Positions 1 through 64,000 of a DNA stretch of 64,000 nt are shown piece by piece; position 1 is the first letter of the stretch; each line of letters starts with the position of its first letter. A program made the translations under genes and the position numbers. The notes beneath the pieces were generated by a model. The model saw only the letters and a list, made by a program, of their open reading frames with translations, was not told the DNA's origin and made no database searches. The DNA lies in contig JAFVRD010000053.1 in the NCBI GenBank assembly GCA_017504435.1, forward strand, positions 62,001 to 126,000, written 5' to 3'. This DNA comes from Lentisphaeria bacterium. Its GTDB lineage: Bacteria; Verrucomicrobiota; Lentisphaeria; Victivallales; Victivallaceae.

Positions 1-885
1 GTAGAAAAGAGTCTGCCCGACGGTATCACCCTCGACCTGAACGCCGTTGAAAACATCATTGATGCCGGCGAGCAGGGATTTGCCGGGGATCAAAGTCGGA
101 TGGACACGCATCTGCACTGCTCCGTTATCACATTTGATGATCCCCAGCAGTTTGATCCGGTAGCCCAATTCATCGGCACAGGCAATGTCGGCAAGTTCCA
201 GATCGCGGATGCCTTCAACATAAACAGAATCCAATCCGAACCATTTGCCGTAAGCCAGTGAAGCGAGAATGGCGGTTTTGTGGGCGGTATCAAATCCGTC
301 GATATCCAGCGAGGGATTGGCTTCGGCATAACCGAGTTTCTGAGCATCGGCAAGAACGGGGGCAAAATCGGCACCTTCACGTTCCATGCGGGTGAGAATA
401 TAGTTGCAGGTGCCGTTCATAATGCCGTAAATGCGTTCGATACGGTTGGATACCAGACCTTCGCGCAGAGCTTTGATAATGGGAATACCGCCTGCAACGC
501 TGGCTTCATAGTAAATATTCACATTGTTTTTTTCAGCAGCGGCAAAAAGTTCTTCCCCGTGGAGAGCCAGCAGAGCTTTGTTGGCGGTGACGACGGATTT
601 TCCGGCATTGAGTGCGGTCAGGATAAATTTTTTGGCAATGGTCGTGCCGCCGACCAGTTCCACTACGATATCGCACTCGTCGATGACCTGCTGTGCGTCG
701 GTGGTCAATACTCCTTCCGGAATGGCGATGCCGCGGTCGGTTTTTATATCCAGATCGGCAATTTTATGCAGAACCGGACGGACTCCGGTGCGTTTGGCAA
801 TGCAATCATGGTTCAACAACAGATTTTCAGCGACTCCGGCACCGACGGTACCGAATCCGATAATACCTACTTTATACTCTTTCAC
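1..885 (-). CDS. hom: Homoserine dehydrogenase (3' end cut by window edge)
   Basis: NAD(P)-dependent reduction of aspartate semialdehyde to homoserine, the branch to threonine and methionine. The reading frame stays open from a GTG at 885 to the left edge, giving about 295 residues. It begins VKEYKVGIIGFGTVG, a Rossmann GxGxxG dinucleotide-binding motif, and continues with NAGKSVVTANKALLA and the signature GIMNGTCNYILT, both typical of homoserine dehydrogenases. The GTG start is chosen because AAAGGG lies 8 nt upstream and the nearest upstream ATG is out of frame. A good promoter lies upstream (966-943). Any C-terminal ACT domain would be outside the window. Confidence 0.93.
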   Translation of the reverse strand, partial: MKEYKVGIIGFGTVGAGVAENLLLNHDCIAKRTGVRPVLHKIADLDIKTDRGIAIPEGVLTTDAQQVIDECDIVVELVGGTTIAKKFILTALNAGKSVVTANKALLALHGEELFAAAEKNNVNIYYEASVAGGIPIIKALREGLVSNRIERIYGIMNGTCNYILTRMEREGADFAPVLADAQKLGYAEANPSLDIDGFDTAHKTAILASLAYGKWFGLDSVYVEGIRDLELADIACADELGYRIKLLGIIKCDNGAVQMRVHPTLIPGKSLLAGINDVFNGVQVEGDTVGQTLFY

Positions 886-942
886 GACAGAGACCCTTTC
901 TTCATAAATTCGGGAAATGACCTGAAATTTAAACATTTAAAT

Positions 943-971
943 AATATAGCACCGACGCCGGAAATTTACAA
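943..971 (-). promoter_or_regulatory. Promoter for hom
   Basis: On the minus strand a -35 TTGTAA (971-966) and a -10 TATATT (948-943) are separated by 17 nt, about 58 nt before the GTG start of hom. Confidence 0.6.
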
Positions 972-1016
972 CTGCAAAAATCCGGCATCTTTATATTTTA
1001 TGCTGCAGATAGTAAT

Positions 1017-1391
1017 TCAGCGGGCGGAACCTTTGATCCGTCCTGAACCGTCACGGTAGGTCGTACTGTTTCCGTACTGATATGATGTGCCTTTGATCCG
1101 TCCTGAAGAATCGCGGTAAGTGGTTGTATTTCCATGCTGGTAAGATGTTCCCTGAATTCTTCCGGAAGCATCGCGGTAAGTCGCGCTGTCTCCGGATATC
1201 CGGATGGTGCCGGTGATCCTTCCGGAAGCATCCCGGAGCGTCACCTGATTTCCATACCGGTATGCTGTACCGGTGACCCTGCCGGAGCTGTCGCGGTAGG
1301 TCGTTGTACCATTTTTTTCCGGCAGATGCGGAGCTGCGACTGCGGCAGCGGCTGCCGTAAATGCGAGCAGTATTGCAAATATTTTTTTCAT
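1017..1391 (-). CDS. Small secreted protein made of 20-residue tandem repeats
   Basis: 124 residues: a signal peptide (about 1-20, ending AVAA) followed by five near-identical 20-residue repeats at about residues 29-48, 49-68, 69-88, 89-108 and a partial one at 109-124. The core of each unit is YRDxSGRxxGT followed by a Y-x-x-G-[ND] turn. The Gly/Asp/Tyr pattern suggests short beta-hairpins stacked in a solenoid. I do not recognise the family; function unknown. AAGGTG lies 7 nt before the ATG. It follows the GNAT gene by 9 nt and is probably co-transcribed with it. No clear terminator is visible before hom. Confidence 0.75.
   Translation of the reverse strand: MKKIFAILLAFTAAAAAVAAPHLPEKNGTTTYRDSSGRVTGTAYRYGNQVTLRDASGRITGTIRISGDSATYRDASGRIQGTSYQHGNTTTYRDSSGRIKGTSYQYGNSTTYRDGSGRIKGSAR
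1032..1305 (-). repeat. 60-bp in-frame tandem repeat (about 4.7 copies)
   Basis: DNA counterpart of the 20-residue repeats. Each unit contains the coding phrase for YRDxSGR; units differ at several third positions, so the array is diverged rather than freshly expanded. Boundaries are approximate. Confidence 0.7.
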
Positions 1392-1400
1392 GATATCACC

Positions 1401-2276
1401 TTAGAATTTATCGACCAGAGAGAAAAACATATCCGGATTTTTCCGGTGAAATTCCCGTTTTTTCAGATCGCGCACCAGAACTCTTTCACCATGCATGGGG
1501 TCGTTGACAGACGGAGAATATTCCAGAGCGGCTCCGGCGGTCATACTTTTTTCCAGCAGCATATCGCAGCCGTTTGGTCCGACGGCTGCTTCCACAAATC
1601 CGGCTGCTCCGTTGAGTGACCGGAAACCGGTTTCTGCCAATGTGCCGCTGACTTTTACCGCATATTGTCCGCCGGTGACAGCAAAGGTGAAATCCGGCTC
1701 GCCGAAAATCCGGTTCCAACCGTGGAATCCGGTTCCGGATTTGCGGATGACTTTACCGGGAAATGCGGGCATGGCAGCGTAAATTTCCGCGATCCGGGAT
1801 TTTTCTGTATCACTTAATTCTCCGCCTTTGCGCCAATTCAAAGGAGCAGTTTCCCGGCGGGAACGGGCAAATTGCGCTTCAGGAATTTCGATTTTATGCC
1901 ACGAAACGCTTTCATATACTCTGAATAATCCGGTATACAACGGCAGAGAAATTATTTCCGGTTCATTTTCCGCCCAATCGGCTACATGCCTGCACAGTGC
2001 GGCGGCGATCCCCCGGTTGCGGCAACGGGGATCAACGGCAACGGAAGCGATACCGCCCATTGTCCGGGGGATTCCGTCCCGGCCGCAGACTTCATAAATC
2101 ATCACGCCGCAATGTCCGGCAATTTCTCCGTGTTCAAATGCGGCAAAAGATATTTCATCGAAAGGCATTTTCTGCTCTTTTTGAGCCAGTTGCTCCCAGT
2201 GATCCGGAAAACATCTGCCCAGCAGCGGCAGGATCTGCGGCTGTTCTTCCCAAGTCAGTTTTTTGATGGTCAGCAT
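1401..2276 (-). CDS. GNAT-family N-acetyltransferase (Eis-like layout)
   Basis: Acetyl-CoA-dependent acyltransferase of unknown substrate. The 291-residue protein has an N-terminal GNAT domain (about 1-150) with the acetyl-CoA loop as VAVDPRCRNRGIAAAL, matching the R/Q-x-x-G-x-G/A motif A. The remaining roughly 140 residues form a second domain, as in Eis-like two-domain acetyltransferases. It leads a two-gene operon with the secreted repeat protein and has its own promoter, back-to-back with that of the RecD2 helicase gene. Confidence 0.75.
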   Translation of the reverse strand: MLTIKKLTWEEQPQILPLLGRCFPDHWEQLAQKEQKMPFDEISFAAFEHGEIAGHCGVMIYEVCGRDGIPRTMGGIASVAVDPRCRNRGIAAALCRHVADWAENEPEIISLPLYTGLFRVYESVSWHKIEIPEAQFARSRRETAPLNWRKGGELSDTEKSRIAEIYAAMPAFPGKVIRKSGTGFHGWNRIFGEPDFTFAVTGGQYAVKVSGTLAETGFRSLNGAAGFVEAAVGPNGCDMLLEKSMTAGAALEYSPSVNDPMHGERVLVRDLKKREFHRKNPDMFFSLVDKF

Positions 2277-2298
2277 TGTAAAGTTCCTCTTTTTTCAT

Positions 2299-2327
2299 AC
2301 AGTATCACCGGATAAGATTTTTTTCAA
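2299..2327 (-). promoter_or_regulatory. Promoter for the GNAT / repeat-protein operon
   Basis: Minus-strand -35 TTGAAA (2327-2322), 17-nt spacer, -10 TACTGT (2304-2299). The -35 box is one base from that of the divergent recD2 promoter. Confidence 0.5.
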
Positions 2328-2328
2328 C

Positions 2329-2357
2329 TTGACGGAACGGCATTTTTGTTATATATT
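2329..2357 (+). promoter_or_regulatory. Promoter for the RecD2-type helicase gene
   Basis: -35 TTGACG (2329-2334), 17-nt spacer, -10 TATATT (2352-2357), 19 nt before the ATG at 2377. The short leader still carries GAAGGAG. Confidence 0.65.
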
Positions 2358-2376
2358 CTGTGAGAAGGAGAGCTTT

Positions 2377-4548
2377 ATGCCAGAAATTCAGAAATTGACC
2401 CGGACGCGGCTTAATGCTGAAATAGTCAATGTCCGGTATGAAAATCCGGAAAACGGTTTTGCCGTGGTCACGCTTCTGTGTGACGACGGCACCAGAATCG
2501 CCGGGAAAGGTTCTTTGCCGTCTCCCCGGCCCGGACAGAATATTGAAGCCGACGGATATTTTGAAAAACATCCGGAATTCGGTCTGCAGTTCCGCATCGA
2601 ATCCTGCCGACCGGTACCGCCGTCAACAGTGGAGGGTATCACCCGTTTTTTGCAGCATGCCATTCCCGGTATCGGACCGAAAACTGCGGCGGCGATCGTG
2701 GCAAAATTCGGCAAAGAAACGGTCAAAGTTCTGGATCTTTACCCCAAGCGGCTGATGGAAGTTCCGAAAATCGGAAAAAACAAGGCTGACACGATCGCCA
2801 AAGTCTGGAAAGAGACCCATCATCGGCGGAACGATATGATTTTTTTGGAAGGTTTAGGCATAACTCCGGCATACTGTGCGCGGCTTTTTAAACGCTATGG
2901 AGAAAATGCCGTGGAAGCTGTGCGTAAAAATCCTTATCAGCTGGCGGAAGATGTTGATGGGATCGGTTTTTTGAAAGCCGATGCCATCGCCCGCAGTTTG
3001 GGTTTCGCCGAAAATTCTCCGGAACGGATGACTGCAGCAGCAGTTTTTGCCCTCAATACCATGATCGGAGATGGTCATGTTTGCGCTCCGGTACAGGTTT
3101 TGACCGGGGAATGTGTCAAACTTACCGGTCAGGATTCAGCAACCGTTTCAGTTGGTATTTCTCATGCGTTGGAAAAACATTTGCTTTATCTGATCGATGA
3201 ATACATTTATACTCCGCGTACCGCATCAGCGGAGGTGAAACTGCCGTATTTTATTTCGGCATTGGCAGAAGCAAAAAATTTTCCGGGCGCAAAATTACAG
3301 AAAATCGCTCCCCAAGCCGGTTTGACATTGGATGTTTTACAGCAGCAGGCGGTCGAATCCCTTTTTGTCCGGCCGCTGAATATCATTACCGGCGGTCCCG
3401 GGGTGGGAAAAACCACTGTGATCGGTGAGATCGTCCGGCGCGCCAAAGCCGCCCGGATCAAATTTGCTCTTGCCGCACCCACCGGACGGGCTGCCAAACG
3501 GATGAGTGAAAGCAGCGGTTGTGAAGCCAAAACTTTGCACCGGCTGCTGATGTTTGATCCGGCAACGCTCAAGTTTAATTATTGCGCAGATAATCCGCTG
3601 GATTGCGACTTGCTGATCGTAGATGAAATAAGTATGCTGGATATTATTCTGGCGTATCAGTTATTTCAAGCTGTCCGTCCCGGCACATCGGTGGTGCTGG
3701 TCGGAGATGCCGATCAGCTGCCGTCGGTAGGACCGGGAAAAGTGCTGAGTGATTTTATGAACAGCGGTTTTTTCGGAGTGACGAGATTGACCCGGATATT
3801 CCGTCAATCTGGCAACAGTGCGATCATCAGCAATGCCCATTTGGTCAATTCCGGGAGATTGCCGCAATCTGTCCGCCCGGCGGCGGGGGAATTGACCGAT
3901 TTTTACTGGATCGAACAGGATGATCCGGAAAAAGCGGCGGCATTGATAAATACACTGGTAACTGAACGCATCCCGGAACGTTTCCATTTTGATCCCATGT
4001 CGGAAATACAGGTACTTACTCCCATGAACCGGGGGGAATGCGGTACTGCGGCACTCAATGCCCAATTATCTGCCGGATTGCGTGCCGGATGCGATGAGAG
4101 TTTTCAATTTGGCAATACCGTATTCAAGCAGGGCGACCGGGTAATGCAGAATTCCAACAACTATGATAAAAATGTGTTCAACGGCGACCTCGGACAAATA
4201 ATTAAAATCAATGATCAGAGCAAAACTTTTACGGTGTGTTTTGACGGAGAACGGTTGGTTGATTATAACTTTGATGAGGCGAATCAGCTGAATCTGGCGT
4301 ATGCTGTAACTATCCACAAGTCACAGGGCAGTGAATTTCCCGCCGTGGTGATGCCGATACTCAATCAGCATTTTGTCATGCTCCGGCGCAATCTGCTTTA
4401 TACCGGGATGACCCGTGCTAAAAAACTGCTTATCCTTATCGGCAGCCGCAAAGCAGTGGAAATGGCGGTGCGTGATGCCCGGGTGCGTCCCCGTTATTCC
4501 AATCTTGCCGCCCGGCTTGCCGGACTGAAAAAATCGTCCGGCTCCTGA
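2377..4548 (+). CDS. recD2: RecD2-type ATP-dependent DNA helicase
   Basis: SF1B 5'-3' DNA helicase of the RecD2 type, the class not bound into RecBCD. 723 residues from the ATG at 2377; the frame is open further upstream to 2263, but GAAGGAG sits 9 nt before 2377 and a promoter overlaps the upstream part. The N-terminal OB-like region is followed by helix-hairpin-helix segments (GIGPKTAAAIVAKFG, near residue 105) and then the motor: Walker A GGPGVGKTT near residue 340, DEISM Walker B, GDADQLPSVGPG motif III and the C-terminal TIHKSQGSEF motif, with YTGMTRAKK near the end. No recB or recC lies nearby. Confidence 0.93.
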   Translation: MPEIQKLTRTRLNAEIVNVRYENPENGFAVVTLLCDDGTRIAGKGSLPSPRPGQNIEADGYFEKHPEFGLQFRIESCRPVPPSTVEGITRFLQHAIPGIGPKTAAAIVAKFGKETVKVLDLYPKRLMEVPKIGKNKADTIAKVWKETHHRRNDMIFLEGLGITPAYCARLFKRYGENAVEAVRKNPYQLAEDVDGIGFLKADAIARSLGFAENSPERMTAAAVFALNTMIGDGHVCAPVQVLTGECVKLTGQDSATVSVGISHALEKHLLYLIDEYIYTPRTASAEVKLPYFISALAEAKNFPGAKLQKIAPQAGLTLDVLQQQAVESLFVRPLNIITGGPGVGKTTVIGEIVRRAKAARIKFALAAPTGRAAKRMSESSGCEAKTLHRLLMFDPATLKFNYCADNPLDCDLLIVDEISMLDIILAYQLFQAVRPGTSVVLVGDADQLPSVGPGKVLSDFMNSGFFGVTRLTRIFRQSGNSAIISNAHLVNSGRLPQSVRPAAGELTDFYWIEQDDPEKAAALINTLVTERIPERFHFDPMSEIQVLTPMNRGECGTAALNAQLSAGLRAGCDESFQFGNTVFKQGDRVMQNSNNYDKNVFNGDLGQIIKINDQSKTFTVCFDGERLVDYNFDEANQLNLAYAVTIHKSQGSEFPAVVMPILNQHFVMLRRNLLYTGMTRAKKLLILIGSRKAVEMAVRDARVRPRYSNLAARLAGLKKSSGS

Positions 4549-4560
4549 CTTCTGAAGCAT

Positions 4561-4609
4561 AAAAAAGGAGTGCTGCAAAGCCTCAAAAAAGCAAGCAGCA
4601 CCCCTTTTT
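4561..4609. terminator. Bidirectional rho-independent terminator
   Basis: GGAGTGCTGC and GCAGCACCCC pair with a single A/C mismatch around a 16-17-nt loop, with an A-run before and a T-run after the stem. It lies between the convergent recD2 and DUF4434 genes and can serve both. Confidence 0.85.
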
Positions 4610-4628
4610 CGGTTTCAGGGAACCGGAA

Positions 4629-5600
4629 TTATTTTTTGAAATAATCCTTGTAAAGACCGTAGAGATTCCGGGCCGCCATTGCACAGGAATTCGGACTCAT
4701 GAAGTGGGCGAATTCATAAGTGATGGCTTTCTGGAAACCGGCTTGATGCGCCCATTCCAGTTTATCCAGCAGGCACTCAAATGAGATGGGCGGGAAAGTA
4801 CGCAGAGAGGTTTCCAACTCAAACGTTTCGATGTTTGTCCACGGAGTCATTCCGTTGGCAGTGATGACATCGTAGTTGACTTTGAGGAAATCCCGCATCT
4901 GGGTATCGCGGTTGACCTGGGAATTCTGGAACGCCACGATATCCACTGAACCTTTGACATAATCCAGCACATTGCCCCACATTTCGCGGTGTTCATCGGG
5001 GGTGACGGCGATACGGCGGCAGGCGGCAGGGGGATATTTGGAGGTCAATGAACCATTATTGCAGCCGCTGATTCCCGGAGAGATCAAGGTCTGGTGACCG
5101 GACAAATCGTGGCAGAATGCGCCGACCTGCTTGTAGCACTCAAAAACATTGTACGCCGTCCGGGCGCCGGTTTCCTGAGAGAGATACCAGCCGCCGAATG
5201 CCGGACTGTTTTTGGCATAATTTTCCCAGATTTCCGCAAAAGAACGTTTCATGTGTTCCATTTCTTTTTGCACATCATAGGTGGCAAGCATCCAGTCGTT
5301 GCCGGAGTAGTATCCTCCGATCCAGAGTTTGATACCGTGTTTTTCCGCTAATTTGAAAAAGAGCTGGAGTTTATCGCGGCGGGGACGCTCACAACCGGCA
5401 TTTTTCATCAGCCATTCGGAGGGATAGAGCAATTTTTTCCGGACACCGCAGCGGATGATAATGGCAGTATCTATCCCTACTGCTTTCATCGCGGCAAAAT
5501 CTGCATCCCAGACTTCATCGCTCCAATTCTGGTCGGGAATTTCATAATCAGCTTGAATTTCACCGATAAATGTACCGGTAATCGGAAGTGCTTCAACCAT
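4629..5600 (-). CDS. DUF4434-type putative glycoside hydrolase
   Basis: 323 residues with no signal peptide. The sequence reads as a TIM-barrel glycosidase-like protein of the DUF4434 type: ITGTFIGE near the N terminus, AAMKAVGIDTAIIIR, IGGYYSGNDW, GGWYLSQE in mid-protein (a barrel-strand carboxylate position) and NIETFELE later. The reaction is unknown; the family is predicted to act on carbohydrates. It lies 24 nt downstream of the larger DUF5696-like gene and is surely in the same operon, which ends at the terminator at 4561-4609. Being cytoplasmic, it probably acts on imported oligosaccharides. Confidence 0.7.
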   Translation of the reverse strand: MVEALPITGTFIGEIQADYEIPDQNWSDEVWDADFAAMKAVGIDTAIIIRCGVRKKLLYPSEWLMKNAGCERPRRDKLQLFFKLAEKHGIKLWIGGYYSGNDWMLATYDVQKEMEHMKRSFAEIWENYAKNSPAFGGWYLSQETGARTAYNVFECYKQVGAFCHDLSGHQTLISPGISGCNNGSLTSKYPPAACRRIAVTPDEHREMWGNVLDYVKGSVDIVAFQNSQVNRDTQMRDFLKVNYDVITANGMTPWTNIETFELETSLRTFPPISFECLLDKLEWAHQAGFQKAITYEFAHFMSPNSCAMAARNLYGLYKDYFKK

Positions 5601-5624
5601 AATAAAACCTCGTTTGTTAGATGA

Positions 5625-7544
5625 TTAAGGGTGATCGATTCGGAAATCATGGGGGGCAATGCCGTCAAATTCTGTATCAGAGAAGTTGGCAGTGACCGAA
5701 ACTCCGTCGGCAAATGTTGAACGCATTACGCCGGAGAAAGTGACCGAACCGTCGGCAGTACGGTACATTTTGCCGCCGTCGCCGAGAATTTCAAAAATGG
5801 TCATTTTTTCCAGATAAGTGTTGCGCATCTGCCTGGATGTATCTAATTCACGGGCATCCAGAGCCATGGGCAGCAGACCGTAGAGGGCCATGAATGCCCG
5901 GTAATCTCCGGGAGTGCCGGGGAAGAAACCTTCCGGGGTGCAGTTGAGTATACAGTCATGCAGAGCCAGCTGCCAGAACGGTACCGGAACGGGCAGCGGT
6001 TCATGCGCCGCAAATTCAGAACGGTACGGGAATGCAAATGCTCCCAGATCCACTACATCCAGACAATACGGTGCGCTGAGAGCTTCACTGACCAGAGAGC
6101 CGATGGTTTTGCGGACAAATTTCAGCATGCGGCGGCGGGTTTCAGCATCTTCACGGCGGCTTTGGATATGGTCAGGATGGTAGCACTCTTTGATACCGCC
6201 CCGGGCGATAACGTCGATATAGATACTGTCGCAATCGAGCAGTTCTTTGATTTTCGGAATATCCCGGTGCATGTAGCGTTCACTGTTGAGCGTACACATG
6301 TAACTGCATCTGCCGCCGACCCAGACTCCGCCGATATGAGTGCCGCCGTTGGCATCGGTGACCATTTCGGCTTTGTCGAATTCCGGTGAATTGGGGTAAC
6401 AGTCGATATAGTTGTCGTGAACGGAATAGATGTAGTTCTCCGAAATGTTTCTGCCGTATGCGGCGGAGGCGGCAAATTCTTCTGCTGTTCCACGTTCCGG
6501 GTTGACCGGGAAACGGGTGGGAAAACCGTTGTCAAAACCGTAATGGTTCCAGCCCATATTCAAAACGCAGATCTTGTCGCATCCTGCTGCTTTTGCGGCG
6601 TCAAACAGTTCACATGCTGACCAATTCGCCTGTTTACCTTCCACCTGAGCGCGGCCCGGTTTTAATGTCCAATAGCTGTCTGCATGCGGTTTCGGAGACA
6701 CTTTCTGGGAATAGACATCATGTTTCCAGATCACCGAACCGACCAGTTTTTCCGCTGCCGGAGAATCTGCGATTTTTTCCCGGAGCGTTTTGGCAACTCC
6801 GAGGTACTCCATTTTGCTCCGGTAGTAATTGGCAAGATCGTGAATATCTGCTCCCGGGGCAAGAAAACGGAAATGCTGACGGTGAGTGTAATTGGCAAGA
6901 GGGGTGAAATGCTGAACGACTCTTGCTCCGAATTGTCCCGGAGTTTTGCCGTTGATGGCAAACGAATATTGCATGTCGTGCCAGTTTTCCAGCCAGAATA
7001 CAAATCCGGCTTTGTCGGGACGGGTCGCGCCGAAAATGGCAATGGCATTTTCCGGATTGGCGGTTTCCATGAATTGCTCCGGCGGAACCGGGAACCGGTA
7101 TTCCATGCCGTAACTGTAGGGAATAAATGCTCTGGCGGCCTCAGTGGAAGGCAGTTTATAGAGGTTATTGGGGAATACCACATCAAAAACTTCTCCATCC
7201 ATACCTTCAATGGGATCGACTTCAAAGTAAAGTTCTTCTCCGGCAAGTTTTATCCGGCAGACGATATGCAGTGCATCCAGAGTAATGGGTTTGCGGAATG
7301 GATTTTCCGGATAGCGCGCCCACAGAACCGGTTTGGAAAAATCGATTTGCAAACTTTCCGCGTCCTGGGAAACGGTGATTTTGCCCTGGCGGTTATGGAG
7401 CTGCCAGGTATAAAAATTTCCATAGGTCAAGGTCAACGGAGCGTTGCTGTTTAACGCACAGCCGGTGGCAATATCAGTTATTTGCAGAAAAGAGGCATCT
7501 TCGGCAAGTTCAACACGGAAAAATCGGTTTTCAAGTTTTAACAT
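5625..7544 (-). CDS. DUF5696/GH101-like putative glycoside hydrolase
   Basis: 639 residues, no signal peptide. The N-terminal half is beta-rich (about 1-270); the C-terminal part has barrel-type motifs: VLNMGWNHYG, YSVHDNYIDCYPNSPEFD, IYIDVIARGG and PFWQLALHDCILN. The combination of a barrel with an Asp at the end of the YID strand and the late FWQLALHD segment resembles DUF5696 proteins, which are distantly related to GH101 endo-alpha-N-acetylgalactosaminidases. The family call is from recall of the motif order, not a search. First gene of a two-gene operon with the DUF4434 protein. Confidence 0.6.
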   Translation of the reverse strand: MLKLENRFFRVELAEDASFLQITDIATGCALNSNAPLTLTYGNFYTWQLHNRQGKITVSQDAESLQIDFSKPVLWARYPENPFRKPITLDALHIVCRIKLAGEELYFEVDPIEGMDGEVFDVVFPNNLYKLPSTEAARAFIPYSYGMEYRFPVPPEQFMETANPENAIAIFGATRPDKAGFVFWLENWHDMQYSFAINGKTPGQFGARVVQHFTPLANYTHRQHFRFLAPGADIHDLANYYRSKMEYLGVAKTLREKIADSPAAEKLVGSVIWKHDVYSQKVSPKPHADSYWTLKPGRAQVEGKQANWSACELFDAAKAAGCDKICVLNMGWNHYGFDNGFPTRFPVNPERGTAEEFAASAAYGRNISENYIYSVHDNYIDCYPNSPEFDKAEMVTDANGGTHIGGVWVGGRCSYMCTLNSERYMHRDIPKIKELLDCDSIYIDVIARGGIKECYHPDHIQSRREDAETRRRMLKFVRKTIGSLVSEALSAPYCLDVVDLGAFAFPYRSEFAAHEPLPVPVPFWQLALHDCILNCTPEGFFPGTPGDYRAFMALYGLLPMALDARELDTSRQMRNTYLEKMTIFEILGDGGKMYRTADGSVTFSGVMRSTFADGVSVTANFSDTEFDGIAPHDFRIDHP

Positions 7545-7572
7545 AATCTGATTTCCTTTCTCAACAGGGTAA

Positions 7573-7601
7573 AATTTACCACATCAGCTTCTGAAAATCA
7601 A
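7573..7601 (-). promoter_or_regulatory. Promoter for the DUF5696-DUF4434 operon
   Basis: Minus-strand -35 TTGATT (7601-7596), 17-nt spacer, -10 TAAATT (7578-7573). A direct repeat of AATGCAAAAT lies just upstream at about 7622-7642 and could be a regulator site. Confidence 0.5.
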
Positions 7602-7648
7602 CCGTAACCCGGAAAAAACTTAATGCAAAATAATGCAAAATAATTGTT

Positions 7649-8491
7649 TCAGTCGTTTATGACCATTTTTTGAGCTGTACTCAGCGAAAAAAACGGCAAT
7701 TCATGGCCGAATGGGAATCCCGAAAAAACCGGACATGTCACCCGCATGGCAAAATCATCCAGCACCGCTTTGATTTCATCCGGAGTGCCGCAGCCGGTGA
7801 AATTTCCGAATACCACCGCAGCGCAGTTGTCAAACGCCCCGGCAAGGATCAATTGAGTCAACGCCCGGTCGATCCGGTACGGAGCTTCGCCGACATCTTC
7901 CAGAATCAATATTTTTCCGGCAGTATCCGGGAAAAAATCGGTTCCGGCGAGCGAGGCGGCAACGGTGAGATTTCCGGGCAGGGGAGTGCCGGATGCAGTC
8001 GTACCGCGCAGAGCGGGCAGTTTTACGGTCACATTTTGTGCGGCAAGGGCATTGAACAGGGTATTGACCGATAAATCATCATTGATCTCAGCCAGATATT
8101 TGAGCATCGGTGCGCTGATCGCAGTTCCGGCATTTTTCGCCGTCAATGCCCAGTGCAAAGCAGTAATATCGCTGAATCCCGCCACCGTAACAGGATGTTT
8201 TTGCAGAAATTCCCAATCCAGCAGCGGCAATATCCGGGCGCATCCGTAACCGCCGCGAACCGCCCAGAGCAGAGCACCGTCAGTTGCCGCATTCATAATA
8301 TCCGCACACCGTGCGGCATCATCAGCTGCCAGATAAGGCAGGGATGTTCCGGAAAATACATGCGGCATGACTTGTACTTTTGCCCCGGAATTGCACAATG
8401 CGGCAACGCCGTCAGTGACCACCCTGCTGTCGCATTTTCCGGCGGGTGCGATCACTGAAACGGCAAGGTTTTCCGGCAGAAGCAGTTTCAC
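7649..8491 (-). CDS. ldcA: LD-carboxypeptidase (muramoyltetrapeptide carboxypeptidase, peptidase S66)
   Basis: Removes the terminal D-alanine from murein tetrapeptides during cell-wall recycling in the cytoplasm. The 280-residue protein keeps the S66 marks: [15 protein letters not shown], the nucleophile elbow GFSDITALH (catalytic Ser), [14 protein letters not shown] (catalytic Glu) and FGHELPF near the end (catalytic His). It is slightly short at the C terminus compared with the usual 300 or so. The start is GTG and overlaps the stop of ribBA in a GTGA junction, so the two are translationally coupled despite unrelated roles. Confidence 0.9.
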
Positions 8492-9678
8492 AGCAAATGC
8501 CCCATGCGTTCTTTTTTGGTACGCAAGTAAAATTCATTTGCTTCGACCGGGTCGATGACAATGGGAACGCGTTCCACAATATTCAAGCCGTAGCCGTCGA
8601 TTCCCACCAGTTTGGCGGGATTGTTGGTCAGCAGCCGGATGCCTTTGATGCCGAGATCCAGCAAAATTTGCGCTCCGATGCCGTATTCACGCATATCTGC
8701 GGGGAATCCGAGTCTTTCGTTGGCTTCGATGGTATCGCAACCCTGTTCCTGAAGTTTGTAGGCATGAAGTTTGTTTTCCAGACCGATGCCCCGGCCTTCC
8801 TGCCGCATGTAGACCAGAACACCGCACCCTTCGGCGGCGATTTGTTTCATAGCAGTGTGAAGCTGGTCACCGCAATCACAACGGGCGGAACCGAATACAT
8901 CTCCGGTCAGACATTCGCTGTGGACCCGTACCAGACAATCGGTTTTGCCTTTTACGTCGCCGCAGACCAGTGCCAGATGGGAGGCATTGTCGGTTTTTGA
9001 CCGGTACAAATACATTTGAAAATCGCCGTAAGCAGTCGGCAGTTTGACCGATTCTTCACAGACGACCAGATGCTCAGTTTTCCGGCGGTAGGCGACCAGA
9101 TCGGCAATCGTGATGATTTTCAAACCGTGTTTTTCTTTGAAAGCCATCAAATCGGGCATGCGTGCCATTTCTCCGTTGTCTTTGGTGATCTCGCAGATCA
9201 CTCCGGCAGGAGTCAGACCTGCCAGCCGGGTCAGATCGACCGCCGCTTCAGTATGACCGGTACGCTGCAAGACTCCGCCGGGACGTGCCGCAATGGGGAA
9301 AATATGTCCGGGTATTCCGAAATCTTCCCGTTTGCATGCCGGATCGATCAGGGATTTGACCGTATTGGCACGGTCGGCGGCACTGATGCCGGTGGTACCG
9401 CTGAGCGCATCGACGCTTTCTGTGAATGCGGTTTTGAAGTGATCAGTGGACGGCGCGCGCCAGATGCCCAGTTCCCGGGCACGTTCCTCGGTGATGGGGG
9501 CGCATACCAGCCCCCGGGCATGGGTGATCATAAAATTGATATGTCCGGGAGTGATCAATTCGGCGGCGCAAACCAGATCACCTTCATTTTCCCGGTTTTC
9601 ATCATCGGTGACGATGATCATTTTACCGTTGCGGATATCTTCCAGAGCCGCTTCAACCGTGTCAAAACGGAATTCCAT
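8488..9678 (-). CDS. ribBA: RibBA: 3,4-dihydroxy-2-butanone-4-phosphate synthase / GTP cyclohydrolase II
   Basis: Bifunctional enzyme supplying both riboflavin precursors from ribulose 5-phosphate and GTP. 396 residues from the ATG at 9678. The RibB half (about 1-200) has [16 protein letters not shown], the acidic Mg/substrate loop, and [13 protein letters not shown]. The RibA half has [19 protein letters not shown] with the zinc cysteines and RQEGRGIGL. The frame extends to 9759, but AAGGAG 11 nt upstream of 9678 and the typical [12 protein letters not shown] start decide for 9678. Expression is under the FMN riboswitch in the leader. Confidence 0.96.
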
Positions 9679-9686
9679 AACACAAT

Positions 9687-9733
9687 TCTCCTTGCAAATA
9701 CAGACATTTCCGGCGGGCAGGAGAGAAGCTCTC
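9687..9733 (-). promoter_or_regulatory. Possible SD-sequestering switch of the FMN riboswitch
   Basis: On the minus strand the ribosome-binding sequence AGGAGA (9692-9687) can pair perfectly with UCUCCU (9724-9719). The same UCUCC region can instead form the hairpin GAGAG-CUU-CUCUC (9733-9721). The two structures exclude each other. There is no U-run after a stem, so control would be at translation initiation rather than termination. Structural inference only. Confidence 0.45.
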
Positions 9734-9763
9734 TGGTACATTGCATTTTGAGAATGCACAACC

Positions 9764-9897
9764 GTTCTTCTTTCATCCAGACTTTACTGTCGGTTATGGA
9801 ATCTCACCATATCTGTCCGGCAGAGCCGGAGTCGCGGACTTTACCGCCGGTCAGGAATTCACGGATGATTTTCCGTGTCACCTTGCCCTGAAGAAAC
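9764..9897 (-). ncRNA. FMN riboswitch (RFN element) controlling ribBA
   Basis: Read on the minus strand, the conserved RFN blocks appear in order: TTCTTCAGGGCAAGGTGAC, GAATTCCTGACCGGCGGTAA, AGTCCGCGAC, a variable arm, then GGTGAGATTCCATAACCGAC, AGTAAAGTCTGGATGAAAGA and AGAA closing P1. This is a near-consensus FMN aptamer. It lies in the ribBA leader about 85 nt before the ATG and would shut down riboflavin synthesis when FMN is plentiful. Confidence 0.96.
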
Positions 9898-9924
9898 ATC
9901 GGGTTGATTTTCTGTTCCGGTGAG

Positions 9925-9953
9925 AATATACACCCGCAGTACGAAAAAAGCAA
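9925..9953 (-). promoter_or_regulatory. Promoter for the ribBA leader
   Basis: Minus-strand -35 TTGCTT (9953-9948), 17-nt spacer, -10 TATATT (9930-9925), placed about 28 nt before the riboswitch begins. Confidence 0.65.
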
Positions 9954-9971
9954 ATTCCATTTTGGACCGGA

Positions 9972-10000
9972 TTGTTTTTTCTGCCGGCAGGGTATATATT
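9972..10000 (+). promoter_or_regulatory. Promoter for the PHP-domain gene
   Basis: -35 TTGTTT (9972-9977), 17-nt spacer containing a CTGCCGGCAG palindrome, -10 TATATT (9995-10000). It is divergent from the ribBA promoter. The rest of the 379-nt gap between ribBA and this gene holds only the riboswitch and its leader. Confidence 0.55.
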
Positions 10001-10057
10001 AGGCTGTAGAACAGTATGCAGTATCATTGTTGAAAACTCTCATAAAAGGTTGATATT

Positions 10058-11380
10058 ATGAATTTGACTTCTCCGCAGAAATATATTACGGTTTCTCCTC
10101 TGCTTTTGCGTGCAGATACCCATGCCAAAGAGATCACTTTGCATGCCGGAACGCCTTATGTGCAGAAATTTCTGGATGATACTGCCCGGATATTGGTCTA
10201 TCCTATGGACAGTGTGGTGCCGACAGTGGTCATTCTGCACGATGAAACTCCGGCAGCTTCGTTCCGGCGGGCGGAAAACGGGGATCTGATTTTAAGTGTG
10301 CAGACTCCGGAAGAGGGTGAATATACGATTTTGCTGGACAAGGCCAATGCCGACGGCACATTCACAGAATTGTTTACTTTGCAATTTTATGCGTTGAAAG
10401 ATGATCTGTTTGTGCTCAATCCTTATAAAGGTGATTTTCACATGCACAGCAGTTGTTCTGACGGCAGACAGCCTCCAGCTTACGTTGCTGCCACCTGCCG
10501 CCGGAATGGGTTTGATTTCATGGCATTGACCGATCATTTTCAATATGCTCCGTCTCTGACCGCGCAAAAAGCGATGGCAGATTTCGGTTGTACCATGCTG
10601 GTGTTTTCCGGCGAAGAGGTACACGCACCGGATAATCCGGTACATATTGTCAATTTCGGCGGTTCAGCTTCGGTCAACGAACTTATCAAAAAAGATGAAA
10701 AAATCTACCGTGACGGCATTGCAGAATATATGAAGTTTCTGCCGGAAAGTTATGATGAATTGACCAAATTTCAAATTGCCGCTTCAGAATGGGTCTACGA
10801 TCAGATCCGCATCACCGGAGGTCTGGCGATATACAGTCATCCCTTCTGGGCACCGCGTCATCACTACTATGTCGGTGCAAAAGTGAATGATATCATGCTG
10901 CAGCGGCGCAATTTTGATGCGGTGGAGGTTTTCGGAGGTTTTTATCTGGAACAGACCGAATCAAATATGCTTTCTTTGTCCCGCTGGCAGCAGGAGAACC
11001 TTGCCGGCAGTCAGATGCTCAATCCGGTGGGAGTGAGCGATTGCCACGATTGTGACGCCGATCTTGCCGGCTGGTATTATACGATCGTTTTTGCCGAAAA
11101 ACCGGATTTCAAATCCATTGCCGCCGCCATCCGCAACGGCAGATGTGTGGCGGTGCATCAGCAGCCGGGGTGTTTCCCCATTGCGGCAGGTGAATACCGG
11201 TTGGTAAAATTCACCTATTTCCTGCTCCGGGAATTTTACCCGCGTCACGATGAATTGTGCCGCGACGAGGGGGAGGCAATGCGCCGGGAACTCTCCGGAA
11301 ATGGGTCTGATGCCGCAAAAGTGCTGGCATTGTACGGCAATCGGGTTTGGGAATATATGGCTTCGGTTTGGGAAAAATAA
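10058..11380 (+). CDS. PHP-domain metal-dependent phosphoesterase-like protein
   Basis: 440 residues. The N-terminal 120 residues are beta-rich and unassigned. The PHP domain starts at DFHMHSSCSDG (about 127-136, metal-binding HxH and D), followed by MALTDHF (H about 160), the carboxylate-bearing SGEEVHA, YSHPFW and GVSDCHD, which supply further metal ligands. PHP proteins of this type hydrolyse phosphoesters with two or three bound metal ions; the substrate is unknown. AAAGG precedes the ATG. Single-gene unit facing the metallophosphoesterase gene; only 5 nt separate the two convergent stops. Confidence 0.8.
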   Translation: MNLTSPQKYITVSPLLLRADTHAKEITLHAGTPYVQKFLDDTARILVYPMDSVVPTVVILHDETPAASFRRAENGDLILSVQTPEEGEYTILLDKANADGTFTELFTLQFYALKDDLFVLNPYKGDFHMHSSCSDGRQPPAYVAATCRRNGFDFMALTDHFQYAPSLTAQKAMADFGCTMLVFSGEEVHAPDNPVHIVNFGGSASVNELIKKDEKIYRDGIAEYMKFLPESYDELTKFQIAASEWVYDQIRITGGLAIYSHPFWAPRHHYYVGAKVNDIMLQRRNFDAVEVFGGFYLEQTESNMLSLSRWQQENLAGSQMLNPVGVSDCHDCDADLAGWYYTIVFAEKPDFKSIAAAIRNGRCVAVHQQPGCFPIAAGEYRLVKFTYFLLREFYPRHDELCRDEGEAMRRELSGNGSDAAKVLALYGNRVWEYMASVWEK

Positions 11381-11385
11381 AGCGT

Positions 11386-12543
11386 TTATTCCAATTCAAA
11401 AGTAAAGCAGTTGCGGTTATCGGTTTTCCATGCCAGATGAACGGTACTTGGAGATGCTGCAAAAAACGGTGAAAACGTGGTCGCTTTGATGGTTTTGCGA
11501 TCCGGCATGAATTCCAGACGCCGCAGCCATCCGTCGCCGCCATTGCCGCTGAATCCGCCGCCGATAGCTTGAGTGTTGAATACCATTTGTGCGACGTTTT
11601 TACCGGAACTGTTCTGCGCCATGGAAAATCCGGCCGAGTGTTCCCAGCTGTCCGCACGGCAGACATGCCCGCATACGACCAGACGGATATTTTTTGCCGG
11701 GAACACCAATTTCTGAAAAATAGCTTCACCGGCATTGCCGCCGGCTTTGGACAGCGGATATTTTTCTTTCTGGATGCGTTCTCCGTTGGCGCGCAAATAA
11801 GAATGGGTCAGCACGATCCCGAAGTGATCGGCAAAACGTTCCAGACCGGCAATGGTTTTTGCCCATTCCAGATCATTGTCAGTCGGCGCAAAAGGCAGGG
11901 TGATGATCAAAAATTTTCTGCCGTCAGGATGAGGCGCAGTGAATTCATAGGCGGAAGTTTCCAACGTTTTGATGCCGAATGTATTGGACGCACATCCGAC
12001 CAGTTGACTGCGGGTCAGCGGATTGCGGTCCACCGGGAAATATTTGGGAAAAAACGAATTGCGGTTTTCGGCACTTTTCATCCCGTAATCATGATTGCCG
12101 GTACAAAGCACATACGGGACATTGCCGTCCAGACGTTCAAGCAGGCGCGAAGTTGCCTGCCACTGCTCATCAGAAATCAAATCACGCAAACTTCCGCCCT
12201 TTTCAAAACGGACCCCCGGTTTCTGGCAGATCATGCCGAAGTCGTTCTGAAATACCAGATCGCCGGTGAAAAGCACCTGCTGGATATTCAGTTCCGCCCG
12301 ACGCCGGACGATCCATGCCAGCATAAGGTCAAGGATGCCATGGTTTTCGATTTGTTTGACATAGGTTTGAATATCCGGAACGACCACTATGCTCCATGAA
12401 TCGGGATTTTCCAGTGCCGGGAGTTGAAATGTTTCTTTTATTTCGGGAGTTTCCTTTTCCGGTGCCATTTGAGCCGGAACGGCGGCAGTGATCGTCAGCA
12501 CAAACGATGAGATCAGCAGAATGAAAAGTGATTTTTTGAACAT
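11386..12543 (-). CDS. Exported calcineurin-like metallophosphoesterase
   Basis: 385 residues with a signal peptide (MFKKSLFILLISSFVLTITA). The five metallophosphoesterase blocks are present: VVPDIQTY, FTGDLVFQ, CTGNHDYG, LTHSYLRA and VCGHVCR. The layout matches secreted phosphohydrolases of PVC and Bacteroidetes bacteria that are often annotated near glycan genes. Substrate unknown. It follows the SDR gene by about 33 nt and is probably co-transcribed with it. Confidence 0.85.
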   Translation of the reverse strand: MFKKSLFILLISSFVLTITAAVPAQMAPEKETPEIKETFQLPALENPDSWSIVVVPDIQTYVKQIENHGILDLMLAWIVRRRAELNIQQVLFTGDLVFQNDFGMICQKPGVRFEKGGSLRDLISDEQWQATSRLLERLDGNVPYVLCTGNHDYGMKSAENRNSFFPKYFPVDRNPLTRSQLVGCASNTFGIKTLETSAYEFTAPHPDGRKFLIITLPFAPTDNDLEWAKTIAGLERFADHFGIVLTHSYLRANGERIQKEKYPLSKAGGNAGEAIFQKLVFPAKNIRLVVCGHVCRADSWEHSAGFSMAQNSSGKNVAQMVFNTQAIGGGFSGNGGDGWLRRLEFMPDRKTIKATTFSPFFAASPSTVHLAWKTDNRNCFTFELE

Positions 12544-12576
12544 TTTGATATTTCTTTCTCAATATTGCAGGTTTTG

Positions 12577-13305
12577 TTATACCAGAAACGGTTCTTTATT
12601 GACCCGGTGAACGAGGATCTCGTCAATGACCGCGTTGCCCCGGTTGGCAAGAAAGAACATGATTATTTCAGCGATCTCCTCCGGCATGATCATGCCTTCA
12701 CCGGTCAGATCAGGACGGGAGAGCTTTACCATATCGGTATATACTCCGCCGGGACAGATGGCATGGACACGGATATTGTCCCGGTAACATTCTCTTGCCA
12801 GACTTTTGGTCCAGCCCAACAGGGCATGTTTGCTGGCGGTATAAACACTTTGCAGCGGATATCCGGCATGTCCGACAACGGAGGCGATATTTATGACGGT
12901 GGCAGCATCGGATTTTTTCAGGAACGGCAGCAATTGCTGGGTGAGAAAAAATGGTGTCCGGGTGTTGATCGCCATGATCCGGTCATATTCTGCGGCAGAA
13001 ACTTTTTCAAAAGGAGTGTTTTGAGCGACTCCGGCATTGTTTATCAGGACATCACTTCTGCCGCATATCCGGATGATTTCAGCCACCCCTGCAGCGATAA
13101 AATCCAAATCTGTCAAATCTCCCGGCAAAACCAGACAGCGGGAATATTTTTCCACCAGCTGCCGGGTCTGCTCCAGCTTGTCATGGTTGTTGCCGCCAAG
13201 CAGAACTACATACATGCCCTGCCGGGCAAGTTTTTCTGCGGCGGCACGTCCGATACCTCCACCGCCGCCGGTCAAAACGGCAACTTTATCTTTCAGATTT
13301 ATCAT
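12577..13305 (-). CDS. Short-chain dehydrogenase/reductase (SDR)
   Basis: 242 residues from the ATG at 13305; AGGA lies 10 nt upstream, and the earlier in-frame TTG is not needed. Classical SDR features: TGGGGGIG cofactor loop, LINNAGVA, the catalytic Ser in INIASVVG and YTASK carrying the catalytic Tyr and Lys, then CPGGVYTDM. It is FabG-like in length but lies outside any fatty-acid cluster, so the substrate cannot be named. The lack of an acidic residue after the glycine loop leaves NADPH or NADH open. Confidence 0.88.
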   Translation of the reverse strand: MINLKDKVAVLTGGGGGIGRAAAEKLARQGMYVVLLGGNNHDKLEQTRQLVEKYSRCLVLPGDLTDLDFIAAGVAEIIRICGRSDVLINNAGVAQNTPFEKVSAAEYDRIMAINTRTPFFLTQQLLPFLKKSDAATVINIASVVGHAGYPLQSVYTASKHALLGWTKSLARECYRDNIRVHAICPGGVYTDMVKLSRPDLTGEGMIMPEEIAEIIMFFLANRGNAVIDEILVHRVNKEPFLV

Positions 13306-13340
13306 GATCAAATTTCCTGTTTGAGTTATGTGCTGCCGGA

Positions 13341-13369
13341 AAAATACATCATTAAAGAAAATATTTCAA
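13341..13369 (-). promoter_or_regulatory. Promoter for the SDR gene
   Basis: Minus-strand -35 TTGAAA (13369-13364), 17-nt spacer, -10 TATTTT (13346-13341). Confidence 0.5.
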
Positions 13370-13400
13370 GTTTAAATGAGACTATTTACGGAATAAATAT

Positions 13401-13428
13401 TTGCAATTTGTACAATAAATGTTATAAT
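13401..13428 (+). promoter_or_regulatory. Promoter for the nitroreductase gene
   Basis: -35 TTGCAA (13401-13406), 16-nt spacer, perfect -10 TATAAT (13423-13428), 39 nt before the ATG. One of few boxes here with the textbook TATAAT. Confidence 0.65.
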
Positions 13429-13467
13429 ATATTTCAGATAAACAGCTGACATTAAGGAGAAAGAATC

Positions 13468-14025
13468 ATGGATTTTCTTGATATGATGAACCGGCGGCAC
13501 AGCTGCCGTGCTTACGATCCCGCCCAGGGGGTTTCCCGCGAAGAATTGCTCAAAATCGTTGAAGCCGGACGTTTGTCCCCCAGCGGATGCAATTCCCAGC
13601 CGTGGAAATTTATTGTTGTGGATTCTCCGGAAGCCAAAGAAAAACTTTGCGATGCCATCGTGGTCGGCGATGGAGTTACCGGTGCACCGTGGCGGCATCA
13701 GGTACCTGCTTTTATCATTCTTATTGAAAAAAAGGCCAAAGTCATGCCGATGGTAGTGGAGTATTACAAAGATACCCAGCGTTTTGCTCCCGGTGATATC
13801 GGCGCAGCCTGCATGAATATGTGTCACGAGGCGTTCTGTCTGGGGTTGGATACCTGCATGATCGGTATGAATGATCAGGCAAAAATGGAAAAATATTTCG
13901 GTATTCCCGCTGATTGTATCGCCCGGGTGGTGTTGGCAGTCGGTCATGCTGCCAATCCGGATGCACCGGTCAACAAAGTCCGCAAACCGCTTGAAGAGGT
14001 CTGTTCGTTCAACTATTGGGAGTGA
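13468..14025 (+). CDS. Nitroreductase-family FMN-dependent oxidoreductase
   Basis: 185 residues. The N-terminal RRHSCRAYDP matches the FMN-phosphate-binding RRSxRxF motif, followed by AGRLSPSGCNSQPW, the flavin-contacting block of NAD(P)H nitroreductases, and GIPADCIARVVLAVGHA near the end. Such enzymes are homodimers with bound FMN and broad quinone or nitro-compound substrates; the physiological role is not deducible. AAGGAG lies upstream of the ATG. Single gene with its own promoter, convergent with the ABC exporter (3-nt gap). Confidence 0.88.
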   Translation: MDFLDMMNRRHSCRAYDPAQGVSREELLKIVEAGRLSPSGCNSQPWKFIVVDSPEAKEKLCDAIVVGDGVTGAPWRHQVPAFIILIEKKAKVMPMVVEYYKDTQRFAPGDIGAACMNMCHEAFCLGLDTCMIGMNDQAKMEKYFGIPADCIARVVLAVGHAANPDAPVNKVRKPLEEVCSFNYWE

Positions 14026-14028
14026 GCA

Positions 14029-15699
14029 TCAGATCGTTACTGTCCGGTCGCAGTATTGCAGAGTTGATTCACGGTGAGAGATCACGATGATGGTCATCTT
14101 GCCGTGCAGCTCTTTCAATGCCTGACAGAATTTTTCTTCGGTTTCGCAGTCCAGTGCGCTGGTCGGTTCATCCAAGATCAGCAGTTTGGCATCGTGATAC
14201 AATGCTCTGGCGATGCCGATGCGCTGCCGCTGGCCTCCGGAAACGGTTTTCGCGGAAACCTGAGTTTGAGGCGTGAAATCGTCAAGCTGGGCGATTTTCA
14301 GAGCTTCAATAACTTTGCGGTCATCAATATTTTCGGGAGCGACACCAAAAGCCACATTTTCCCGGATGCTGTTCTCCGGCAGAAAAATATCCTGCGGCAC
14401 GTAGCCGGTCTGCCGCCGCCATGTTTCGGGATTGTTGAATATATCCACTCCTCCGGCAGTGATTCTGCCCTGTTGAGGTTTCAGCAGGGTCAACAGCAGT
14501 TCTGCCAAAGTTGTTTTGCCTCTGCCGGATTTTCCGGCGATCGCGGTGACTGAGCCTGGTGCAATGGTCAGCGAAAAATCCCTGAATACTTTTGCTCCGT
14601 CCCGGTAGGCAAATGTGATATGATCAAAAACGATCTCTCCTGAGGCATCTGCAGTTTCGCCGCTGGCGTTAAGTTCTTCCTGCGGAATGTTTTGCAGACA
14701 GTCGGTGAACGAGTCGATAATGGTGTCATATTGCCGCAGCAAAATCAGGTTGTAATGACAGCGGCTCAATGCCGGGAGCATCCGGGCAACTGCAGCGGTC
14801 AGCACGGCAAAAATCATCATGATCTCCGATTTCGGCATCCCGCAGAGCAGAAGAATGCAGAAAACCCCTGCCGCAGTGAGAATGGATGCTGATTCCAGGG
14901 CGAGTCTGGGAATTTGCCCAAGCGCATAAAGTCTGCCGAAAAGTACGGCAGCTGTCCGGTAGGCTTTGCTGAATTGTCCGGCAAAAAAAGTTTCTGAATT
15001 GGTGATATTGATATTCTTTTTTCCATAAATGCCGATGTGCCGGATCTTGTTTTCTTTAAGTTCCGCCTCCAGAAAATTTTTCCCGGCACGCATATTGGCT
15101 TTTTTAGTAAGTTTTGACAGAGTTCCGGCAGTGGCAGCCATGAATAGAGTACTCAATAAAGTTACCCCCGGAAAAAGTATCAGTGCCGCAAGTGTCACGG
15201 TGATCACGACCAGAATATCCGCCAGCATTTGCATGGCAGGCATCAGTATCTGGTTGCACAAATTGTAGACCCGGGAGATATGGTTGATACACTCGGCGGG
15301 AGCCAGTTTGCTGAATTCTTCATTGCGGGCGTGCAGATATACATTGAACAGCCGTTCTGCCAGATTTTGCTGTATGCCGGTGGTGAATTTTATCTGCAGC
15401 CGGATGATGGCGAATGCAAAAATATTTTTTCCGATCAGCAGCAGGGCGACCGCACTTATTGCCGCGGCAATGCACCAGTTTTCCGGAATTCCGGGCAGAC
15501 AGTTCCTCGAAATATCGTTGAGTTGCTGTGCCGCCGGATTTTCCGGAGAGAGAAACAGTGCCGCCGCCCCGACCAGCATACCCAGACCTGCCATTTCCAG
15601 CAGTGCCGAGAATGCCATCAGCACTGCCAGCAGCAGAAACATTTTTTTGTCCCGCGGCGAAAAAATCCACCGCAACCGGCTCAAAATACCATTCATCAT
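14029..15699 (-). CDS. ABC exporter, fused permease and ATP-binding domains
   Basis: 556-residue half-transporter of the MsbA/lipid-or-peptide exporter layout. The N-terminal 300 or so residues hold about six membrane segments; the C-terminal nucleotide-binding domain has Walker A GKSGRGKT, signature VSGGQRQRIGIARAL, Walker B LLILDEPTSALD and switch His in VISHRES. It would act as a homodimer because no partner half-transporter is adjacent. The position next to cysS gives no clue to substrate. Confidence 0.88.
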   Translation of the reverse strand: MMNGILSRLRWIFSPRDKKMFLLLAVLMAFSALLEMAGLGMLVGAAALFLSPENPAAQQLNDISRNCLPGIPENWCIAAAISAVALLLIGKNIFAFAIIRLQIKFTTGIQQNLAERLFNVYLHARNEEFSKLAPAECINHISRVYNLCNQILMPAMQMLADILVVITVTLAALILFPGVTLLSTLFMAATAGTLSKLTKKANMRAGKNFLEAELKENKIRHIGIYGKKNINITNSETFFAGQFSKAYRTAAVLFGRLYALGQIPRLALESASILTAAGVFCILLLCGMPKSEIMMIFAVLTAAVARMLPALSRCHYNLILLRQYDTIIDSFTDCLQNIPQEELNASGETADASGEIVFDHITFAYRDGAKVFRDFSLTIAPGSVTAIAGKSGRGKTTLAELLLTLLKPQQGRITAGGVDIFNNPETWRRQTGYVPQDIFLPENSIRENVAFGVAPENIDDRKVIEALKIAQLDDFTPQTQVSAKTVSGGQRQRIGIARALYHDAKLLILDEPTSALDCETEEKFCQALKELHGKMTIIVISHRESTLQYCDRTVTI

Positions 15700-15722
15700 T
15701 GCTCCTGTGTTGATTTTGATAT

Positions 15723-15751
15723 AATATAAATTGTTTCCGTTGAGTTTGCAA
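15723..15751 (-). promoter_or_regulatory. Promoter for the ABC exporter
   Basis: Minus-strand -35 TTGCAA (15751-15746), 17-nt spacer, -10 TATATT (15728-15723). AGGAGC follows just before the ATG at 15699. Confidence 0.65.
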
Positions 15752-15752
15752 G

Positions 15753-15786
15753 TTGAAAAAAATGCTGCGTGGAATTACATTATAAT
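15753..15786 (+). promoter_or_regulatory. Promoter for cysS
   Basis: -35 TTGAAA (15753-15758), then TACATT at a 17-nt spacing (15776-15781), overlapped by a perfect TATAAT (15781-15786) at 22 nt. Which -10 is used is unclear; it is divergent from the ABC promoter. Confidence 0.5.
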
Positions 15787-15820
15787 ATGACTGTGCAACA
15801 AAATAATTGGGAGTGCTATT

Positions 15821-17233
15821 ATGGAAGTACGTTTTTTCAATACCATGGAACGGCGGCTGATGCCGTTTGAACCTTTGCAGAGCGGCTGTGCCAAAATGTA
15901 TACTTGCGGCCCGACGGTGTATAATTTTGCCCATATCGGCAATTTCCGGGCTTATATTTTTGAGGATATTCTGCGCCGGACACTGGAATATTTCGGTTAT
16001 ACGGTCACTCAGGTGATGAATCTGACCGATGTGGATGACAAGACTATCCGTGATTCCAAAGCGGCAGGGCTGCCTCTGCGTGACTTCACCGCCAAGTACA
16101 AAGAAGCGTTTTTTGAAGATATCAAAACACTTAAAATCGAACCGGCGGAGATCTATCCTGCGGCAACAGATCATGTGAAAGAGATGATCGATCTGATCCG
16201 GATACTGATGGATAAAGGTTTCGCATATCAGGCTGCCGATAAATGTATTTATTTTTCGATCGACAAATTCAAAGATTACGGCAAACTTGCCCGCATCGAC
16301 CGGGATAATCAGCGTGACGGAGTCCGGATCAGCACTGATGAGTATGCCAAAGATGCCGTTGGCGATTTCGCGCTGTGGAAAGCATGGGATGAGGCGGACG
16401 GCGATGTGGCGTGGGAAAGCCCGTGGGGCAAAGGACGTCCGGGATGGCACATCGAATGCAGTGCGATGTCCATGAAATACCTCGGTGAATCTTTTGATAT
16501 CCATACCGGCGGAGTGGATAATATGTTTCCCCATCACGAAGATGAGATCGCTCAAAGCGAAAGTGCCACCGGTAAGAAATGGGTCAATTACTGGCTGCAT
16601 TGTGAACACCTGATGGTCGACGGCACCAAAATGTCCAAATCGCTCGGTAATTTTTATACGCTCCGGGATCTTGCCGCTAAAGGATGGACAGGCCGGGAGA
16701 TCCGCTGGGTACTGGTGGGAGCGCATTACCGGAAAAAATTGAATTTTACACTTGATGCGCTGGCGCAGGCAAGAGACACTCTCGGTAAATTTGATGCTCT
16801 TTTTGACCGTCTGCGTGCGGTAAGTGCTGACGGAGACGGCAGCGAGGTGCAGGAATTGACTGAAACGGCAAAAAATGCTTTTGCTTCTTCACTTGCGGAT
16901 GATCTCAATATTGCTCCGGCATTGGCGGCGGCATTTGATCTGACCCGCAGCGCAAACCGTCTTGCGGACGAAAACAAACTCTCCAAAACCGGTGCTGAAA
17001 AAATTCTGGCATGTTTCCGGGATTTTGACCGGGTGATCGGTTGTTTTGAGGTCGATGCAGTTCGGGAAAGCGCAGCGATCCCGGCGGAGGTCACTGCGTT
17101 GGCAGAGGAGCGTGCGGCTGCCCGCAAAGCCAAAAACTTTGCCGAAAGCGATCGTCTCCGGGATGAATTGGCAAAATTCGGTTATGCGGTCAAAGACATT
17201 CCGGGCGGAGCATGGGAATTGAAAAAACTGTAA
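15821..17233 (+). CDS. cysS: Cysteinyl-tRNA synthetase
   Basis: Charges tRNA-Cys. 470 residues with class I signatures: [18 protein letters not shown] (zinc-ligand Cys and HIGH-type HIGN), GWHIECSAM and [17 protein letters not shown] with the other zinc ligands, and [11 protein letters not shown] (KMSKS loop). The C-terminal DALR-like helical domain and tail are intact. Length matches the bacterial norm. The downstream mutarotase gene starts 8 nt after its stop. Confidence 0.97.
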
Positions 17234-17241
17234 GGATTTTT

Positions 17242-18057
17242 ATGTCTGCAAAAATGATAGAATACCGGGGGCTTCCTGCTGTATTATTGGAGAATGAGGT
17301 GGCGCGGAGCATCATCACCCTTTATGGCGCGCATGTGGTGGAATACATTCCGGCGGGTATGGATGATCTGCTTTTTGTCAGCGAAAAGTCTGAATTTGTT
17401 CCCGGCAAAGCCATCCGGGGCGGAGTTCCGGTGTGTTTGCCGTGGTTCGGTGCGCCTCCGGAAAGAAAGTCCGGTAATCACGGTATTGCCCGGATCTCCG
17501 GATGGGAGCTGCTCGGAGCTGATGACTGTCAGGCATGTTTCGCACTCAAAGCGGATGAGTTTGCGTTGCGTTATACAGTTACTGCCGCAGAATCTCTGGA
17601 TATGTGTTTGGAAATAACCAATGTTTCCGGCAATGCGGCATATTACAGTGGAGCATTGCATACTTATTTTAAAGTCGGAGACATCATGCAGGTAACGGTT
17701 GAAGGCGTGGATCAGACCGGATATTTCAATTCTCTGACCGGAGCGGGAGATATTCACAGCGGGGTATTGAAAATTGACCGGGAGACCGATGTCGTATTCC
17801 GGAGCTGCGGCGGCAATACCATCGTTGACCCATCTTGCGGAAGAAAAATCGTAATATCCAAAAACGGCAGCGGCAGTACCGTTATCTGGAATCCGTGGAT
17901 CGACAAATCCCGGCGGATGGCAGACTTCGGAGATGATGAATATCTCCGGATGCTGTGTGTTGAATCAGCCAATGTCCCGTCGATCGGGGATCGGCGTCTG
18001 CTGCTGCCCGGTCAAAAATCACTCTTGTCCCAGACTGTAAAAGCAGTAAAACTCTGA
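17242..18057 (+). CDS. D-hexose-6-phosphate mutarotase (YeaD-like aldose 1-epimerase)
   Basis: Interconverts alpha and beta anomers of hexose 6-phosphates. 271 residues from ATG 17242 (TAAGGA just upstream); the frame runs back into cysS but that start has no support. Typical family sequence: AIRGGVPVCLPWFG near residue 65, NHGIARISGWEL (catalytic-side His), ALHTYFKVGD with a second active-site His, and VIWNPW late. The clustering with cysS appears accidental. Confidence 0.88.
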   Translation: MSAKMIEYRGLPAVLLENEVARSIITLYGAHVVEYIPAGMDDLLFVSEKSEFVPGKAIRGGVPVCLPWFGAPPERKSGNHGIARISGWELLGADDCQACFALKADEFALRYTVTAAESLDMCLEITNVSGNAAYYSGALHTYFKVGDIMQVTVEGVDQTGYFNSLTGAGDIHSGVLKIDRETDVVFRSCGGNTIVDPSCGRKIVISKNGSGSTVIWNPWIDKSRRMADFGDDEYLRMLCVESANVPSIGDRRLLLPGQKSLLSQTVKAVKL

Positions 18058-18075
18058 GTAATTCTGCAAAAAAAC

Positions 18076-18103
18076 TTGTTTTTTTCTGTCAACCGTTTAT
18101 GGT
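18076..18103 (+). promoter_or_regulatory. Possible promoter for the thioredoxin-like gene
   Basis: TTGTTT (18076-18081), 16-nt spacer, TATGGT (18098-18103). An A-run/T-run imperfect hairpin at 18068-18086 may also terminate the upstream mutarotase transcript. Confidence 0.35.
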
Positions 18104-18127
18104 GAATGGCAGAGGAGAACAGTTGCT

Positions 18128-18457
18128 ATGCAGAAAATCGAGATGCTGACCGCAGCCGGATTTCCGGCTGCCGTAAAAAAAGGGGTGGTGCTGGTGGAAT
18201 TTTCCGCCTGTCAATGCGCCCATTGCCGCAAAATGGACAATGTCATCGACCGGATGGCAGTGTCGAGTCATTTCCCGTCCGTAGTAAAGGTGGCGCGAAT
18301 CGATGTGGAAAATTCTCCTCTGATTGCAGAAAAGCTGGTGGTGGAAGCGATACCCACGTTGATGCTTTTTCGCGATGGTGTCGAATTGCGCCGTCAAATC
18401 GGGATCATGGATGAAGACGCGCTTTTGCAATGGCTGGGACCGGATACCGCAGAATAA
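18128..18457 (+). CDS. Thioredoxin-like protein with CAHC active site
   Basis: 109 residues, cytoplasmic (no signal peptide). The redox motif is CAHC in ACQCAHCRKMDN, preceded by an extra Cys two residues earlier, and the cis-proline loop is EAIPTLMLF. Thioredoxin proper has CGPC, so the redox potential and partners probably differ; CxHC resembles DsbA-type or some PVC thioredoxin-fold proteins. GAGGAG precedes the ATG. Single gene ending at a terminator. Confidence 0.85.
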   Translation: MQKIEMLTAAGFPAAVKKGVVLVEFSACQCAHCRKMDNVIDRMAVSSHFPSVVKVARIDVENSPLIAEKLVVEAIPTLMLFRDGVELRRQIGIMDEDALLQWLGPDTAE

Positions 18458-18468
18458 AATAAAAACCG

Positions 18469-18532
18469 TATTTTTTACGGGAAAATCTTTTCCCGCTACC
18501 CGCTTCTCAACGGAGAACGGGGTTATTTTTTC
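18469..18532. terminator. Terminator region with several hairpins
   Basis: Three stems follow each other: CCGTA/TACGG, GGGAAAA/TTTTCCC, and ACCC..TTCTC/GAGAA..GGGGT followed by ATTTTTT. The last is a good rho-independent terminator for the thioredoxin-like gene, and the A-rich left side can terminate the convergent lipoprotein gene. Confidence 0.7.
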
Positions 18533-19053
18533 AGTTCCGGCTTGTCTTTCTCCGGTTGAGGTGCAGCATCCTTATAACGGATGAATTCAGCGCGGATGAT
18601 CCGTTTGAAATTGTTGGCATTGCCGGCAGTTGTCCGGGAACGGTTACGTTTGGTATTGACAAAATTCCGGTCAACATCTTTATAGAGCTGGCTCCAGCTC
18701 CGGTCAGTATCATCGTAATCAAATGCAGTCATGAATACCGGATTGTCAGAGACCCGGTCTCCGTCCGCTTCTACTTGCTGTTCCACGATCAAAATAGCAT
18801 CTGCACCGCAGGATTTGGCTTCATCGCGCAGTTTGTTGATCATGCGGTCACGGCTGACATCCTGATAATTTCCGGACACGGTGGCGGTGCCGAGTACCTT
18901 GTACGGTGCGGCGATTTTGGCAGAATCGGTAAAAACGGCGATTTTACCATCCGGATTTTTGACCGGCATTTTTTCGCCGGTATATTCCATGGAAATACAA
19001 CCTGAGCCGATGAAAGTAATGAGTGCGATTAGTGCAAAAAAATGTTTTTTCAT
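18523..19053 (-). CDS. Lipoprotein A of a two-member paralogous family
   Basis: 176 residues from ATG 19053; AGGA lies 10 nt upstream, and the lipoprotein signal then has a normal length. Signal peptide with lipobox IGSGC, mature Cys followed by CISMEYTGEKMPVKN. Downstream blocks include YKVLGTATVSG and SCGADAILIVEQQVE. The C terminus is charged. It shares the order CxxxxYxGxKxP, YxxxG, and a GxDAI segment with the protein at 37548-38009, so the two are paralogues. Likely an envelope lipoprotein of unknown function, with a fold resembling small YraP/DUF4156-like beta-alpha domains. Confidence 0.75.
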   Translation of the reverse strand: MKKHFFALIALITFIGSGCISMEYTGEKMPVKNPDGKIAVFTDSAKIAAPYKVLGTATVSGNYQDVSRDRMINKLRDEAKSCGADAILIVEQQVEADGDRVSDNPVFMTAFDYDDTDRSWSQLYKDVDRNFVNTKRNRSRTTAGNANNFKRIIRAEFIRYKDAAPQPEKDKPELKK

Positions 19054-19099
19054 GATCATTTCCTGAAAATTATATTGCTGAAAACCTGTCTGATAACAT

Positions 19100-19128
19100 A
19101 AAATAATTCTCCGGATGCAGTTTTTCAA
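19100..19128 (-). promoter_or_regulatory. Promoter for lipoprotein A
   Basis: Minus-strand -35 TTGAAA (19128-19123), 17-nt spacer, -10 TATTTT (19105-19100). Confidence 0.5.
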
Positions 19129-19149
19129 GTGATTTGCTGTTATCTGATA

Positions 19150-19178
19150 TTGATTTTAAGGAACTCCGGTAGTATTTT
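19150..19178 (+). promoter_or_regulatory. Promoter for dapA
   Basis: -35 TTGATT (19150-19155), 17-nt spacer, -10 TATTTT (19173-19178), 55 nt before the ATG. Confidence 0.5.
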
Positions 19179-19233
19179 AAAAGAAGAAATGTAAAAAAAC
19201 GTAATTAATCAATCAACTATTGAGGTATCAGTT

Positions 19234-20109
19234 ATGATTATGCAAGGCGTTTATACAGCACTGGTCACACCGTTCCGTAACGGAAAAGTCGATTATACTG
19301 CATTGGAAGTGTTGTTGGAAAAACAGATCGCTGGTAAAGTTGCCGGAGTTGTTCCGGTCGGGACTACCGGTGAATCTCCGACTCTTTCCACCAGTGAACA
19401 TATTGAAGTCATTGCCCGCACTGCCGAAATCGTCAACGGCAGATGTCAGGTCATTGCCGGCAGCGGAGCCAATTCAACGGAAGAAGCTATCTATCTGACT
19501 TTGGAAGCCAAAGCTGCCGGAGCAGATGCCTCATTGCAGGTGACTCCGTACTACAATAAACCCACTCAGGAAGGTATTTACCGGCACTTTTCCGTGATCG
19601 CAGAAAAAAGTGCGCTTCCGGTGGTTCTTTACAATGTACCCGGCAGAGCCGGAGTTCCGATCGCTGTGGAAACGATCGCCCGTCTGGCAAGCAATCCGCT
19701 GATGGCGGCAGTCAAAGAAGCCGGAGGCAGTGTTGACCGGGTTTCTGCGATCAAAGATTGCTGTGATATCACGGTTCTCAGCGGTGATGATTATCTGACA
19801 TTGCCGATGCTCTCGGTCGGAGCGGCAGGGGTGATCAGTGTGGCATCCAACATCATTCCGGGAGAACTTTCGGAAATGGTTGAGCTGGCTCTTGAAGGCA
19901 ATTTCAAAGCTGCCATGGTCCTGCACCGGAAATATTATCCGCTTTTCCGGGATCTTTTCATTGAAAGCAATCCGATCCCCGTCAAAGCTGCCATGGGTAT
20001 TACCGGTGATATCACTCCGGAATACCGGCTGCCGTTGTGTGAATTGAGTGCAGCTCATCACAATGCGCTTTTAGAAACATTGAAAAAATGCGGCATCGTG
20101 GCGCAATGA
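19234..20109 (+). CDS. dapA: 4-hydroxy-tetrahydrodipicolinate synthase
   Basis: Condenses pyruvate with aspartate semialdehyde, the first lysine/diaminopimelate step. 291 residues. Markers: GTTGESPTLS (pyruvate-binding), VTPYYNKPTQEG with the active-site Tyr, YNVPGRAG whose Arg separates DapA from N-acetylneuraminate lyase, and AAVKEAGG with the Schiff-base Lys. TGAGG lies 8 nt before the first ATG. A strong terminator follows at 20140. dapB is 10 kb downstream. Confidence 0.95.
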   Translation: MIMQGVYTALVTPFRNGKVDYTALEVLLEKQIAGKVAGVVPVGTTGESPTLSTSEHIEVIARTAEIVNGRCQVIAGSGANSTEEAIYLTLEAKAAGADASLQVTPYYNKPTQEGIYRHFSVIAEKSALPVVLYNVPGRAGVPIAVETIARLASNPLMAAVKEAGGSVDRVSAIKDCCDITVLSGDDYLTLPMLSVGAAGVISVASNIIPGELSEMVELALEGNFKAAMVLHRKYYPLFRDLFIESNPIPVKAAMGITGDITPEYRLPLCELSAAHHNALLETLKKCGIVAQ

Positions 20110-20139
20110 GACTGAATTGACAGGGAAAGGGGACGATTT

Positions 20140-20177
20140 GACTGCACCGGAAAACGGCTGCAGTCACATTGTTTTTT
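20140..20177 (+). terminator. Rho-independent terminator after dapA
   Basis: GACTGCA/TGCAGTC stem extended by CCG/CGG around a GAAAA loop, then a T-run at 20171-20176. The MFS gene starts only 12 nt after the T-run and I see no promoter for it, so some read-through is likely. Confidence 0.8.
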
Positions 20178-20188
20178 GAGGTTTATAG

Positions 20189-21367
20189 ATGCTGGTTCGT
20201 ATACTTGCTTATTTTGTGCCGTTTGCTATTAATTTTCTGAGTGGCGGTTTCTTCTTTATTACGGCGTACCGTTTTTCCGAAGCCGGGTGCTCCCGTACTG
20301 TGATCAGCAGTTCGATCGTGGCATGGGGAGTGGCTTATTGTCTGCTTACTGCGCTGGTCGGCAAATTGGCATCGGTAAAAAATGCGTTACCGTTTATTCT
20401 TGCCGGAGGGGTGACGCTGTCGCTGACATCGGTGGGATTTATCGTTTTTGATGCTCTTTACATGCAATTTCTATGGCTGATACTGGCGGGGTTCGGAGCG
20501 GCACTTTTCTGCACCCCGTTTCAGCTGCTTGCCAAAGATATTGAATCCGGCAGTAAAAAAGGCGTGGTCAGTGCCACTGCATTTTACACATTGACCTGGA
20601 GTGCCGGACTGGCATCCGGACCGTTGGCATTTGCCCGTTTTTCTCTGCGGCAGGGATTTGTTATCACCCTGATCCTGTCGCTGGCGGTGACACTCAGCGT
20701 CGTGCTGATTGCATTGCTCCGTCCCCGGGGCGGGAGTGCGAATGCGGAAACCGGAAAAAGTGTTCATGAGGTGATTTTCCCGGAAAAAACTTATGATAAG
20801 CTTGCAATTCTGGGCTGGATCGTCGGCGGTTTGGGAACGGTGACGGTCTGTCAGATCCGGGCATTGTGGCCGAAACTCGGTCTGGATTTGGATATTCCTC
20901 AGCATCATAACGCTTATATTCTGGCGGTGGTCAGTTATGTGCAGGCGATAGTAGCGGTAATGCTGTGCCGGAGCAAAAGCTGGATGTGGCGGCGTCTGCC
21001 TGCGGTACTGATGGGGGGATGCGGTATTGTTACACTGCTTGCATTCGCATTTGCGGCGTTGATCAGCCGTCATGTGGCGGTCTTTTATCTGATTGCCGGC
21101 GCGTACGGTGTATACAGCGGATGTTTTTATTTTTATCTGGTCTATCATTCATTGGCACACCCGACCCGCAGTGGATTTTTTGTCACCGGTAATGAGATCA
21201 TTGTCGGGGTGACAAGTATTGTTGCGCCGCTGCTGGGCGGAATGCTGGCAGATATCTGCGGCTATACCGAAGCGGCATTTGTTTTTGCGGCGGTGGTGGC
21301 TTTGGCGGCGTTTATTGCCCAATGGTACATGCTTGACCCGGTAAAACTTGCAACGGGGGATAAATGA
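20189..21367 (+). CDS. MFS transporter
   Basis: 392 residues, about 12 hydrophobic segments, with N- and C-terminal six-helix halves separated by a charged loop near residues 180-205. It begins MLVRILAYFVPFAINFLSGG and has no extra domain. Substrate not deducible from sequence. The stop overlaps the start of the downstream homocysteine methyltransferase/MTHFR gene (ATGA), so a link to methionine, methyl-donor or folate uptake is possible but unproven. Confidence 0.75.
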   Translation: MLVRILAYFVPFAINFLSGGFFFITAYRFSEAGCSRTVISSSIVAWGVAYCLLTALVGKLASVKNALPFILAGGVTLSLTSVGFIVFDALYMQFLWLILAGFGAALFCTPFQLLAKDIESGSKKGVVSATAFYTLTWSAGLASGPLAFARFSLRQGFVITLILSLAVTLSVVLIALLRPRGGSANAETGKSVHEVIFPEKTYDKLAILGWIVGGLGTVTVCQIRALWPKLGLDLDIPQHHNAYILAVVSYVQAIVAVMLCRSKSWMWRRLPAVLMGGCGIVTLLAFAFAALISRHVAVFYLIAGAYGVYSGCFYFYLVYHSLAHPTRSGFFVTGNEIIVGVTSIVAPLLGGMLADICGYTEAAFVFAAVVALAAFIAQWYMLDPVKLATGDK

Positions 21368-23178
21368 AAAAAATATCGTTTCAGGAAAAACTTGCGGAAC
21401 AGGTCGTGATTTTTGACGGAGGGTTCGGTACGGAACTTTACCGGAAAAACTTTTTTGTCAATACCAGCTATGATGAATTGAATATCAGCAATCCGGCCGC
21501 CGTCAGTGCCATTCACAACTCTTATGTAGAAGCCGGTTCTGAAATCCTGACGACCAATACTTACAACGCCAACCGCTGTTGTCTGGCGCAATTTGGATTT
21601 GCCGACCGGGTCAATGAGATCAATTGTGCCGCAGTTGCTTTAGCACGCAAGGCCGCTGCCGGAAATCCGGATATTCTGGTTGCCGGCAGTGTCGGACCGG
21701 CGGCAGCGGAAAAAGGTGATACTGCTGCGATCAGAGAGCAGATAACTGCGCTTAATGCCGGAGGGGCGGATTTTCTTATTTTTGAATCACTTGCTTCGCG
21801 CGCCGCGCTCCATTGTGTATTGGAGGCATTGACCGGGATCGACTGTGTCTGGATGCCGAGTTTTACTTTTGATGCGGAGGGTTTGCTCAGTGACGGTTCC
21901 GGCATGCCGGAGATCACCGCTGAGTTGACCGGCAGAACTCCAGCTGCATTGGGATTGAATTGTGGAAATGGCCCGGAAACAACATTGTCTGCATTGGAAA
22001 AGGTTGCCAAACAGAGTGATTTGCCGCTGGTCGTTCAGCCCGGAGCCGGGCTCCCGAAAAGTGTGGACAACCGTTTTATGGCGATGACCACTCCGGAATA
22101 TTTCACTACCTACTGCATGCGTTATGTTTCTCTGGGAGCGCGCGGTGTCGGCGGCTGCTGCGGCATTACCCCGGCTCATATTGCTGACATGGTGCGTTCA
22201 CTGCGTCCGCTTGCCAAGGCGGAAAAAAGTGCTACATTCAGTGTGGAAGTCAAAGAAGATCTCCTGCTGGAGCCGGTTCCGGTTGCCGGGAAAAGTCCTT
22301 TTGGAGCGAAACTTGCCGGGGATAAATTTCTCAAACTGGTGGAGATGACGCCGCCGCGCGGTTTTGATTTGAGCAGTACGGTGGAAAAGGCCCGGTTGTG
22401 TGCCGCTGCCGGTTTTGATGCCATAAATATTCCGGACGGGCCGCGTGCCAGCTGCCGGATATCGCAGGTGGTCACTGCTATTGAAATTCAGGAAAAAGCC
22501 GGGATCGAAACGATCATCCACTGTTGTTCCCGGGATCGCAATCTGATCAGCCTGCAATCGCTTTCTCTGGGCTGTATGGCAAAAAATCTCCGTAACATCC
22601 TTTTTATTACCGGAGACCCGCCGAAGCTTGGCGATTATCCATTCAGCAGCGGGGTTTTTGATGTGGATTCAATCGGAATGGTCAAATTGCAAAGCCGTCT
22701 CAACTGCGGAGTTGACGCGGGAGGATTTCCGCTGGGCAACGGCGTGAAAACTGCTATTGTTTCCGGCGTGGGGGCAGATCCAAATGCGATCGACCCGGAA
22801 CGGGAATACCGCCGTTTGGCAGAAAAAATCGCTGCCGGAGCTGAATTTATTATCACCCAGCCGGTATTTGATCCGGAAGTGCTGTTGAAATTCGTTGACA
22901 GGATCGCTCATTTCCGGGTCCCGGTGATTGCCGGAGTGTGGCCGTTTGCCAGTTACCGCAATGCGATTTTTATGAAAACGGAAGTGCCGGGGGTAGTTGT
23001 GCCGGATTGGATCATGGAAGCGATGAAAAATGCCGGAGATAAAGATGCTCAGCGTGCGGAGGGCATCCGGATCGCCCGGGAAATATTGAAATCTATCCGT
23101 CCGGCGGTTCGCGGTGTTGCCACCAGTGCGCCGTTTGGAAATGTAAATACTGCAATCGAGGTTTGCAAAGATATATAA
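21364..23178 (+). CDS. Bifunctional homocysteine S-methyltransferase / methylenetetrahydrofolate reductase
   Basis: 604-residue fusion of the YitJ type. The N-terminal homocysteine methyltransferase domain (about 1-290) has IFDGGFGTELYRK, TTNTYNANR, LGLNCGNGPE and GARGVGGCCGITP, which supply the three zinc cysteines that activate homocysteine. The C-terminal MTHFR barrel (about 320-600) has NIPDGPR, the FAD-contacting FITGDPPKLGDYPFSSGVFD and ITQPVFDPE. It would both make 5-methyl-THF and transfer a methyl group to homocysteine. ATGA overlap with the MFS gene. Confidence 0.9.
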   Translation: MKKISFQEKLAEQVVIFDGGFGTELYRKNFFVNTSYDELNISNPAAVSAIHNSYVEAGSEILTTNTYNANRCCLAQFGFADRVNEINCAAVALARKAAAGNPDILVAGSVGPAAAEKGDTAAIREQITALNAGGADFLIFESLASRAALHCVLEALTGIDCVWMPSFTFDAEGLLSDGSGMPEITAELTGRTPAALGLNCGNGPETTLSALEKVAKQSDLPLVVQPGAGLPKSVDNRFMAMTTPEYFTTYCMRYVSLGARGVGGCCGITPAHIADMVRSLRPLAKAEKSATFSVEVKEDLLLEPVPVAGKSPFGAKLAGDKFLKLVEMTPPRGFDLSSTVEKARLCAAAGFDAINIPDGPRASCRISQVVTAIEIQEKAGIETIIHCCSRDRNLISLQSLSLGCMAKNLRNILFITGDPPKLGDYPFSSGVFDVDSIGMVKLQSRLNCGVDAGGFPLGNGVKTAIVSGVGADPNAIDPEREYRRLAEKIAAGAEFIITQPVFDPEVLLKFVDRIAHFRVPVIAGVWPFASYRNAIFMKTEVPGVVVPDWIMEAMKNAGDKDAQRAEGIRIAREILKSIRPAVRGVATSAPFGNVNTAIEVCKDI

Positions 23179-23188
23179 AGGAGTGTGT

Positions 23189-24373
23189 ATGATGTGGAAA
23201 CCTTATATTGAAAAGTACGAAAAAGAACTGCTTGAATCAGTGATCCCCTTTTGGGAAAATCATTGTGTTGACAAAGAATTCGGCGGTTATTTCACCAGTC
23301 TTGACCGGGATGGTTCGGTTTATGACACGACCAAATACATGTGGATGCAGTGGCGCATAGTCTATATGTTTGCCGAGATCTATCTGGCAGGTTATAAAAA
23401 AGACGAATATATTGCCATTGCGGAAAAAGGTTTTGATTTTCTCTACAAGCACGGCAGGGACAAAAATGGGATGTACTATTTTGCTTTGAACCGCGAAGGG
23501 GTGCCGGCGATGGCGCCTTACAGTTTATTTTCCGACTGCTTTGCGGCAATGGGTGCTGCCAAACTTTACAAGATCACCGGCAAAGAACTCTATGCTGACG
23601 CCGCCCGCGAAGCGATGAATAACTACATCACCCGTGCCAAAAGCGGCAACAGTGCATTGCAGTGGAATAAATCTCTGGCAGGTAAAACACCGTACCTTTC
23701 ACTCGGTCATTACATGATGATGGCGAATCTCGGCTTGATCATGAACGATTGTCTGGGCAGCAATGAATTTGCCAGTGCGATGGATACCGCCGTAGATATG
23801 GTGCTGAATAAATTTTATTCTCCGGATTTCGGTCTGGTTTTTGAAAATATGCCGGTCAATGGCGATAAACCCGATCTGGACAGCAGCATCGGCAGACAGA
23901 TGAATCCCGGTCATGTGCTGGAAGCGATGTGGTTTTTGCTCAGCTATCTGGAGAATGTGCCCGGATCAGAGGACAAGATCGATGCGATTTGCAAGATCAT
24001 TTCCAATACACTTGAATTCGGTTGGGACAAGGAGTTCGGCGGGATTTTCTATTTCATGGATGCGCTCGGTAAACCCCATTTGGAACTGCAGCATGATATG
24101 AAGCTCTGGTGGGTGCATAATGAAGCGATCCTTGCCTGTCTGTATGCTTATGATATTTCCCGTAAAGATGAGTATTTGCAGTGGTTCAAAAAACTCGATC
24201 AGTGGAGCTGGGAACGTTATCCGGATCCGGAATTCGGCGAATGGTTTGCCTATCTCAACCGGCGCGGTGAATGTACCCACACTCTCAAAGGCGGTAAGTG
24301 GAAAACATTTTTCCATGTGCCGCGCTGTCTGCTGTTTGCCACAGAGCGCATGAAAAAGATCGCGCGTGGATAA
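23189..24373 (+). CDS. N-acylglucosamine 2-epimerase family protein (AGE/RnBP type)
   Basis: 394 residues from ATG 23189 (AAAGGAG 5 nt upstream; the next codon is also ATG). An (alpha/alpha)6-barrel epimerase interconverting N-acetylglucosamine and N-acetylmannosamine in the best-known members. MKLWWVHNEAI and FFHVPRCLLF match renin-binding-protein/AGE enzymes rather than cellobiose 2-epimerases, and carry the catalytic-type histidines. It lies upstream of a BNR sialidase-like gene in the same orientation (86-nt gap), which suits amino-sugar or sialic-acid scavenging. No nanA or nanK is visible here. Confidence 0.85.
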   Translation: MMWKPYIEKYEKELLESVIPFWENHCVDKEFGGYFTSLDRDGSVYDTTKYMWMQWRIVYMFAEIYLAGYKKDEYIAIAEKGFDFLYKHGRDKNGMYYFALNREGVPAMAPYSLFSDCFAAMGAAKLYKITGKELYADAAREAMNNYITRAKSGNSALQWNKSLAGKTPYLSLGHYMMMANLGLIMNDCLGSNEFASAMDTAVDMVLNKFYSPDFGLVFENMPVNGDKPDLDSSIGRQMNPGHVLEAMWFLLSYLENVPGSEDKIDAICKIISNTLEFGWDKEFGGIFYFMDALGKPHLELQHDMKLWWVHNEAILACLYAYDISRKDEYLQWFKKLDQWSWERYPDPEFGEWFAYLNRRGECTHTLKGGKWKTFFHVPRCLLFATERMKKIARG

Positions 24374-24459
24374 ATGCTGCAGGAGTGACTCCGGCAGAGC
24401 CGGCAGAGAGATTCAACTTTGAGGTAATAAAAAATAGGATTTTTTGCAAAGGACAACAT

Positions 24460-26229
24460 ATGGATATGAATTTCAAAATCATCTGTACCACAATTGCCGC
24501 TGCTGTTGTTTTCAGCATAACTCTGCCGGTTTCTGCGGAAGTTGATCTTCTTGCCCCCGGACCTGTCGTACAGAACAGTTTCACGCCCTGCAGAGTTGAT
24601 TTTTCTCCAGGGGAAAAATATCATACCCGTAAACGGCAATGGCAGGGATGTCCCACCATTTTGCGTACCCCCAAAGGCACGCTCTACGCCGGATGGTATT
24701 CCGGAGGCCCCGGTGAAGGTCTGCTCAATTACAGTCTTATGGTCAAAAGCACCGACGGCGGTCTCTCCTGGAGCCGGGAACCGCTGCTGGTCATTGATTC
24801 TCTCACCGGGAAAAAGATCCAATCACTTGATATTCAATATTGGCTTGATCCGCAAGGCCGGTTCTGGTATTTCTGGACTCAACGCGATTACAACTACAAT
24901 CACCGGGACCCGCGGCATCTCTCGGTATGGGCGATGATCTGCGACGATCCGGATGCTCCGGAATTGAAGTGGAGCGAACCGCGTTTTATTTCTCCCGGAT
25001 TTCTGCGTTCTCAGCCGACGATCCTGAAAGACGGCCGCTGGATCCTCTGCGCTTATGATTGGGTGGACGATTATTACCGTTACAGTGAATCTTTCGATCA
25101 GGGCAAAACCTGGTATCGCCGCCGTGCCGGAAAAAAGTACAGCGGACATGCTTTTGCGTTTGATGAAACGATGATGTTTGAAACCGGAAAAGGCACACTC
25201 CGGCTGCTGGCACGTCCCTGCAAGGGAGTCGGATTTCTGGTGGAATCCCGTTCTGATGACGGCGGCAAAACCTGGAGCGACGGCGTTTTGACCGATATTC
25301 CCAATCCTGCCAGCAGATTTTTTATAAAGCGGCTGCGTTCCGGAAATATACTGATGATCAACAACTGGAATTCGCGTGACCGTTACGACCTCACGGCGGC
25401 GATCTCCACCGATGACGGCGAAACATGGCGGTACAAACTGCTGCTTGACCCGCGCCGCTGCACTTATCCGGATGCGATTGAAGGTGCCGACGGTGAACTT
25501 TTCATCGTTCACGATTTTTCCCGCGGAGATTTCAAAGAGATCCTGATTTCCCGGTTGACTGAAAGAGACATTATGACCGGATTGAATAATAACGCTCTCG
25601 CCAGCAGCAATTCGTTTCTCCGGCACATCATCAACAAAGCTCCCACGCCGCCGGAACTCACTCCGGCTGAGGAAGAGCTGTTTGATAAATATCTGCACAA
25701 AAGAAAGAAACGCTGCCTGGTGGTGATTGATGTTCAGGGAGAAAAATTCAAAAACGTCCTTTCCGAAGTAACTGCCGGAACTTCCGGAACTATTTCCATG
25801 CGGAAAAAGAATATGGATTTTCAATACCGGGGAAGCCGTGCTCTGGACGATAAATGGCAGGAATATTCTTTCTCGTTTGTTCCGCAAACCGCCGGGGTGA
25901 TCCTTGTTCTGCGCGCCGAGAGATTTGCCGATTATGATGATTTCAAAGTCGAAAACGGCACTCTCTACAATCCGTCATTTGAAGCAGTAAACCGGGCGAA
26001 TGAAATTGACGGCTGGCGTTATTATCTGCGCGATACTGCCCGCATCGGCCAAAATGATGCTGCAGAAGGCAAAAATTATATGACTTGTTCATCAAAAATC
26101 CTTGCCCGGCAGGTTCTGCATGTGGAACCGGGCAAAAAAGTTACCGTTTCATTTAAGGCCAGAAAAGGGAAAAAGCTTGTTCAGCCCAACACTCCGTGGA
26201 CTTCTTCCGGCAAACGCCAGCTGCAGTAA
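24460..26229 (+). CDS. Secreted BNR-repeat sialidase-like protein
   Basis: 589 residues from ATG 24460 (AAAGGA upstream), with a signal peptide ending LPVSA. The beta-propeller region contains four Asp boxes: STDGGLSW, SFDQGKTW, SDDGGKTW and STDDGETW. WQGCPTILRTPKGTLYAGW is typical of BNR_2 family proteins annotated as exo-alpha-sialidase. The last 150 or so residues form a separate beta-rich domain, possibly carbohydrate-binding. The Arg triad of true GH33 sialidases cannot be confirmed by eye, so the substrate is uncertain. Probably co-transcribed with the AGE epimerase gene. Confidence 0.7.
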   Translation: MDMNFKIICTTIAAAVVFSITLPVSAEVDLLAPGPVVQNSFTPCRVDFSPGEKYHTRKRQWQGCPTILRTPKGTLYAGWYSGGPGEGLLNYSLMVKSTDGGLSWSREPLLVIDSLTGKKIQSLDIQYWLDPQGRFWYFWTQRDYNYNHRDPRHLSVWAMICDDPDAPELKWSEPRFISPGFLRSQPTILKDGRWILCAYDWVDDYYRYSESFDQGKTWYRRRAGKKYSGHAFAFDETMMFETGKGTLRLLARPCKGVGFLVESRSDDGGKTWSDGVLTDIPNPASRFFIKRLRSGNILMINNWNSRDRYDLTAAISTDDGETWRYKLLLDPRRCTYPDAIEGADGELFIVHDFSRGDFKEILISRLTERDIMTGLNNNALASSNSFLRHIINKAPTPPELTPAEEELFDKYLHKRKKRCLVVIDVQGEKFKNVLSEVTAGTSGTISMRKKNMDFQYRGSRALDDKWQEYSFSFVPQTAGVILVLRAERFADYDDFKVENGTLYNPSFEAVNRANEIDGWRYYLRDTARIGQNDAAEGKNYMTCSSKILARQVLHVEPGKKVTVSFKARKGKKLVQPNTPWTSSGKRQLQ

Positions 26230-26251
26230 TACTGCCTGCGGAATTCAGCGG

Positions 26252-26291
26252 CTCCCGAACGTGCCTTTCCGGCAGTCGGGGGTCGTTTTTT
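26252..26291 (+). terminator. Terminator after the sialidase-like gene
   Basis: CTCCCGA pairs with TCGGGGG and an inner GCC/GGC stem, followed by a T-run at about 26285-26291. Confidence 0.65.
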
Positions 26292-26365
26292 ATGATCATG
26301 CTGCCGGGGCATGAATACACTGCTGAGTTAAGCAATTATTTGCATGACAGAAAAGGCAGTATGGA

Positions 26366-27025
26366 TCATAACTCCGGCCAGCTCCAGCTGCCCAATGCTT
26401 TTTCCGCATTGGAAAACGGTGCACTTCCGAAAAATCCCCGGTATGCAGACAGCGGAGATGGGTGCGCGCCGCTGATGACAGTATGTTTGTCAGATGTGAT
26501 AAGCCGGGATTTTTTTATGGCGAAATTGCCCCAGAGAATAAAAACAATGGCATTTTTTTGCCGGTTCAGTGCAGAGATCACCGCATCGGTAAACTTTTCC
26601 CAGCCGAAATTTTTATGACTGCCCGGCTGGTGAGCATCCACTGTCAGAATGGTATTCAGCAGTAAAACTCCGCCGGATGCCCATGCCCGGAGAGTGCCGG
26701 AATCGGGATAGTTTCTGTCGAGGTCGCGGGAGTATTCGGTGAAAATATTTTTCAAAGACGGCGGCAATGGTACATTTTCTGATACCGAAAAAGCCAATCC
26801 TTCGGCTTGATTTTCATCGTGGTAAGGGTCTTGCCCAAGCAGTACCACCCGGACACTTTCCGGTGGAGTAAGGGCGAATGCAGTAAAAACTTTATCTGCC
26901 GGAGGATATACAGTATGAGTTTTTCTTCTTTCGACAGATGCCGTCAACGGTTTTTGCCATATTTCCGGAGATACTCCGGCTCCGGTGAGAAAGTTTTGCC
27001 ATGTTTCCGGAAGCTGTGCGCTCAT
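26366..27025 (-). CDS. ung: Uracil-DNA glycosylase
   Basis: Removes uracil from DNA in base-excision repair. 219 residues, family-1 signatures: VVLLGQDPYHDENQAEGLAF with the catalytic Asp, VLLLNTILTV, FILWGNFA and the HPSPLSAYRGFFG leucine-intercalation loop. Length is normal. The start overlaps the stop of the solute-binding protein gene (ATGA), making ung the last gene of an unrelated three-gene operon. Confidence 0.96.
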   Translation of the reverse strand: MSAQLPETWQNFLTGAGVSPEIWQKPLTASVERRKTHTVYPPADKVFTAFALTPPESVRVVLLGQDPYHDENQAEGLAFSVSENVPLPPSLKNIFTEYSRDLDRNYPDSGTLRAWASGGVLLLNTILTVDAHQPGSHKNFGWEKFTDAVISALNRQKNAIVFILWGNFAIKKSRLITSDKHTVISGAHPSPLSAYRGFFGSAPFSNAEKALGSWSWPEL

Positions 27026-28824
27026 GGTCTTGCCGCTTTCCGGTAAAAACTCAATGGCTGGACTCCGTGGGGGAATAGTCTGACATTGAGGATATTACTG
27101 TCAAGAGCCAGCAGCGCATCACTGTAAAACATGAATGTATACGGCTGTTCATTGTGGATGATTTTTTCGATTTCCCGGCAGATGGTAATGCGTTTGTCAA
27201 GATCGAATTCACTGCGCAGAGCAATTATTTTGCGGTCAAGTTCCGGATTTTTGAAGCCCACGAAATTACTGCCGCTTTCTCCGGTCTGGCTGGAGTGGAA
27301 TATCTGGTACGGATCGGGGTCGATACTGCCGGTCCAGCCCAGATTGCATGCTTCAAAGTTCCGGGATTTCAACCGTTCCAGCAGTACGCTCCATTCGACG
27401 ACTTGCAATTTCATATCGATCCCGGCGGCGGCAAAAAAGTTTTTTATCATCGGCAAAGTTTTCATTTGCAGGGAACTTCCGGAAATTTGCAGCATGGTAA
27501 AGGTGAATTTTTCTCCGTTGCGCTCCAGGATCCCGTCTCCGTCGTTATCGCGCCATCCGGCTTGAGCCAGCAGCTTTTTGGCTGTTTCCGGGTCATAAGG
27601 CCAGGGCGCAAGAGCCGGATCAGAATAAACTGATGCCGGGGCGAAAGGACCTTTGGCAATAGTACCGCAGTCAAAGAGCAGTTTATTCAGAATCTCACGG
27701 CGGTCGATCAGCATGGTCAACGCTCTGCGGGTGAGGGCATCGGCAAAGCAAGGTTTATCATGATTGTAACCGATGTAACTGTAACCGTTGCCTGGATATT
27801 TCAGTTTGCGGATAGTTCCGGAGGTGAATTCCGGGATATTGGTCCGCAAAGTCCATTGCTCCGGTGTCAGCGTCATCATCCCGATTTGACCGGCGAGCAG
27901 GGATTGAAACTGAGTGCTGGGCAGTTTGATGATCTCAAAAATATTGATTGCGGCAGGCGGGGCAGCGTTCCAGGCTGCGCCGATATAGTATTCATTACGG
28001 ACAAGGGTGATGCGGCGGGATTTTTCCCAACCGGCAAATTTATACGGCCCGCAACCGACGATCATCCGGTTGCGTTGATGATCATCATTGAATTTTTTGC
28101 CCTCAAATTTCCGACCGTCCGGACAGTAAAAGTGGCGTGGCAGCGGAAACAATTCCAAAGTGGAACTCAATGCTCCATAGTACTGTTTTTTCCAGTGAAA
28201 TTCCAATTCATGATCGTTTATTACCCGCACCGAATGCAAATCGGCATAATAACTGCGCAGTGCGGCACAATTGACATCCGGATCAAGAATGACATCGACG
28301 GCAAATTTGACATCATGAGCAGTGACTTCCCGCGGAGGGACAAATTTACCGGTTTCCGGGTCAGTGAAACTTTGCCACAGCACTTTTTTGCGGAGGGTGA
28401 CCCGGAAAACTTTTTTATCGGGAGAAATACTCCATTTTTCCGCCAGAAACGGACGGAATTTTTCCGGATGCTGCCAATCCCTTTCCGCCAGAGTCATAGT
28501 ACACAATGAAAAAACAGTACTGGCGGATGCCTCATTGGAGATCAGCGGGTTCAAGCCGGGAGGATCACTGGACAGCACCCGGGTAAGCACGGTGTCCCAA
28601 TTCGGATCTTTGGGGAAATATTCTGCATTGGCAAAATCTCCGGCAGCACGGAATCCCAGCGGGAGTACCATCATTTGCGGTATGGCGGCAGTTTCATTTG
28701 CCGGGATTTTTTTACTATCGCTTTCCCGGCGGCGGTCAACCGCCTGGATGAGGGTGAACAGCAGATATATTGCCGCGATCAGCAAAATCGTATTGACTGT
28801 TTTGAGGAACCGGGCAAAGCGCAT
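27022..28824 (-). CDS. Membrane-anchored peptide-type solute-binding protein (SBP_bac_5)
   Basis: 600 residues. The N-terminal hydrophobic segment (about 10-28) has no signal-peptidase or lipobox cleavage motif, so it looks like an anchor rather than a cleaved signal. The rest is an extracytoplasmic family-5 binding protein as in DppA/OppA: TRVLSSDPPGLNPL, LAEKWSISPDKKVFRVTLRKKV, GCGPYKF, YIGYNHDKPCF and the C-terminal FMFYSDAL. No permease or ATPase genes for a peptide importer lie nearby, so it may be an orphan partner of a distant transporter or have another role. One nt separates it from the lptG-like gene. Confidence 0.82.
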   Translation of the reverse strand: MRFARFLKTVNTILLIAAIYLLFTLIQAVDRRRESDSKKIPANETAAIPQMMVLPLGFRAAGDFANAEYFPKDPNWDTVLTRVLSSDPPGLNPLISNEASASTVFSLCTMTLAERDWQHPEKFRPFLAEKWSISPDKKVFRVTLRKKVLWQSFTDPETGKFVPPREVTAHDVKFAVDVILDPDVNCAALRSYYADLHSVRVINDHELEFHWKKQYYGALSSTLELFPLPRHFYCPDGRKFEGKKFNDDHQRNRMIVGCGPYKFAGWEKSRRITLVRNEYYIGAAWNAAPPAAINIFEIIKLPSTQFQSLLAGQIGMMTLTPEQWTLRTNIPEFTSGTIRKLKYPGNGYSYIGYNHDKPCFADALTRRALTMLIDRREILNKLLFDCGTIAKGPFAPASVYSDPALAPWPYDPETAKKLLAQAGWRDNDGDGILERNGEKFTFTMLQISGSSLQMKTLPMIKNFFAAAGIDMKLQVVEWSVLLERLKSRNFEACNLGWTGSIDPDPYQIFHSSQTGESGSNFVGFKNPELDRKIIALRSEFDLDKRITICREIEKIIHNEQPYTFMFYSDALLALDSNILNVRLFPHGVQPLSFYRKAARP

Positions 28825-28825
28825 A

Positions 28826-29932
28826 TTACCTCTGTGATATCTTGTAGGTCATGATCGCGCCGAGCAACTGGAATATGATGTTGGGTATCCACAACAGATA
28901 TTGCGGATAGAGATGCGGGAAATCTTCCATGGTCTCAAAGGCGATGATGGAGAAGAAAAATGTCCCTGCCAGAATCACGCTGATGAATAATCCGATGGAG
29001 GTCTCTCTGCGGTTGGTACGGATCGCCAGCGGCATTCCCAGCAGCAAAAACGCAATGGGGGAAAGCGCGAATGCGATCCGTTTATTGAGTTCGACTTCCA
29101 GTTTTGTAGTATCCTGTTTTGCCATTTTGAAACGGCTGATCTCTGCGAGCAATTCGCGCAGCGGCATATACTTGGCACGGATACTGATATTTTTGGCATT
29201 GGCTTGTTTGCCGTAATTGAATTTGAAATTGAGATATTCAGTGTATGCCCGTTTTACACTGGATTTGTCACCGGAAGTGAAATCTCCGAAGACACAATTG
29301 TAAAGGTCGATGGATAATATCTGTTCTTCTTCATTCGCCGAAACATTTCCATATTCGGCATTGATCTCCTGTATGACTCTGCCGTCGGGGGCGGTTTTAT
29401 AGAAAACCACGCCGTATAATTTATTTTCGCCGCTTTTGTTGTCGATACATATTACCACTCTGCTGCTGCCGTCATCAATACTGAATGGACTGCCCGGTTC
29501 AAACAATGCCAACGGGCGGTTGGCGGCTTCGAGCGAGAGCATTTCGCGTGATTTTCCCAGCAGCGGAGGGCCGATTTCAACTTGCAGATACACACACAAT
29601 GCAGTCAGCATAAATGTGATCAGCAATATCGGACTGACGATTTGCATGATAGATACCCCGCAGGCACGCATCGCGGTGATTTCTGAATCTGCCGAAAGTC
29701 TGCCGAAAACCAGCACGATAGCTACCATGACCGCCCACGGCACGGTGAATGTCAGTACCCGCGGCAGAATGTAAAGCATGTATTTGGCAAACACATAAAA
29801 CGGAATGCCCTGGGAGATAAAATCAAGCACTTTTACCAGATTGGCACCGGTCATGGCAAATGTCAGCACCAGTATCGCCATGAAAAAGGTGATCAGAAAT
29901 GATTTTGTAACATACCAGTTGAGAATACGCAT
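28826..29932 (-). CDS. LptF/LptG-family permease
   Basis: Inner-membrane component of the lipopolysaccharide transport ABC complex. 368 residues from the ATG at 29932; an earlier in-frame start at 29992 has no support and would add a charged lead. Six membrane helices flank a large periplasmic region (about 100-270), the YjgP/YjgQ layout: MRILNWYVTKSFLITFF, ITAMRACGVSIMQI and a late SPIAFLLLGMPLAIRTNR. It is a single copy here with no LptB; whether it is F or G is not decidable. Leads an operon with the solute-binding protein and ung. Confidence 0.85.
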   Translation of the reverse strand: MRILNWYVTKSFLITFFMAILVLTFAMTGANLVKVLDFISQGIPFYVFAKYMLYILPRVLTFTVPWAVMVAIVLVFGRLSADSEITAMRACGVSIMQIVSPILLITFMLTALCVYLQVEIGPPLLGKSREMLSLEAANRPLALFEPGSPFSIDDGSSRVVICIDNKSGENKLYGVVFYKTAPDGRVIQEINAEYGNVSANEEEQILSIDLYNCVFGDFTSGDKSSVKRAYTEYLNFKFNYGKQANAKNISIRAKYMPLRELLAEISRFKMAKQDTTKLEVELNKRIAFALSPIAFLLLGMPLAIRTNRRETSIGLFISVILAGTFFFSIIAFETMEDFPHLYPQYLLWIPNIIFQLLGAIMTYKISQR

Positions 29933-29982
29933 AGATTTGTATAATTCCCGGAAATAACAATAAAATATTTTTCTTTTCACAT

Positions 29983-30011
29983 ACCATAGCATCGGAAATG
30001 GTTTTTTTCAA
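29983..30011 (-). promoter_or_regulatory. Promoter for the lptG-like operon
   Basis: Minus-strand -35 TTGAAA (30011-30006), 17-nt spacer, -10 TATGGT (29988-29983). Confidence 0.45.
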
Positions 30012-30026
30012 GCATTCGAGCTTGAA
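30007..30026. promoter_or_regulatory. Inverted repeat covering two divergent -35 boxes
   Basis: TTCAAGC-6 nt-GCTTGAA. Each arm contains the TTGAA of one of the divergent -35 boxes (lptG-like to the left, dapB to the right). It could be an operator or merely the consequence of back-to-back promoters. Confidence 0.4.
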
Positions 30027-30050
30027 TATACGGCGGATTGCGGTTACTTT
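30022..30050 (+). promoter_or_regulatory. Promoter for the dapB operon
   Basis: -35 TTGAAT (30022-30027), 17-nt spacer, -10 TACTTT (30045-30050), with a TATAAT 22 nt from the -35 (30050-30055). Confidence 0.45.
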
Positions 30051-30102
30051 ATAATAAAGGACGTTTCCGTACTATAAAATCTAAACAGAAAAGAGGCTGA
30101 TT

Positions 30103-30909
30103 ATGTATAAAGTCGCAGTTATCGGTGCTGCCGGTCGCATGGGGAGGCATCTGGTTGCCAACATTATGGCAAGTCAAACGTTGGAACTTGCCGGTGCGGT
30201 GGAAATCGCCGGGTCCCCATTTGCCGGACAGGATGCCGGAAGTATTGCCGGTAAAGGTGAAGCCGGGGTGAAAATCGTCACTTCGCTGGATGAAGTGCTT
30301 GAAAACAAAATCGATGCGGTAATTGATTTTGCCACCGAGGGCGTAATTGATGCCGCCCGCAAGATCGTTTCTGCCAATGCCGCCATGGTGATCGGTACGA
30401 CAGCATTGACTGCGGATGACCGATCTGAATTGAAACGCCTTGCTGATAACGGCGGCAGGATCGTGGCGGCAAACAATATGAGCGTCGGAGTTAATTTACT
30501 GTTCAAGCTGGTCAAAGAAGCTGCCGCCAAACTCGGTAATGAATACAATGTCGAGATCGTGGAAATGCACCACAATCAGAAAATCGATTCTCCCAGCGGT
30601 ACTGCGGTGCGTCTGGGGGAAGTGGTTTGCGAGGCCAGGAATTGGGATTATAATGAAGTCGTTACGGATGGCCGTACCGGCAAACCCGGCCGCCGTCCGG
30701 TCAATGAGATCGGTATGCATGCTTTGCGCGGCGGAGATGTGGTGGGAGATCATACCGTCATATTTGCGGTGGAGGGTGAACGTTTGGAACTTTCCCATCG
30801 GGCCGGCAGCCGGGATATGTTTGCCCGGGGGGCGCTGCTGGCAGTGGAATATCTGATGCACAGTGGCCCCGGTTTGTATGATATGCAGGATGTGCTGGAT
30901 TTAAAATGA
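30103..30909 (+). CDS. dapB: 4-hydroxy-tetrahydrodipicolinate reductase
   Basis: Second lysine/diaminopimelate pathway step, NAD(P)H-dependent. 268 residues: Rossmann loop VIGAAGRMGRHLV, catalytic EMHHNQKIDSPSGTA with the conserved His pair and Lys, and the C-terminal EGERLELSHRAGSRDMFARGAL. Normal length. First gene of an operon with a ROK regulator, pdxB and an MFS gene; ATGA overlap with the ROK gene. dapA is upstream on the same strand at 19.2 kb. Confidence 0.96.
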   Translation: MYKVAVIGAAGRMGRHLVANIMASQTLELAGAVEIAGSPFAGQDAGSIAGKGEAGVKIVTSLDEVLENKIDAVIDFATEGVIDAARKIVSANAAMVIGTTALTADDRSELKRLADNGGRIVAANNMSVGVNLLFKLVKEAAAKLGNEYNVEIVEMHHNQKIDSPSGTAVRLGEVVCEARNWDYNEVVTDGRTGKPGRRPVNEIGMHALRGGDVVGDHTVIFAVEGERLELSHRAGSRDMFARGALLAVEYLMHSGPGLYDMQDVLDLK

Positions 30910-32072
30910 GCCGCCGTAACGAACTTAAAAATCAAATATTGAAACATCTGCTGTTTCACGGCAGAGCGACCCGTCCGGAGCTGGTGGCATTGACCGGCAC
31001 CCGGGCGGCGACCGTTTTTGAGGCGATCGGTGAACTCAAAGATGAAGGATTGATCTGTGAACCGGAACGTCGCGGCAAGCGTACCGGCAGACGCGCACCG
31101 GAATTGAATATTGATCCGGATTGCTGTCATGTACTGGGTGTTGAATTGCGTCCGGACGGGTGTATCGGAGTTATTGTCGATGCCGCCGGAAATATTCTGC
31201 ACAAATATCGCACCTCAGCCGAAAGCCGCAATACTCTGGATGAGGTGAAACAGGAGATATTATTTTTGCTTCAAAAACTCCGGGAAAAATCCTCTGATCA
31301 GTGGCATCTGGTCAAAGGATTGGGTTTTGCCGACCCTGGATTGGTGGATGTTCACAAACGTTTTTCCATCCGGGCGGTCAATGTGCCGGGCTGGCGGGAA
31401 CTGGAAACCGGGCGTTATCTGGAAGGCGTTTCCGGACTTGCCTCCGGAGTGTGGCCGGAAGCGATGGTCAAAACCTTTTTGGAATATTTGAAAACCATAG
31501 ATGAGAAACCGGAAAGCATTTTTCATCTTGCCACTGATGGCGGTATCGGCGGCGGTTTTATCAAAAACGGTGAACTTTTTATCGGTAATTCCAGCCGGGC
31601 AATGGAGATCGGTCATCTGACCGTTGATCCTTCCGGTCCCCGTTGCCGCTGTGGTAATTGCGGCTGTCTGGAGGCCGTTGCCGGCAGTGCGGCTTTAGCG
31701 GAAAAAGTTGCGGAAGCACGCCGTGCCGGAGTTGATTTGGGAGGATTGCCGGAGAAATTTTCTATGAAATCATTTGCCGATCACTCCATGAAAAACAAAG
31801 GTGTCAGGATCATTGCAGATGAGTTATGCCGTGATCTGGGGCAGGCTTTGAGTGCGGTGGTGATGATGCTGAACCCGGAACGGATCGTTATTTCCGGTGA
31901 ATTTATCCGCCTCGGAGATTTTTTGTTGGATTCTTTACGGCGGGAATTGGAACTGCGTTGTTTTCCTGAAGCAGTGCGGAGATTGAAAATATCGTTGTCA
32001 GAATTGGATACTTTTGATACCGCTCTCGGAGCAGCGATCATGATGCGGAACGCCGTTTTACTGAAAGATTGA
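30906..32072 (+). CDS. ROK-family transcriptional regulator (NagC/XylR type)
   Basis: 388 residues: N-terminal winged helix-turn-helix (about 1-70, with ATRPELVALTGTRAATVFEAI), then a ROK sugar-kinase-like domain with ATDGGIGGGFIKNGELF and the zinc motif CRCGNCGCLEA. Typical members are repressors sensing amino sugars or other sugars. Here it sits inside a dapB-pdxB operon, so its target is not evident; amino-sugar genes (AGE epimerase, sialidase-like) lie 6-8 kb upstream. Full-length with intact HTH, so probably a regulator rather than a kinase. Confidence 0.85.
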   Translation: MSRRNELKNQILKHLLFHGRATRPELVALTGTRAATVFEAIGELKDEGLICEPERRGKRTGRRAPELNIDPDCCHVLGVELRPDGCIGVIVDAAGNILHKYRTSAESRNTLDEVKQEILFLLQKLREKSSDQWHLVKGLGFADPGLVDVHKRFSIRAVNVPGWRELETGRYLEGVSGLASGVWPEAMVKTFLEYLKTIDEKPESIFHLATDGGIGGGFIKNGELFIGNSSRAMEIGHLTVDPSGPRCRCGNCGCLEAVAGSAALAEKVAEARRAGVDLGGLPEKFSMKSFADHSMKNKGVRIIADELCRDLGQALSAVVMMLNPERIVISGEFIRLGDFLLDSLRRELELRCFPEAVRRLKISLSELDTFDTALGAAIMMRNAVLLKD

Positions 32073-32080
32073 GTGTTTAT

Positions 32081-33193
32081 ATGAAAATCGTTGCCGATGA
32101 CCGGATACCGTTTCTGCGGGGTGTTTTTGAAAATTATGCCGAGGTGGTTTATCTGCCGGGAGCAAAAATCTCACCGGATGATCTGCGGGATGCAGATGCT
32201 TTGATCGTGCGTACCCGTACCCGGTGCGATGAAAAGTTATTGAAAAATTCCCGGGTGCGCTGTGTTGCAACTGCCACGATCGGATTTGATCATGTTGACA
32301 GTGCGGCATTGGATAAACTCGGTATTGCCTGGAGCAATGCTCCGGGGTGCAATGCCGCAAGTGTCAAAAATTATATTGCCAGTGAATTCGCATCTTCCGG
32401 AGCCGGTCTGCGCGGCAGGACACTGGGTATCATCGGTGTCGGGCATGTGGGCAAACTGGTGGCAGAAGCCGGTGAAGCTTTCGGCATGAAACTTTTGCTC
32501 AATGATCCGCCCCGTGCCGAAAAAGAGGGGAGGGACGGATTTGTCGAATTGTCTGAATTGCTGGCGGATTCTGATATCGTGACATTGCACGTTCCGTTGG
32601 AACGCGGCGGGAAATATCCGACTGTCAATCTGGCTGATCGGGAATTTTTTGCTGCGATGAAACCGGGGGCATGGTTTTATAACAGTTGCCGGGGAGAAGC
32701 CGTTGATGCCAACGCATTTCTGGATGCAAAACACAGCGGGAGGATCGGCAGGGCGTTGATGGATGTGTGGCCGGGAGAACCGGATATCGCTCCGTCACTG
32801 CTGAATGCGGTTGAAACCGGTACGCCGCATATCGCCGGATATTCGGTGGACGGCAAAGCCAACGGAACTGCGGCTGCGGTGCGTTTTGTGGCGGCACAGC
32901 TCGGTATCGAACCGTTGTGTGATTTTAAAGTGAAAGAGCTGCCGTTACCGGTTTTTGCATCTGCTATATTCATTCCGCCGGGAACAGATGCTTATGAAGC
33001 GGTGCGTCTGGCAGTTTTGCACACCTATGATGTCAGCAAAGATGCGGCGATGCTCCGTAATGCTCCCGGCGAATTTGAGATGTTGAGGGGAAGTTATTGG
33101 AAACGGCGGGAATTTTCAGCTTATACTGTGTACGATGCTCCGGATGAAGCTCGTGAAAATTTATTGAAACTCGGATTCAAATTGCAGGAGTGA
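32081..33193 (+). CDS. pdxB: 4-phosphoerythronate dehydrogenase
   Basis: NAD-dependent step of the DXP-dependent pyridoxal phosphate route. 370 residues from ATG 32081; the frame opens at 32069 but only with TTG. D-2-hydroxyacid dehydrogenase core with GIIGVGHVGKLV (NAD), YNSCRGEAVD (catalytic Arg), and PHIAGYSVDGKANG (catalytic His). The C-terminal domain, with KVKELPLP, DAYEAVRLAVLHTYDV and SYWKRREFSAYTVYD, is the PdxB-specific dimerisation region. Fits with dxr in the window, which draws on the same DXP pool. Confidence 0.9.
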   Translation: MKIVADDRIPFLRGVFENYAEVVYLPGAKISPDDLRDADALIVRTRTRCDEKLLKNSRVRCVATATIGFDHVDSAALDKLGIAWSNAPGCNAASVKNYIASEFASSGAGLRGRTLGIIGVGHVGKLVAEAGEAFGMKLLLNDPPRAEKEGRDGFVELSELLADSDIVTLHVPLERGGKYPTVNLADREFFAAMKPGAWFYNSCRGEAVDANAFLDAKHSGRIGRALMDVWPGEPDIAPSLLNAVETGTPHIAGYSVDGKANGTAAAVRFVAAQLGIEPLCDFKVKELPLPVFASAIFIPPGTDAYEAVRLAVLHTYDVSKDAAMLRNAPGEFEMLRGSYWKRREFSAYTVYDAPDEARENLLKLGFKLQE

Positions 33194-33198
33194 GAAAA

Positions 33199-34497
33199 AT
33201 GTCTTTTGCTGATTCACTTGGAGAAGCAGGCAGGAAAAGAGGACGTCTTTACGCTTACGGGGCGTGTCTGTGCGGATGTATTTCCGAGGTGATGCTGGAT
33301 ATCAGTGCAATAATCATTTTGTATATCCAGATGTTGGGCGGCAATGATATGGTGATGATGTCGATCAACAGTTTTACCGGTTTGGTCAATATGTTTTTGT
33401 TTATTCCCTGTGTAGCTGTTATTGCCCGGATCGGTTTGAAACCGTCGGTGCGGATCGCCTGTTTTACCGGTACTGCCGGATATTTGCTGATGGCATTTGC
33501 TCCGTTTTTCGGAGCGTACAAGTGCCATGCGGCAGTTGCCGGATGTTTTATTTACTGTTTGCAGCGGGCGTTGTACGGGGCGTGCTGGTATCCGCTGCTG
33601 GATGCATTTCTGCGTCCGGAGGATCGGGGCAAATTTTTCGGAACATTGCGTTTTCTCTACTATTCTTTTACCGGGATCCTTTTTTACCTGATCGGTATTG
33701 CAATGGGCAAAAATCCTCCGGAATGGCTGATGCAGGTGGTTATCGGTTTGACCGGACTTTGTCTTTTGGGACGGAACTTCTGTATTTCGCGCTTTCCGGA
33801 AGACCGGGAGACTAAACGGGAAACCCCCGAAATCCGCAAAGCGTTGCGGATTTCGATTTGTAATGGGCCGCTGACGGCGTATTCGGTTTATGGGTGTTTG
33901 CTGATGGTCGCATCTACTTCGCTGGGGCCGGTGACCTACATTTATCTGCGGGAATATGTAAAAATGGATCCCGGTACAGTGCAGAAAATATCGGCGATCG
34001 GCATGGCAGGGCATATTTGCGGATTTCTGCTTTACAACAAACTGCTCAAATTTTTCGGGATGAAAAAGCTGGAAATAGCGGTGCATCTCAGTTATATGAT
34101 AACGGCATTGCTGATGTTTATTTTGGACAACCGTCTGCCGGGGTATGGCGTGATGGTGTCAATTATTTTATGCGTTATCTGTTTTACCGGCAGTGTTTTC
34201 GGCTGCAATAATTCCGGGGAAATGCTGGCATTGGCACGGCCGGGCAATAAAACGATGGCGACGGCATTTGTTCAAACCTATTTTTCATTCGGCGGATTTA
34301 TCGGACGCGGCAGTGTGACTTTGCTGCTGGGAGCGACTTTATTGGAGCCGGTATGGCAATTCTGCGGTATGGAAGTGTCCCGTTATCAGAGCATATTTCT
34401 TTTCTCCGGAGTGATTGCCGCAGTGGTGATGCTGCTGATCCCGACTCTGCCGTCGGTGGTGCCGAAACATCACGATTATTACGAACCATACCGCTGA
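33199..34497 (+). CDS. MFS transporter
   Basis: 432 residues from the ATG at 33199 with AGGAG 8 nt upstream; the frame also has a GTG at 33190 overlapping the pdxB stop. Twelve or so membrane segments, with a short loop near residue 205-215 (FPEDRETKRE). LRPEDRGKFFGTLRFLYYS resembles the conserved loop 2-3/4-5 segment of sugar or drug transporters. Substrate unknown. Last gene of the dapB operon. Confidence 0.75.
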   Translation: MSFADSLGEAGRKRGRLYAYGACLCGCISEVMLDISAIIILYIQMLGGNDMVMMSINSFTGLVNMFLFIPCVAVIARIGLKPSVRIACFTGTAGYLLMAFAPFFGAYKCHAAVAGCFIYCLQRALYGACWYPLLDAFLRPEDRGKFFGTLRFLYYSFTGILFYLIGIAMGKNPPEWLMQVVIGLTGLCLLGRNFCISRFPEDRETKRETPEIRKALRISICNGPLTAYSVYGCLLMVASTSLGPVTYIYLREYVKMDPGTVQKISAIGMAGHICGFLLYNKLLKFFGMKKLEIAVHLSYMITALLMFILDNRLPGYGVMVSIILCVICFTGSVFGCNNSGEMLALARPGNKTMATAFVQTYFSFGGFIGRGSVTLLLGATLLEPVWQFCGMEVSRYQSIFLFSGVIAAVVMLLIPTLPSVVPKHHDYYEPYR

Positions 34498-34524
34498 AGT
34501 ATGGAAAACCCTGTTCTGCCGGTG

Positions 34525-34553
34525 TTGAAAGTTGACCGGGAAAGCATTATATT
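34525..34553 (+). promoter_or_regulatory. clpC distal promoter P1
   Basis: -35 TTGAAA (34525-34530), 17-nt spacer, -10 TATATT (34548-34553), in the 218-nt gap before clpC. No heat-shock (CIRCE-like or CtsR heptad) operator is evident in the gap. Confidence 0.65.
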
Positions 34554-34644
34554 AAACTTTGTACTGAAAAGAACTGATAAAAAAGATAAAATCCGTCACC
34601 GGGTGAAGTTGAAGGCAGTGTCGTTCCGCCGCAGAAAAAATCAG

Positions 34645-34673
34645 TTGATGTTTAGTACACCGCACTATATTAT
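34645..34673 (+). promoter_or_regulatory. clpC proximal promoter P2
   Basis: -35 TTGATG (34645-34650), 17-nt spacer, -10 TATTAT (34668-34673), 43 nt before the ATG. Confidence 0.55.
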
Positions 34674-34715
34674 AAATTGAGCAGTACAGAGTATTTATGA
34701 GGAGAATTCGGAAAT

Positions 34716-37199
34716 ATGAGCAATGATAATGATTTCGGCAATCCAAATTTGTTCACCCCCCGTGCCCGGCAGGTGTTGATGCTGGCACGCCGGGAGTCAT
34801 TGCGTTTCAATCACGGTTATATCGGTACGGAACATTTACTGCTGGGGTTGTTTGCGCTGGGTGAAGGTGTGGCGGTCGAGGTACTCAAAGATAAAGGTCT
34901 CAATCTGCAATCTGTCCGTCTGGAGGTCGAAAAATGCTGTGGACAGGGTGATGCCACCCAGCTTAAAGGCGATCTGCCTTTTACTCCCGGCGCGATGAAA
35001 GCATTGAAGCTTGCGGCAGATGAAGCTGCCCAGATGAATTATAATTTCGTTGGAACCGAGCATTTGCTTTTGGGGATTCTCAGCGAGGGCGGCAGTCCGG
35101 CGGCGCGGGTGTTGAAAAATTTCGGAGTGAATGTGGATGATATCCGCAGTGCGATCCTGCAGTCTCTTGATCCGGAATATCTGCCGGAATCCGGTGCCGG
35201 TGATGATGGAGACAATGACGGCGGTGAACCGGAAAATGCTTATAAAGGCGATTTTGCCGCCCTGGAAGCATTCGGCCGTAATCTGACTGCGCTGGCAGCG
35301 GACGGTAAACTTGATCCGGTCATCGGCCGCAGTGATGAGATCGACCGGGTCATTCAAATCCTCTGCCGGCGTACCAAAAACAATCCGGTACTTATCGGAG
35401 AAGCCGGGGTCGGCAAAACGGCGATCATCGAGGGACTGGCTCAGGCGATCACCGATCACCGGGTGCCGGAATTACTGGCGGATAAATTGATTTATTCATT
35501 GGATCTGCCGCTGATGGTGGCGGGAACGAAATATCGCGGACAATTTGAAGAACGCATCAAAAGTGTGATCGATGAGGTGCGTAATTCCGGACGGGTGATA
35601 TTGTTCATTGATGAATTGCACACCATTGTCGGAGCCGGCGGAGCAGAAGGGGCGATGGATGCCGCCAATATTATCAAGCCGGCACTCTCCCGCGGTGAAT
35701 TGCAGTGTGTCGGAGCAACTACTCTGGATGAATACCGTAAAGGTATTGAAAAAGATTCCGCTTTGGAACGCCGCTTTCAGCCGGTGGTAGTCAATCCTCC
35801 ATCTTTGGAAGATTCCGTAAAGATACTGGAAGGATTGAAAAAAACTTATGAAAAACATCATCATGTCCGTTATGAACCCGGTGCGTTGGAAAGTGCCGTG
35901 CGGCTGTCTGACCGTTATATTTCCGGACGTTTTCTGCCGGATAAAGCCATAGATGTCATGGATGAAGCCGGTGCGCGCACCCGGATCAGACAGGCGGCAC
36001 CGCAGCCGGATGTCTCCGGTTTGGATGAAGAGCTTGCCGGGATCGCCAGCCGGAAAGTCCGGGCAGTTGCAGAACAGGATTTTGAGGGTGCCGCTGCGCT
36101 GCGGGATAAAGAACGTGCGTTGAAACAGCAGCGCGAACAGCTTTTGGAAAAATGGCATCATGATCAGGAAAATCAGGTTTCTCCGATCACGGCACAGGAT
36201 ATTGCGGCAGTCGTTGCCGTATTGACCGGCGTGCCGGTTCAGCAGTTGGAAGAGGGCGAAAGTGCCAAATTGCTCCGGATGGAAGAGGTCTTACAGCAGA
36301 GCGTCATTGGTCAGGAGTCTGCGGTTTCCGCGATCTCCAGGGCGTTGCGTCGTTCCCGTGCGGAATTGAAAGACCCCCGCCGCCCCATCGGCTCATTTAT
36401 TTTTCTCGGGCCCACCGGGGTCGGTAAAACATTGCTGGCGAAAGCTCTGGCTGAATTTATGTTCGGAGATCCCGATGCTCTGATCGCGATCGACATGTCT
36501 GAATATATGGAGAAATTCAATGTTTCCCGTCTGGTCGGTTCACCTCCGGGATATGTCGGGCATGGCGATGGCGGTGAATTGACCGAAAAAGTCCGTCGTC
36601 ATCCCTATTCAGTAGTATTGTTTGACGAGATCGAAAAAGCTCATCCTGATGTGATCAACATGCTGCTGCAGATATTGGAGGAAGGCCGTATCACCGATAC
36701 TCTCGGTAGACGTATTGATTTCCGCAACACCATTGTCATCATGACCAGCAATGTCGGAGCTGGGGAATTGAGCAATACCGGAGCATTGGGATTTTCAGCC
36801 GGCAGTACCGCAGATTTGCGGAAACATGAGGAGCGGCAGCTGGCGGTAGCAAAAAAATATTTCAAGCCGGAATTTATCAACCGGGTTGATGAGGTGGTAG
36901 TATTCCGGAAACTCGGAGAGGAATCTTTGATCCGGATCATTGATCTGGAGCTGGATAAACTCCGGGCATTGCTGACGGAACGCGGTTTGACCCTGACCGT
37001 GAGCGAAGAGGTTAAAAAATATCTGCTGGAACATGATTTTGACCCGGAATACGGAGCCCGTCCGTTGCGCCGGGCGGTGGAACATTATATTGAAGACCCG
37101 TTGGCGGAAGAACTGCTCAAAGGCGTATTCAGCGATGCGTCGGGAGTGCGTGTGGAGCTGGATCAGCAGAAAATTCTGATTTTTCCGGAAAAAAAGTGA
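34716..37199 (+). CDS. clpC: ClpC-type AAA+ unfoldase
   Basis: 827-residue Clp/Hsp100 protein that unfolds substrates for ClpP. Two N-terminal Clp repeats ([15 protein letters not shown] and [16 protein letters not shown]), D1 with Walker A GEAGVGKT (about 228-235), a UVR segment in the middle ([20 protein letters not shown]), D2 with GPTGVGKT (about 565-572), [11 protein letters not shown] and the C-terminal [24 protein letters not shown] near residue 690 supplies an LGF tripeptide at the usual ClpP-docking loop. GAGGAG precedes the ATG; two tandem promoters. A zinc-ribbon gene follows by 8 nt. Confidence 0.95.
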
Positions 37200-37207
37200 G
37201 GTCAAAA

Positions 37208-37570
37208 ATGCTTTGTCCGCATTGCCATGAGGAGAGTTTTGCCAAAAAGAAATTGCAGCGGGACGGTTGGAATATCACCGGTGAGGTGGAAGTCTGCGCG
37301 CTTTGCGGCAAAATCTGGCACGAAAAACACGGTAAGAAAAGTGGAACCCCGGAAAACTCCGCAGAGGATGAACGCCGCCGCCGTCTTTCCGCATTGCTGG
37401 GCGGAGAGGAGCCCGGTAAAATCAAACTTGCCGGAGAAACCGACCGCAGATTTTGCCGCAACTGTAAACATTTTATTGTTCACCCGTTCCGCAATTTTTG
37501 TGCATTGAGCGACAAAGACACCGATCCAATGGGGGAATGCAGCAGTTTCAGCGAGCGTCCTCAAGCTTGA
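37208..37570 (+). CDS. Two-zinc-ribbon protein downstream of clpC
   Basis: 120 residues from ATG 37208 (GAGG 6 nt upstream); a GTG at 37196 overlaps the clpC stop. Eight cysteines form two C4 zinc sites: C3-C6 with C30-C33, and C83-C86 with C98 and C111. Between them is a charged helix (EDERRRRLSALLGG). I do not recognise the family. The position and two-ribbon layout recall McsA, the zinc-finger adaptor near clpC in Firmicutes, but it lacks a UVR domain. The 3' end overlaps the convergent lipoprotein gene by 23 bp. Confidence 0.7.
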   Translation: MLCPHCHEESFAKKKLQRDGWNITGEVEVCALCGKIWHEKHGKKSGTPENSAEDERRRRLSALLGGEEPGKIKLAGETDRRFCRNCKHFIVHPFRNFCALSDKDTDPMGECSSFSERPQA

Positions 37571-38009
37571 GTTTACTGTTTTCTTTCAACAGCAAATACT
37601 GATAAACGTTGCGTTCGGCAAATTTCAGTGTACTGGCAAGTGGTTTGCCTGTGCCGAATTGTTTTTCGTTTTCAGGTTGAACTCGTTTGTGGGTCGGAAA
37701 TGAACCGAATTCCTGATCTTCAGAGTTATAATTCCCATATCTTTCAACTTTTACTGCAGTGAGGCAAATTGCATCTCCACCGTATTTTGCTGCACGCTCA
37801 AGTATTTCTTCCTCAACGATATATGGTGATTTTTTCTGCTCGGCTCTGACTGTAAAACGCCCGATGATGGTGTATTTGTCCTGCGGCATTTCCTCCCGGT
37901 TTTTGAATACCGAAACATGATCGGTGGCAGGAAATTTTTTGCCGACATAATCTACGTTCATACAACCGGTCATCAGCAATAAAGGCAATAAATACAACAC
38001 TGCTCTCAT
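37548..38009 (-). CDS. Lipoprotein B of a two-member paralogous family
   Basis: 153 residues from ATG 38009 (AAGGAGG upstream). Lipobox LMTGC; mature start CMNVDYVGKKFPATD. Blocks YTIIGRFTVRAEQ and KYGGDAICLTAVKVERYG line up with YKVLGTATVSG and SCGADAILIVEQQVE of the protein at 18523-19053, including spacing, so the two form a paralogous family. The C-terminal thirds differ. Predicted envelope lipoprotein, function unknown. It has its own promoter. Confidence 0.75.
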   Translation of the reverse strand: MRAVLYLLPLLLMTGCMNVDYVGKKFPATDHVSVFKNREEMPQDKYTIIGRFTVRAEQKKSPYIVEEEILERAAKYGGDAICLTAVKVERYGNYNSEDQEFGSFPTHKRVQPENEKQFGTGKPLASTLKFAERNVYQYLLLKENSKLKLEDAR

Positions 38010-38049
38010 GACGGATCCTCCTTTTGACAGATGAATTTGTTTGCTACAC

Positions 38050-38078
38050 AATATATCATACAAAAGCCCGGATTCCAA
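38050..38078 (-). promoter_or_regulatory. Promoter for lipoprotein B
   Basis: Minus-strand -35 TTGGAA (38078-38073), 17-nt spacer, -10 TATATT (38055-38050). A CCCGG/CCGGG hairpin overlaps the -35 region (38068-38084). Confidence 0.55.
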
Positions 38079-38140
38079 ACCGGGAATGCGTTTTTTTGAT
38101 AAAGAACACTATTTTTCGCCGGGAAATGTGTAATATAGGG

Positions 38141-38169
38141 TTGTAAAAAATGAAAAATGGCGTTATCTT
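38141..38169 (+). promoter_or_regulatory. Promoter for tig-clpP-clpX
   Basis: -35 TTGTAA (38141-38146), 17-nt spacer, -10 TATCTT (38164-38169), 70 nt before the tig ATG. A second TATAGT lies closer, at about 38210. Confidence 0.5.
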
Positions 38170-38238
38170 ATAAAAACTAACGTTTAAATGTTTTCTGTCA
38201 TGGTGTTTATAGTATAAAAATGAAAGGTCTCTGACAAA

Positions 38239-39546
38239 ATGGCGAAAAAACTCAGTGAATCCATCGTTATGGAAGTGAAAGACAACGGCGCATGCGTCAA
38301 AGTTTTTGAATTCAGCGTTCCTGCCGATATTGCCAAAAATGAATCCGGCAAAGTTCTCAATTATATCGCCGGTGTGGCTCAGCTGCCCGGTTTCCGTCCC
38401 GGCAAAGCTCCGCAGGCTCTGGTCAGCAAAAAATATGCCGGAGAGATCAATGAAGAATTGCGTAACCGTTTTGTCGGTGCCGCCGTTGAAAAAATTGAAG
38501 CCGACGGCGCGCTGGATCTGCTTTCTCTCCGTTTTAAAGAAATGGGTGAATTCAAAGCCGGTGAACAGTTTGCGTTCTCCATGGAAGGTATCATCGCTCC
38601 GGAAGTCAATATTGCTGATTACAAAAATATCAAAGTCGAAGTTCCGGTCGATGCGGTAGAGGACAAAGCTGTGGAAGAACGTCTGGATATGTACCGTTCC
38701 ATGTACGGTTCCTACGCTGATGTCGAAGGTGCCGCCCAGGCGGAAGATATGCTCAAAGTCGATTACAAAGGCGATTTTGAACTCCCCGAAGATGCCTCTG
38801 CATCCCTGAAACGTCAGATCGAAGCGACCGATGCTTTCATGTGGCTCAACGAACCGGAAAACATTCCGGGCTGCATCAAAGCCATGACCGGTGCCGAAGT
38901 CGGTAAAGAGTACAATTTTACCGCTGAATATCCGGCTGATTACCGGGAAGCTGCTCTCGCCGGCAAAAGTGTCAATTATACGGTGAAAGTTTCCGCCGTT
39001 CAGCGTCGTAAACAGCTTACTGATGCGGAATTGGTCGAACGTACCGCCAGTGAATCCATTGATGCACTGCGTGAAAATATCCGCAAAGGTCTGGAAATGG
39101 ATGCTAAAAATCAGCAGCGCCGCAATGCCGCTGAAGCTGTCTATGCCAAATTGGATGAAATGGCTGGCGAATTTGCTCTGCCCGAAGCTCTGCTGGAAAG
39201 TGAAACCCAGAAACTGCTCCAGCAGAAAGCCCGGGAAGAGGTCAAAAGCGAGGAAGATGCTGAGAAATTCAAAGCTGCGGTTGCCGATTACCGTGCCGCT
39301 CTGGCTGATGATGCCAAAAAATCTGTCCGCCGCACTCTGATCCTCCGTCAGGCTGCCAAATTGGAAAATATCACTGTCAGCGATGAGGAGTTGGATGCCC
39401 AGATGCAGATGATGAGCCGTTACTATGGCTGCAAACCCCGCGAATTGCGTGACATGTTGGAAAAATCCGGTGCCATTGATGAATTGCGTGTGGATATCAT
39501 CAGCGGCAAAGTGCTGGACAAACTGACGGAAGCTGCTTTGGCATAA
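38239..39546 (+). CDS. tig: Trigger factor
   Basis: Ribosome-bound chaperone for nascent chains. 435 residues, the usual length. The N-terminal ribosome-docking loop reads GFRPGKAP (about residues 51-58), followed by the middle domain and a helical C-terminal domain rich in Glu/Lys (about 270-430). The middle domain lacks an obvious FKBP active-site set, so prolyl isomerase activity may be weak. First gene of the conserved tig-clpP-clpX order. Confidence 0.93.
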   Translation: MAKKLSESIVMEVKDNGACVKVFEFSVPADIAKNESGKVLNYIAGVAQLPGFRPGKAPQALVSKKYAGEINEELRNRFVGAAVEKIEADGALDLLSLRFKEMGEFKAGEQFAFSMEGIIAPEVNIADYKNIKVEVPVDAVEDKAVEERLDMYRSMYGSYADVEGAAQAEDMLKVDYKGDFELPEDASASLKRQIEATDAFMWLNEPENIPGCIKAMTGAEVGKEYNFTAEYPADYREAALAGKSVNYTVKVSAVQRRKQLTDAELVERTASESIDALRENIRKGLEMDAKNQQRRNAAEAVYAKLDEMAGEFALPEALLESETQKLLQQKAREEVKSEEDAEKFKAAVADYRAALADDAKKSVRRTLILRQAAKLENITVSDEELDAQMQMMSRYYGCKPRELRDMLEKSGAIDELRVDIISGKVLDKLTEAALA

Positions 39547-39610
39547 GCTGAAGCAATTGGAATTTCTGCAAATGAATTTCGGGTGCGACAGGGGAGAAAG
39601 GTAATTGATC

Positions 39611-40219
39611 ATGGATAAAACCAAATCTTATCTGGTGCCGACTGTTATTGAACAGAGTGGTCAGGGAGAACGGGCATTTGACATTTACAGCCGCTTGCTC
39701 AAAGACCGGATCATTCTGCTCGGAACACCTATTGATGATCAGGTCGCCGGACTGATTGTGGCTCAGTTGCTGTTTCTGCAGGCTGAAGATCCGAAAAAAG
39801 ATATCGATTTGTATATCAACAGTCCCGGTGGATCTGTGACTGCCGGATTGGCGATCTACGATACCATGCAGATACTTTCCTGTGATGTGCGCACTTACTG
39901 TGTCGGTCAGTGTGCCAGCATGGGGGCGGTTTTGCTTGCTGCCGGAGCCCCGGGAAAACGTTTTGCTCTGCCGCACAGCCGGATCATGATCCACCAGCCG
40001 TGGGGCGGTGCCGAGGGGACTGCTGCTGATATTGACATTCAAGCCAAAGAGATATTGCGCCTGAAAGAGATGTTGAATACCATTCTGGCAGATCATTGCG
40101 GTCAACCGATCAAAAAGATTTACAAAGATACCGAGCGTGACTTTTTTATGAGTGCCGCCGAAGCGGTGGAATATCACCTGATCGATAAAGTTGTGCCGGT
40201 ACGCAATAACGCGAAGTAA
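39611..40219 (+). CDS. clpP: ATP-dependent Clp protease proteolytic subunit
   Basis: Serine protease chamber for ClpX and ClpC. 202 residues from ATG 39611 (AAAGG upstream; a TTG at 39605 is also in frame). Catalytic triad visible: Ser in [11 protein letters not shown] (about 103), His in [10 protein letters not shown] (about 128) and Asp in [11 protein letters not shown] (about 173). The N-terminal propeptide is short, and [24 protein letters not shown] is the usual mature start region. It would be fed by ClpX, encoded immediately downstream, and by ClpC at 34.7 kb. Confidence 0.96.
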
Positions 40220-40225
40220 GAAAAT

Positions 40226-41602
40226 ATGGCAAATTCCCGTAACAAACAGCAAAGTTGTGCGTTTTGCGGGATGAAAGTCGGAGAGTCTTCTGACACATTT
40301 TTCATCCCCAGCATGTACGAGGGGCTGTATATTTGTTCTGAATGTCTGATCAAAGGCAATGAGATCGTCGGCGAAGTCAAGCATGAACGCGCCGGAAAAA
40401 CGGCGAAAAATTCGCCGGTATCCCGTTTGAATGTACCTTCACCGCAGGATATCAAAGCTGAACTTGACCGTTTTGTCATCGGACAGGAACAGGCTAAAAA
40501 AGTATTGGCAGTGGCGGTTCACAACCACTATTCCCGTTTGAAAGCCAAATTCAGCGGTAAAGATGCTGCTTTGCCTGCTGAACTTGCTGATGTCGAATTG
40601 GACAAAAGCAACGTGCTTTTGCTCGGTCCCACCGGCAGCGGCAAAACTCTGCTGGCACAGACATTGGCAAAAATGCTGGATGTGCCGTTTGCCATCACCG
40701 ATGCCACGACCTTGACTGAAGCCGGTTATGTCGGTGAAGATGTCGAGAATATTCTGCTGCGGCTGTATCAGGCATCCGGTAACGATATCGAACGTACTCA
40801 AATCGGCATTATCTACATTGATGAATTGGACAAGATTTCCCGCAAAGGTGAAAATGCGTCCATTACCCGCGATGTATCCGGGGAAGGTGTGCAGCAGGCA
40901 TTGCTGAAAATTCTGGAAGGTACGGTAGCCAATGTGCCTCCGCAGGGTGGACGCAAGCATCCGAATCAGGAATTTTTGCACATCGACACCACGAATATCC
41001 TGTTTATCTGCGGCGGAGCATTTGTCGGATTGGATAAACTTATCAAACGCCGCCGCGGCCGCCGTGTGCTGGGTTTCACCGGAGGTGAAGAAGTCAAGCC
41101 GGTCGCTGAAGAACCTGAAGAGCAGAATACTGCCAAGTTGCTTCATGAATGTGAACCTGAGGATTTGGTACATTTCGGTTTGATTCCGGAATTGATCGGA
41201 CGTCTGCCGGTATTCGCTGCATTGGAACCGTTGGACAAAGCCGCTTTGGTGCGGGTGCTGCAGGAGCCGAAAAACGCATTAGTCAAACAATATCGCCGGT
41301 TGATGGCGATGGAGGATGTGGATCTGCAGTTTACTGCGGATGCGTTGGAAGAGTTGGCAGAACGGGCTGTGAAACGCGGAACCGGTGCGCGCGGATTGCG
41401 GGCGTTGATGGAAACACTGATGTTGGATCTGATGTTTACTGCTCCTTCACATCATGGGCGGGCGGCATGCGTGGTCACTGCCGATGTGGTGCGTGGAGAA
41501 GCTCAAGCCAAATTGACCAAAGCGGCAAAATGCAAACCGCAGTGTGCCGCAGATGGTGAGGCAACCAATGGAGACACCGAACCGGAATTGGAACATGTCT
41601 GA
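40226..41602 (+). CDS. clpX: ATP-dependent Clp protease ATP-binding subunit ClpX
   Basis: AAA+ unfoldase partner of ClpP. 458 residues, somewhat longer than the usual 420. N-terminal zinc-binding domain with C11, C14, C37 and C40; Walker A GPTGSGKT (about 134-141); DELDKI Walker B; sensor region [12 protein letters not shown]. The ClpP-docking loop reads LGFTGG near residue 283 (LGF in place of IGF), the same tripeptide as in ClpC here. The extra length is a C-terminal tail of low complexity. Its last codons overlap the kinase gene. Confidence 0.96.
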
Positions 41603-42662
41603 TCCGAATACTGAAAATACAGTGGTTATTTCGGATGAGAACCGGGAATTTGACGGGGATGATCTTTTAGCGACATTGCCGTTAAAACCTCAAGATCGTT
41701 ATAAATTCATCCGCAGTATCGGATTCGGCGGTATGAAAGGGGTGTTGCTGGTACACGACCGTGATACCGGCAGGGATATTGCCATGGCGATCATGCCGGA
41801 TTTCCGGGATCGTCCGATACGTGATCTCAACCGTTTTGTCCGTGAAGCCAGAATTACAGCCAGTTTGGAGCATCCGAATATCGTACCGGTCTACGATATC
41901 GGTATTGATGCATTGGGATCGCCGTTTTTTACCATGAAGTATTTGCATGGCTGCACATTGGCGATGATTTTGCACCGTCTGCGCAGCGGTGATCCGGAAA
42001 CGATACAGGATTACAGCCAGAACCGCCTGATGCAGGTATTTTTGCGGGTGTGTAATGCGGTGGCATTTGCTCATTCCCGTAATATTTGTCACTTTGACCT
42101 CAAGCCCGGAAATATTTATTGCGGAGATTTCGGCGAAGTGCAGGTTATCGACTGGGGATTGGCGGGACCGGAATCAGATGCCTGTGAATCCGGACGGATG
42201 AAAGGTACTCCTGGCTACATGGCTCCCGAGTTGCTTGTTACCGGCGGCAAAGCCGGAAAATCCAGTGATATTTATGCGCTGGGGGCGATATTATATGCGA
42301 TTTTGACTTTGGATTCTCCGTGCGCGGGACTGCCTCAGCAGGAAATATTACGCCGCACTGCTGCAGGTAAAATCGAACCGCCGTCTCTGGTCGGGCAGAA
42401 TGTTTCTTCCGGATTGGAGGCGATTTGTCTGAAAGCTATGGCACTGCGTCCCGAGGATCGGTATGCCAATGCGGTTGAATTGCGCCGGGAGATCCAGGAA
42501 ACGTTGTCCGGTTACGCTGCCAAAGCCGAAAATGCTTCTGCGATGCGTAATGCATTACTGTTTGTCCGGCGGAATATTTACGCAGTGATCATATTTGTAT
42601 TGCTTTTGATAACCGGGTTGTTGACATATTTGGTGCTGCATTTCTATAAACAGATCCTTTGA
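41568..42662 (+). CDS. Membrane-anchored Ser/Thr protein kinase with WNK-like lysine placement
   Basis: 364 residues from ATG 41568, preferred for GGTGAGG 6 nt upstream; ATG 41595 is the alternative. Kinase domain about 45-310: glycine loop IGFGGMKGV (51-59), beta-3 strand IAMAIM (71-76) with Ala where the invariant ATP-binding Lys should be, alpha-C Glu about 93, catalytic loop HFDLKPGN (175-182, Asp kept, HRD Arg replaced by Phe), DWG (195-197) in place of DFG, APE (219-221). One transmembrane helix at about 337-358 leaves the kinase cytoplasmic with a tiny outside tail. The Lys in the glycine loop aligns with the relocated catalytic Lys of WNK kinases. Overlaps clpX by 35 nt. Confidence 0.85.
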
Positions 42663-42681
42663 CAGGGGGGGGATAAACGGC

Positions 42682-43836
42682 ATGAAAGTTAAAAATGTGG
42701 TGGTTTTAGGTGCCAGCGGTTCGATCGGCAGAAGTACAGCAGATGTATTGAAAGTCAATCGTGACCGTTTTGCCGTTTTTGCATTGGCAGCAAAGAATAA
42801 TATTGAGGAATTGGCGTTGCAGACGCGGGAATTGGCACCGCAACAGGTCATTACTGCTGCCCCGGAAAAATTTGCGGCATTGCGGGAGATGCTGCCGCCG
42901 GGAGTTGCTTGCGGCTGCGGCATGGATGCGATGATCGCGGCGGCAGAACATCCGGATGTGGATATTGTATTGTGTGCCATTGTCGGTACCGAGGGGATAT
43001 TGCCGGTACTGGCGGCATTGCGTGCCGGGAAAACCGTGGCATTGGCAAGTAAGGAAGTGCTGGTGCTGGCGGGAGAATTGGTGATGAAAGCTGCTGCAGA
43101 ATCTCCCGGAGGGAAAATCATTCCGGTGGACAGCGAACATTCGGGAGTGTTTCAATGCATTTCCAACCGGCGCAGTGATGAGATCGCCAAAATCTGGCTG
43201 ACTGCCAGCGGCGGACCATTTCGCACCTGGGATGCCAAACGGATCGAAAACGCCTCTCTGAAGGATGCACTTGCTCATCCGACATGGAATATGGGGCGCA
43301 AAATCACGATTGATTCTGCATCCATGATGAATAAGGCTCTGGAACTGATCGAAGCGAAACACCTTTTCGGAGTCGGTGCGGATCAGTTGGATGTGATCAT
43401 CAATCCTCAATCGATCATTCATGCACTGGCAGAATTGACCGATGGTTCGATGATAGCCCAGATGTCTGTCCCCGATATGCGTCTGGCAATCGGTTATGCG
43501 CTGACTTATCCGGAGCGTCCGGAGCGTCCCGGCAGTCATTTGAATCTGGCAGACGTTGCAAAATTGGAGTTGTTTGCTCCTGATAAGGAAAAGTTTCCAT
43601 CATTGCGTTTTGCGGATGAAGCATTGCGTGCCGGCGGCACGATGCCGGCCGTGATGAATGCTGCCAATGAAGTCGCAGTGGAACGTTTTTGTGCCGGAGA
43701 GATCGGATTCGGCGGTATTTGGCGCATTGTGGAAAAGGTGATGAGCAAAAGCGTCGTGGAACCGCAACAATCACTGGAACAGGTGTTTGCCGCAGATGCT
43801 GAAGCCCGGATCAGAGCGCGGGAAGTTAAATTTTAA
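42682..43836 (+). CDS. dxr: 1-deoxy-D-xylulose-5-phosphate reductoisomerase
   Basis: Second step of the MEP isoprenoid pathway, NADPH-dependent. 384 residues. VVVLGASGSIGRSTADVL binds NADPH; IPVDSEHSGVFQC, LTASGGPF and the metal/substrate segment HPTWNMGRKITIDSASMMNKALELIEA are diagnostic. A G-rich Shine-Dalgarno region precedes the start. The following small gene is 18 nt away. Its substrate DXP is also the pool used for pyridoxal phosphate, for which pdxB is encoded at 32 kb. Confidence 0.96.
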   Translation: MKVKNVVVLGASGSIGRSTADVLKVNRDRFAVFALAAKNNIEELALQTRELAPQQVITAAPEKFAALREMLPPGVACGCGMDAMIAAAEHPDVDIVLCAIVGTEGILPVLAALRAGKTVALASKEVLVLAGELVMKAAAESPGGKIIPVDSEHSGVFQCISNRRSDEIAKIWLTASGGPFRTWDAKRIENASLKDALAHPTWNMGRKITIDSASMMNKALELIEAKHLFGVGADQLDVIINPQSIIHALAELTDGSMIAQMSVPDMRLAIGYALTYPERPERPGSHLNLADVAKLELFAPDKEKFPSLRFADEALRAGGTMPAVMNAANEVAVERFCAGEIGFGGIWRIVEKVMSKSVVEPQQSLEQVFAADAEARIRAREVKF

Positions 43837-43854
43837 CTGCAGGTGCCTGATATA

Positions 43855-44229
43855 ATGAATAAATTCCGGCGTGGCATATTGGTGATGTTGCTGGTGTTGC
43901 TGATGGGATATTCCGGTCGTCTGGCGGCATTGGAACCGGCAACGATGACGGCGGCGGCTCCGCAGGCGTTGGAATTGGCATCCTTGTGGAGTCCTCATGC
44001 TATAAATGCGATGCAGTCAATGGGGCTGGGATTTGTGAATGTGGGAAATTCAGCCATAAATATATTGCGTTTGCCATTGGGATTGGTTCAGTGTACTTTA
44101 GGATATCCATTCGGTTTCGGCACCGACGGGATCGATAATTGTGTCCGGGGGATCACGGCGCCGTTTGAAATGGTTTTTCATGTGTTGATGCTCCCGGTAC
44201 GGATAGTGAGTCTGGGGGCGGTGCGATGA
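43855..44229 (+). CDS. Small exported protein of unknown function
   Basis: 124 residues from ATG 43855 (a GTG at 43843 is the earlier in-frame start). Signal peptide or anchor RGILVMLLVLLMGYSGRLAA, then a Gly/Pro-spaced hydrophobic body: GLGFVNVGNSAINILRLPLG, GYPFGFGTDGIDNCVRG, APFEMVF. The pattern loosely recalls small TIGR04073-type exosortase-associated proteins of PVC bacteria, but I cannot confirm that. Between dxr and ftsA; probably in the dxr transcript because ftsA has its own promoter. Confidence 0.6.
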   Translation: MNKFRRGILVMLLVLLMGYSGRLAALEPATMTAAAPQALELASLWSPHAINAMQSMGLGFVNVGNSAINILRLPLGLVQCTLGYPFGFGTDGIDNCVRGITAPFEMVFHVLMLPVRIVSLGAVR

Positions 44230-44317
44230 AGTTGAAACATGCGCAGGAAACAGCATTGCACCATTGATGAAAAATCACTCCTTTTTGAATACAAAGCCAA
44301 TATTTTAAGAAAAAAAC

Positions 44318-44346
44318 TTGCATAATCCGGCAGCAGGAGTTATATT
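44318..44346 (+). promoter_or_regulatory. Promoter for ftsA-ftsZ
   Basis: -35 TTGCAT (44318-44323), 17-nt spacer, -10 TATATT (44341-44346), 45 nt before the ftsA ATG. Confidence 0.65.
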
Positions 44347-44391
44347 TTTCCTGAGTGGAATTTGCCGGAAAATGAATTCAGAGTTGGAAAG

Positions 44392-45633
44392 ATGTTTCAG
44401 AAGCGTAACGTAGTATGTGCCGTGGAGATCGGGACCTCAAAAATCTGTGTTCTGATCGGAGAAGTTGATGTCCGGGGCGGTATTGCTTCCGTATTGGGGC
44501 AGGGAATCGCGGCAAGTGCCGGTTGTGTGGTCAAAGGCGAGATCGTGGATATGGAACGGTGCGCCGGTCTGCTGGGTAAGGCACTGGAAGCTGCGGATCG
44601 CAGTTCCGGCGGTGAGTTGTCCAACTGCCGGTTGTTGACAGTATTGGTGACCGGCGGCGGAGTGGATTCGTTTCAGAGCAACGGCATTGCCACAGTCAAA
44701 GGGGTTGGCGGCAATGTCAGTGAAGAAGACCGCATCGAAGCGGAATCCAATGCGAAAATCATTGATATCGGTATTGAACGTGAGATCATCAATGCCTCCA
44801 CTTCATATTTCCTTTTGGACGGCAGACGGGTGGTGAATCCGCTGCGTTTGACCGGACGTCATCTGGAAGCATGTGTGCATATCATCCATGCGTTGAGCAG
44901 CCGGATCGCCAACTTCCGGGACACGGTAATTGATGCCGGTATTGAAAATGTCCGTATTGAGTCGATTTTTTCTCCGCTGGCAGCCGGATTCGGGATTGTC
45001 GATGAGCAGGAGAAACAAAATGGCACTCTGTTGATAGATTTGGGTGCAGGCGTTACAGAATATCTGGTGTTTTTTGACCGGGGGGTCGCTGCATCCGGGG
45101 TGCTGCAGGTCGGAATGGAACATGTTGCCAATGATTTGGCGATTGCATTGGATGTCCACATAGACACCTGCCGGAAACTGCTTGAGAGCGGAGTACTCGC
45201 TCAAGCAGTCAAAGATAAGCAAAATACGCTTGAATTTGCATCTTCCGGAGGCAGGAGCCGTAAGGTTCCGGTATCCACACTGGAACTGATAGTCGATACC
45301 AGATTGCGGGAAATTTTTGAATTGATCCGGAAAAAACTTTTGGAGAAGAACATGCCGCGGGCTTTGGGATCCGGTGGTATACTTACCGGTGGCGGTGCAG
45401 AATATTTCCGTGCCAAAGAGTTGTTTACCGATGTTTTTGATCTGGCATGCCGGATCGGTGAACCGGCTGATGCCGGAGTTATCGGCGGTTTGCGGACACC
45501 ACGTTACAGTGCCGTCTGGGGAGCATTGAAAATAGCGGCATTCTTTCAGGAAAATTATGGTCCGGAACCGGAAACTCTGGTCGATCGGATCATCGGCAAA
45601 CTTGCCGGTAAATTCGGAGCGGGCAGGAAATGA
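44392..45633 (+). CDS. ftsA: Cell division protein FtsA
   Basis: Actin-like protein that tethers FtsZ to the membrane. 413 residues from ATG 44392. ATP-site blocks: CAVEIGTSKICVLIGEV (phosphate 1), TLLIDLGAGVTEYLVF (phosphate 2) and SGGILTGGGAEYF (adenosine). A 1C-like subdomain follows phosphate 1. The C terminus, LVDRIIGKLAGKFGAGRK, is a plausible amphipathic membrane-targeting helix. The stop overlaps the ftsZ start (ATGA). ftsQ and murein genes of a dcw cluster are not adjacent. Confidence 0.9.
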   Translation: MFQKRNVVCAVEIGTSKICVLIGEVDVRGGIASVLGQGIAASAGCVVKGEIVDMERCAGLLGKALEAADRSSGGELSNCRLLTVLVTGGGVDSFQSNGIATVKGVGGNVSEEDRIEAESNAKIIDIGIEREIINASTSYFLLDGRRVVNPLRLTGRHLEACVHIIHALSSRIANFRDTVIDAGIENVRIESIFSPLAAGFGIVDEQEKQNGTLLIDLGAGVTEYLVFFDRGVAASGVLQVGMEHVANDLAIALDVHIDTCRKLLESGVLAQAVKDKQNTLEFASSGGRSRKVPVSTLELIVDTRLREIFELIRKKLLEKNMPRALGSGGILTGGGAEYFRAKELFTDVFDLACRIGEPADAGVIGGLRTPRYSAVWGALKIAAFFQENYGPEPETLVDRIIGKLAGKFGAGRK

Positions 45634-46802
45634 GTAAAGCAATTACAGTTTTAGCTGCAGGCGGAGCCGGATGCCGGATCATTGCGGAGTTTGCAGCCCG
45701 GAATCCGGATGCCGGATTCCGTTTGCTGGCATTGGACAGTGATATCAGCTCTCTGCAAGCCAGTGGTTTACCTGAAGAATCACTGATTCAGGTCGGCAAG
45801 TTGTGGCGTGCCGGACGGGGTTGCGGCGGAATGGTTATGGATGGGCAGATGGCGGTTGCCAACGAGCGCAAAGTTCTGAGTTCCATACTTGCCGGGACCG
45901 AAGTTCTGTTGGTGGTTGCCGGTTTGGGAGGCGGATTGGCGACCGGAGGTTTGCCGGTCATATTCAGCGTGGCGGCAAAAATGCGTATTACTTCGGTATT
46001 GCTTTGTACGCTGCCGTTTGCCATGGAAGGTTACCAGCGGCGCAGCATGGCAGATCGCCGAATCTCTGAAGATATTATGCCGGTGGCAGATGCGGTGGTC
46101 GCGCTGCCCAATGATTTGCTTTTTAATAAACTGGATGCGGAAACACCGATATTGGATGCGTTCCGTTATTCTGACATACAAATGGCGGACAGTTTGCTGG
46201 CATTGGCGTCAATTCTTGGTGGCGGCAATCTTTTCAGTGCTGATATTGCAGCATTTACCGGCGTGTTGAAGAGGCGTCACGGTTTGTGTTCTTTGGGCGT
46301 CGGCAGAGTTGAAAACGGAGAATCCGCGCCGGAAAAAGTCGTGGAACAGTTATTGGAATCACCGTTTTTGGGCGGCAGGGAAAGTTTTGAAACTGCAGAT
46401 GCAGTGATGTTTTCATTGCTTGGCGGTGCGGAGTTGTCATTGGGAAATGCCAGAGCTGCATTGGATCTGGCGGTGCATCAGGTGTATGCACAAAACGATA
46501 AAAATATTTTGCTGGGCGCAGCAACGACTCCGGCATTGACCGGTAAATTGCAATTAACGGCGTTGACAGTGCGGTATTTGGATCGCGATTTGGAAGTTGA
46601 ACCTGAAAAAAGTAAACGGAAATCCCGGCATTCGATATCCGGTTCTGCGCATGAGAGTGGCGGAGAACAATTGGCGTTGCCGAATTTGCTTACCGAAGCC
46701 AAAGGGATCATGGAAAATACATTGCCGGTGGTAATTGATGGAATTGATTTGGATGTTCCGGCATTTAAACGGCATGGTGTGGCATTGGATTTGGGTAAAT
46801 AA
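45630..46802 (+). CDS. ftsZ: Divergent FtsZ with altered GTP-binding signature
   Basis: 390 residues, tubulin-like division protein. Recognisable from position after ftsA, the FtsZ-like run VVAGLGG...LPVIFSVAAKM, LPNDLLF (about 159-165) and the C-terminal LDVPAFKRHG (374-383), which matches the conserved FtsZ tail bound by FtsA. The tubulin signature GGGTG[ST]G is GGGLATG (100-106); the first glycine loop is AGGAGCRI; the GLGAGANP segment is AGRGCGGM. In the T7 loop N200 and D205 are kept, but the first Asp is F202. GTP turnover is therefore uncertain. ATGA coupling to ftsA. Confidence 0.88.
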   Translation: MSKAITVLAAGGAGCRIIAEFAARNPDAGFRLLALDSDISSLQASGLPEESLIQVGKLWRAGRGCGGMVMDGQMAVANERKVLSSILAGTEVLLVVAGLGGGLATGGLPVIFSVAAKMRITSVLLCTLPFAMEGYQRRSMADRRISEDIMPVADAVVALPNDLLFNKLDAETPILDAFRYSDIQMADSLLALASILGGGNLFSADIAAFTGVLKRRHGLCSLGVGRVENGESAPEKVVEQLLESPFLGGRESFETADAVMFSLLGGAELSLGNARAALDLAVHQVYAQNDKNILLGAATTPALTGKLQLTALTVRYLDRDLEVEPEKSKRKSRHSISGSAHESGGEQLALPNLLTEAKGIMENTLPVVIDGIDLDVPAFKRHGVALDLGK

Positions 46803-46816
46803 AGGAGCAGTAAAAA

Positions 46817-47098
46817 ATGTGGGAAGGGATCATGCTGATCTGTTTCGGGGTAAGTTGGCCTCCGGCAATATTGAAAACTTTGAAAGTGAAAAATCCCAAA
46901 GGTAAAAGTTTTATTTTTATGTCTTTGGTGATGTTCGGGTATTTTTGCGGTATCATGGGCAAAGTGGCATCTCAAGGGGGAAATTGTGTTGCAAACTGGG
47001 TGTTTTGGCTTTATATATTGGATTTTGCCATGGTAGCAACAGATTTTTCTCTCAGTATGTATTACACAATTCAACGCAAAAAAGAGGAGTTGGAGTAA
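46817..47098 (+). CDS. PQ-loop/SemiSWEET-like small membrane protein
   Basis: 93 residues with three transmembrane helices. GVSWPPAILKTLKVKNPKGKS after the first helix follows the PQ-loop pattern (Pro, then K/R and a Gly-Lys-Ser step), with Pro-Pro in place of Pro-Gln. WLYILDFAMVATDF is the third helix. Three-helix members dimerise and are thought to move small sugars or similar solutes; no substrate can be assigned. AAAGGAG precedes the ATG; 14 nt after ftsZ, so probably in its transcript. Confidence 0.65.
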   Translation: MWEGIMLICFGVSWPPAILKTLKVKNPKGKSFIFMSLVMFGYFCGIMGKVASQGGNCVANWVFWLYILDFAMVATDFSLSMYYTIQRKKEELE

Positions 47099-47269
47099 TA
47101 AGCAATATAATGCTGCAAAAAAATTAAAAGCTCTGTACCGAAAGAGTACTGATAAAAAAATAAAAAATATTTTTAACAATAAAATAATTTGGCAATCCTT
47201 AACGTTAATTGGTTGGAAGCACTCAAAGATGGAGTGTGGAAAACACATTATTGCAGAAAGGAAAAAGAA

Positions 47270-47743
47270 ATGAAAATCAATGTGAAATTTGTGTTGGCAG
47301 CCGCAATTGTGTGTTGCGGATATACTGTTATGGCAGGACCGCATCACCGCCATCACAAGCGGGATGGTCTTGATTTGGCAAACGGAATTGTTGATTTGGT
47401 AATGAGAGTTATTGCACCTGCGCCGGTAGTCGTTGCGCCTGCACCTGCGCCTGTGGTAGTCGCTCCTCCGCCTGCACCGGTAGTCGTTGCGCCTCCGCCT
47501 CCGCCTGCGCCGGTAGTCGTTGCACCTGCACCGGTAGTGGTTGCTCCTCCGCCTGCACCGGTAGTGGTTACGCCTGCACCGGTAGTGGTTGCTCCTCCGC
47601 CTGCACCGGTAGTGGTTACGCCGGCACCGGTAGTGGTTGCTCCTCCGCCGCGTCATTATCGTCCTGCGCCGCCGCCGCGTCATTATCGTCCTGCGCCACC
47701 GCCGCGTCACCACCGTCCTGCGCCGCCGCGTCACCACCGCTGA
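47270..47743 (+). CDS. Secreted Pro/Val/His-rich repeat protein
   Basis: 157 residues from ATG 47270 (GAAAGGA upstream); the longer frame from 47189 is unsupported. Signal peptide to about residue 22 (ending VMA), a His-rich stretch HHRHHKR, then repeats of APVVVAPPP and APVVVTP (about residues 50-125) and finally four RHYRPAPPP-type units rich in His and Arg. Predicted extended, polyproline-like, envelope-spanning or wall-associated protein; the His clusters could bind metal. Length is likely to vary between strains because of the DNA repeats. Confidence 0.7.
   Translation: MKINVKFVLAAAIVCCGYTVMAGPHHRHHKRDGLDLANGIVDLVMRVIAPAPVVVAPAPAPVVVAPPPAPVVVAPPPPPAPVVVAPAPVVVAPPPAPVVVTPAPVVVAPPPAPVVVTPAPVVVAPPPRHYRPAPPPRHYRPAPPPRHHRPAPPRHHR
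47417..47740 (+). repeat. In-frame minisatellite encoding Pro/Val repeats
   Basis: Units of about 24-48 bp built on CACCGGTAGTGGTTGCTCCT, then about 27-bp units built on CCGCGTCATTATCGTCCTGC. Adjacent copies are almost identical at the DNA level, including third positions, unlike the diverged array at 1.0-1.3 kb, which points to recent expansion. Confidence 0.75.
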
Positions 47744-47764
47744 TATGTGAGGGTGTTGAAAAGG

Positions 47765-48997
47765 ATGATTTTTCTTGATCGCCGCAAGCAGAAAAAATTG
47801 CTTGCTGAATTAAAAGTACGCCGCTGCGCCGAGGATGATTTGCTTTCCCCGGCGTTGCGTGTTCATTTTGATGAAATTATTTCTGCATTGGAAAATGCTG
47901 CCGGAGCTGATATCGCTGGAGCGGTAAAGCGGGCGCAGGATTCTTATAATGCGTTATGTTCCGGGAAAAACAAACAGTATGGAAAATTTCCGGAACGCAA
48001 ATTTATGTATTCGCTGCTGGATTTGATATTTGTAGTCGGAGCGATAGCATTCGGATTGCGCGGGTTGTTTTTTCAACCGTTCCGCATCCCCACCGGTTCA
48101 ATGCAGCCGACTTTGTACGGGATACACCACCGGAGCAGTGAAACCGGTTCTGATCGTATATTTGACAAAATATCCGGCACCTTGCATCACTTGGTCTATG
48201 GTACCGCTGATGCTTCAACAGTGGTCAAATCTCCCGGTGGAGCGGTGGATTGGAGTTCATTTCAGGAAGTTTCCGGAGTGTTGTTTGACCGGACGCAGTT
48301 CCGTATTGGCAACCGAATTTACGAATTACCGGGAAACAGCCGTCAGGTGGCAGATTATTCCGGATTGGAAAAAAAAGAATTTTATTCCGGAGGAGAGAGT
48401 ATCGGCAATGGCTATATGACACTGGGCGATCATCTGTTTGTGGAGAGATTTTCCATATATTTGAAAGAACCGGCAAGAGGGGATATTATCGTATTCAATA
48501 CTGAAGGTTTACAAGTTCGAGACAGTTATTCTGACCGGGTGGTACTACTGGAGCAGACCGGCGGTTATTATTATATCAAACGTTTGGCGGCTTTGCCGGG
48601 CGATACGGTAAAAATAGTTGACAATCAGTTGTGGGTGCGAACTGCCGGAGCGGAAAAATTTGTCCGGATCCAGGAATTGGACGGACGATTTGACAAAGTT
48701 TATTCAATGCGCGGCGGTTATCACGGGCATTTATCGAATATGGGGGAATATGAGTTCGCTTACGGCAAAGAATATACGATTCCGGAAGATTGTTATCTGA
48801 TGCTGGGGGATAATTCCAAATTCAGCATGGACAGCCGCTTTTTCGGAGTCGTGCCGCGCCGGAATCTGATCGGCAGGGCGTGGTTTGTTTTTTACCCATT
48901 CAGCCGCAGAGTCGGTTTGATCGACCGCAATGCTCCGTTGGATAAACCGACCGGTCAACCGGGGATCGCTGCATTCCCGGTCATGTCGGAACAGTAA
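47765..48997 (+). CDS. lepB: Signal peptidase I with enlarged insert
   Basis: Cleaves secretory signal peptides outside the inner membrane. 410 residues from ATG 47765 (GAGGG upstream; a GTG at 47747 is possible). A roughly 80-residue cytoplasmic lead precedes the transmembrane helix (about 82-100). Ser box RIPTGSMQP (Ser112), Lys box YYYIKRLAALPGD (Lys272) and box E GDNSKFSMDSRFFGVV (349-363) are all present. About 160 residues separate Ser and Lys, compared with about 55 in E. coli, so there is an insert of roughly 100 residues (about 120-225). Confidence 0.9.
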   Translation: MIFLDRRKQKKLLAELKVRRCAEDDLLSPALRVHFDEIISALENAAGADIAGAVKRAQDSYNALCSGKNKQYGKFPERKFMYSLLDLIFVVGAIAFGLRGLFFQPFRIPTGSMQPTLYGIHHRSSETGSDRIFDKISGTLHHLVYGTADASTVVKSPGGAVDWSSFQEVSGVLFDRTQFRIGNRIYELPGNSRQVADYSGLEKKEFYSGGESIGNGYMTLGDHLFVERFSIYLKEPARGDIIVFNTEGLQVRDSYSDRVVLLEQTGGYYYIKRLAALPGDTVKIVDNQLWVRTAGAEKFVRIQELDGRFDKVYSMRGGYHGHLSNMGEYEFAYGKEYTIPEDCYLMLGDNSKFSMDSRFFGVVPRRNLIGRAWFVFYPFSRRVGLIDRNAPLDKPTGQPGIAAFPVMSEQ

Positions 48998-49016
48998 ATA
49001 TAAATGAGGTGATGAA

Positions 49017-50249
49017 GTGATTAATAAAATTTGTTCATTCGGCAGGATATTGCTGCTCAGCGGAAAACGCTATGCGTCCGATCAATTGGGACAGCGGTCG
49101 GTGGCATTGACTTATTATACGTTGTTTTCGATAGTTCCGTTGGCGGCATTGTTTTTTGGGGTGGCAAAAGGTTTTTCTTTGGAAGAACCTTTGAAAGATG
49201 CGTTATATTCACGTTTTACCGGACATCATGAATTTCTGGACTGGACATACCGTTTCGCGGATACGACCTTGCAGAGATCATCCGGAAGTGTAGTTGCCGG
49301 AGTCGGTGTGATCGCATTGCTGTGGACGGTGATCTGGTTGATATCACATATCGAAAAATCCTTCAACGCCGTCTGGGGATTACCGCCGCGCCGTAATTTG
49401 TGGCGTAAATTCAGTGATTATATATCATTGCTTTTGCTGACTCCGCTGCTGTTGGTGGCCATAAGTACTCTGGGAATGATACTCCGCAGTAAATTATTGC
49501 AGTTGGGGGATGCCTTGGGTGCCGGATGGGGAGCGCATCTGGCAGATTTCGGGGCGGGGGTCGCTCCGGTACTGGCGGCGTGTATTTTATTTATGCTGAT
49601 ATACAAATTTGTACCCAATACCAAAGTCGATTGGTACGGTGCGCTGGCGGCGGGGATTTTTACCGGGATATGTTTCCAATTGTTGCAGAATGGATTTTTG
49701 TTTTTACAGAAATCGGTATTTACCTACAATCAGATCTACGGCAGTTTTGCGGCTCTGCCGTTATTTCTGGTGTGGTTGAACTGGTCGTGGCAGGTGGTGC
49801 TTTTTGGAGCTGAACTCAGTTGTGTCTGGCAATATATTGATACCGGAGTGTTCGGAGAAAAAGAAGAGGTGCAGTTGTCGCTGAAACTCCGGCGGGAACA
49901 TCAGCTGGCGATTTTGCGTTTGATATTCAGTGAATTTGAAAATGGCAACGGTGCATTGGCAGAAAACGACATTGCCCAGAGGTTGAAATTGCCGGAACTT
50001 GTTTTGCGTGATGAGATCAATGAACTTCTGGAACTCAAAATGTTATGCCGTTCGGTAGTCGCCGGAGGCGGAATCGGATTTTTGCCCGGTTTGCCTCCGG
50101 ATAAATGCACCGTATTGGATTTTATCCGGAAAGTCAATGGCAGCGGTGACAATGAATCGGCTGAATTTGCCAGATTTGACCGGATTTTCAGAGAGATGGA
50201 AGATATGTTGGAAAAAAGTTCCGGCAATGTCAATATTTATCAAGCTTAA
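49017..50249 (+). CDS. YihY/BrkB-family membrane protein with C-terminal helical domain
   Basis: 410 residues, start GTG with GAGGTGAT upstream. About six membrane helices in the first 290 residues with family motifs ALTYYTLFSIVPLAALFF, WTVIWLISHIEKSFNAVW, YKFVPNTKVDWYGALAAG and YGSFAALPLFLVWLNWSWQVVLFGAEL. The final 110 residues (HQLAILRLIFSEFENGNG onward) look like a winged-helix domain, as seen in some YihY fusions. Function is debated; once thought to be RNase BN, now considered a membrane or efflux-related protein. Confidence 0.85.
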   Translation: MINKICSFGRILLLSGKRYASDQLGQRSVALTYYTLFSIVPLAALFFGVAKGFSLEEPLKDALYSRFTGHHEFLDWTYRFADTTLQRSSGSVVAGVGVIALLWTVIWLISHIEKSFNAVWGLPPRRNLWRKFSDYISLLLLTPLLLVAISTLGMILRSKLLQLGDALGAGWGAHLADFGAGVAPVLAACILFMLIYKFVPNTKVDWYGALAAGIFTGICFQLLQNGFLFLQKSVFTYNQIYGSFAALPLFLVWLNWSWQVVLFGAELSCVWQYIDTGVFGEKEEVQLSLKLRREHQLAILRLIFSEFENGNGALAENDIAQRLKLPELVLRDEINELLELKMLCRSVVAGGGIGFLPGLPPDKCTVLDFIRKVNGSGDNESAEFARFDRIFREMEDMLEKSSGNVNIYQA

Positions 50250-50265
50250 AAAAGGATATTTGATT

Positions 50266-51585
50266 ATGAAGCGCATTTGTATTATTGCATTGATGGCGAT
50301 CGGAGTGATGACGGCAATATTATCTGCCGGAGAACCGGCAAAATTGACTGATGAACAGCTGAAAAGCATCCGTATCAATGGTTCGACCAATAAATCGGCA
50401 CTTTCTTATCTGGAAAATGAACCGATGATATTTACGTTCAAAGTTGAATCCGGCAGTTTGCCGCTGGATGGTTATTTTCTGTCCTGTGTCCGGCGGGGAG
50501 ATGACGGTAAAAGTTTTAATACCAAAGTTCCCGCATCAGAGACATTGACGGTAAAAACTTCGCTTGACCGTCCGGGATTTGTCAGTGTGGCAGTAAAACT
50601 TGTTGATGCCAAAGATGAACCGGTGGTGGTGAAACTGGGTGGTCACCGGCGGCGTCATATCGGCTTTTATGCGGGAACCGCAGTAAAGGCGGAAACGCTT
50701 AAAGATTGCGGTGAACCGGCTGATTTTGATGAATTTTGGGCGAAACAGCGCAAACGTTTGGATGCAGTTCCTTTCAAGGGTCTGGTCAAAGAAGAGATGG
50801 TCAAAAAAGTTGCCAACGGTACCATTTATGCCGTTACCATTCCATGTGTCGGCCGTCCTGCGACCGGATATTTGTGTGTGCCGGATGGCGCAGCTGCCAA
50901 AAGTTTGCCGGCGGAAATCGTTTTTTACGGTTATGGAGCGTATAAACAGCCGCTGCCGGGAAAGGTCAATAAATATAAAATTCAGCTGTATCTCAATGCT
51001 CACGGTCAGGAAATGGGACGTGATGATGCGTATTACAAGGAGTTTTTCAAAAGTATCCGTACCAAAAAATACTCATACGGATTCAATCCGGAAGAAAACA
51101 AAGACCCGGAAACGGCATTTTTCAATGGCATGTGTCTGCGTTTGATGCGGGCATTGGAATATCTGAAATCCCGTCCGGAATGGGACGGCAGATCACTGCG
51201 TGCTTCCGGCGGCAGTCAGGGCGGTTTGCAGACCATGTGGGCGGCGGCATTGGATCAGGATGTAAATGTGGCATATCCCTCGATCACCTGGTGTTGTGAT
51301 CTGGCAGGTATGGATAAGGCCGGACGTATCCATGGACCGTGGCGCATTGCGTATACTCCGGCATTGGATTATTACGATCCGGTATTTATGGCGAAACGGA
51401 TTAAAAAAGCCCGGGTGTACATCCGTCGTGCAGGATTGGGGGATTACACTTGTCCGCCGTCCGGTTTGGCGATCAGTTATAACAACCTTGCCACTCCGAA
51501 TAAAAGCATCTCATGGGTGCAGGGCAGTGATCATGGTTTTATTCCTGAAAAATCAGAAGTTATCGTGTGGAAAACCGGTAAATAA
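50266..51585 (+). CDS. Acetyl-xylan-esterase-like alpha/beta hydrolase (CE7/AXE1 type)
   Basis: 439 residues from ATG 50266 (AAAGGA upstream), signal peptide MKRICIIALMAIGVMTAILSAG. The N-terminal beta domain is followed by an AXE1-type hydrolase fold: nucleophile ASGGSQGGLQ, acid AGLGDYTCPPSG, and base VQGSDHGF near the C terminus. Such enzymes remove acetyl groups from xylan or acetylated oligosaccharides. Export suggests action on polysaccharides outside the cell. No xylanase is present in the window. Confidence 0.85.
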   Translation: MKRICIIALMAIGVMTAILSAGEPAKLTDEQLKSIRINGSTNKSALSYLENEPMIFTFKVESGSLPLDGYFLSCVRRGDDGKSFNTKVPASETLTVKTSLDRPGFVSVAVKLVDAKDEPVVVKLGGHRRRHIGFYAGTAVKAETLKDCGEPADFDEFWAKQRKRLDAVPFKGLVKEEMVKKVANGTIYAVTIPCVGRPATGYLCVPDGAAAKSLPAEIVFYGYGAYKQPLPGKVNKYKIQLYLNAHGQEMGRDDAYYKEFFKSIRTKKYSYGFNPEENKDPETAFFNGMCLRLMRALEYLKSRPEWDGRSLRASGGSQGGLQTMWAAALDQDVNVAYPSITWCCDLAGMDKAGRIHGPWRIAYTPALDYYDPVFMAKRIKKARVYIRRAGLGDYTCPPSGLAISYNNLATPNKSISWVQGSDHGFIPEKSEVIVWKTGK

Positions 51586-51603
51586 CCAGAGGAAATATGA
51601 GAA

Positions 51604-52884
51604 ATGGATAAGAAATGGCAGTTGGAAACTTTGGCAGTTCAGGCGGGATATGAGCCTGAGGATGGTGCACCGCGTATCGTACCGATTGCTCAAAGCACGA
51701 CCTATAAATATGATGATGTGCAGAGCGTTGCCGATTTGTTTGATTTGAAACGGGAAGGATTTTTCTATACCCGTCTTGCCAATCCGACCGTGGATGCGTT
51801 TGAGAAAAAAATCGCAGCGATGGAAGGCGGCGTGGCAGCCGTGGCATTGAGCAGCGGTCAGGCGGCAAATGCCTACAGTTTGCTTAATATTGCCAAATGC
51901 GGAGACAACGTGGTGGCACTGTCGAGTTTGTACGGCGGCACGGTGTCACTTTTTACCAATACATTGAAAAAATGCGGTTTGGAAATTTCATTTGTAACTC
52001 CGGAAATGGGCGAAAATGAAGTTGATGCGGCGATCAAACCCAATACCAAAGCGGTATTTATTGAATCGCTTGCCAATCCGGCACTGAAAGTCGCCGATTT
52101 TGAGATGTATGCCCGGGTGGCGCACAAGCATGGTTTGCCGCTGATTGTCGACAATACGTTCCCGACTCCGGTGTTGTGCCGTCCGTTTGAATTCGGTGCA
52201 GATATTGTGACTCACTCCACGACCAAATACATTGACGGTCATGCCACCAGTGTCGGCGGTATCGTGGTGGAAAAAGGCGGATTCAACTGGAGCAATGGGA
52301 ATTTTCCGGAATTCACGGAACCGGATGCCAGTTATCATGGACTGATCTATACCCGGGATTTTGCGGCATCACCGTATTCAGTAAAACTGCGGGTGCAGCT
52401 GGTTCGCGATTACGGTATTCCGATGATGCCGTTCAATGCATTTTTGTCCAATCTCGGTACGGAAACATTGCATCTGCGGATGGAGCGTCACAGCGAAAAT
52501 GCTTTGGCTCTGGCGGAATTTCTCCGCAATCATCCGAAAGTCAGCTGGGTGAATTATCCGGGGTTGGCTGACAATCCGGAATACGGCAAAGTTCAGAAAT
52601 ATTTTAAGAACGGCATGGCATCCGGAGTTCTCTGTTTCGGTGTGAAAGGCGGACGGGATGCCGGTGAGAGGGTGATGAATGCCCTGAAACTGGCGGCGAT
52701 CGTAGTCCATGTGGCAGATGTGCGTACCGGAGTGCTGCATCCTGCCAGCATGACGCACCGGCAGCTTTCTGAAGCGGAACTGGTTGCTGCGGGAGTATCT
52801 CCAGATCTGATCCGGGTATCTGTCGGCATAGAAAATATTGCCGATATCAAAGCTGATTTTGATCAGGCACTGGCTCAGGCGTGA
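51604..52884 (+). CDS. metY: O-acetylhomoserine sulfhydrylase-type PLP enzyme
   Basis: 426 residues of the Cys/Met-metabolism PLP family. LAVQAGYEPEDGAPRIVPIA and YTRLANPTVDAFEKKIAAMEGG are characteristic; the Schiff-base Lys is in THSTTKYIDGHA. The layout (long insert after DNTF, GNFPEFTEPDASYHG) matches O-acetylhomoserine sulfhydrylases, making homocysteine directly from O-acetylhomoserine and sulfide. This fits the homoserine dehydrogenase and homocysteine methyltransferase in the same window. GTGA overlap with the next gene. Confidence 0.92.
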   Translation: MDKKWQLETLAVQAGYEPEDGAPRIVPIAQSTTYKYDDVQSVADLFDLKREGFFYTRLANPTVDAFEKKIAAMEGGVAAVALSSGQAANAYSLLNIAKCGDNVVALSSLYGGTVSLFTNTLKKCGLEISFVTPEMGENEVDAAIKPNTKAVFIESLANPALKVADFEMYARVAHKHGLPLIVDNTFPTPVLCRPFEFGADIVTHSTTKYIDGHATSVGGIVVEKGGFNWSNGNFPEFTEPDASYHGLIYTRDFAASPYSVKLRVQLVRDYGIPMMPFNAFLSNLGTETLHLRMERHSENALALAEFLRNHPKVSWVNYPGLADNPEYGKVQKYFKNGMASGVLCFGVKGGRDAGERVMNALKLAAIVVHVADVRTGVLHPASMTHRQLSEAELVAAGVSPDLIRVSVGIENIADIKADFDQALAQA

Positions 52885-54137
52885 GCGCACAGCATAAAAT
52901 AATAATATTTCTCTCCGGCATATTACTTGTTTTCGGGGCGTATGCTGGAGAGGTTTTGTTTATTGCCACGGCAGATCTGCATGGTGATATTGAGGCATTT
53001 GCCCGTTTATCTCCGGTGATCAGACGTTATCCCGGAGCATTGAAAGCGGATGCAGGTGATCTTATTCAAGGCGGATATAATGCCGAAAGATATGCCGGTG
53101 TTCCGATGTTTGAGGCATTGAATTCTCTGGGATATGATATTTTTGTGCCGGGAAATCATGAGTTTGAATTTGCTCCGGAACATTTTATTCGCTGGAGCAG
53201 GATTTTTAACGGCAGAATTTTGGGTGTGCAGTGGGATTACGGGAAATATTCTCCGGTACGGCACACTGTTTTGCAAAGCGGGATATACCGTATCGGCGTG
53301 ATCGGTCTGGGGGAATTAAAACTTTATGAGCGGCAGAAATTTTATCCGGGACTGCATTACCGGGAATATTTACCGGCATTGCAAAGTTCAATAGCTGCGT
53401 TGCGTCCGGAAAAATGTGATGCAATAATATTGATATGTCATGTCTCTCCGGATGGTCCCGGCGGCAGGATTTTCCGTATATTGCGGCAATTTCCGGAGAT
53501 AAGCGCGGTGGTTTGCGCTCATTCACATCAGGAGCTTCCGGGCATGGTCATTGCCGACCGGATGGTGATCCAGCCGGGAGCAAAAGGAAAATCTGCGGCA
53601 TTGTTGAAACTGCATTTTTCATCTGACCGCCGCTTGCAGTATGTCTGCGGAAACCTGCTGTATCCCGGGAATGGATGTGACCGCGAAATAATGGCGGTCA
53701 AAGAGCGTACAGATAAGCAATTGCAAGCCGAAAAGAGCGTTGTATCGGGAAATTTTACCTCCACAGCTCAATTCGGGATTCAAACGGTACGATTACTGAG
53801 GCGGGCATATAATGTTGATGCGGCGATCATGGTATTGGGCAGACAAGATATTTGCGGTACGCTGAACCGGGAGAAATTATTTCAACTGCTGCCTTACCGC
53901 AACCGGGTCTGGATAGTGAAAATATCATTGTCCGATTTCAAACGGCTTGCCGGAAGGATGCGTAAGAAAAAAGTATATTGCTTTACCGATACTGCGCCGG
54001 GGGCATCCGGAATCATCCGGGCGGCGGTTCCGGATCATGTATTATGGCGTGCCGGAGAAAAACTGAACATATCTTTGGAACATATCGCCGGATTTGAACG
54101 GCAAAGAGTTATTGAAGAGCTTGAAAAATTCCGTTGA
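52881..54137 (+). CDS. Exported 5'-nucleotidase/metallophosphatase (UshA-like)
   Basis: 418 residues, GTG start overlapping the metY stop. Signal peptide IIIFLSGILLVFGAYA. Metallophosphoesterase motifs TADLHGD, DAGDLIQGG, VPGNHEFEF, LICHVSPDG and CAHSHQE in the first 230 residues; the rest resembles the 5'-nucleotidase C-terminal domain, with a full-length but degenerate substrate region. Probably periplasmic nucleotide or phosphoester scavenging. The link to metY is only coupling. Confidence 0.8.
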   Translation: MSAQHKIIIFLSGILLVFGAYAGEVLFIATADLHGDIEAFARLSPVIRRYPGALKADAGDLIQGGYNAERYAGVPMFEALNSLGYDIFVPGNHEFEFAPEHFIRWSRIFNGRILGVQWDYGKYSPVRHTVLQSGIYRIGVIGLGELKLYERQKFYPGLHYREYLPALQSSIAALRPEKCDAIILICHVSPDGPGGRIFRILRQFPEISAVVCAHSHQELPGMVIADRMVIQPGAKGKSAALLKLHFSSDRRLQYVCGNLLYPGNGCDREIMAVKERTDKQLQAEKSVVSGNFTSTAQFGIQTVRLLRRAYNVDAAIMVLGRQDICGTLNREKLFQLLPYRNRVWIVKISLSDFKRLAGRMRKKKVYCFTDTAPGASGIIRAAVPDHVLWRAGEKLNISLEHIAGFERQRVIEELEKFR

Positions 54138-54188
54138 AGCGGTATTTTATATTGAAGTTGTAAAAAGATGTAATATCCGGATTGCAAG

Positions 54189-55862
54189 ATGAAAGATTGT
54201 GAAATGTTGCCGCGTTCACTTATCGCGGAAAACCGGGTCGGTTGGCCATTGGGAATATTGCTGATCGCGGCACTGTTCATGGTGATGTTTTTACCGTGGC
54301 TCACTGCCGAAAGAGAACTTTTCCGGCAGGAGGGTTTTTTTGCGGCGGTCGCAGTTGAATTGGCAGAAAGCGGCAGGGCATGGCAGGACGGCATCCCCGC
54401 AACAGCTCATCATGTGGTCATGGATGATACTTATCCGTTGTATCCGCTGGTGGTCTCCATGATTTACCGGTTGGGGGTGCCGATGGAAACGGCGTTGCGG
54501 GTGGTTTCGGTGACGATGCTGGGAATACTCTCTTTGCTGGCGGGTATTGCGGCTGCATCGCGCAGTAACGGACGGGCCGGATTGGTGGCAGCGTGCTGTT
54601 GTTTCGGAACGCTGTTTGCATTTGACAAAGCTCCGGTCGGCGGAGCGGAAACCATGGCGGGCTGTTTTCTGTTTGCGGCACAGCTTTTATTTTTTCATTA
54701 TGGCAGCCGTCTGGCAGATTGGAATTCCGCATGGATAGCGGCTGCGATATTGCTGTCATTCGGATTTTTAGCGGCCGGTCCGGTGGTGATATTGTTTTTT
54801 GCGGTTCCGCTGTTGTTTTTGCGCCGTCCGCTGTCATCATCCGGTAAATTCAGAACTGCCGGATTCGTTGCCGGAACAGCTTTACTGACAGTTGTAGCGG
54901 CGAGCTGGATATTGCCGCAGGAATTTTTATTGCGGCAGTATGGCGCGGACACTGTGGTCGAGCCGGAAAAATTGAGTGAATATTTTTACGGGATATTGGA
55001 TTTCCCTCTGACACTGGCGATCCGTTTTTTGCCCTGGTCTGTAGTTATGTGGATGCCGTTTTGTGTGGCACTGCAGGCGGTTTCACCATTGCCGGTATAC
55101 AGTTTGTATTTGCGGACACTGACTATTTCCATGTTTTTTCTGGTATGGCTGCTGCCGGGAACATCGGCAGCCAGGTTGTTTTTGATGATCGGACCATTGG
55201 CTGTATTGACCGGTATTTATTATGATCTGGGAGTGCGCCGTTATGGCGTGGTGCTTCGCAGAATTATTACTGTCGGAAGTTTACTGTTTCCTGTGACCGG
55301 CGGTTATTTGCTGATATTGCGTTTCATGCCGGACTGGATATTGGCGTATTGGATGGAACCGGAAAAAATAGTTTACCGTACCAGTGACCGATACACTTGG
55401 GGAATGTTGGTGGTATTGGGATTTTTGGCAGTATTGGCGATGGCTTTTTATGTTTGCATAAATCGGTTCCCTATATGGATAAATCTGCTGCTGCTTTGTT
55501 TCGGCATCAGCGGCATTGGTATCGGTGTGTTGCTGCCGTACCGTTTGACGGCACGGGAATGGCGTCGATTCGGAGAGGATGTGATCCGGGTGCTGCCGCC
55601 GGAGGCAAATCGCATTTACAAATATGAAATATTGGGAATGTTCAATGGCTTGTTTTATACCGGTAAGCCGATCTATAAACTCCGTCATCATGACCGTCTG
55701 CCGGATGGACCGGAAAAAGTTTATTTAATATCTCCCCGTCCTCCTGATTTGCCGTCTCATTCATGGCGGCCGCTGCTCCCCGAAGGGTACACTTGCCGGG
55801 GAACTGAAGTTTCATTATGGGAAGGTGTGCCGGTGCTGAGGGAGTTCGGCAGCGATGAGTAA
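54189..55862 (+). CDS. GT39/ArnT-like membrane glycosyltransferase
   Basis: 557 residues, about 11-13 membrane segments. The first loop carries RELFRQEGFFAAVAVEL, the acidic catalytic-type loop of lipid-phosphate-dependent mannosyl/arabinosyl transferases. The periplasmic C-terminal portion (about 460-557) is soluble. Substrate and sugar unknown; lipid A or protein glycosylation are possible. mnmA starts inside its last codons (8-nt overlap). Confidence 0.7.
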   Translation: MKDCEMLPRSLIAENRVGWPLGILLIAALFMVMFLPWLTAERELFRQEGFFAAVAVELAESGRAWQDGIPATAHHVVMDDTYPLYPLVVSMIYRLGVPMETALRVVSVTMLGILSLLAGIAAASRSNGRAGLVAACCCFGTLFAFDKAPVGGAETMAGCFLFAAQLLFFHYGSRLADWNSAWIAAAILLSFGFLAAGPVVILFFAVPLLFLRRPLSSSGKFRTAGFVAGTALLTVVAASWILPQEFLLRQYGADTVVEPEKLSEYFYGILDFPLTLAIRFLPWSVVMWMPFCVALQAVSPLPVYSLYLRTLTISMFFLVWLLPGTSAARLFLMIGPLAVLTGIYYDLGVRRYGVVLRRIITVGSLLFPVTGGYLLILRFMPDWILAYWMEPEKIVYRTSDRYTWGMLVVLGFLAVLAMAFYVCINRFPIWINLLLLCFGISGIGIGVLLPYRLTAREWRRFGEDVIRVLPPEANRIYKYEILGMFNGLFYTGKPIYKLRHHDRLPDGPEKVYLISPRPPDLPSHSWRPLLPEGYTCRGTEVSLWEGVPVLREFGSDE

Positions 55863-56892
55863 AGAACGGATTGCTCTTGCCATGTCCGGTGGCGTTGATT
55901 CCACCGTGGCGGCGTATCTGGCTTTGCAGCAGGGGTATGATGTTACCGGAATACATCTGCGGCTGGATGATTCTCCGGCAGATGAAGCATTGCAGCAGAG
56001 TTGTGAAGCATTGGGGATCAAGTTGATCGAATGTGATTGCCGGCGTGCATTTCATGAAAAAGTGATTATTCCGGCGGCGGAGGTTTATGTTTCCGGGCGC
56101 ACGCCCAATCCATGCTGCGAATGTAATAAAATTTTGAAGTTTGCCGAACTGTTTCGAGCCGCCGGAGATCATGGTATGGATAAGGTCTGGACGGGGCATT
56201 ATGTGACGTGCGTTCAGGATACTGACGGCAGATATATGTTGCGTCGCGGCAGTGATAATTGCAAGGATCAGAGTTATTTTTTGTATCGTCTGACTCAAGC
56301 GGAATTGAGCCGGGTCGGATTTCCACTGGGTTCTTTAAGCAAAGCAGAAGTCCGTCAGATCGCCACCGCAGCCGGTCTGCCCTGTGCATCCCGGCCAGAC
56401 AGTCAGGATGCCTGTTTCCAAATCCCCGGAGAGTGTTGCGGTGAAACTTTGCGCCGCCGCAGCGGTATAACTGTTCCGCCTGGGCGTTTTATATATCGTG
56501 GCAAAAAAGTCGGCACTCATCAGGGTATCCATCGGTATACCATCGGTCAGCGGCAGGGATTGAATGTTGCATTGGGTGTTCCGGCATATATTTCTGCGAT
56601 AGATGCCGGAACCGGAGATATTATTTTGACCACAGATGCTCAGGAGTTGCTTGCGGAAAGTTTTACAGTCAGCAGAGTAAACTGGATATCCGGTCACGCT
56701 CCTGACGGGGAATTTACGGTTAAGGTGCGCTACCGCTCACCCGGAGTGCAGTGCCGGATCGTGGAATTGCCGGATGGAAAATTGCAGGTGTTTCCAGAAG
56801 TGCCATTGCGTGCGGTCACATCCGGGCAGGCGGCTGTTTTTTACCAGGATGAGGTAATGCTTGGCGGCGGAGAAATAGAGCAGGTGATGTGA
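55855..56892 (+). CDS. mnmA: tRNA-specific 2-thiouridylase MnmA
   Basis: Thiolates U34 of tRNA-Lys/Glu/Gln. 345 residues: PP-loop ALAMSGGVDSTVAAYLA, first catalytic Cys in RTPNPCCECNK, second in DSQDACFQIPG, and QGIHRYTIGQRQGL. The ATGAGTAA junction overlaps the upstream glycosyltransferase by 8 nt; the stop abuts the nudC start (TGATG). The genes after mnmA appear to be a random operon. Confidence 0.95.
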   Translation: MSKERIALAMSGGVDSTVAAYLALQQGYDVTGIHLRLDDSPADEALQQSCEALGIKLIECDCRRAFHEKVIIPAAEVYVSGRTPNPCCECNKILKFAELFRAAGDHGMDKVWTGHYVTCVQDTDGRYMLRRGSDNCKDQSYFLYRLTQAELSRVGFPLGSLSKAEVRQIATAAGLPCASRPDSQDACFQIPGECCGETLRRRSGITVPPGRFIYRGKKVGTHQGIHRYTIGQRQGLNVALGVPAYISAIDAGTGDIILTTDAQELLAESFTVSRVNWISGHAPDGEFTVKVRYRSPGVQCRIVELPDGKLQVFPEVPLRAVTSGQAAVFYQDEVMLGGGEIEQVM

Positions 56893-57719
56893 TGTTTGAA
56901 GCAGTACAGATATTGAAAGAAATTTTTTCCGGAGTTCCGGAATCAGATGATCCGGTCATTTTTTTCAGCCGTCAGGATGCACTGGTGAAATATAAAGACG
57001 GCAGACCGGAATTCCCGACCCGCAGTGAAGTCGGCACCCATGTTGACAATGAACAGTTTTTCTATCTGGGAAAATTAAATGGTCAGCGTTGTTTTGCGGC
57101 GTTTACAACTTTGCCGGAGAATATATCCGGAGACATTGAAAAAAAAGTTTGCCGCCGCATGCTGGCAGAACTTCCGGATGATGCCGGCAGTGCATTTTGC
57201 AGGGGACGTAAATTGGCATTATGGGCAGCCAGTCACCGGTTTTGCGGAGTGTGCCGGAGTGCGTTGGATCCGTCAGATACTGATTTGGCATTGATTTGTC
57301 CGGAGTGCGGAGAACATTATTATCCGCAATTATCTCCGGCGGTGATCGTGGCAATTACCCGTAATAACGGTAAAGAACTGCTTTTGGCTCATAACCGGAA
57401 TTTTACCGGGGGTTTTTACAGTTTGATCGCCGGCTTTGTGGAAGCCGGAGAAACTCTGGAAGCCGCGGTGGAGCGTGAAGTCATGGAAGAGTGTGGCATT
57501 ACCGTCGGCAATATCCGTTATTTTACCAGCCAGGTGTGGCCGTTCCCGAATTCATTGATGCTGGCATTTACTGCGGAATACGCCGGTGGTGAAGCGCATC
57601 CGGATGGCGTTGAATTAAGTGATCTGGGGTGGTTTACCGCTGAATCTCATCCGCAGCTGCCGGCTCCAGGCAGTGTGGCACGCAAGGTGATCGATCATAT
57701 TTTCGGCTGGGTCAAATAA
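56892..57719 (+). CDS. nudC: NAD(+) diphosphatase NudC
   Basis: Hydrolyses NAD(H) and can decap NAD-RNA. 275 residues from ATG 56892 (GTG 56889 also in frame). Zinc ribbon CGVC and CPEC, Nudix box GFVEAGETLEAAVEREVMEE, and SQVWPFPNSLM, the NudC-specific SQPWPFPxS block with Val for Pro. Length typical. The 3' end overlaps the convergent MATE gene by 8 bp; no terminator visible between them. Confidence 0.92.
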   Translation: MFEAVQILKEIFSGVPESDDPVIFFSRQDALVKYKDGRPEFPTRSEVGTHVDNEQFFYLGKLNGQRCFAAFTTLPENISGDIEKKVCRRMLAELPDDAGSAFCRGRKLALWAASHRFCGVCRSALDPSDTDLALICPECGEHYYPQLSPAVIVAITRNNGKELLLAHNRNFTGGFYSLIAGFVEAGETLEAAVEREVMEECGITVGNIRYFTSQVWPFPNSLMLAFTAEYAGGEAHPDGVELSDLGWFTAESHPQLPAPGSVARKVIDHIFGWVK

Positions 57720-59130
57720 CACTCATTTTTTTCCATTTACCGCATTTGTAGCGGTAATAAAATGTTATACCCAACAGGAAAATATAGATATCCAGAATCG
57801 TCCACAATGTCCAGATGTTCCAGCTCTGCGCCCGGGCTTCTCCCCATTTTTCGATAGCATATTCGCCGGAGAAAAACCAGTATGCTCCGGCGCAGGGCAG
57901 GGCAAATGCCAACCAGCCGAGCAACAGCCCGGAGATCATGACAAACCAGGTATCGCCTGCTCCTTTGACTGCATTGCTGAATAACACATTCATGGCATCA
58001 AAAAAGAGATATGCCGCTGTGAACATCAGCATTATCCGGGTCAGATATTTGACTTCACCGTCGGCAAGGCTGAACGTTTTATAGACCAGTTCCGGGAAAA
58101 AGATACAGATCACCAGCATTACCAGAGAGTAAATATAAAGCAGAAAACGGACACTGCGGATCGACCGTTCAGCTGCCGGAATATCTTTGGCTCCCACATT
58201 TTGCCCGACCATGATCGCCGCCGCCTGTCCGCAGCCGATCATCGGATTGAATGCCAGTGAATATGCGGAAAAAACCACTCCGCTGGCAGTCAGTACCGGT
58301 TCACTTATTTTGCCCAGCAGGACAATAAAAATATTGAAAGTTGCCAGATCCAGCACCAACTGTATTCCATTGGGAGCACCGAAGCGGAGCAGTTTGACAA
58401 AAAGTTCACCATTCCATACATAGCGCAATGTGCCGAAAGTTTTCCGGTTTTCCGGAGAGATGAATGCGAGAAAATAGATCAGTAATCCCACCGCACCTGC
58501 TCCGATAGTTCCCCATGCCGCACCGTTGATACCCATTTCCGGAATTGAGATGTTCCAGTTCATCACCCGGTATGATGCGCCGAATATCAACAGATAATTC
58601 AATGGGATATTGACCAGGGTAATGATCAAATTTACGACCATGATCATATTGGTCTTTGCCTGTCCGCTCCAGAAAACGGACAGTGCGGCAGAGAGCAGAG
58701 GTACATAACCGAAACAGACCAGGATCCGGAAGTAACTGGTCTCCAAAGGCTGCAATTCCTGAGCGTGCCCGAAAAAAGCGAAAATTTCTTCCGCCCAAAA
58801 ACAGGTGACTGCCATGAATGTGCCGCCCAGCAATGCCAGAAAGATGGCCTGCCATACCGATTCCGAGACCTGGTGCATTTGTTTGGCCCCGGTGTATTGA
58901 GCGACGAATACGCCCGCATAGCCGACGGCTCCCAGAAAAATACATGACAGAGTAAATGCGGTCAAACCGGATGGAAATGCGGCTGCCATTGCCTGATGCG
59001 AATATGCTGCCAGCATGACCCGGTCAGTAAAAAGATTCAACGCATGTCCGAGAGAGGCTATGACCAGCGGGAAGGCTATTTTCAATGCTTCTCCGACGCC
59101 GCCTTTGCCGCGCGGGAAGATCTTATCCAT
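57712..59130 (-). CDS. MATE-family multidrug/sodium antiporter
   Basis: 472 residues from ATG 59130, twelve membrane helices, MATE/NorM layout: IAFPLVIASLGHALNLFTDRVMLA, AVGYAGVFVAQYTGAKQMHQV, and VGQNVGAKDIPAAERSIRSV in the second half. A cation-coupled drug exporter; substrate unknown. Last gene of the minus-strand cluster, 5 nt after lolD. Confidence 0.88.
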   Translation of the reverse strand: MDKIFPRGKGGVGEALKIAFPLVIASLGHALNLFTDRVMLAAYSHQAMAAAFPSGLTAFTLSCIFLGAVGYAGVFVAQYTGAKQMHQVSESVWQAIFLALLGGTFMAVTCFWAEEIFAFFGHAQELQPLETSYFRILVCFGYVPLLSAALSVFWSGQAKTNMIMVVNLIITLVNIPLNYLLIFGASYRVMNWNISIPEMGINGAAWGTIGAGAVGLLIYFLAFISPENRKTFGTLRYVWNGELFVKLLRFGAPNGIQLVLDLATFNIFIVLLGKISEPVLTASGVVFSAYSLAFNPMIGCGQAAAIMVGQNVGAKDIPAAERSIRSVRFLLYIYSLVMLVICIFFPELVYKTFSLADGEVKYLTRIMLMFTAAYLFFDAMNVLFSNAVKGAGDTWFVMISGLLLGWLAFALPCAGAYWFFSGEYAIEKWGEARAQSWNIWTLWTILDIYIFLLGITFYYRYKCGKWKKMSVI

Positions 59131-59135
59131 GGAAA

Positions 59136-59813
59136 TCAATTCAAAAACCCGTCCCGTAATTCAGTCACCCGGGTCGCCAATGCCGAAATTTCCCGGTTAT
59201 GGGTTATCATCAAAATCGTCAGCTCCGGTGAGTTCTGCTGTAAATCCTGAAATAAACTGAGTATTTCAGTTCCGGTATCCGGATCAAGGTTTCCGGTCGG
59301 TTCATCCGCCAGCAGCAGCGGCGGATCATTTATCAGTGCCCTGGCGATTGCGGCACGCTGCTGTTCTCCGCCGGATAACTCTGCCGGACGGTGATATTTA
59401 CGGTCATCAAGTCCCACTTTGGCAATAAGTTCATTGGCTTTTTCGAGGCATTTGCGGCGGGGATGTCCGGCAATCATACCTGCCAAAGCAACATTTTCCA
59501 ACATGTTAAGTTCCGGAAGCAGGTGGTAGGATTGAAAAACAAAACCGATTTTTTTCGCCCGGAATCCGGCAATTTTGCTTCTGGAAAAATTGCCCGGATT
59601 CTGACCGCAAAGCCGTAATTCACCCCGGTCAGGAGACTCCAGCAGACCGATAATATTCAATAATGTGGTCTTGCCGCTGCCGGAAGCACCGTAGATGCAG
59701 CACCATTCTCCGGCGGACAGTTGCAAATCAACTCCTTTGAGCACCGGCAGATCTTTACTGCCGGTACGGTAAGTGCGGCAGATATTTTCCAAAGAAAGAA
59801 TATACTCACTCAT
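59136..59813 (-). CDS. lolD: LolD-type lipoprotein-release ABC ATPase
   Basis: 225 residues. Walker [17 protein letters not shown], LolD/MacB-type Q-loop [18 protein letters not shown], signature [15 protein letters not shown], Walker [16 protein letters not shown] and switch MITHNREI. With the upstream permease it should extract outer-membrane lipoproteins from the inner membrane and pass them to LolA. Fits the two lipoprotein genes in this window. Overlaps the permease gene by 8 nt. Confidence 0.9.
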
Positions 59814-61110
59814 AACGCAATGCCTCCGATGGCTGCAGTCGGGCTGCCCGCAGTGCCGGTATCAATGCCCCGGCGGTGCAGAGCAGAATACTGCAGATCA
59901 CGATGATCGCCACATCCAGCGGAACGATTTCCGCCGGCAGTGAATCGAAAAAGTAAAAGTTTTTCGGGAAAAGATCCTGCCCGGAAATATAGGATGCAAA
60001 ATCAATGATCTGCTGCCGGAAACAGATTATCAATACTCCGGCGGCAGTTCCGGCAGCACTGCCGATCAACCCGACCAGAAACCCCTGCAGCACAAATATC
60101 CGCATGATCCCGGCATCGCTGCTGCCCAGTGCTTTGAGCAAGCCGATTTCTCTGGTTTTCTGGTATATGGAGGTTATAAGCGTATTGGTTATGCTGAATG
60201 CCGCTACCAATACAATGAATATCAACAGAAAAAACATCATCATTTTTTCAACTTTCAGCACTTCCAGAAAACTGCGGTTGGCTTCTTCCCAACCGGTTAC
60301 TGCAAAACCGGGCAGATCAAATGCCAGGGCGTCGAGCAGATGCTGCTGGTCAAAGGCATCTCTGCCCCAGCCGTATATGCCGGTTGCAGCTCCCCATGGC
60401 AGATCAAACAGGTCAGCCGCATCGATCGGTGCGGCGAAAAAAACCGCCCGGTCAAAATCGGATTTTCCCAATGAATATATGCCGGATACCGTGAATTCAG
60501 ACGGCAGGTGAGCTGAACTGTTTTTGTTGATCTCAATACCTCCGGCCGCATTGAATTTGACCAATCCGGTCAAATGAGTCGAGGAGTGGACGAGAAATTT
60601 ATCTCCGACGCTCAGATGCCACCGGCGGGCCATATCAGTGCTGATAACGGCATAATGCGATTTGTCACGCCAATTGTTTTGATCAATTCCCAATTTCAAT
60701 TCGCCGTATTTGAGGTGCTTATCCAGATTTAAGCGGGTCTGCAGATCTTTTACCGGTGCGGCAAAGAGCATTACCTGAGTGTCCAGCGAGCGGTTGTTGA
60801 TACCGTACTGAACCAGTACCGGACCTTGAATCACCGGAGTTCCGGCGGCATTGTGCAGCCGCATGGTTTCAAGCACTGCACGGCATTCACCGGAACGCAT
60901 CGCAGAACCGGGTTTACGGATTTGAAAATGGGATTGGGTTTCGATCAGTTTGCTTTTGAATTTTGCTGTGAATCCGGTCATTACTGCCATGACGATGATC
61001 AATACCGCCACTCCGAGTGTGACTCCGAGAATGCTGGTCAAAGTTATGATCGAAACGGCATTGCGGCGCGGTTTCAAATAGCGCAATGCCAAAAATAATT
61101 CATACATCAT
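59806..61110 (-). CDS. LolC/LolE-type lipoprotein-releasing permease
   Basis: 434 residues with the LolCDE layout: one N-terminal membrane helix (ISIITLTSILGVTLGVAVLI region, about 20-45), a large periplasmic domain (about 48-290), then three C-terminal helices. LRYLKPRRNAVSIIT and AFSITNTLITSIYQKTREIG, then GLLKALGSSDAGIMRIF, are FtsX-superfamily hallmarks. Only one permease gene is adjacent, so it may form a homodimeric (LolF-like) transporter. Stop and start of the upstream gene abut exactly. Confidence 0.88.
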   Translation of the reverse strand: MMYELFLALRYLKPRRNAVSIITLTSILGVTLGVAVLIIVMAVMTGFTAKFKSKLIETQSHFQIRKPGSAMRSGECRAVLETMRLHNAAGTPVIQGPVLVQYGINNRSLDTQVMLFAAPVKDLQTRLNLDKHLKYGELKLGIDQNNWRDKSHYAVISTDMARRWHLSVGDKFLVHSSTHLTGLVKFNAAGGIEINKNSSAHLPSEFTVSGIYSLGKSDFDRAVFFAAPIDAADLFDLPWGAATGIYGWGRDAFDQQHLLDALAFDLPGFAVTGWEEANRSFLEVLKVEKMMMFFLLIFIVLVAAFSITNTLITSIYQKTREIGLLKALGSSDAGIMRIFVLQGFLVGLIGSAAGTAAGVLIICFRQQIIDFASYISGQDLFPKNFYFFDSLPAEIVPLDVAIIVICSILLCTAGALIPALRAARLQPSEALRYE

Positions 61111-62754
61111 TTATTTCACCGTATCATAAATCAGACAGACCAATCCCCATGCTGAAGATTTTTGAGCCGGCTGCGGCACTGTTTTCAAAAGCGCGTGATC
61201 CTGCGGCAGAATAAGTGCAGCCGGATATTGCCGTTTGGATCTGGTAATATATCCGGACAGATCGGTAATGTGTCCGGTATTGCCGGTTTCACGGCAAAGC
61301 GGGAAAGCGCAATTTACGATTTTGATATCAGTTTTTTTCGTACTCCATGCCAATGCCGGTGCAAGTTCTTTTACAGTGATAAATTCTGTTTTAGACGGAG
61401 TAAGCTGGAAATTTTCAATAAAAATCCTCAATGCCGGTTCCGGCATCCACTTCGCCGGTGTTATGCACCATGCTGCGCCCAACGGGAGCAGTGCCGCTCC
61501 GAAAAAGAACAGATAAAGCCGTCCGCGCCAGTTGCCGCGCAGGGAATAAAGCATCAAAACTCCGCAGAGGATCGCTGCGGCACCGCCGGTGATAAGCACC
61601 GTGAAGGACAAAGGTATGTTATTGGTCACACATGCGGGTATGCAATGCCGGAAAAACCAGCCGGTCACTCCGGCAGCACCGGTCACAAGCATCAAAATCC
61701 CCCATAAGCTCATTACCCAGTTATAGGCACGGTGGTGTCCTCCGGCATTGAAATACGCTCTGACTCCTGCGGCGATAAGTATTGCGGCAGGGGGCGTGCA
61801 GACCAGCAGCCATGCCGGAGATTTTACGGGGATAATACTTAAAAATATCAGCGGCATTATTATGGCGCAGAGAGAATAACAGAACAAATCCTGCGAAAAA
61901 ATATTTTTCCAGGCATTTTTCCCGGTAGCCAGTGCCGCCGGCAGCAAAAGTCCCCCGGGCAGTATGCCCAGCACCAGTACCGGCATATAAAACCACCAGG
62001 GACTGGCAGCACATCCTGAGGTTGTCAGCAGCGGCAGTTGTTCTGCAAAAATAAAGATTTGCCAAAACCCATTTACCGAATGATTGATTTTCCATGCCCA
62101 TGGCAGAATGACCAATGCTGTTACGATCAAAACCGGAATCGGCAGCAACAGAAATTCTTTCCATTTCCGCTGCCACAGTAAATAGGCGCACATGGTGAGA
62201 GCCGGGATGATCAGTGCCGGAAAACCTTTAGTCAGGAATGCGGCACCGATAGATAACCCCGCCAGAAAGATCAGGAGCTGTTTACGGCGGTTGAATCCCG
62301 GTTCCTGCGCCGCCAGAAAGAGCAATCCCTGAGAACTTATCACAAACATGGCAAATACGCTGTCCGGTGTGGCTGAGGTTCCGGCAAAAAATGGCAGTGC
62401 CCCGGTCATACAGAGGATCGCCGCCAGAGCCCCCAGTTTTTCATCTCGCAAAGCTTGATGGATAAGCAGTGCCGTCAGCAGTGCGGTCAGTCCCGCTGCC
62501 AGAGCTGCTGGCAAACGGTTGGCAAAGGTGTTGTGCCCGAACAGCCGGAAACTTCCTGCTGTCAGCCAGTAATTCATCGGAGGATTTTTGAAATCATTTA
62601 TTCCCAGCATGCGGGGAGTGGTCAGATCGCTGCTGACCAGCATTTCCCGGGTGATCTCCGCATTGCGGTATTCCGGCAGACGCAAAGGGTGACTGCCCAG
62701 CGGCACGATGTAGACCATGATGAAAAATAAAAAGATCCAGCCGAAATACTTCAT
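61111..62754 (-). CDS. GT39/ArnT-like membrane glycosyltransferase
   Basis: 547 residues, about 12 membrane segments. The first periplasmic loop has LRLPEYRNAEITREML, equivalent to the acidic ArnT/PMT loop, and LGINDFKNPPMNYWLTAGSFRLFG is the family's K-x-P-x-x-x-W motif. The C-terminal 120 residues are soluble. Likely transfers a sugar from a polyprenyl phosphate to an envelope acceptor. AGGAGG precedes the ATG. ATGA overlap with the upstream gene. Confidence 0.78.
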   Translation of the reverse strand: MKYFGWIFLFFIMVYIVPLGSHPLRLPEYRNAEITREMLVSSDLTTPRMLGINDFKNPPMNYWLTAGSFRLFGHNTFANRLPAALAAGLTALLTALLIHQALRDEKLGALAAILCMTGALPFFAGTSATPDSVFAMFVISSQGLLFLAAQEPGFNRRKQLLIFLAGLSIGAAFLTKGFPALIIPALTMCAYLLWQRKWKEFLLLPIPVLIVTALVILPWAWKINHSVNGFWQIFIFAEQLPLLTTSGCAASPWWFYMPVLVLGILPGGLLLPAALATGKNAWKNIFSQDLFCYSLCAIIMPLIFLSIIPVKSPAWLLVCTPPAAILIAAGVRAYFNAGGHHRAYNWVMSLWGILMLVTGAAGVTGWFFRHCIPACVTNNIPLSFTVLITGGAAAILCGVLMLYSLRGNWRGRLYLFFFGAALLPLGAAWCITPAKWMPEPALRIFIENFQLTPSKTEFITVKELAPALAWSTKKTDIKIVNCAFPLCRETGNTGHITDLSGYITRSKRQYPAALILPQDHALLKTVPQPAQKSSAWGLVCLIYDTVK

Positions 62755-63917
62755 TTTTTTCCTCCTGAATAACGGATGATCCGGCGGTTGCTGCCGGAGG
62801 TGTAAACGATACGGTTCTCCCGGGGCAGAAAAGTATCATAGTTGTTACTGCTCAAAGCGATTATCACATCACTTTTTTTCAATGCCCGGGTGATGACATC
62901 TTTTAATTTTTCCGGATGCAGTTCGCCGTCGCGCCGTCCGAATACAGTTACCGGAACGCGCCATTCATAGGCGATCACCGCATCATAATTGCGGTCAGCA
63001 AAATATTCCGCATTGGAACGTCCGAGTTCTTTGGCAAGGTCTGCCGTTGCCCGGCCCGGCAGATCGTGCAGGAAGCGGTGCCACGGCAATGATGGCGGCA
63101 GGGCAAGCAAAACAAAAGCGACCCCTGCGGCGATACACAACAATTTTTCAGTTGATTTGGCAGCTTTACTGCTCATGAAAAACCACAACAGCGGTACGAT
63201 CAACGCCATTGCCGGAATAAACAAACGTTTCCCGGGCGGATAAAAGATCAAAAATTCCGGACAGGGGCAGTTGAAACAGCGGCACAGCGGCGCAGCGAGC
63301 AGCAGTGCCAGTGCAAATAACAGTAAAAATGCCAGAAAACCTCCGATCCGGTCAAGCACTTTTTCCGCCCGGTTGCGGTCATCAAGGCGTTCCAGTCTGG
63401 CTGCTGCATGCAAAGATAATATCGGCAGCAGTGCCATCGGTACCGCCGCCCAACTGAAAAAATCAGATTTGCCCAGCAATGCGGTTCCCAATGCCGCCGC
63501 AATTGCCAGGATGGAGTAACACGCCCGGCTTGCTTTGTGATTGCTTTTACGGGCAAAATACAGCAGCATGACCGTCAAGGAAATACTCAAGACCACGATT
63601 TGTACCGGCAATGCCGCTGTCCCGTAGAACCAGACCGGCGGCAGCAGTAAATAGATCACCGCCGCACTCCACGGCCGGAATATCTTCATCTTTGCCGCAG
63701 TTGTCCAAATCACACCTGCACACAGCATGGTAGCTGCCAGTGCCGGCAGTTTGGGAGATACGAGCCCGGATATTTCCGGAAAGAAATGCATCATTCTGAC
63801 GGCAAAATCGTATTCATCCGGAGCAAACAGCGGACGGAACGGCAACGATACTCCGTAAAGCATAGCGAACATCATTATCACCGCCGCCGGCTTCAATACG
63901 GCAGAAAATACTTTCAT
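62751..63917 (-). CDS. GT39-like polytopic membrane protein, short form
   Basis: 388 residues, about eight or nine membrane segments, with FAPDEYDFAVRMM as the acidic first loop and a soluble C terminus (about 290-388, with DAVIAYEWRVPVTVFG). It looks like an ArnT/PMT relative lacking several helices compared with its 547-residue neighbour, or a partner subunit. ATGA overlap with that neighbour. A Cys-rich CRCFNCPCPEF lies between helices. Confidence 0.65.
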   Translation of the reverse strand: MKVFSAVLKPAAVIMMFAMLYGVSLPFRPLFAPDEYDFAVRMMHFFPEISGLVSPKLPALAATMLCAGVIWTTAAKMKIFRPWSAAVIYLLLPPVWFYGTAALPVQIVVLSISLTVMLLYFARKSNHKASRACYSILAIAAALGTALLGKSDFFSWAAVPMALLPILSLHAAARLERLDDRNRAEKVLDRIGGFLAFLLLFALALLLAAPLCRCFNCPCPEFLIFYPPGKRLFIPAMALIVPLLWFFMSSKAAKSTEKLLCIAAGVAFVLLALPPSLPWHRFLHDLPGRATADLAKELGRSNAEYFADRNYDAVIAYEWRVPVTVFGRRDGELHPEKLKDVITRALKKSDVIIALSSNNYDTFLPRENRIVYTSGSNRRIIRYSGGKK

Positions 63918-63961
63918 ATAGGGAGCAACCTCTTTTTTACCTGCAACACTTATTCTGTTAT

Positions 63962-63990
63962 AATTTACAACTTCAGGGGCGATAAATCAA
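63962..63990 (-). promoter_or_regulatory. Promoter for the GT39-LolCDE-MATE cluster
   Basis: Minus-strand -35 TTGATT (63990-63985), 17-nt spacer, -10 TAAATT (63967-63962); the same two boxes as at 7573-7601. GAGG precedes the ATG at 63917. Confidence 0.4.
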
Positions 63991-64000
63991 GCAGGTTCAG

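Follow-up and report, generated by a model that had tools for sequence, protein, structure and literature searches.

A maintained FtsZ variant with a rewritten GTPase site encoded behind ftsA in a Lentisphaeria bacterium

The single ftsZ gene found in the genome of an uncultured gut bacterium of the class Lentisphaeria encodes a protein that keeps the FtsZ fold, the place behind ftsA and the FtsA-type C-terminal tail, and in which six of nine key residues of the GTPase site are replaced. The gene has orthologues across its family and is under purifying selection, and the changes belong to a class-wide pattern. Our favoured reading, to which we give slightly better than an even chance, is that this protein would be a GTP-bound, low-turnover, FtsA-tethered FtsZ with little or no GTP hydrolysis. 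The DNA analysed, hereafter the window, is a 64,000-nucleotide stretch of contig JAFVRD010000053.1 (positions 62,001 to 126,000), in whose coordinates the division genes lie as follows.

44362..45633, + strand: ftsA (TIGR01174, 209.7 bits; cut-off 175.85)
45630..45633, + strand: ATGA overlap of the ftsA stop and the ftsZ start, within ...GGAAATGAGTAAA...
45630..46802, + strand: ftsZ variant, 390 amino acids, the sole tubulin/FtsZ-family gene found in the genome

An earlier, sequence-only reading of this DNA had given the same coordinates for the gene, together with the ATGA overlap; both were borne out, and the open reading frame yields the 390-residue product. The ftsA start is an uncertain TTG, with an ATG 10 codons further in, and the C-terminal stretch of FtsA, VDRIIGKLAGKFGAGRK, resembles an amphipathic membrane helix by its sequence. 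When the genome to which the window belongs (2.26 Mb, 95.5% complete) was searched with PF00091, the ftsZ variant was the one match; the second, canonical FtsZ that would have refuted the earlier reading did not turn up. The same genome encodes FtsA (by Pfam match), two SEDS proteins and two penicillin-binding transpeptidases; the latter two sets indicate that a septal wall machinery exists. Other genes nearby include a Ser/Thr protein kinase (Pfam Pkinase) with a C-terminal membrane segment (41544-42662), upstream of dxr and ftsA; a small membrane protein of 93 amino acids (46817-47098), by eye of the SemiSWEET/PQ-loop type, with no Pfam match; and, as the second gene past ftsZ, a proline-rich repeat protein (PAPVVVAPP..., 47189-47743), of whose gene a long minus-strand open reading frame (46478-47737) looks like an antisense shadow.

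The product passes both Pfam models of the family, Tubulin (PF00091, 53.4 bits; cut-off 33) and FtsZ_C (PF12327, 28.5 bits; cut-off 27), and does not reach the cut-off of the NCBI model TIGR00065 (128.4 bits; cut-off 295.2). Its motifs, with E. coli numbering for the replaced residues, are listed below.

45660..45677, + strand: T1 glycine loop GGAGCR, residues 11-16, with C15-R16 where E. coli has G23-N24 (alignments)
45735..45749, + strand: T2 loop D36-S37-D38-I39-S40; N43 replaced by D36, Q47 by S40, D45 retained as D38 (alignment)
45819..45830, + strand: T3 loop G64-C65-G66-G67; A70 replaced by C65 (alignment)
45927..45947, + strand: T4 signature GGGLATG, residues 100-106; T108 replaced by L103, G109 by A104 (alignment)
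46026..46040, + strand: E133...R137, equivalent to E138 and R142 (S. aureus R143), retained (alignment)
46110..46115, + strand: N161-D162 of the guanine-side loop, equivalent to E. coli N165, retained (alignment)
46173..46175, + strand: D182, equivalent to E. coli N186 and S. aureus D187, kept (alignment); this position is a guanine contact in FtsZ structures
46236..46253, + strand: T7 loop S203-A204-D205-I206-A207-A208; N207 replaced by Ser, D209 kept, D212 replaced by Ala (alignments and model)
46584..46664, + strand: disordered, variable linker, residues 319-345 (clade alignment; low pLDDT)
46665..46799, + strand: long C-terminal tail, conserved over residues 346-390; LDVPAFKR occupies 374-381 (alignments)

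Two canonical signatures are thus absent from the protein: T4 GGGTG[ST]G, replaced by GGGLATG, and T7 NxDxxD, which has lost its Asn and second Asp and kept its first Asp. The T7 register, in which S203, D205 and A208 correspond to E. coli N207, D209 and D212, was concordant in three alignments (MAFFT with 49 relatives from the order, MAFFT with 198 sequences, and phmmer against B. subtilis FtsZ, which placed 'ilgggnlfsadiaaf' over 'liatpglinldfadv' gap-free). It is fixed by relatives in the order that carry SADFSDL opposite E. coli NVDFADV, and is also supported by the AlphaFold model, in which helix H8 starts at 206 as this register requires. The earlier reading of the motifs was confirmed in part. 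Its T4 signature, G100 to G106, agrees with translation and alignment, and the likeness of the tail LDVPAFKR to E. coli LDIPAFLR holds in the alignment with the order relatives. It had correctly noted Cys-Arg in the T1 loop and had wrongly taken these residues to replace Asn-Ala. Its assignment of F202 as the first T7 Asp was off by three residues and is ruled out by the three alignments and the model; in consequence it had interchanged the T7 residues kept and lost, D205 being the retained first Asp and A208 the position of the lost second one. L103 lies at the start of the helix that follows T4 (102-117 in the model), the place at which S. aureus T109 contacts the gamma-phosphate mimic (PMC8936486). 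The other refuting condition of the earlier reading, L103 and F202 both outside the nucleotide site, does not apply in that form, since F202 was never the T7 Asp.

Structures of S. aureus FtsZ filaments containing BeF3 and AlF4 show which residues hold Mg2+, K+, the water and the gamma-phosphate (PMC8936486), and nine of these were scored (N25, N44, D46, Q48, T109, R143, N208, D210 and D213 in S. aureus numbering). The window FtsZ carries R16, D36, D38, S40, L103, R137, S203, D205 and A208 at these positions, so that 3/9 are kept (D38, R137 and D205) and R16, D36, S40, L103, S203 and A208 are changes; E. coli FtsZ keeps all nine. Conservation outside the phylum is based here on E. coli, the B. 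subtilis phmmer alignment and the same S. aureus study.

The altered site is itself conserved. Across 16 sister species, C15, R16, D36, D38, C65, GGG100-102, E133, R137, N161, D162, D182 and D205 are invariant, and the T1 loop GGAGCR is unchanged; position 103 is L in 12, M in three and I in one, never T, and position 208 is A in eight, S in four, N in three and T in one, never D. Given this invariance within the clade, the motif changes appear to go beyond chance. The members of this clade that a scan with the 16-species alignment named are uncultured Lentisphaerae/Lentisphaeria metagenome-assembled genomes (MAGs), a number of which come from the colon of sheep and yak and from roe deer cecum; most genomes compared in this work are likewise MAGs. 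In close pairs, ftsZ has a dN/dS of 0.08-0.20, with the N-domain, C-domain and tail all constrained and the linker alone free. The AlphaFold model (pLDDT 89.7) superposes on B. subtilis FtsZ with Z 37.8 and 3.1 Å over 305 residues, giving an FtsZ fold over residues 1-317. The low dN/dS, the mostly invariant pocket and the FtsZ fold together indicate a maintained variant and not a pseudogene.

A score so far under the NCBI FtsZ cut-off could also come from a pseudogene, a sequencing artefact or a stray paralogue. We consider this highly improbable and in effect refuted, since orthologues occur in 73/78 genomes of the family, including 36/36 good ones, ftsA adjoins ftsZ in 66/71 loci of the family, and the gene is under the purifying selection described above. 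The earlier interpretation is to this extent supported: the gene is no stray paralogue, and encodes a genuine ftsA-linked FtsZ with an altered active site and an intact FtsA tail. As it further proposed, the GTPase may be altered or lost.

We infer nucleotide binding, assembly, low hydrolysis and FtsA binding along the following lines. The protein is this organism's native FtsZ, inherited at its locus behind ftsA, and folds as FtsZ; FtsA would tether it to the membrane through the tail, and it would very probably still bind guanine nucleotide. The composite GTPase site appears rewired, with T108 (gamma-phosphate), N207 (T7 Asn) and D212 (second T7 Asp) replaced, along with Q47 (the K+-lid glutamine) and the phosphate/Mg2+-side asparagines N24 and N43, while D45, R142 and D209 stay. 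Because the protein retains the base site and some of the phosphate site, and the residues on the gamma-phosphate and T7 side are mostly gone, binding with little or no hydrolysis is the expectation. The most likely outcome would be filaments or oligomers that stay GTP-bound, with hydrolysis very slow or absent, and that offer FtsA and the enzymes of the septal wall a scaffold of low turnover. Such a scaffold would resemble alpha-tubulin E254A, which gives stable GTP microtubules; E254 is presumably the equivalent of FtsZ D212.

Work on other proteins bears on this proposal in both directions. In alpha-tubulin, E254A/N blocks hydrolysis and leaves stable GTP lattices (PMC8764682), and certain FtsZ mutants of E. 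coli whose GTPase activity is strongly lowered are stated to retain rings and division (PMC8953583). In S. aureus FtsZ, T109 (equivalent to T108) hydrogen-bonds the gamma-phosphate mimic and N44 (equivalent to N43) hydrogen-bonds the Mg2+ waters, and the substitutions D213N (at D212) and N208L (at N207) abolish assembly (PMC8936486). As D213N thus removes assembly and not hydrolysis only, assembly here would need compensation within the protein, or the filaments would need FtsA on the membrane. Three further points speak against low hydrolysis: many FtsZs of the phylum have no acidic residue at 212, a loss that alone may not kill the GTPase; all 16 sisters retain D209, the residue whose swing positions the catalytic water; and the losses of T108 and D212 show no lineage-corrected association (independent-pairs test, median p 1).

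The main rival is accordingly a rebuilt, active GTPase, in which D205 places the water, R137 and the N24R and N43D swaps take over the missing functions, and the protein treadmills like other FtsZs. We regard this as possible, if improbable. It would account for the invariance of D38, R137, D205, E133, N161 and D182 in 16 species, fits with ftsZ being essential in Verrucomicrobium spinosum (PMC12283558) and with the common loss of one T7 Asp in the phylum, and draws on a tendency of positions 24 (R/K) and 43 (D) to co-vary: of 10 independent pairs, a mean of 3.3 are concordant and 0.1 opposite, a co-change that is not significant and only suggestive. It must nonetheless accommodate six changes among the nine key residues, one of which makes the gamma-phosphate position hydrophobic, and the abolition of assembly by single substitutions at N208 or D213 in S. 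aureus (PMC8936486).

Comparison across the class and phylum indicates, on sequence grounds, that the whole class is one of graded FtsZ erosion. None of 119 class genomes passes the TIGR00065 cut-off, and FtsA-family matches occur in 118/118. The mean number of key residues kept, of nine, is 6.3 in the phylum beyond this class (63 FtsZs), 3.2-4.1 in the class outside family f10 and genus g48 (3.6 in the window clade), 2.1 in f10 and 1.0 in g48. N43D is present in 119/119 family, order and other class sequences outside f10 and g48, in which position 24 is mostly Arg or Lys. Of those 63 FtsZs from elsewhere in the phylum, 35 have no acidic residue at 212, mostly with a canonical GGGTG[ST]G, so D212 loss alone is no proof of a dead GTPase. 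Where Verrucomicrobiota FtsZs have a canonical T4 (L057-L082, L170-L208), one T7 aspartate of the pair is frequently absent, with D212 changed to Thr in many and D209 to Gly in others. The C-terminal tail is conserved over about 40 residues phylum-wide (Q-L-x-L ... KGIM/KGRF ... PT ... GEDLDIPTF.RR ... D.GK), much longer in the window (46665-46799) and its relatives than the E. coli peptide, and its R379-equivalent is invariant in 197/197 sequences.

Erosion goes furthest in f10 and g48. FtsZ of f10 lies directly downstream of ftsA in 12/12 cases and ranges from full length down to 250-285 residues; the short forms (L141, L150, L151, L152, L153, L135, L154) break off behind helix H7, with T7 and the entire C-terminal domain missing, and run straight on into the tail, LGIF...GENLDIPTYxR. 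The model of one short form (pLDDT 78) matches T. maritima FtsZ with Z 24.7 as an FtsZ N-domain. In a tree of N-domains, f10 forms a single clade (99/97) within the class FtsZs, in which the short forms make up two groups whose branching order is not settled, so there were one or two losses of the C-terminal domain. FtsZ is hardly recognisable in three g48 genomes (L133, L136, L168): in its roughly 340 residues none of the GTP motifs can be made out, KVPTYKR is what is left of the tail, and ftsA does not adjoin it. The f10 mini-FtsZs, which keep the tail and the ftsA neighbour, presumably must act as adaptors, and few parts of the class FtsZs vary as little as the tail, which raises the idea that the window FtsZ, too, is nucleotide-free or GDP-locked, does not polymerise and only links FtsA to later divisome parts. 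We judge this unlikely, as the window clade conserves the C-terminal domain at N-domain-like rates, needless for an adaptor, and keeps the guanine-site residues.

Within the class, the deeper families, with almost every f10 and g48 genome sampled among them, encode a second tubulin-like protein of about 366 residues with GIGGAG, GGGTGNG and a T7-like GHIDxEDF (L165:1836-2936, L166, L169, L232-L251), on contigs of up to whole-chromosome size; the most collapsed FtsZs therefore coexist with an intact-looking second family member. Against Pfam and the PDB it gave only a PF00091 match and weak FtsZ/RepX matches, and outside the class it was clear in one genome of a 145-genome phylum sample. Among 21 genomes with both proteins, its mean pairwise identity is 55% against 27% for FtsZ, and it is the more conserved in 210/210 pairs. 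That it took over FtsZ work is a guess. It was not found in the window genome, where a role as FtsZ substitute is thereby ruled out, and a search of the window's family gave one marginal match, to an FtsZ. For Lentisphaeria as a whole, we tentatively raise the idea that FtsZ is shifting from a cytomotive GTPase to an FtsA-docking scaffold or adaptor: in the deep families it would be collapsing to N-domain and tail, with the second, conserved tubulin-like GTPase perhaps doing the filament work, and in the window's family, without the second protein, FtsZ filaments would barely hydrolyse GTP.

Set beside known systems, the window FtsZ shares with canonical FtsZ (TIGR00065; PF00091 and PF12327) the fold, the two-domain layout, the ftsA-ftsZ operon, the C-terminal FtsA/ZipA-type peptide and the residues E133, R137, N161 and D205, but differs in its score (128 bits against a cut-off of 295), T4 GGGLATG, T7 SADIAA, and N24R, N43D and Q47S. 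With Verrucomicrobiota FtsZs it has in common the extended tail (Q-x-x-L ... KGRF...PT...GEDLDIPTF.RR) and the frequent loss of one T7 Asp, although most of these retain GGGTG[ST]G, N24 and N43 (6.3/9 against 3.2-4.1/9 for the class outside f10 and g48). The alpha-tubulin mutants E254A/E254N and the non-hydrolysing tubulin N-site likewise lack the T7 acid (equivalent to D212) and keep the remaining fold, but are engineered or heterodimeric, and tubulin retains a GGGTGSG loop. Ca. Thiosymbion oneisti offers a natural FtsZ of low GTPase activity, which here is suggested by sequence, but its GTP-binding residues are identical to those of E. coli, whereas those of the window FtsZ are replaced (PMC8953583).

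A 2025 survey of PVC division genes assigned most dcw genes and binary fission to Lentisphaerota (PMC12283558), and a 2023 family phylogeny placed Verrucomicrobiota FtsZs among the most divergent (PMC9871819). Neither the loss of active-site residues nor the shortened FtsZ nor the second tubulin-like protein was described in the literature searched, and a search on pseudo-GTPase FtsZ gave no matches. In the textbook view, bacterial division runs on FtsZ treadmilling that GTP hydrolysis powers; Planctomycetes and Chlamydiae divide without FtsZ. A class in which FtsZ is eroded in graded steps, conserved in living species, would provide natural intermediates and a direct test of whether division needs hydrolysis, and, being related to Planctomycetes and Chlamydiae, bears on how division without FtsZ arose.
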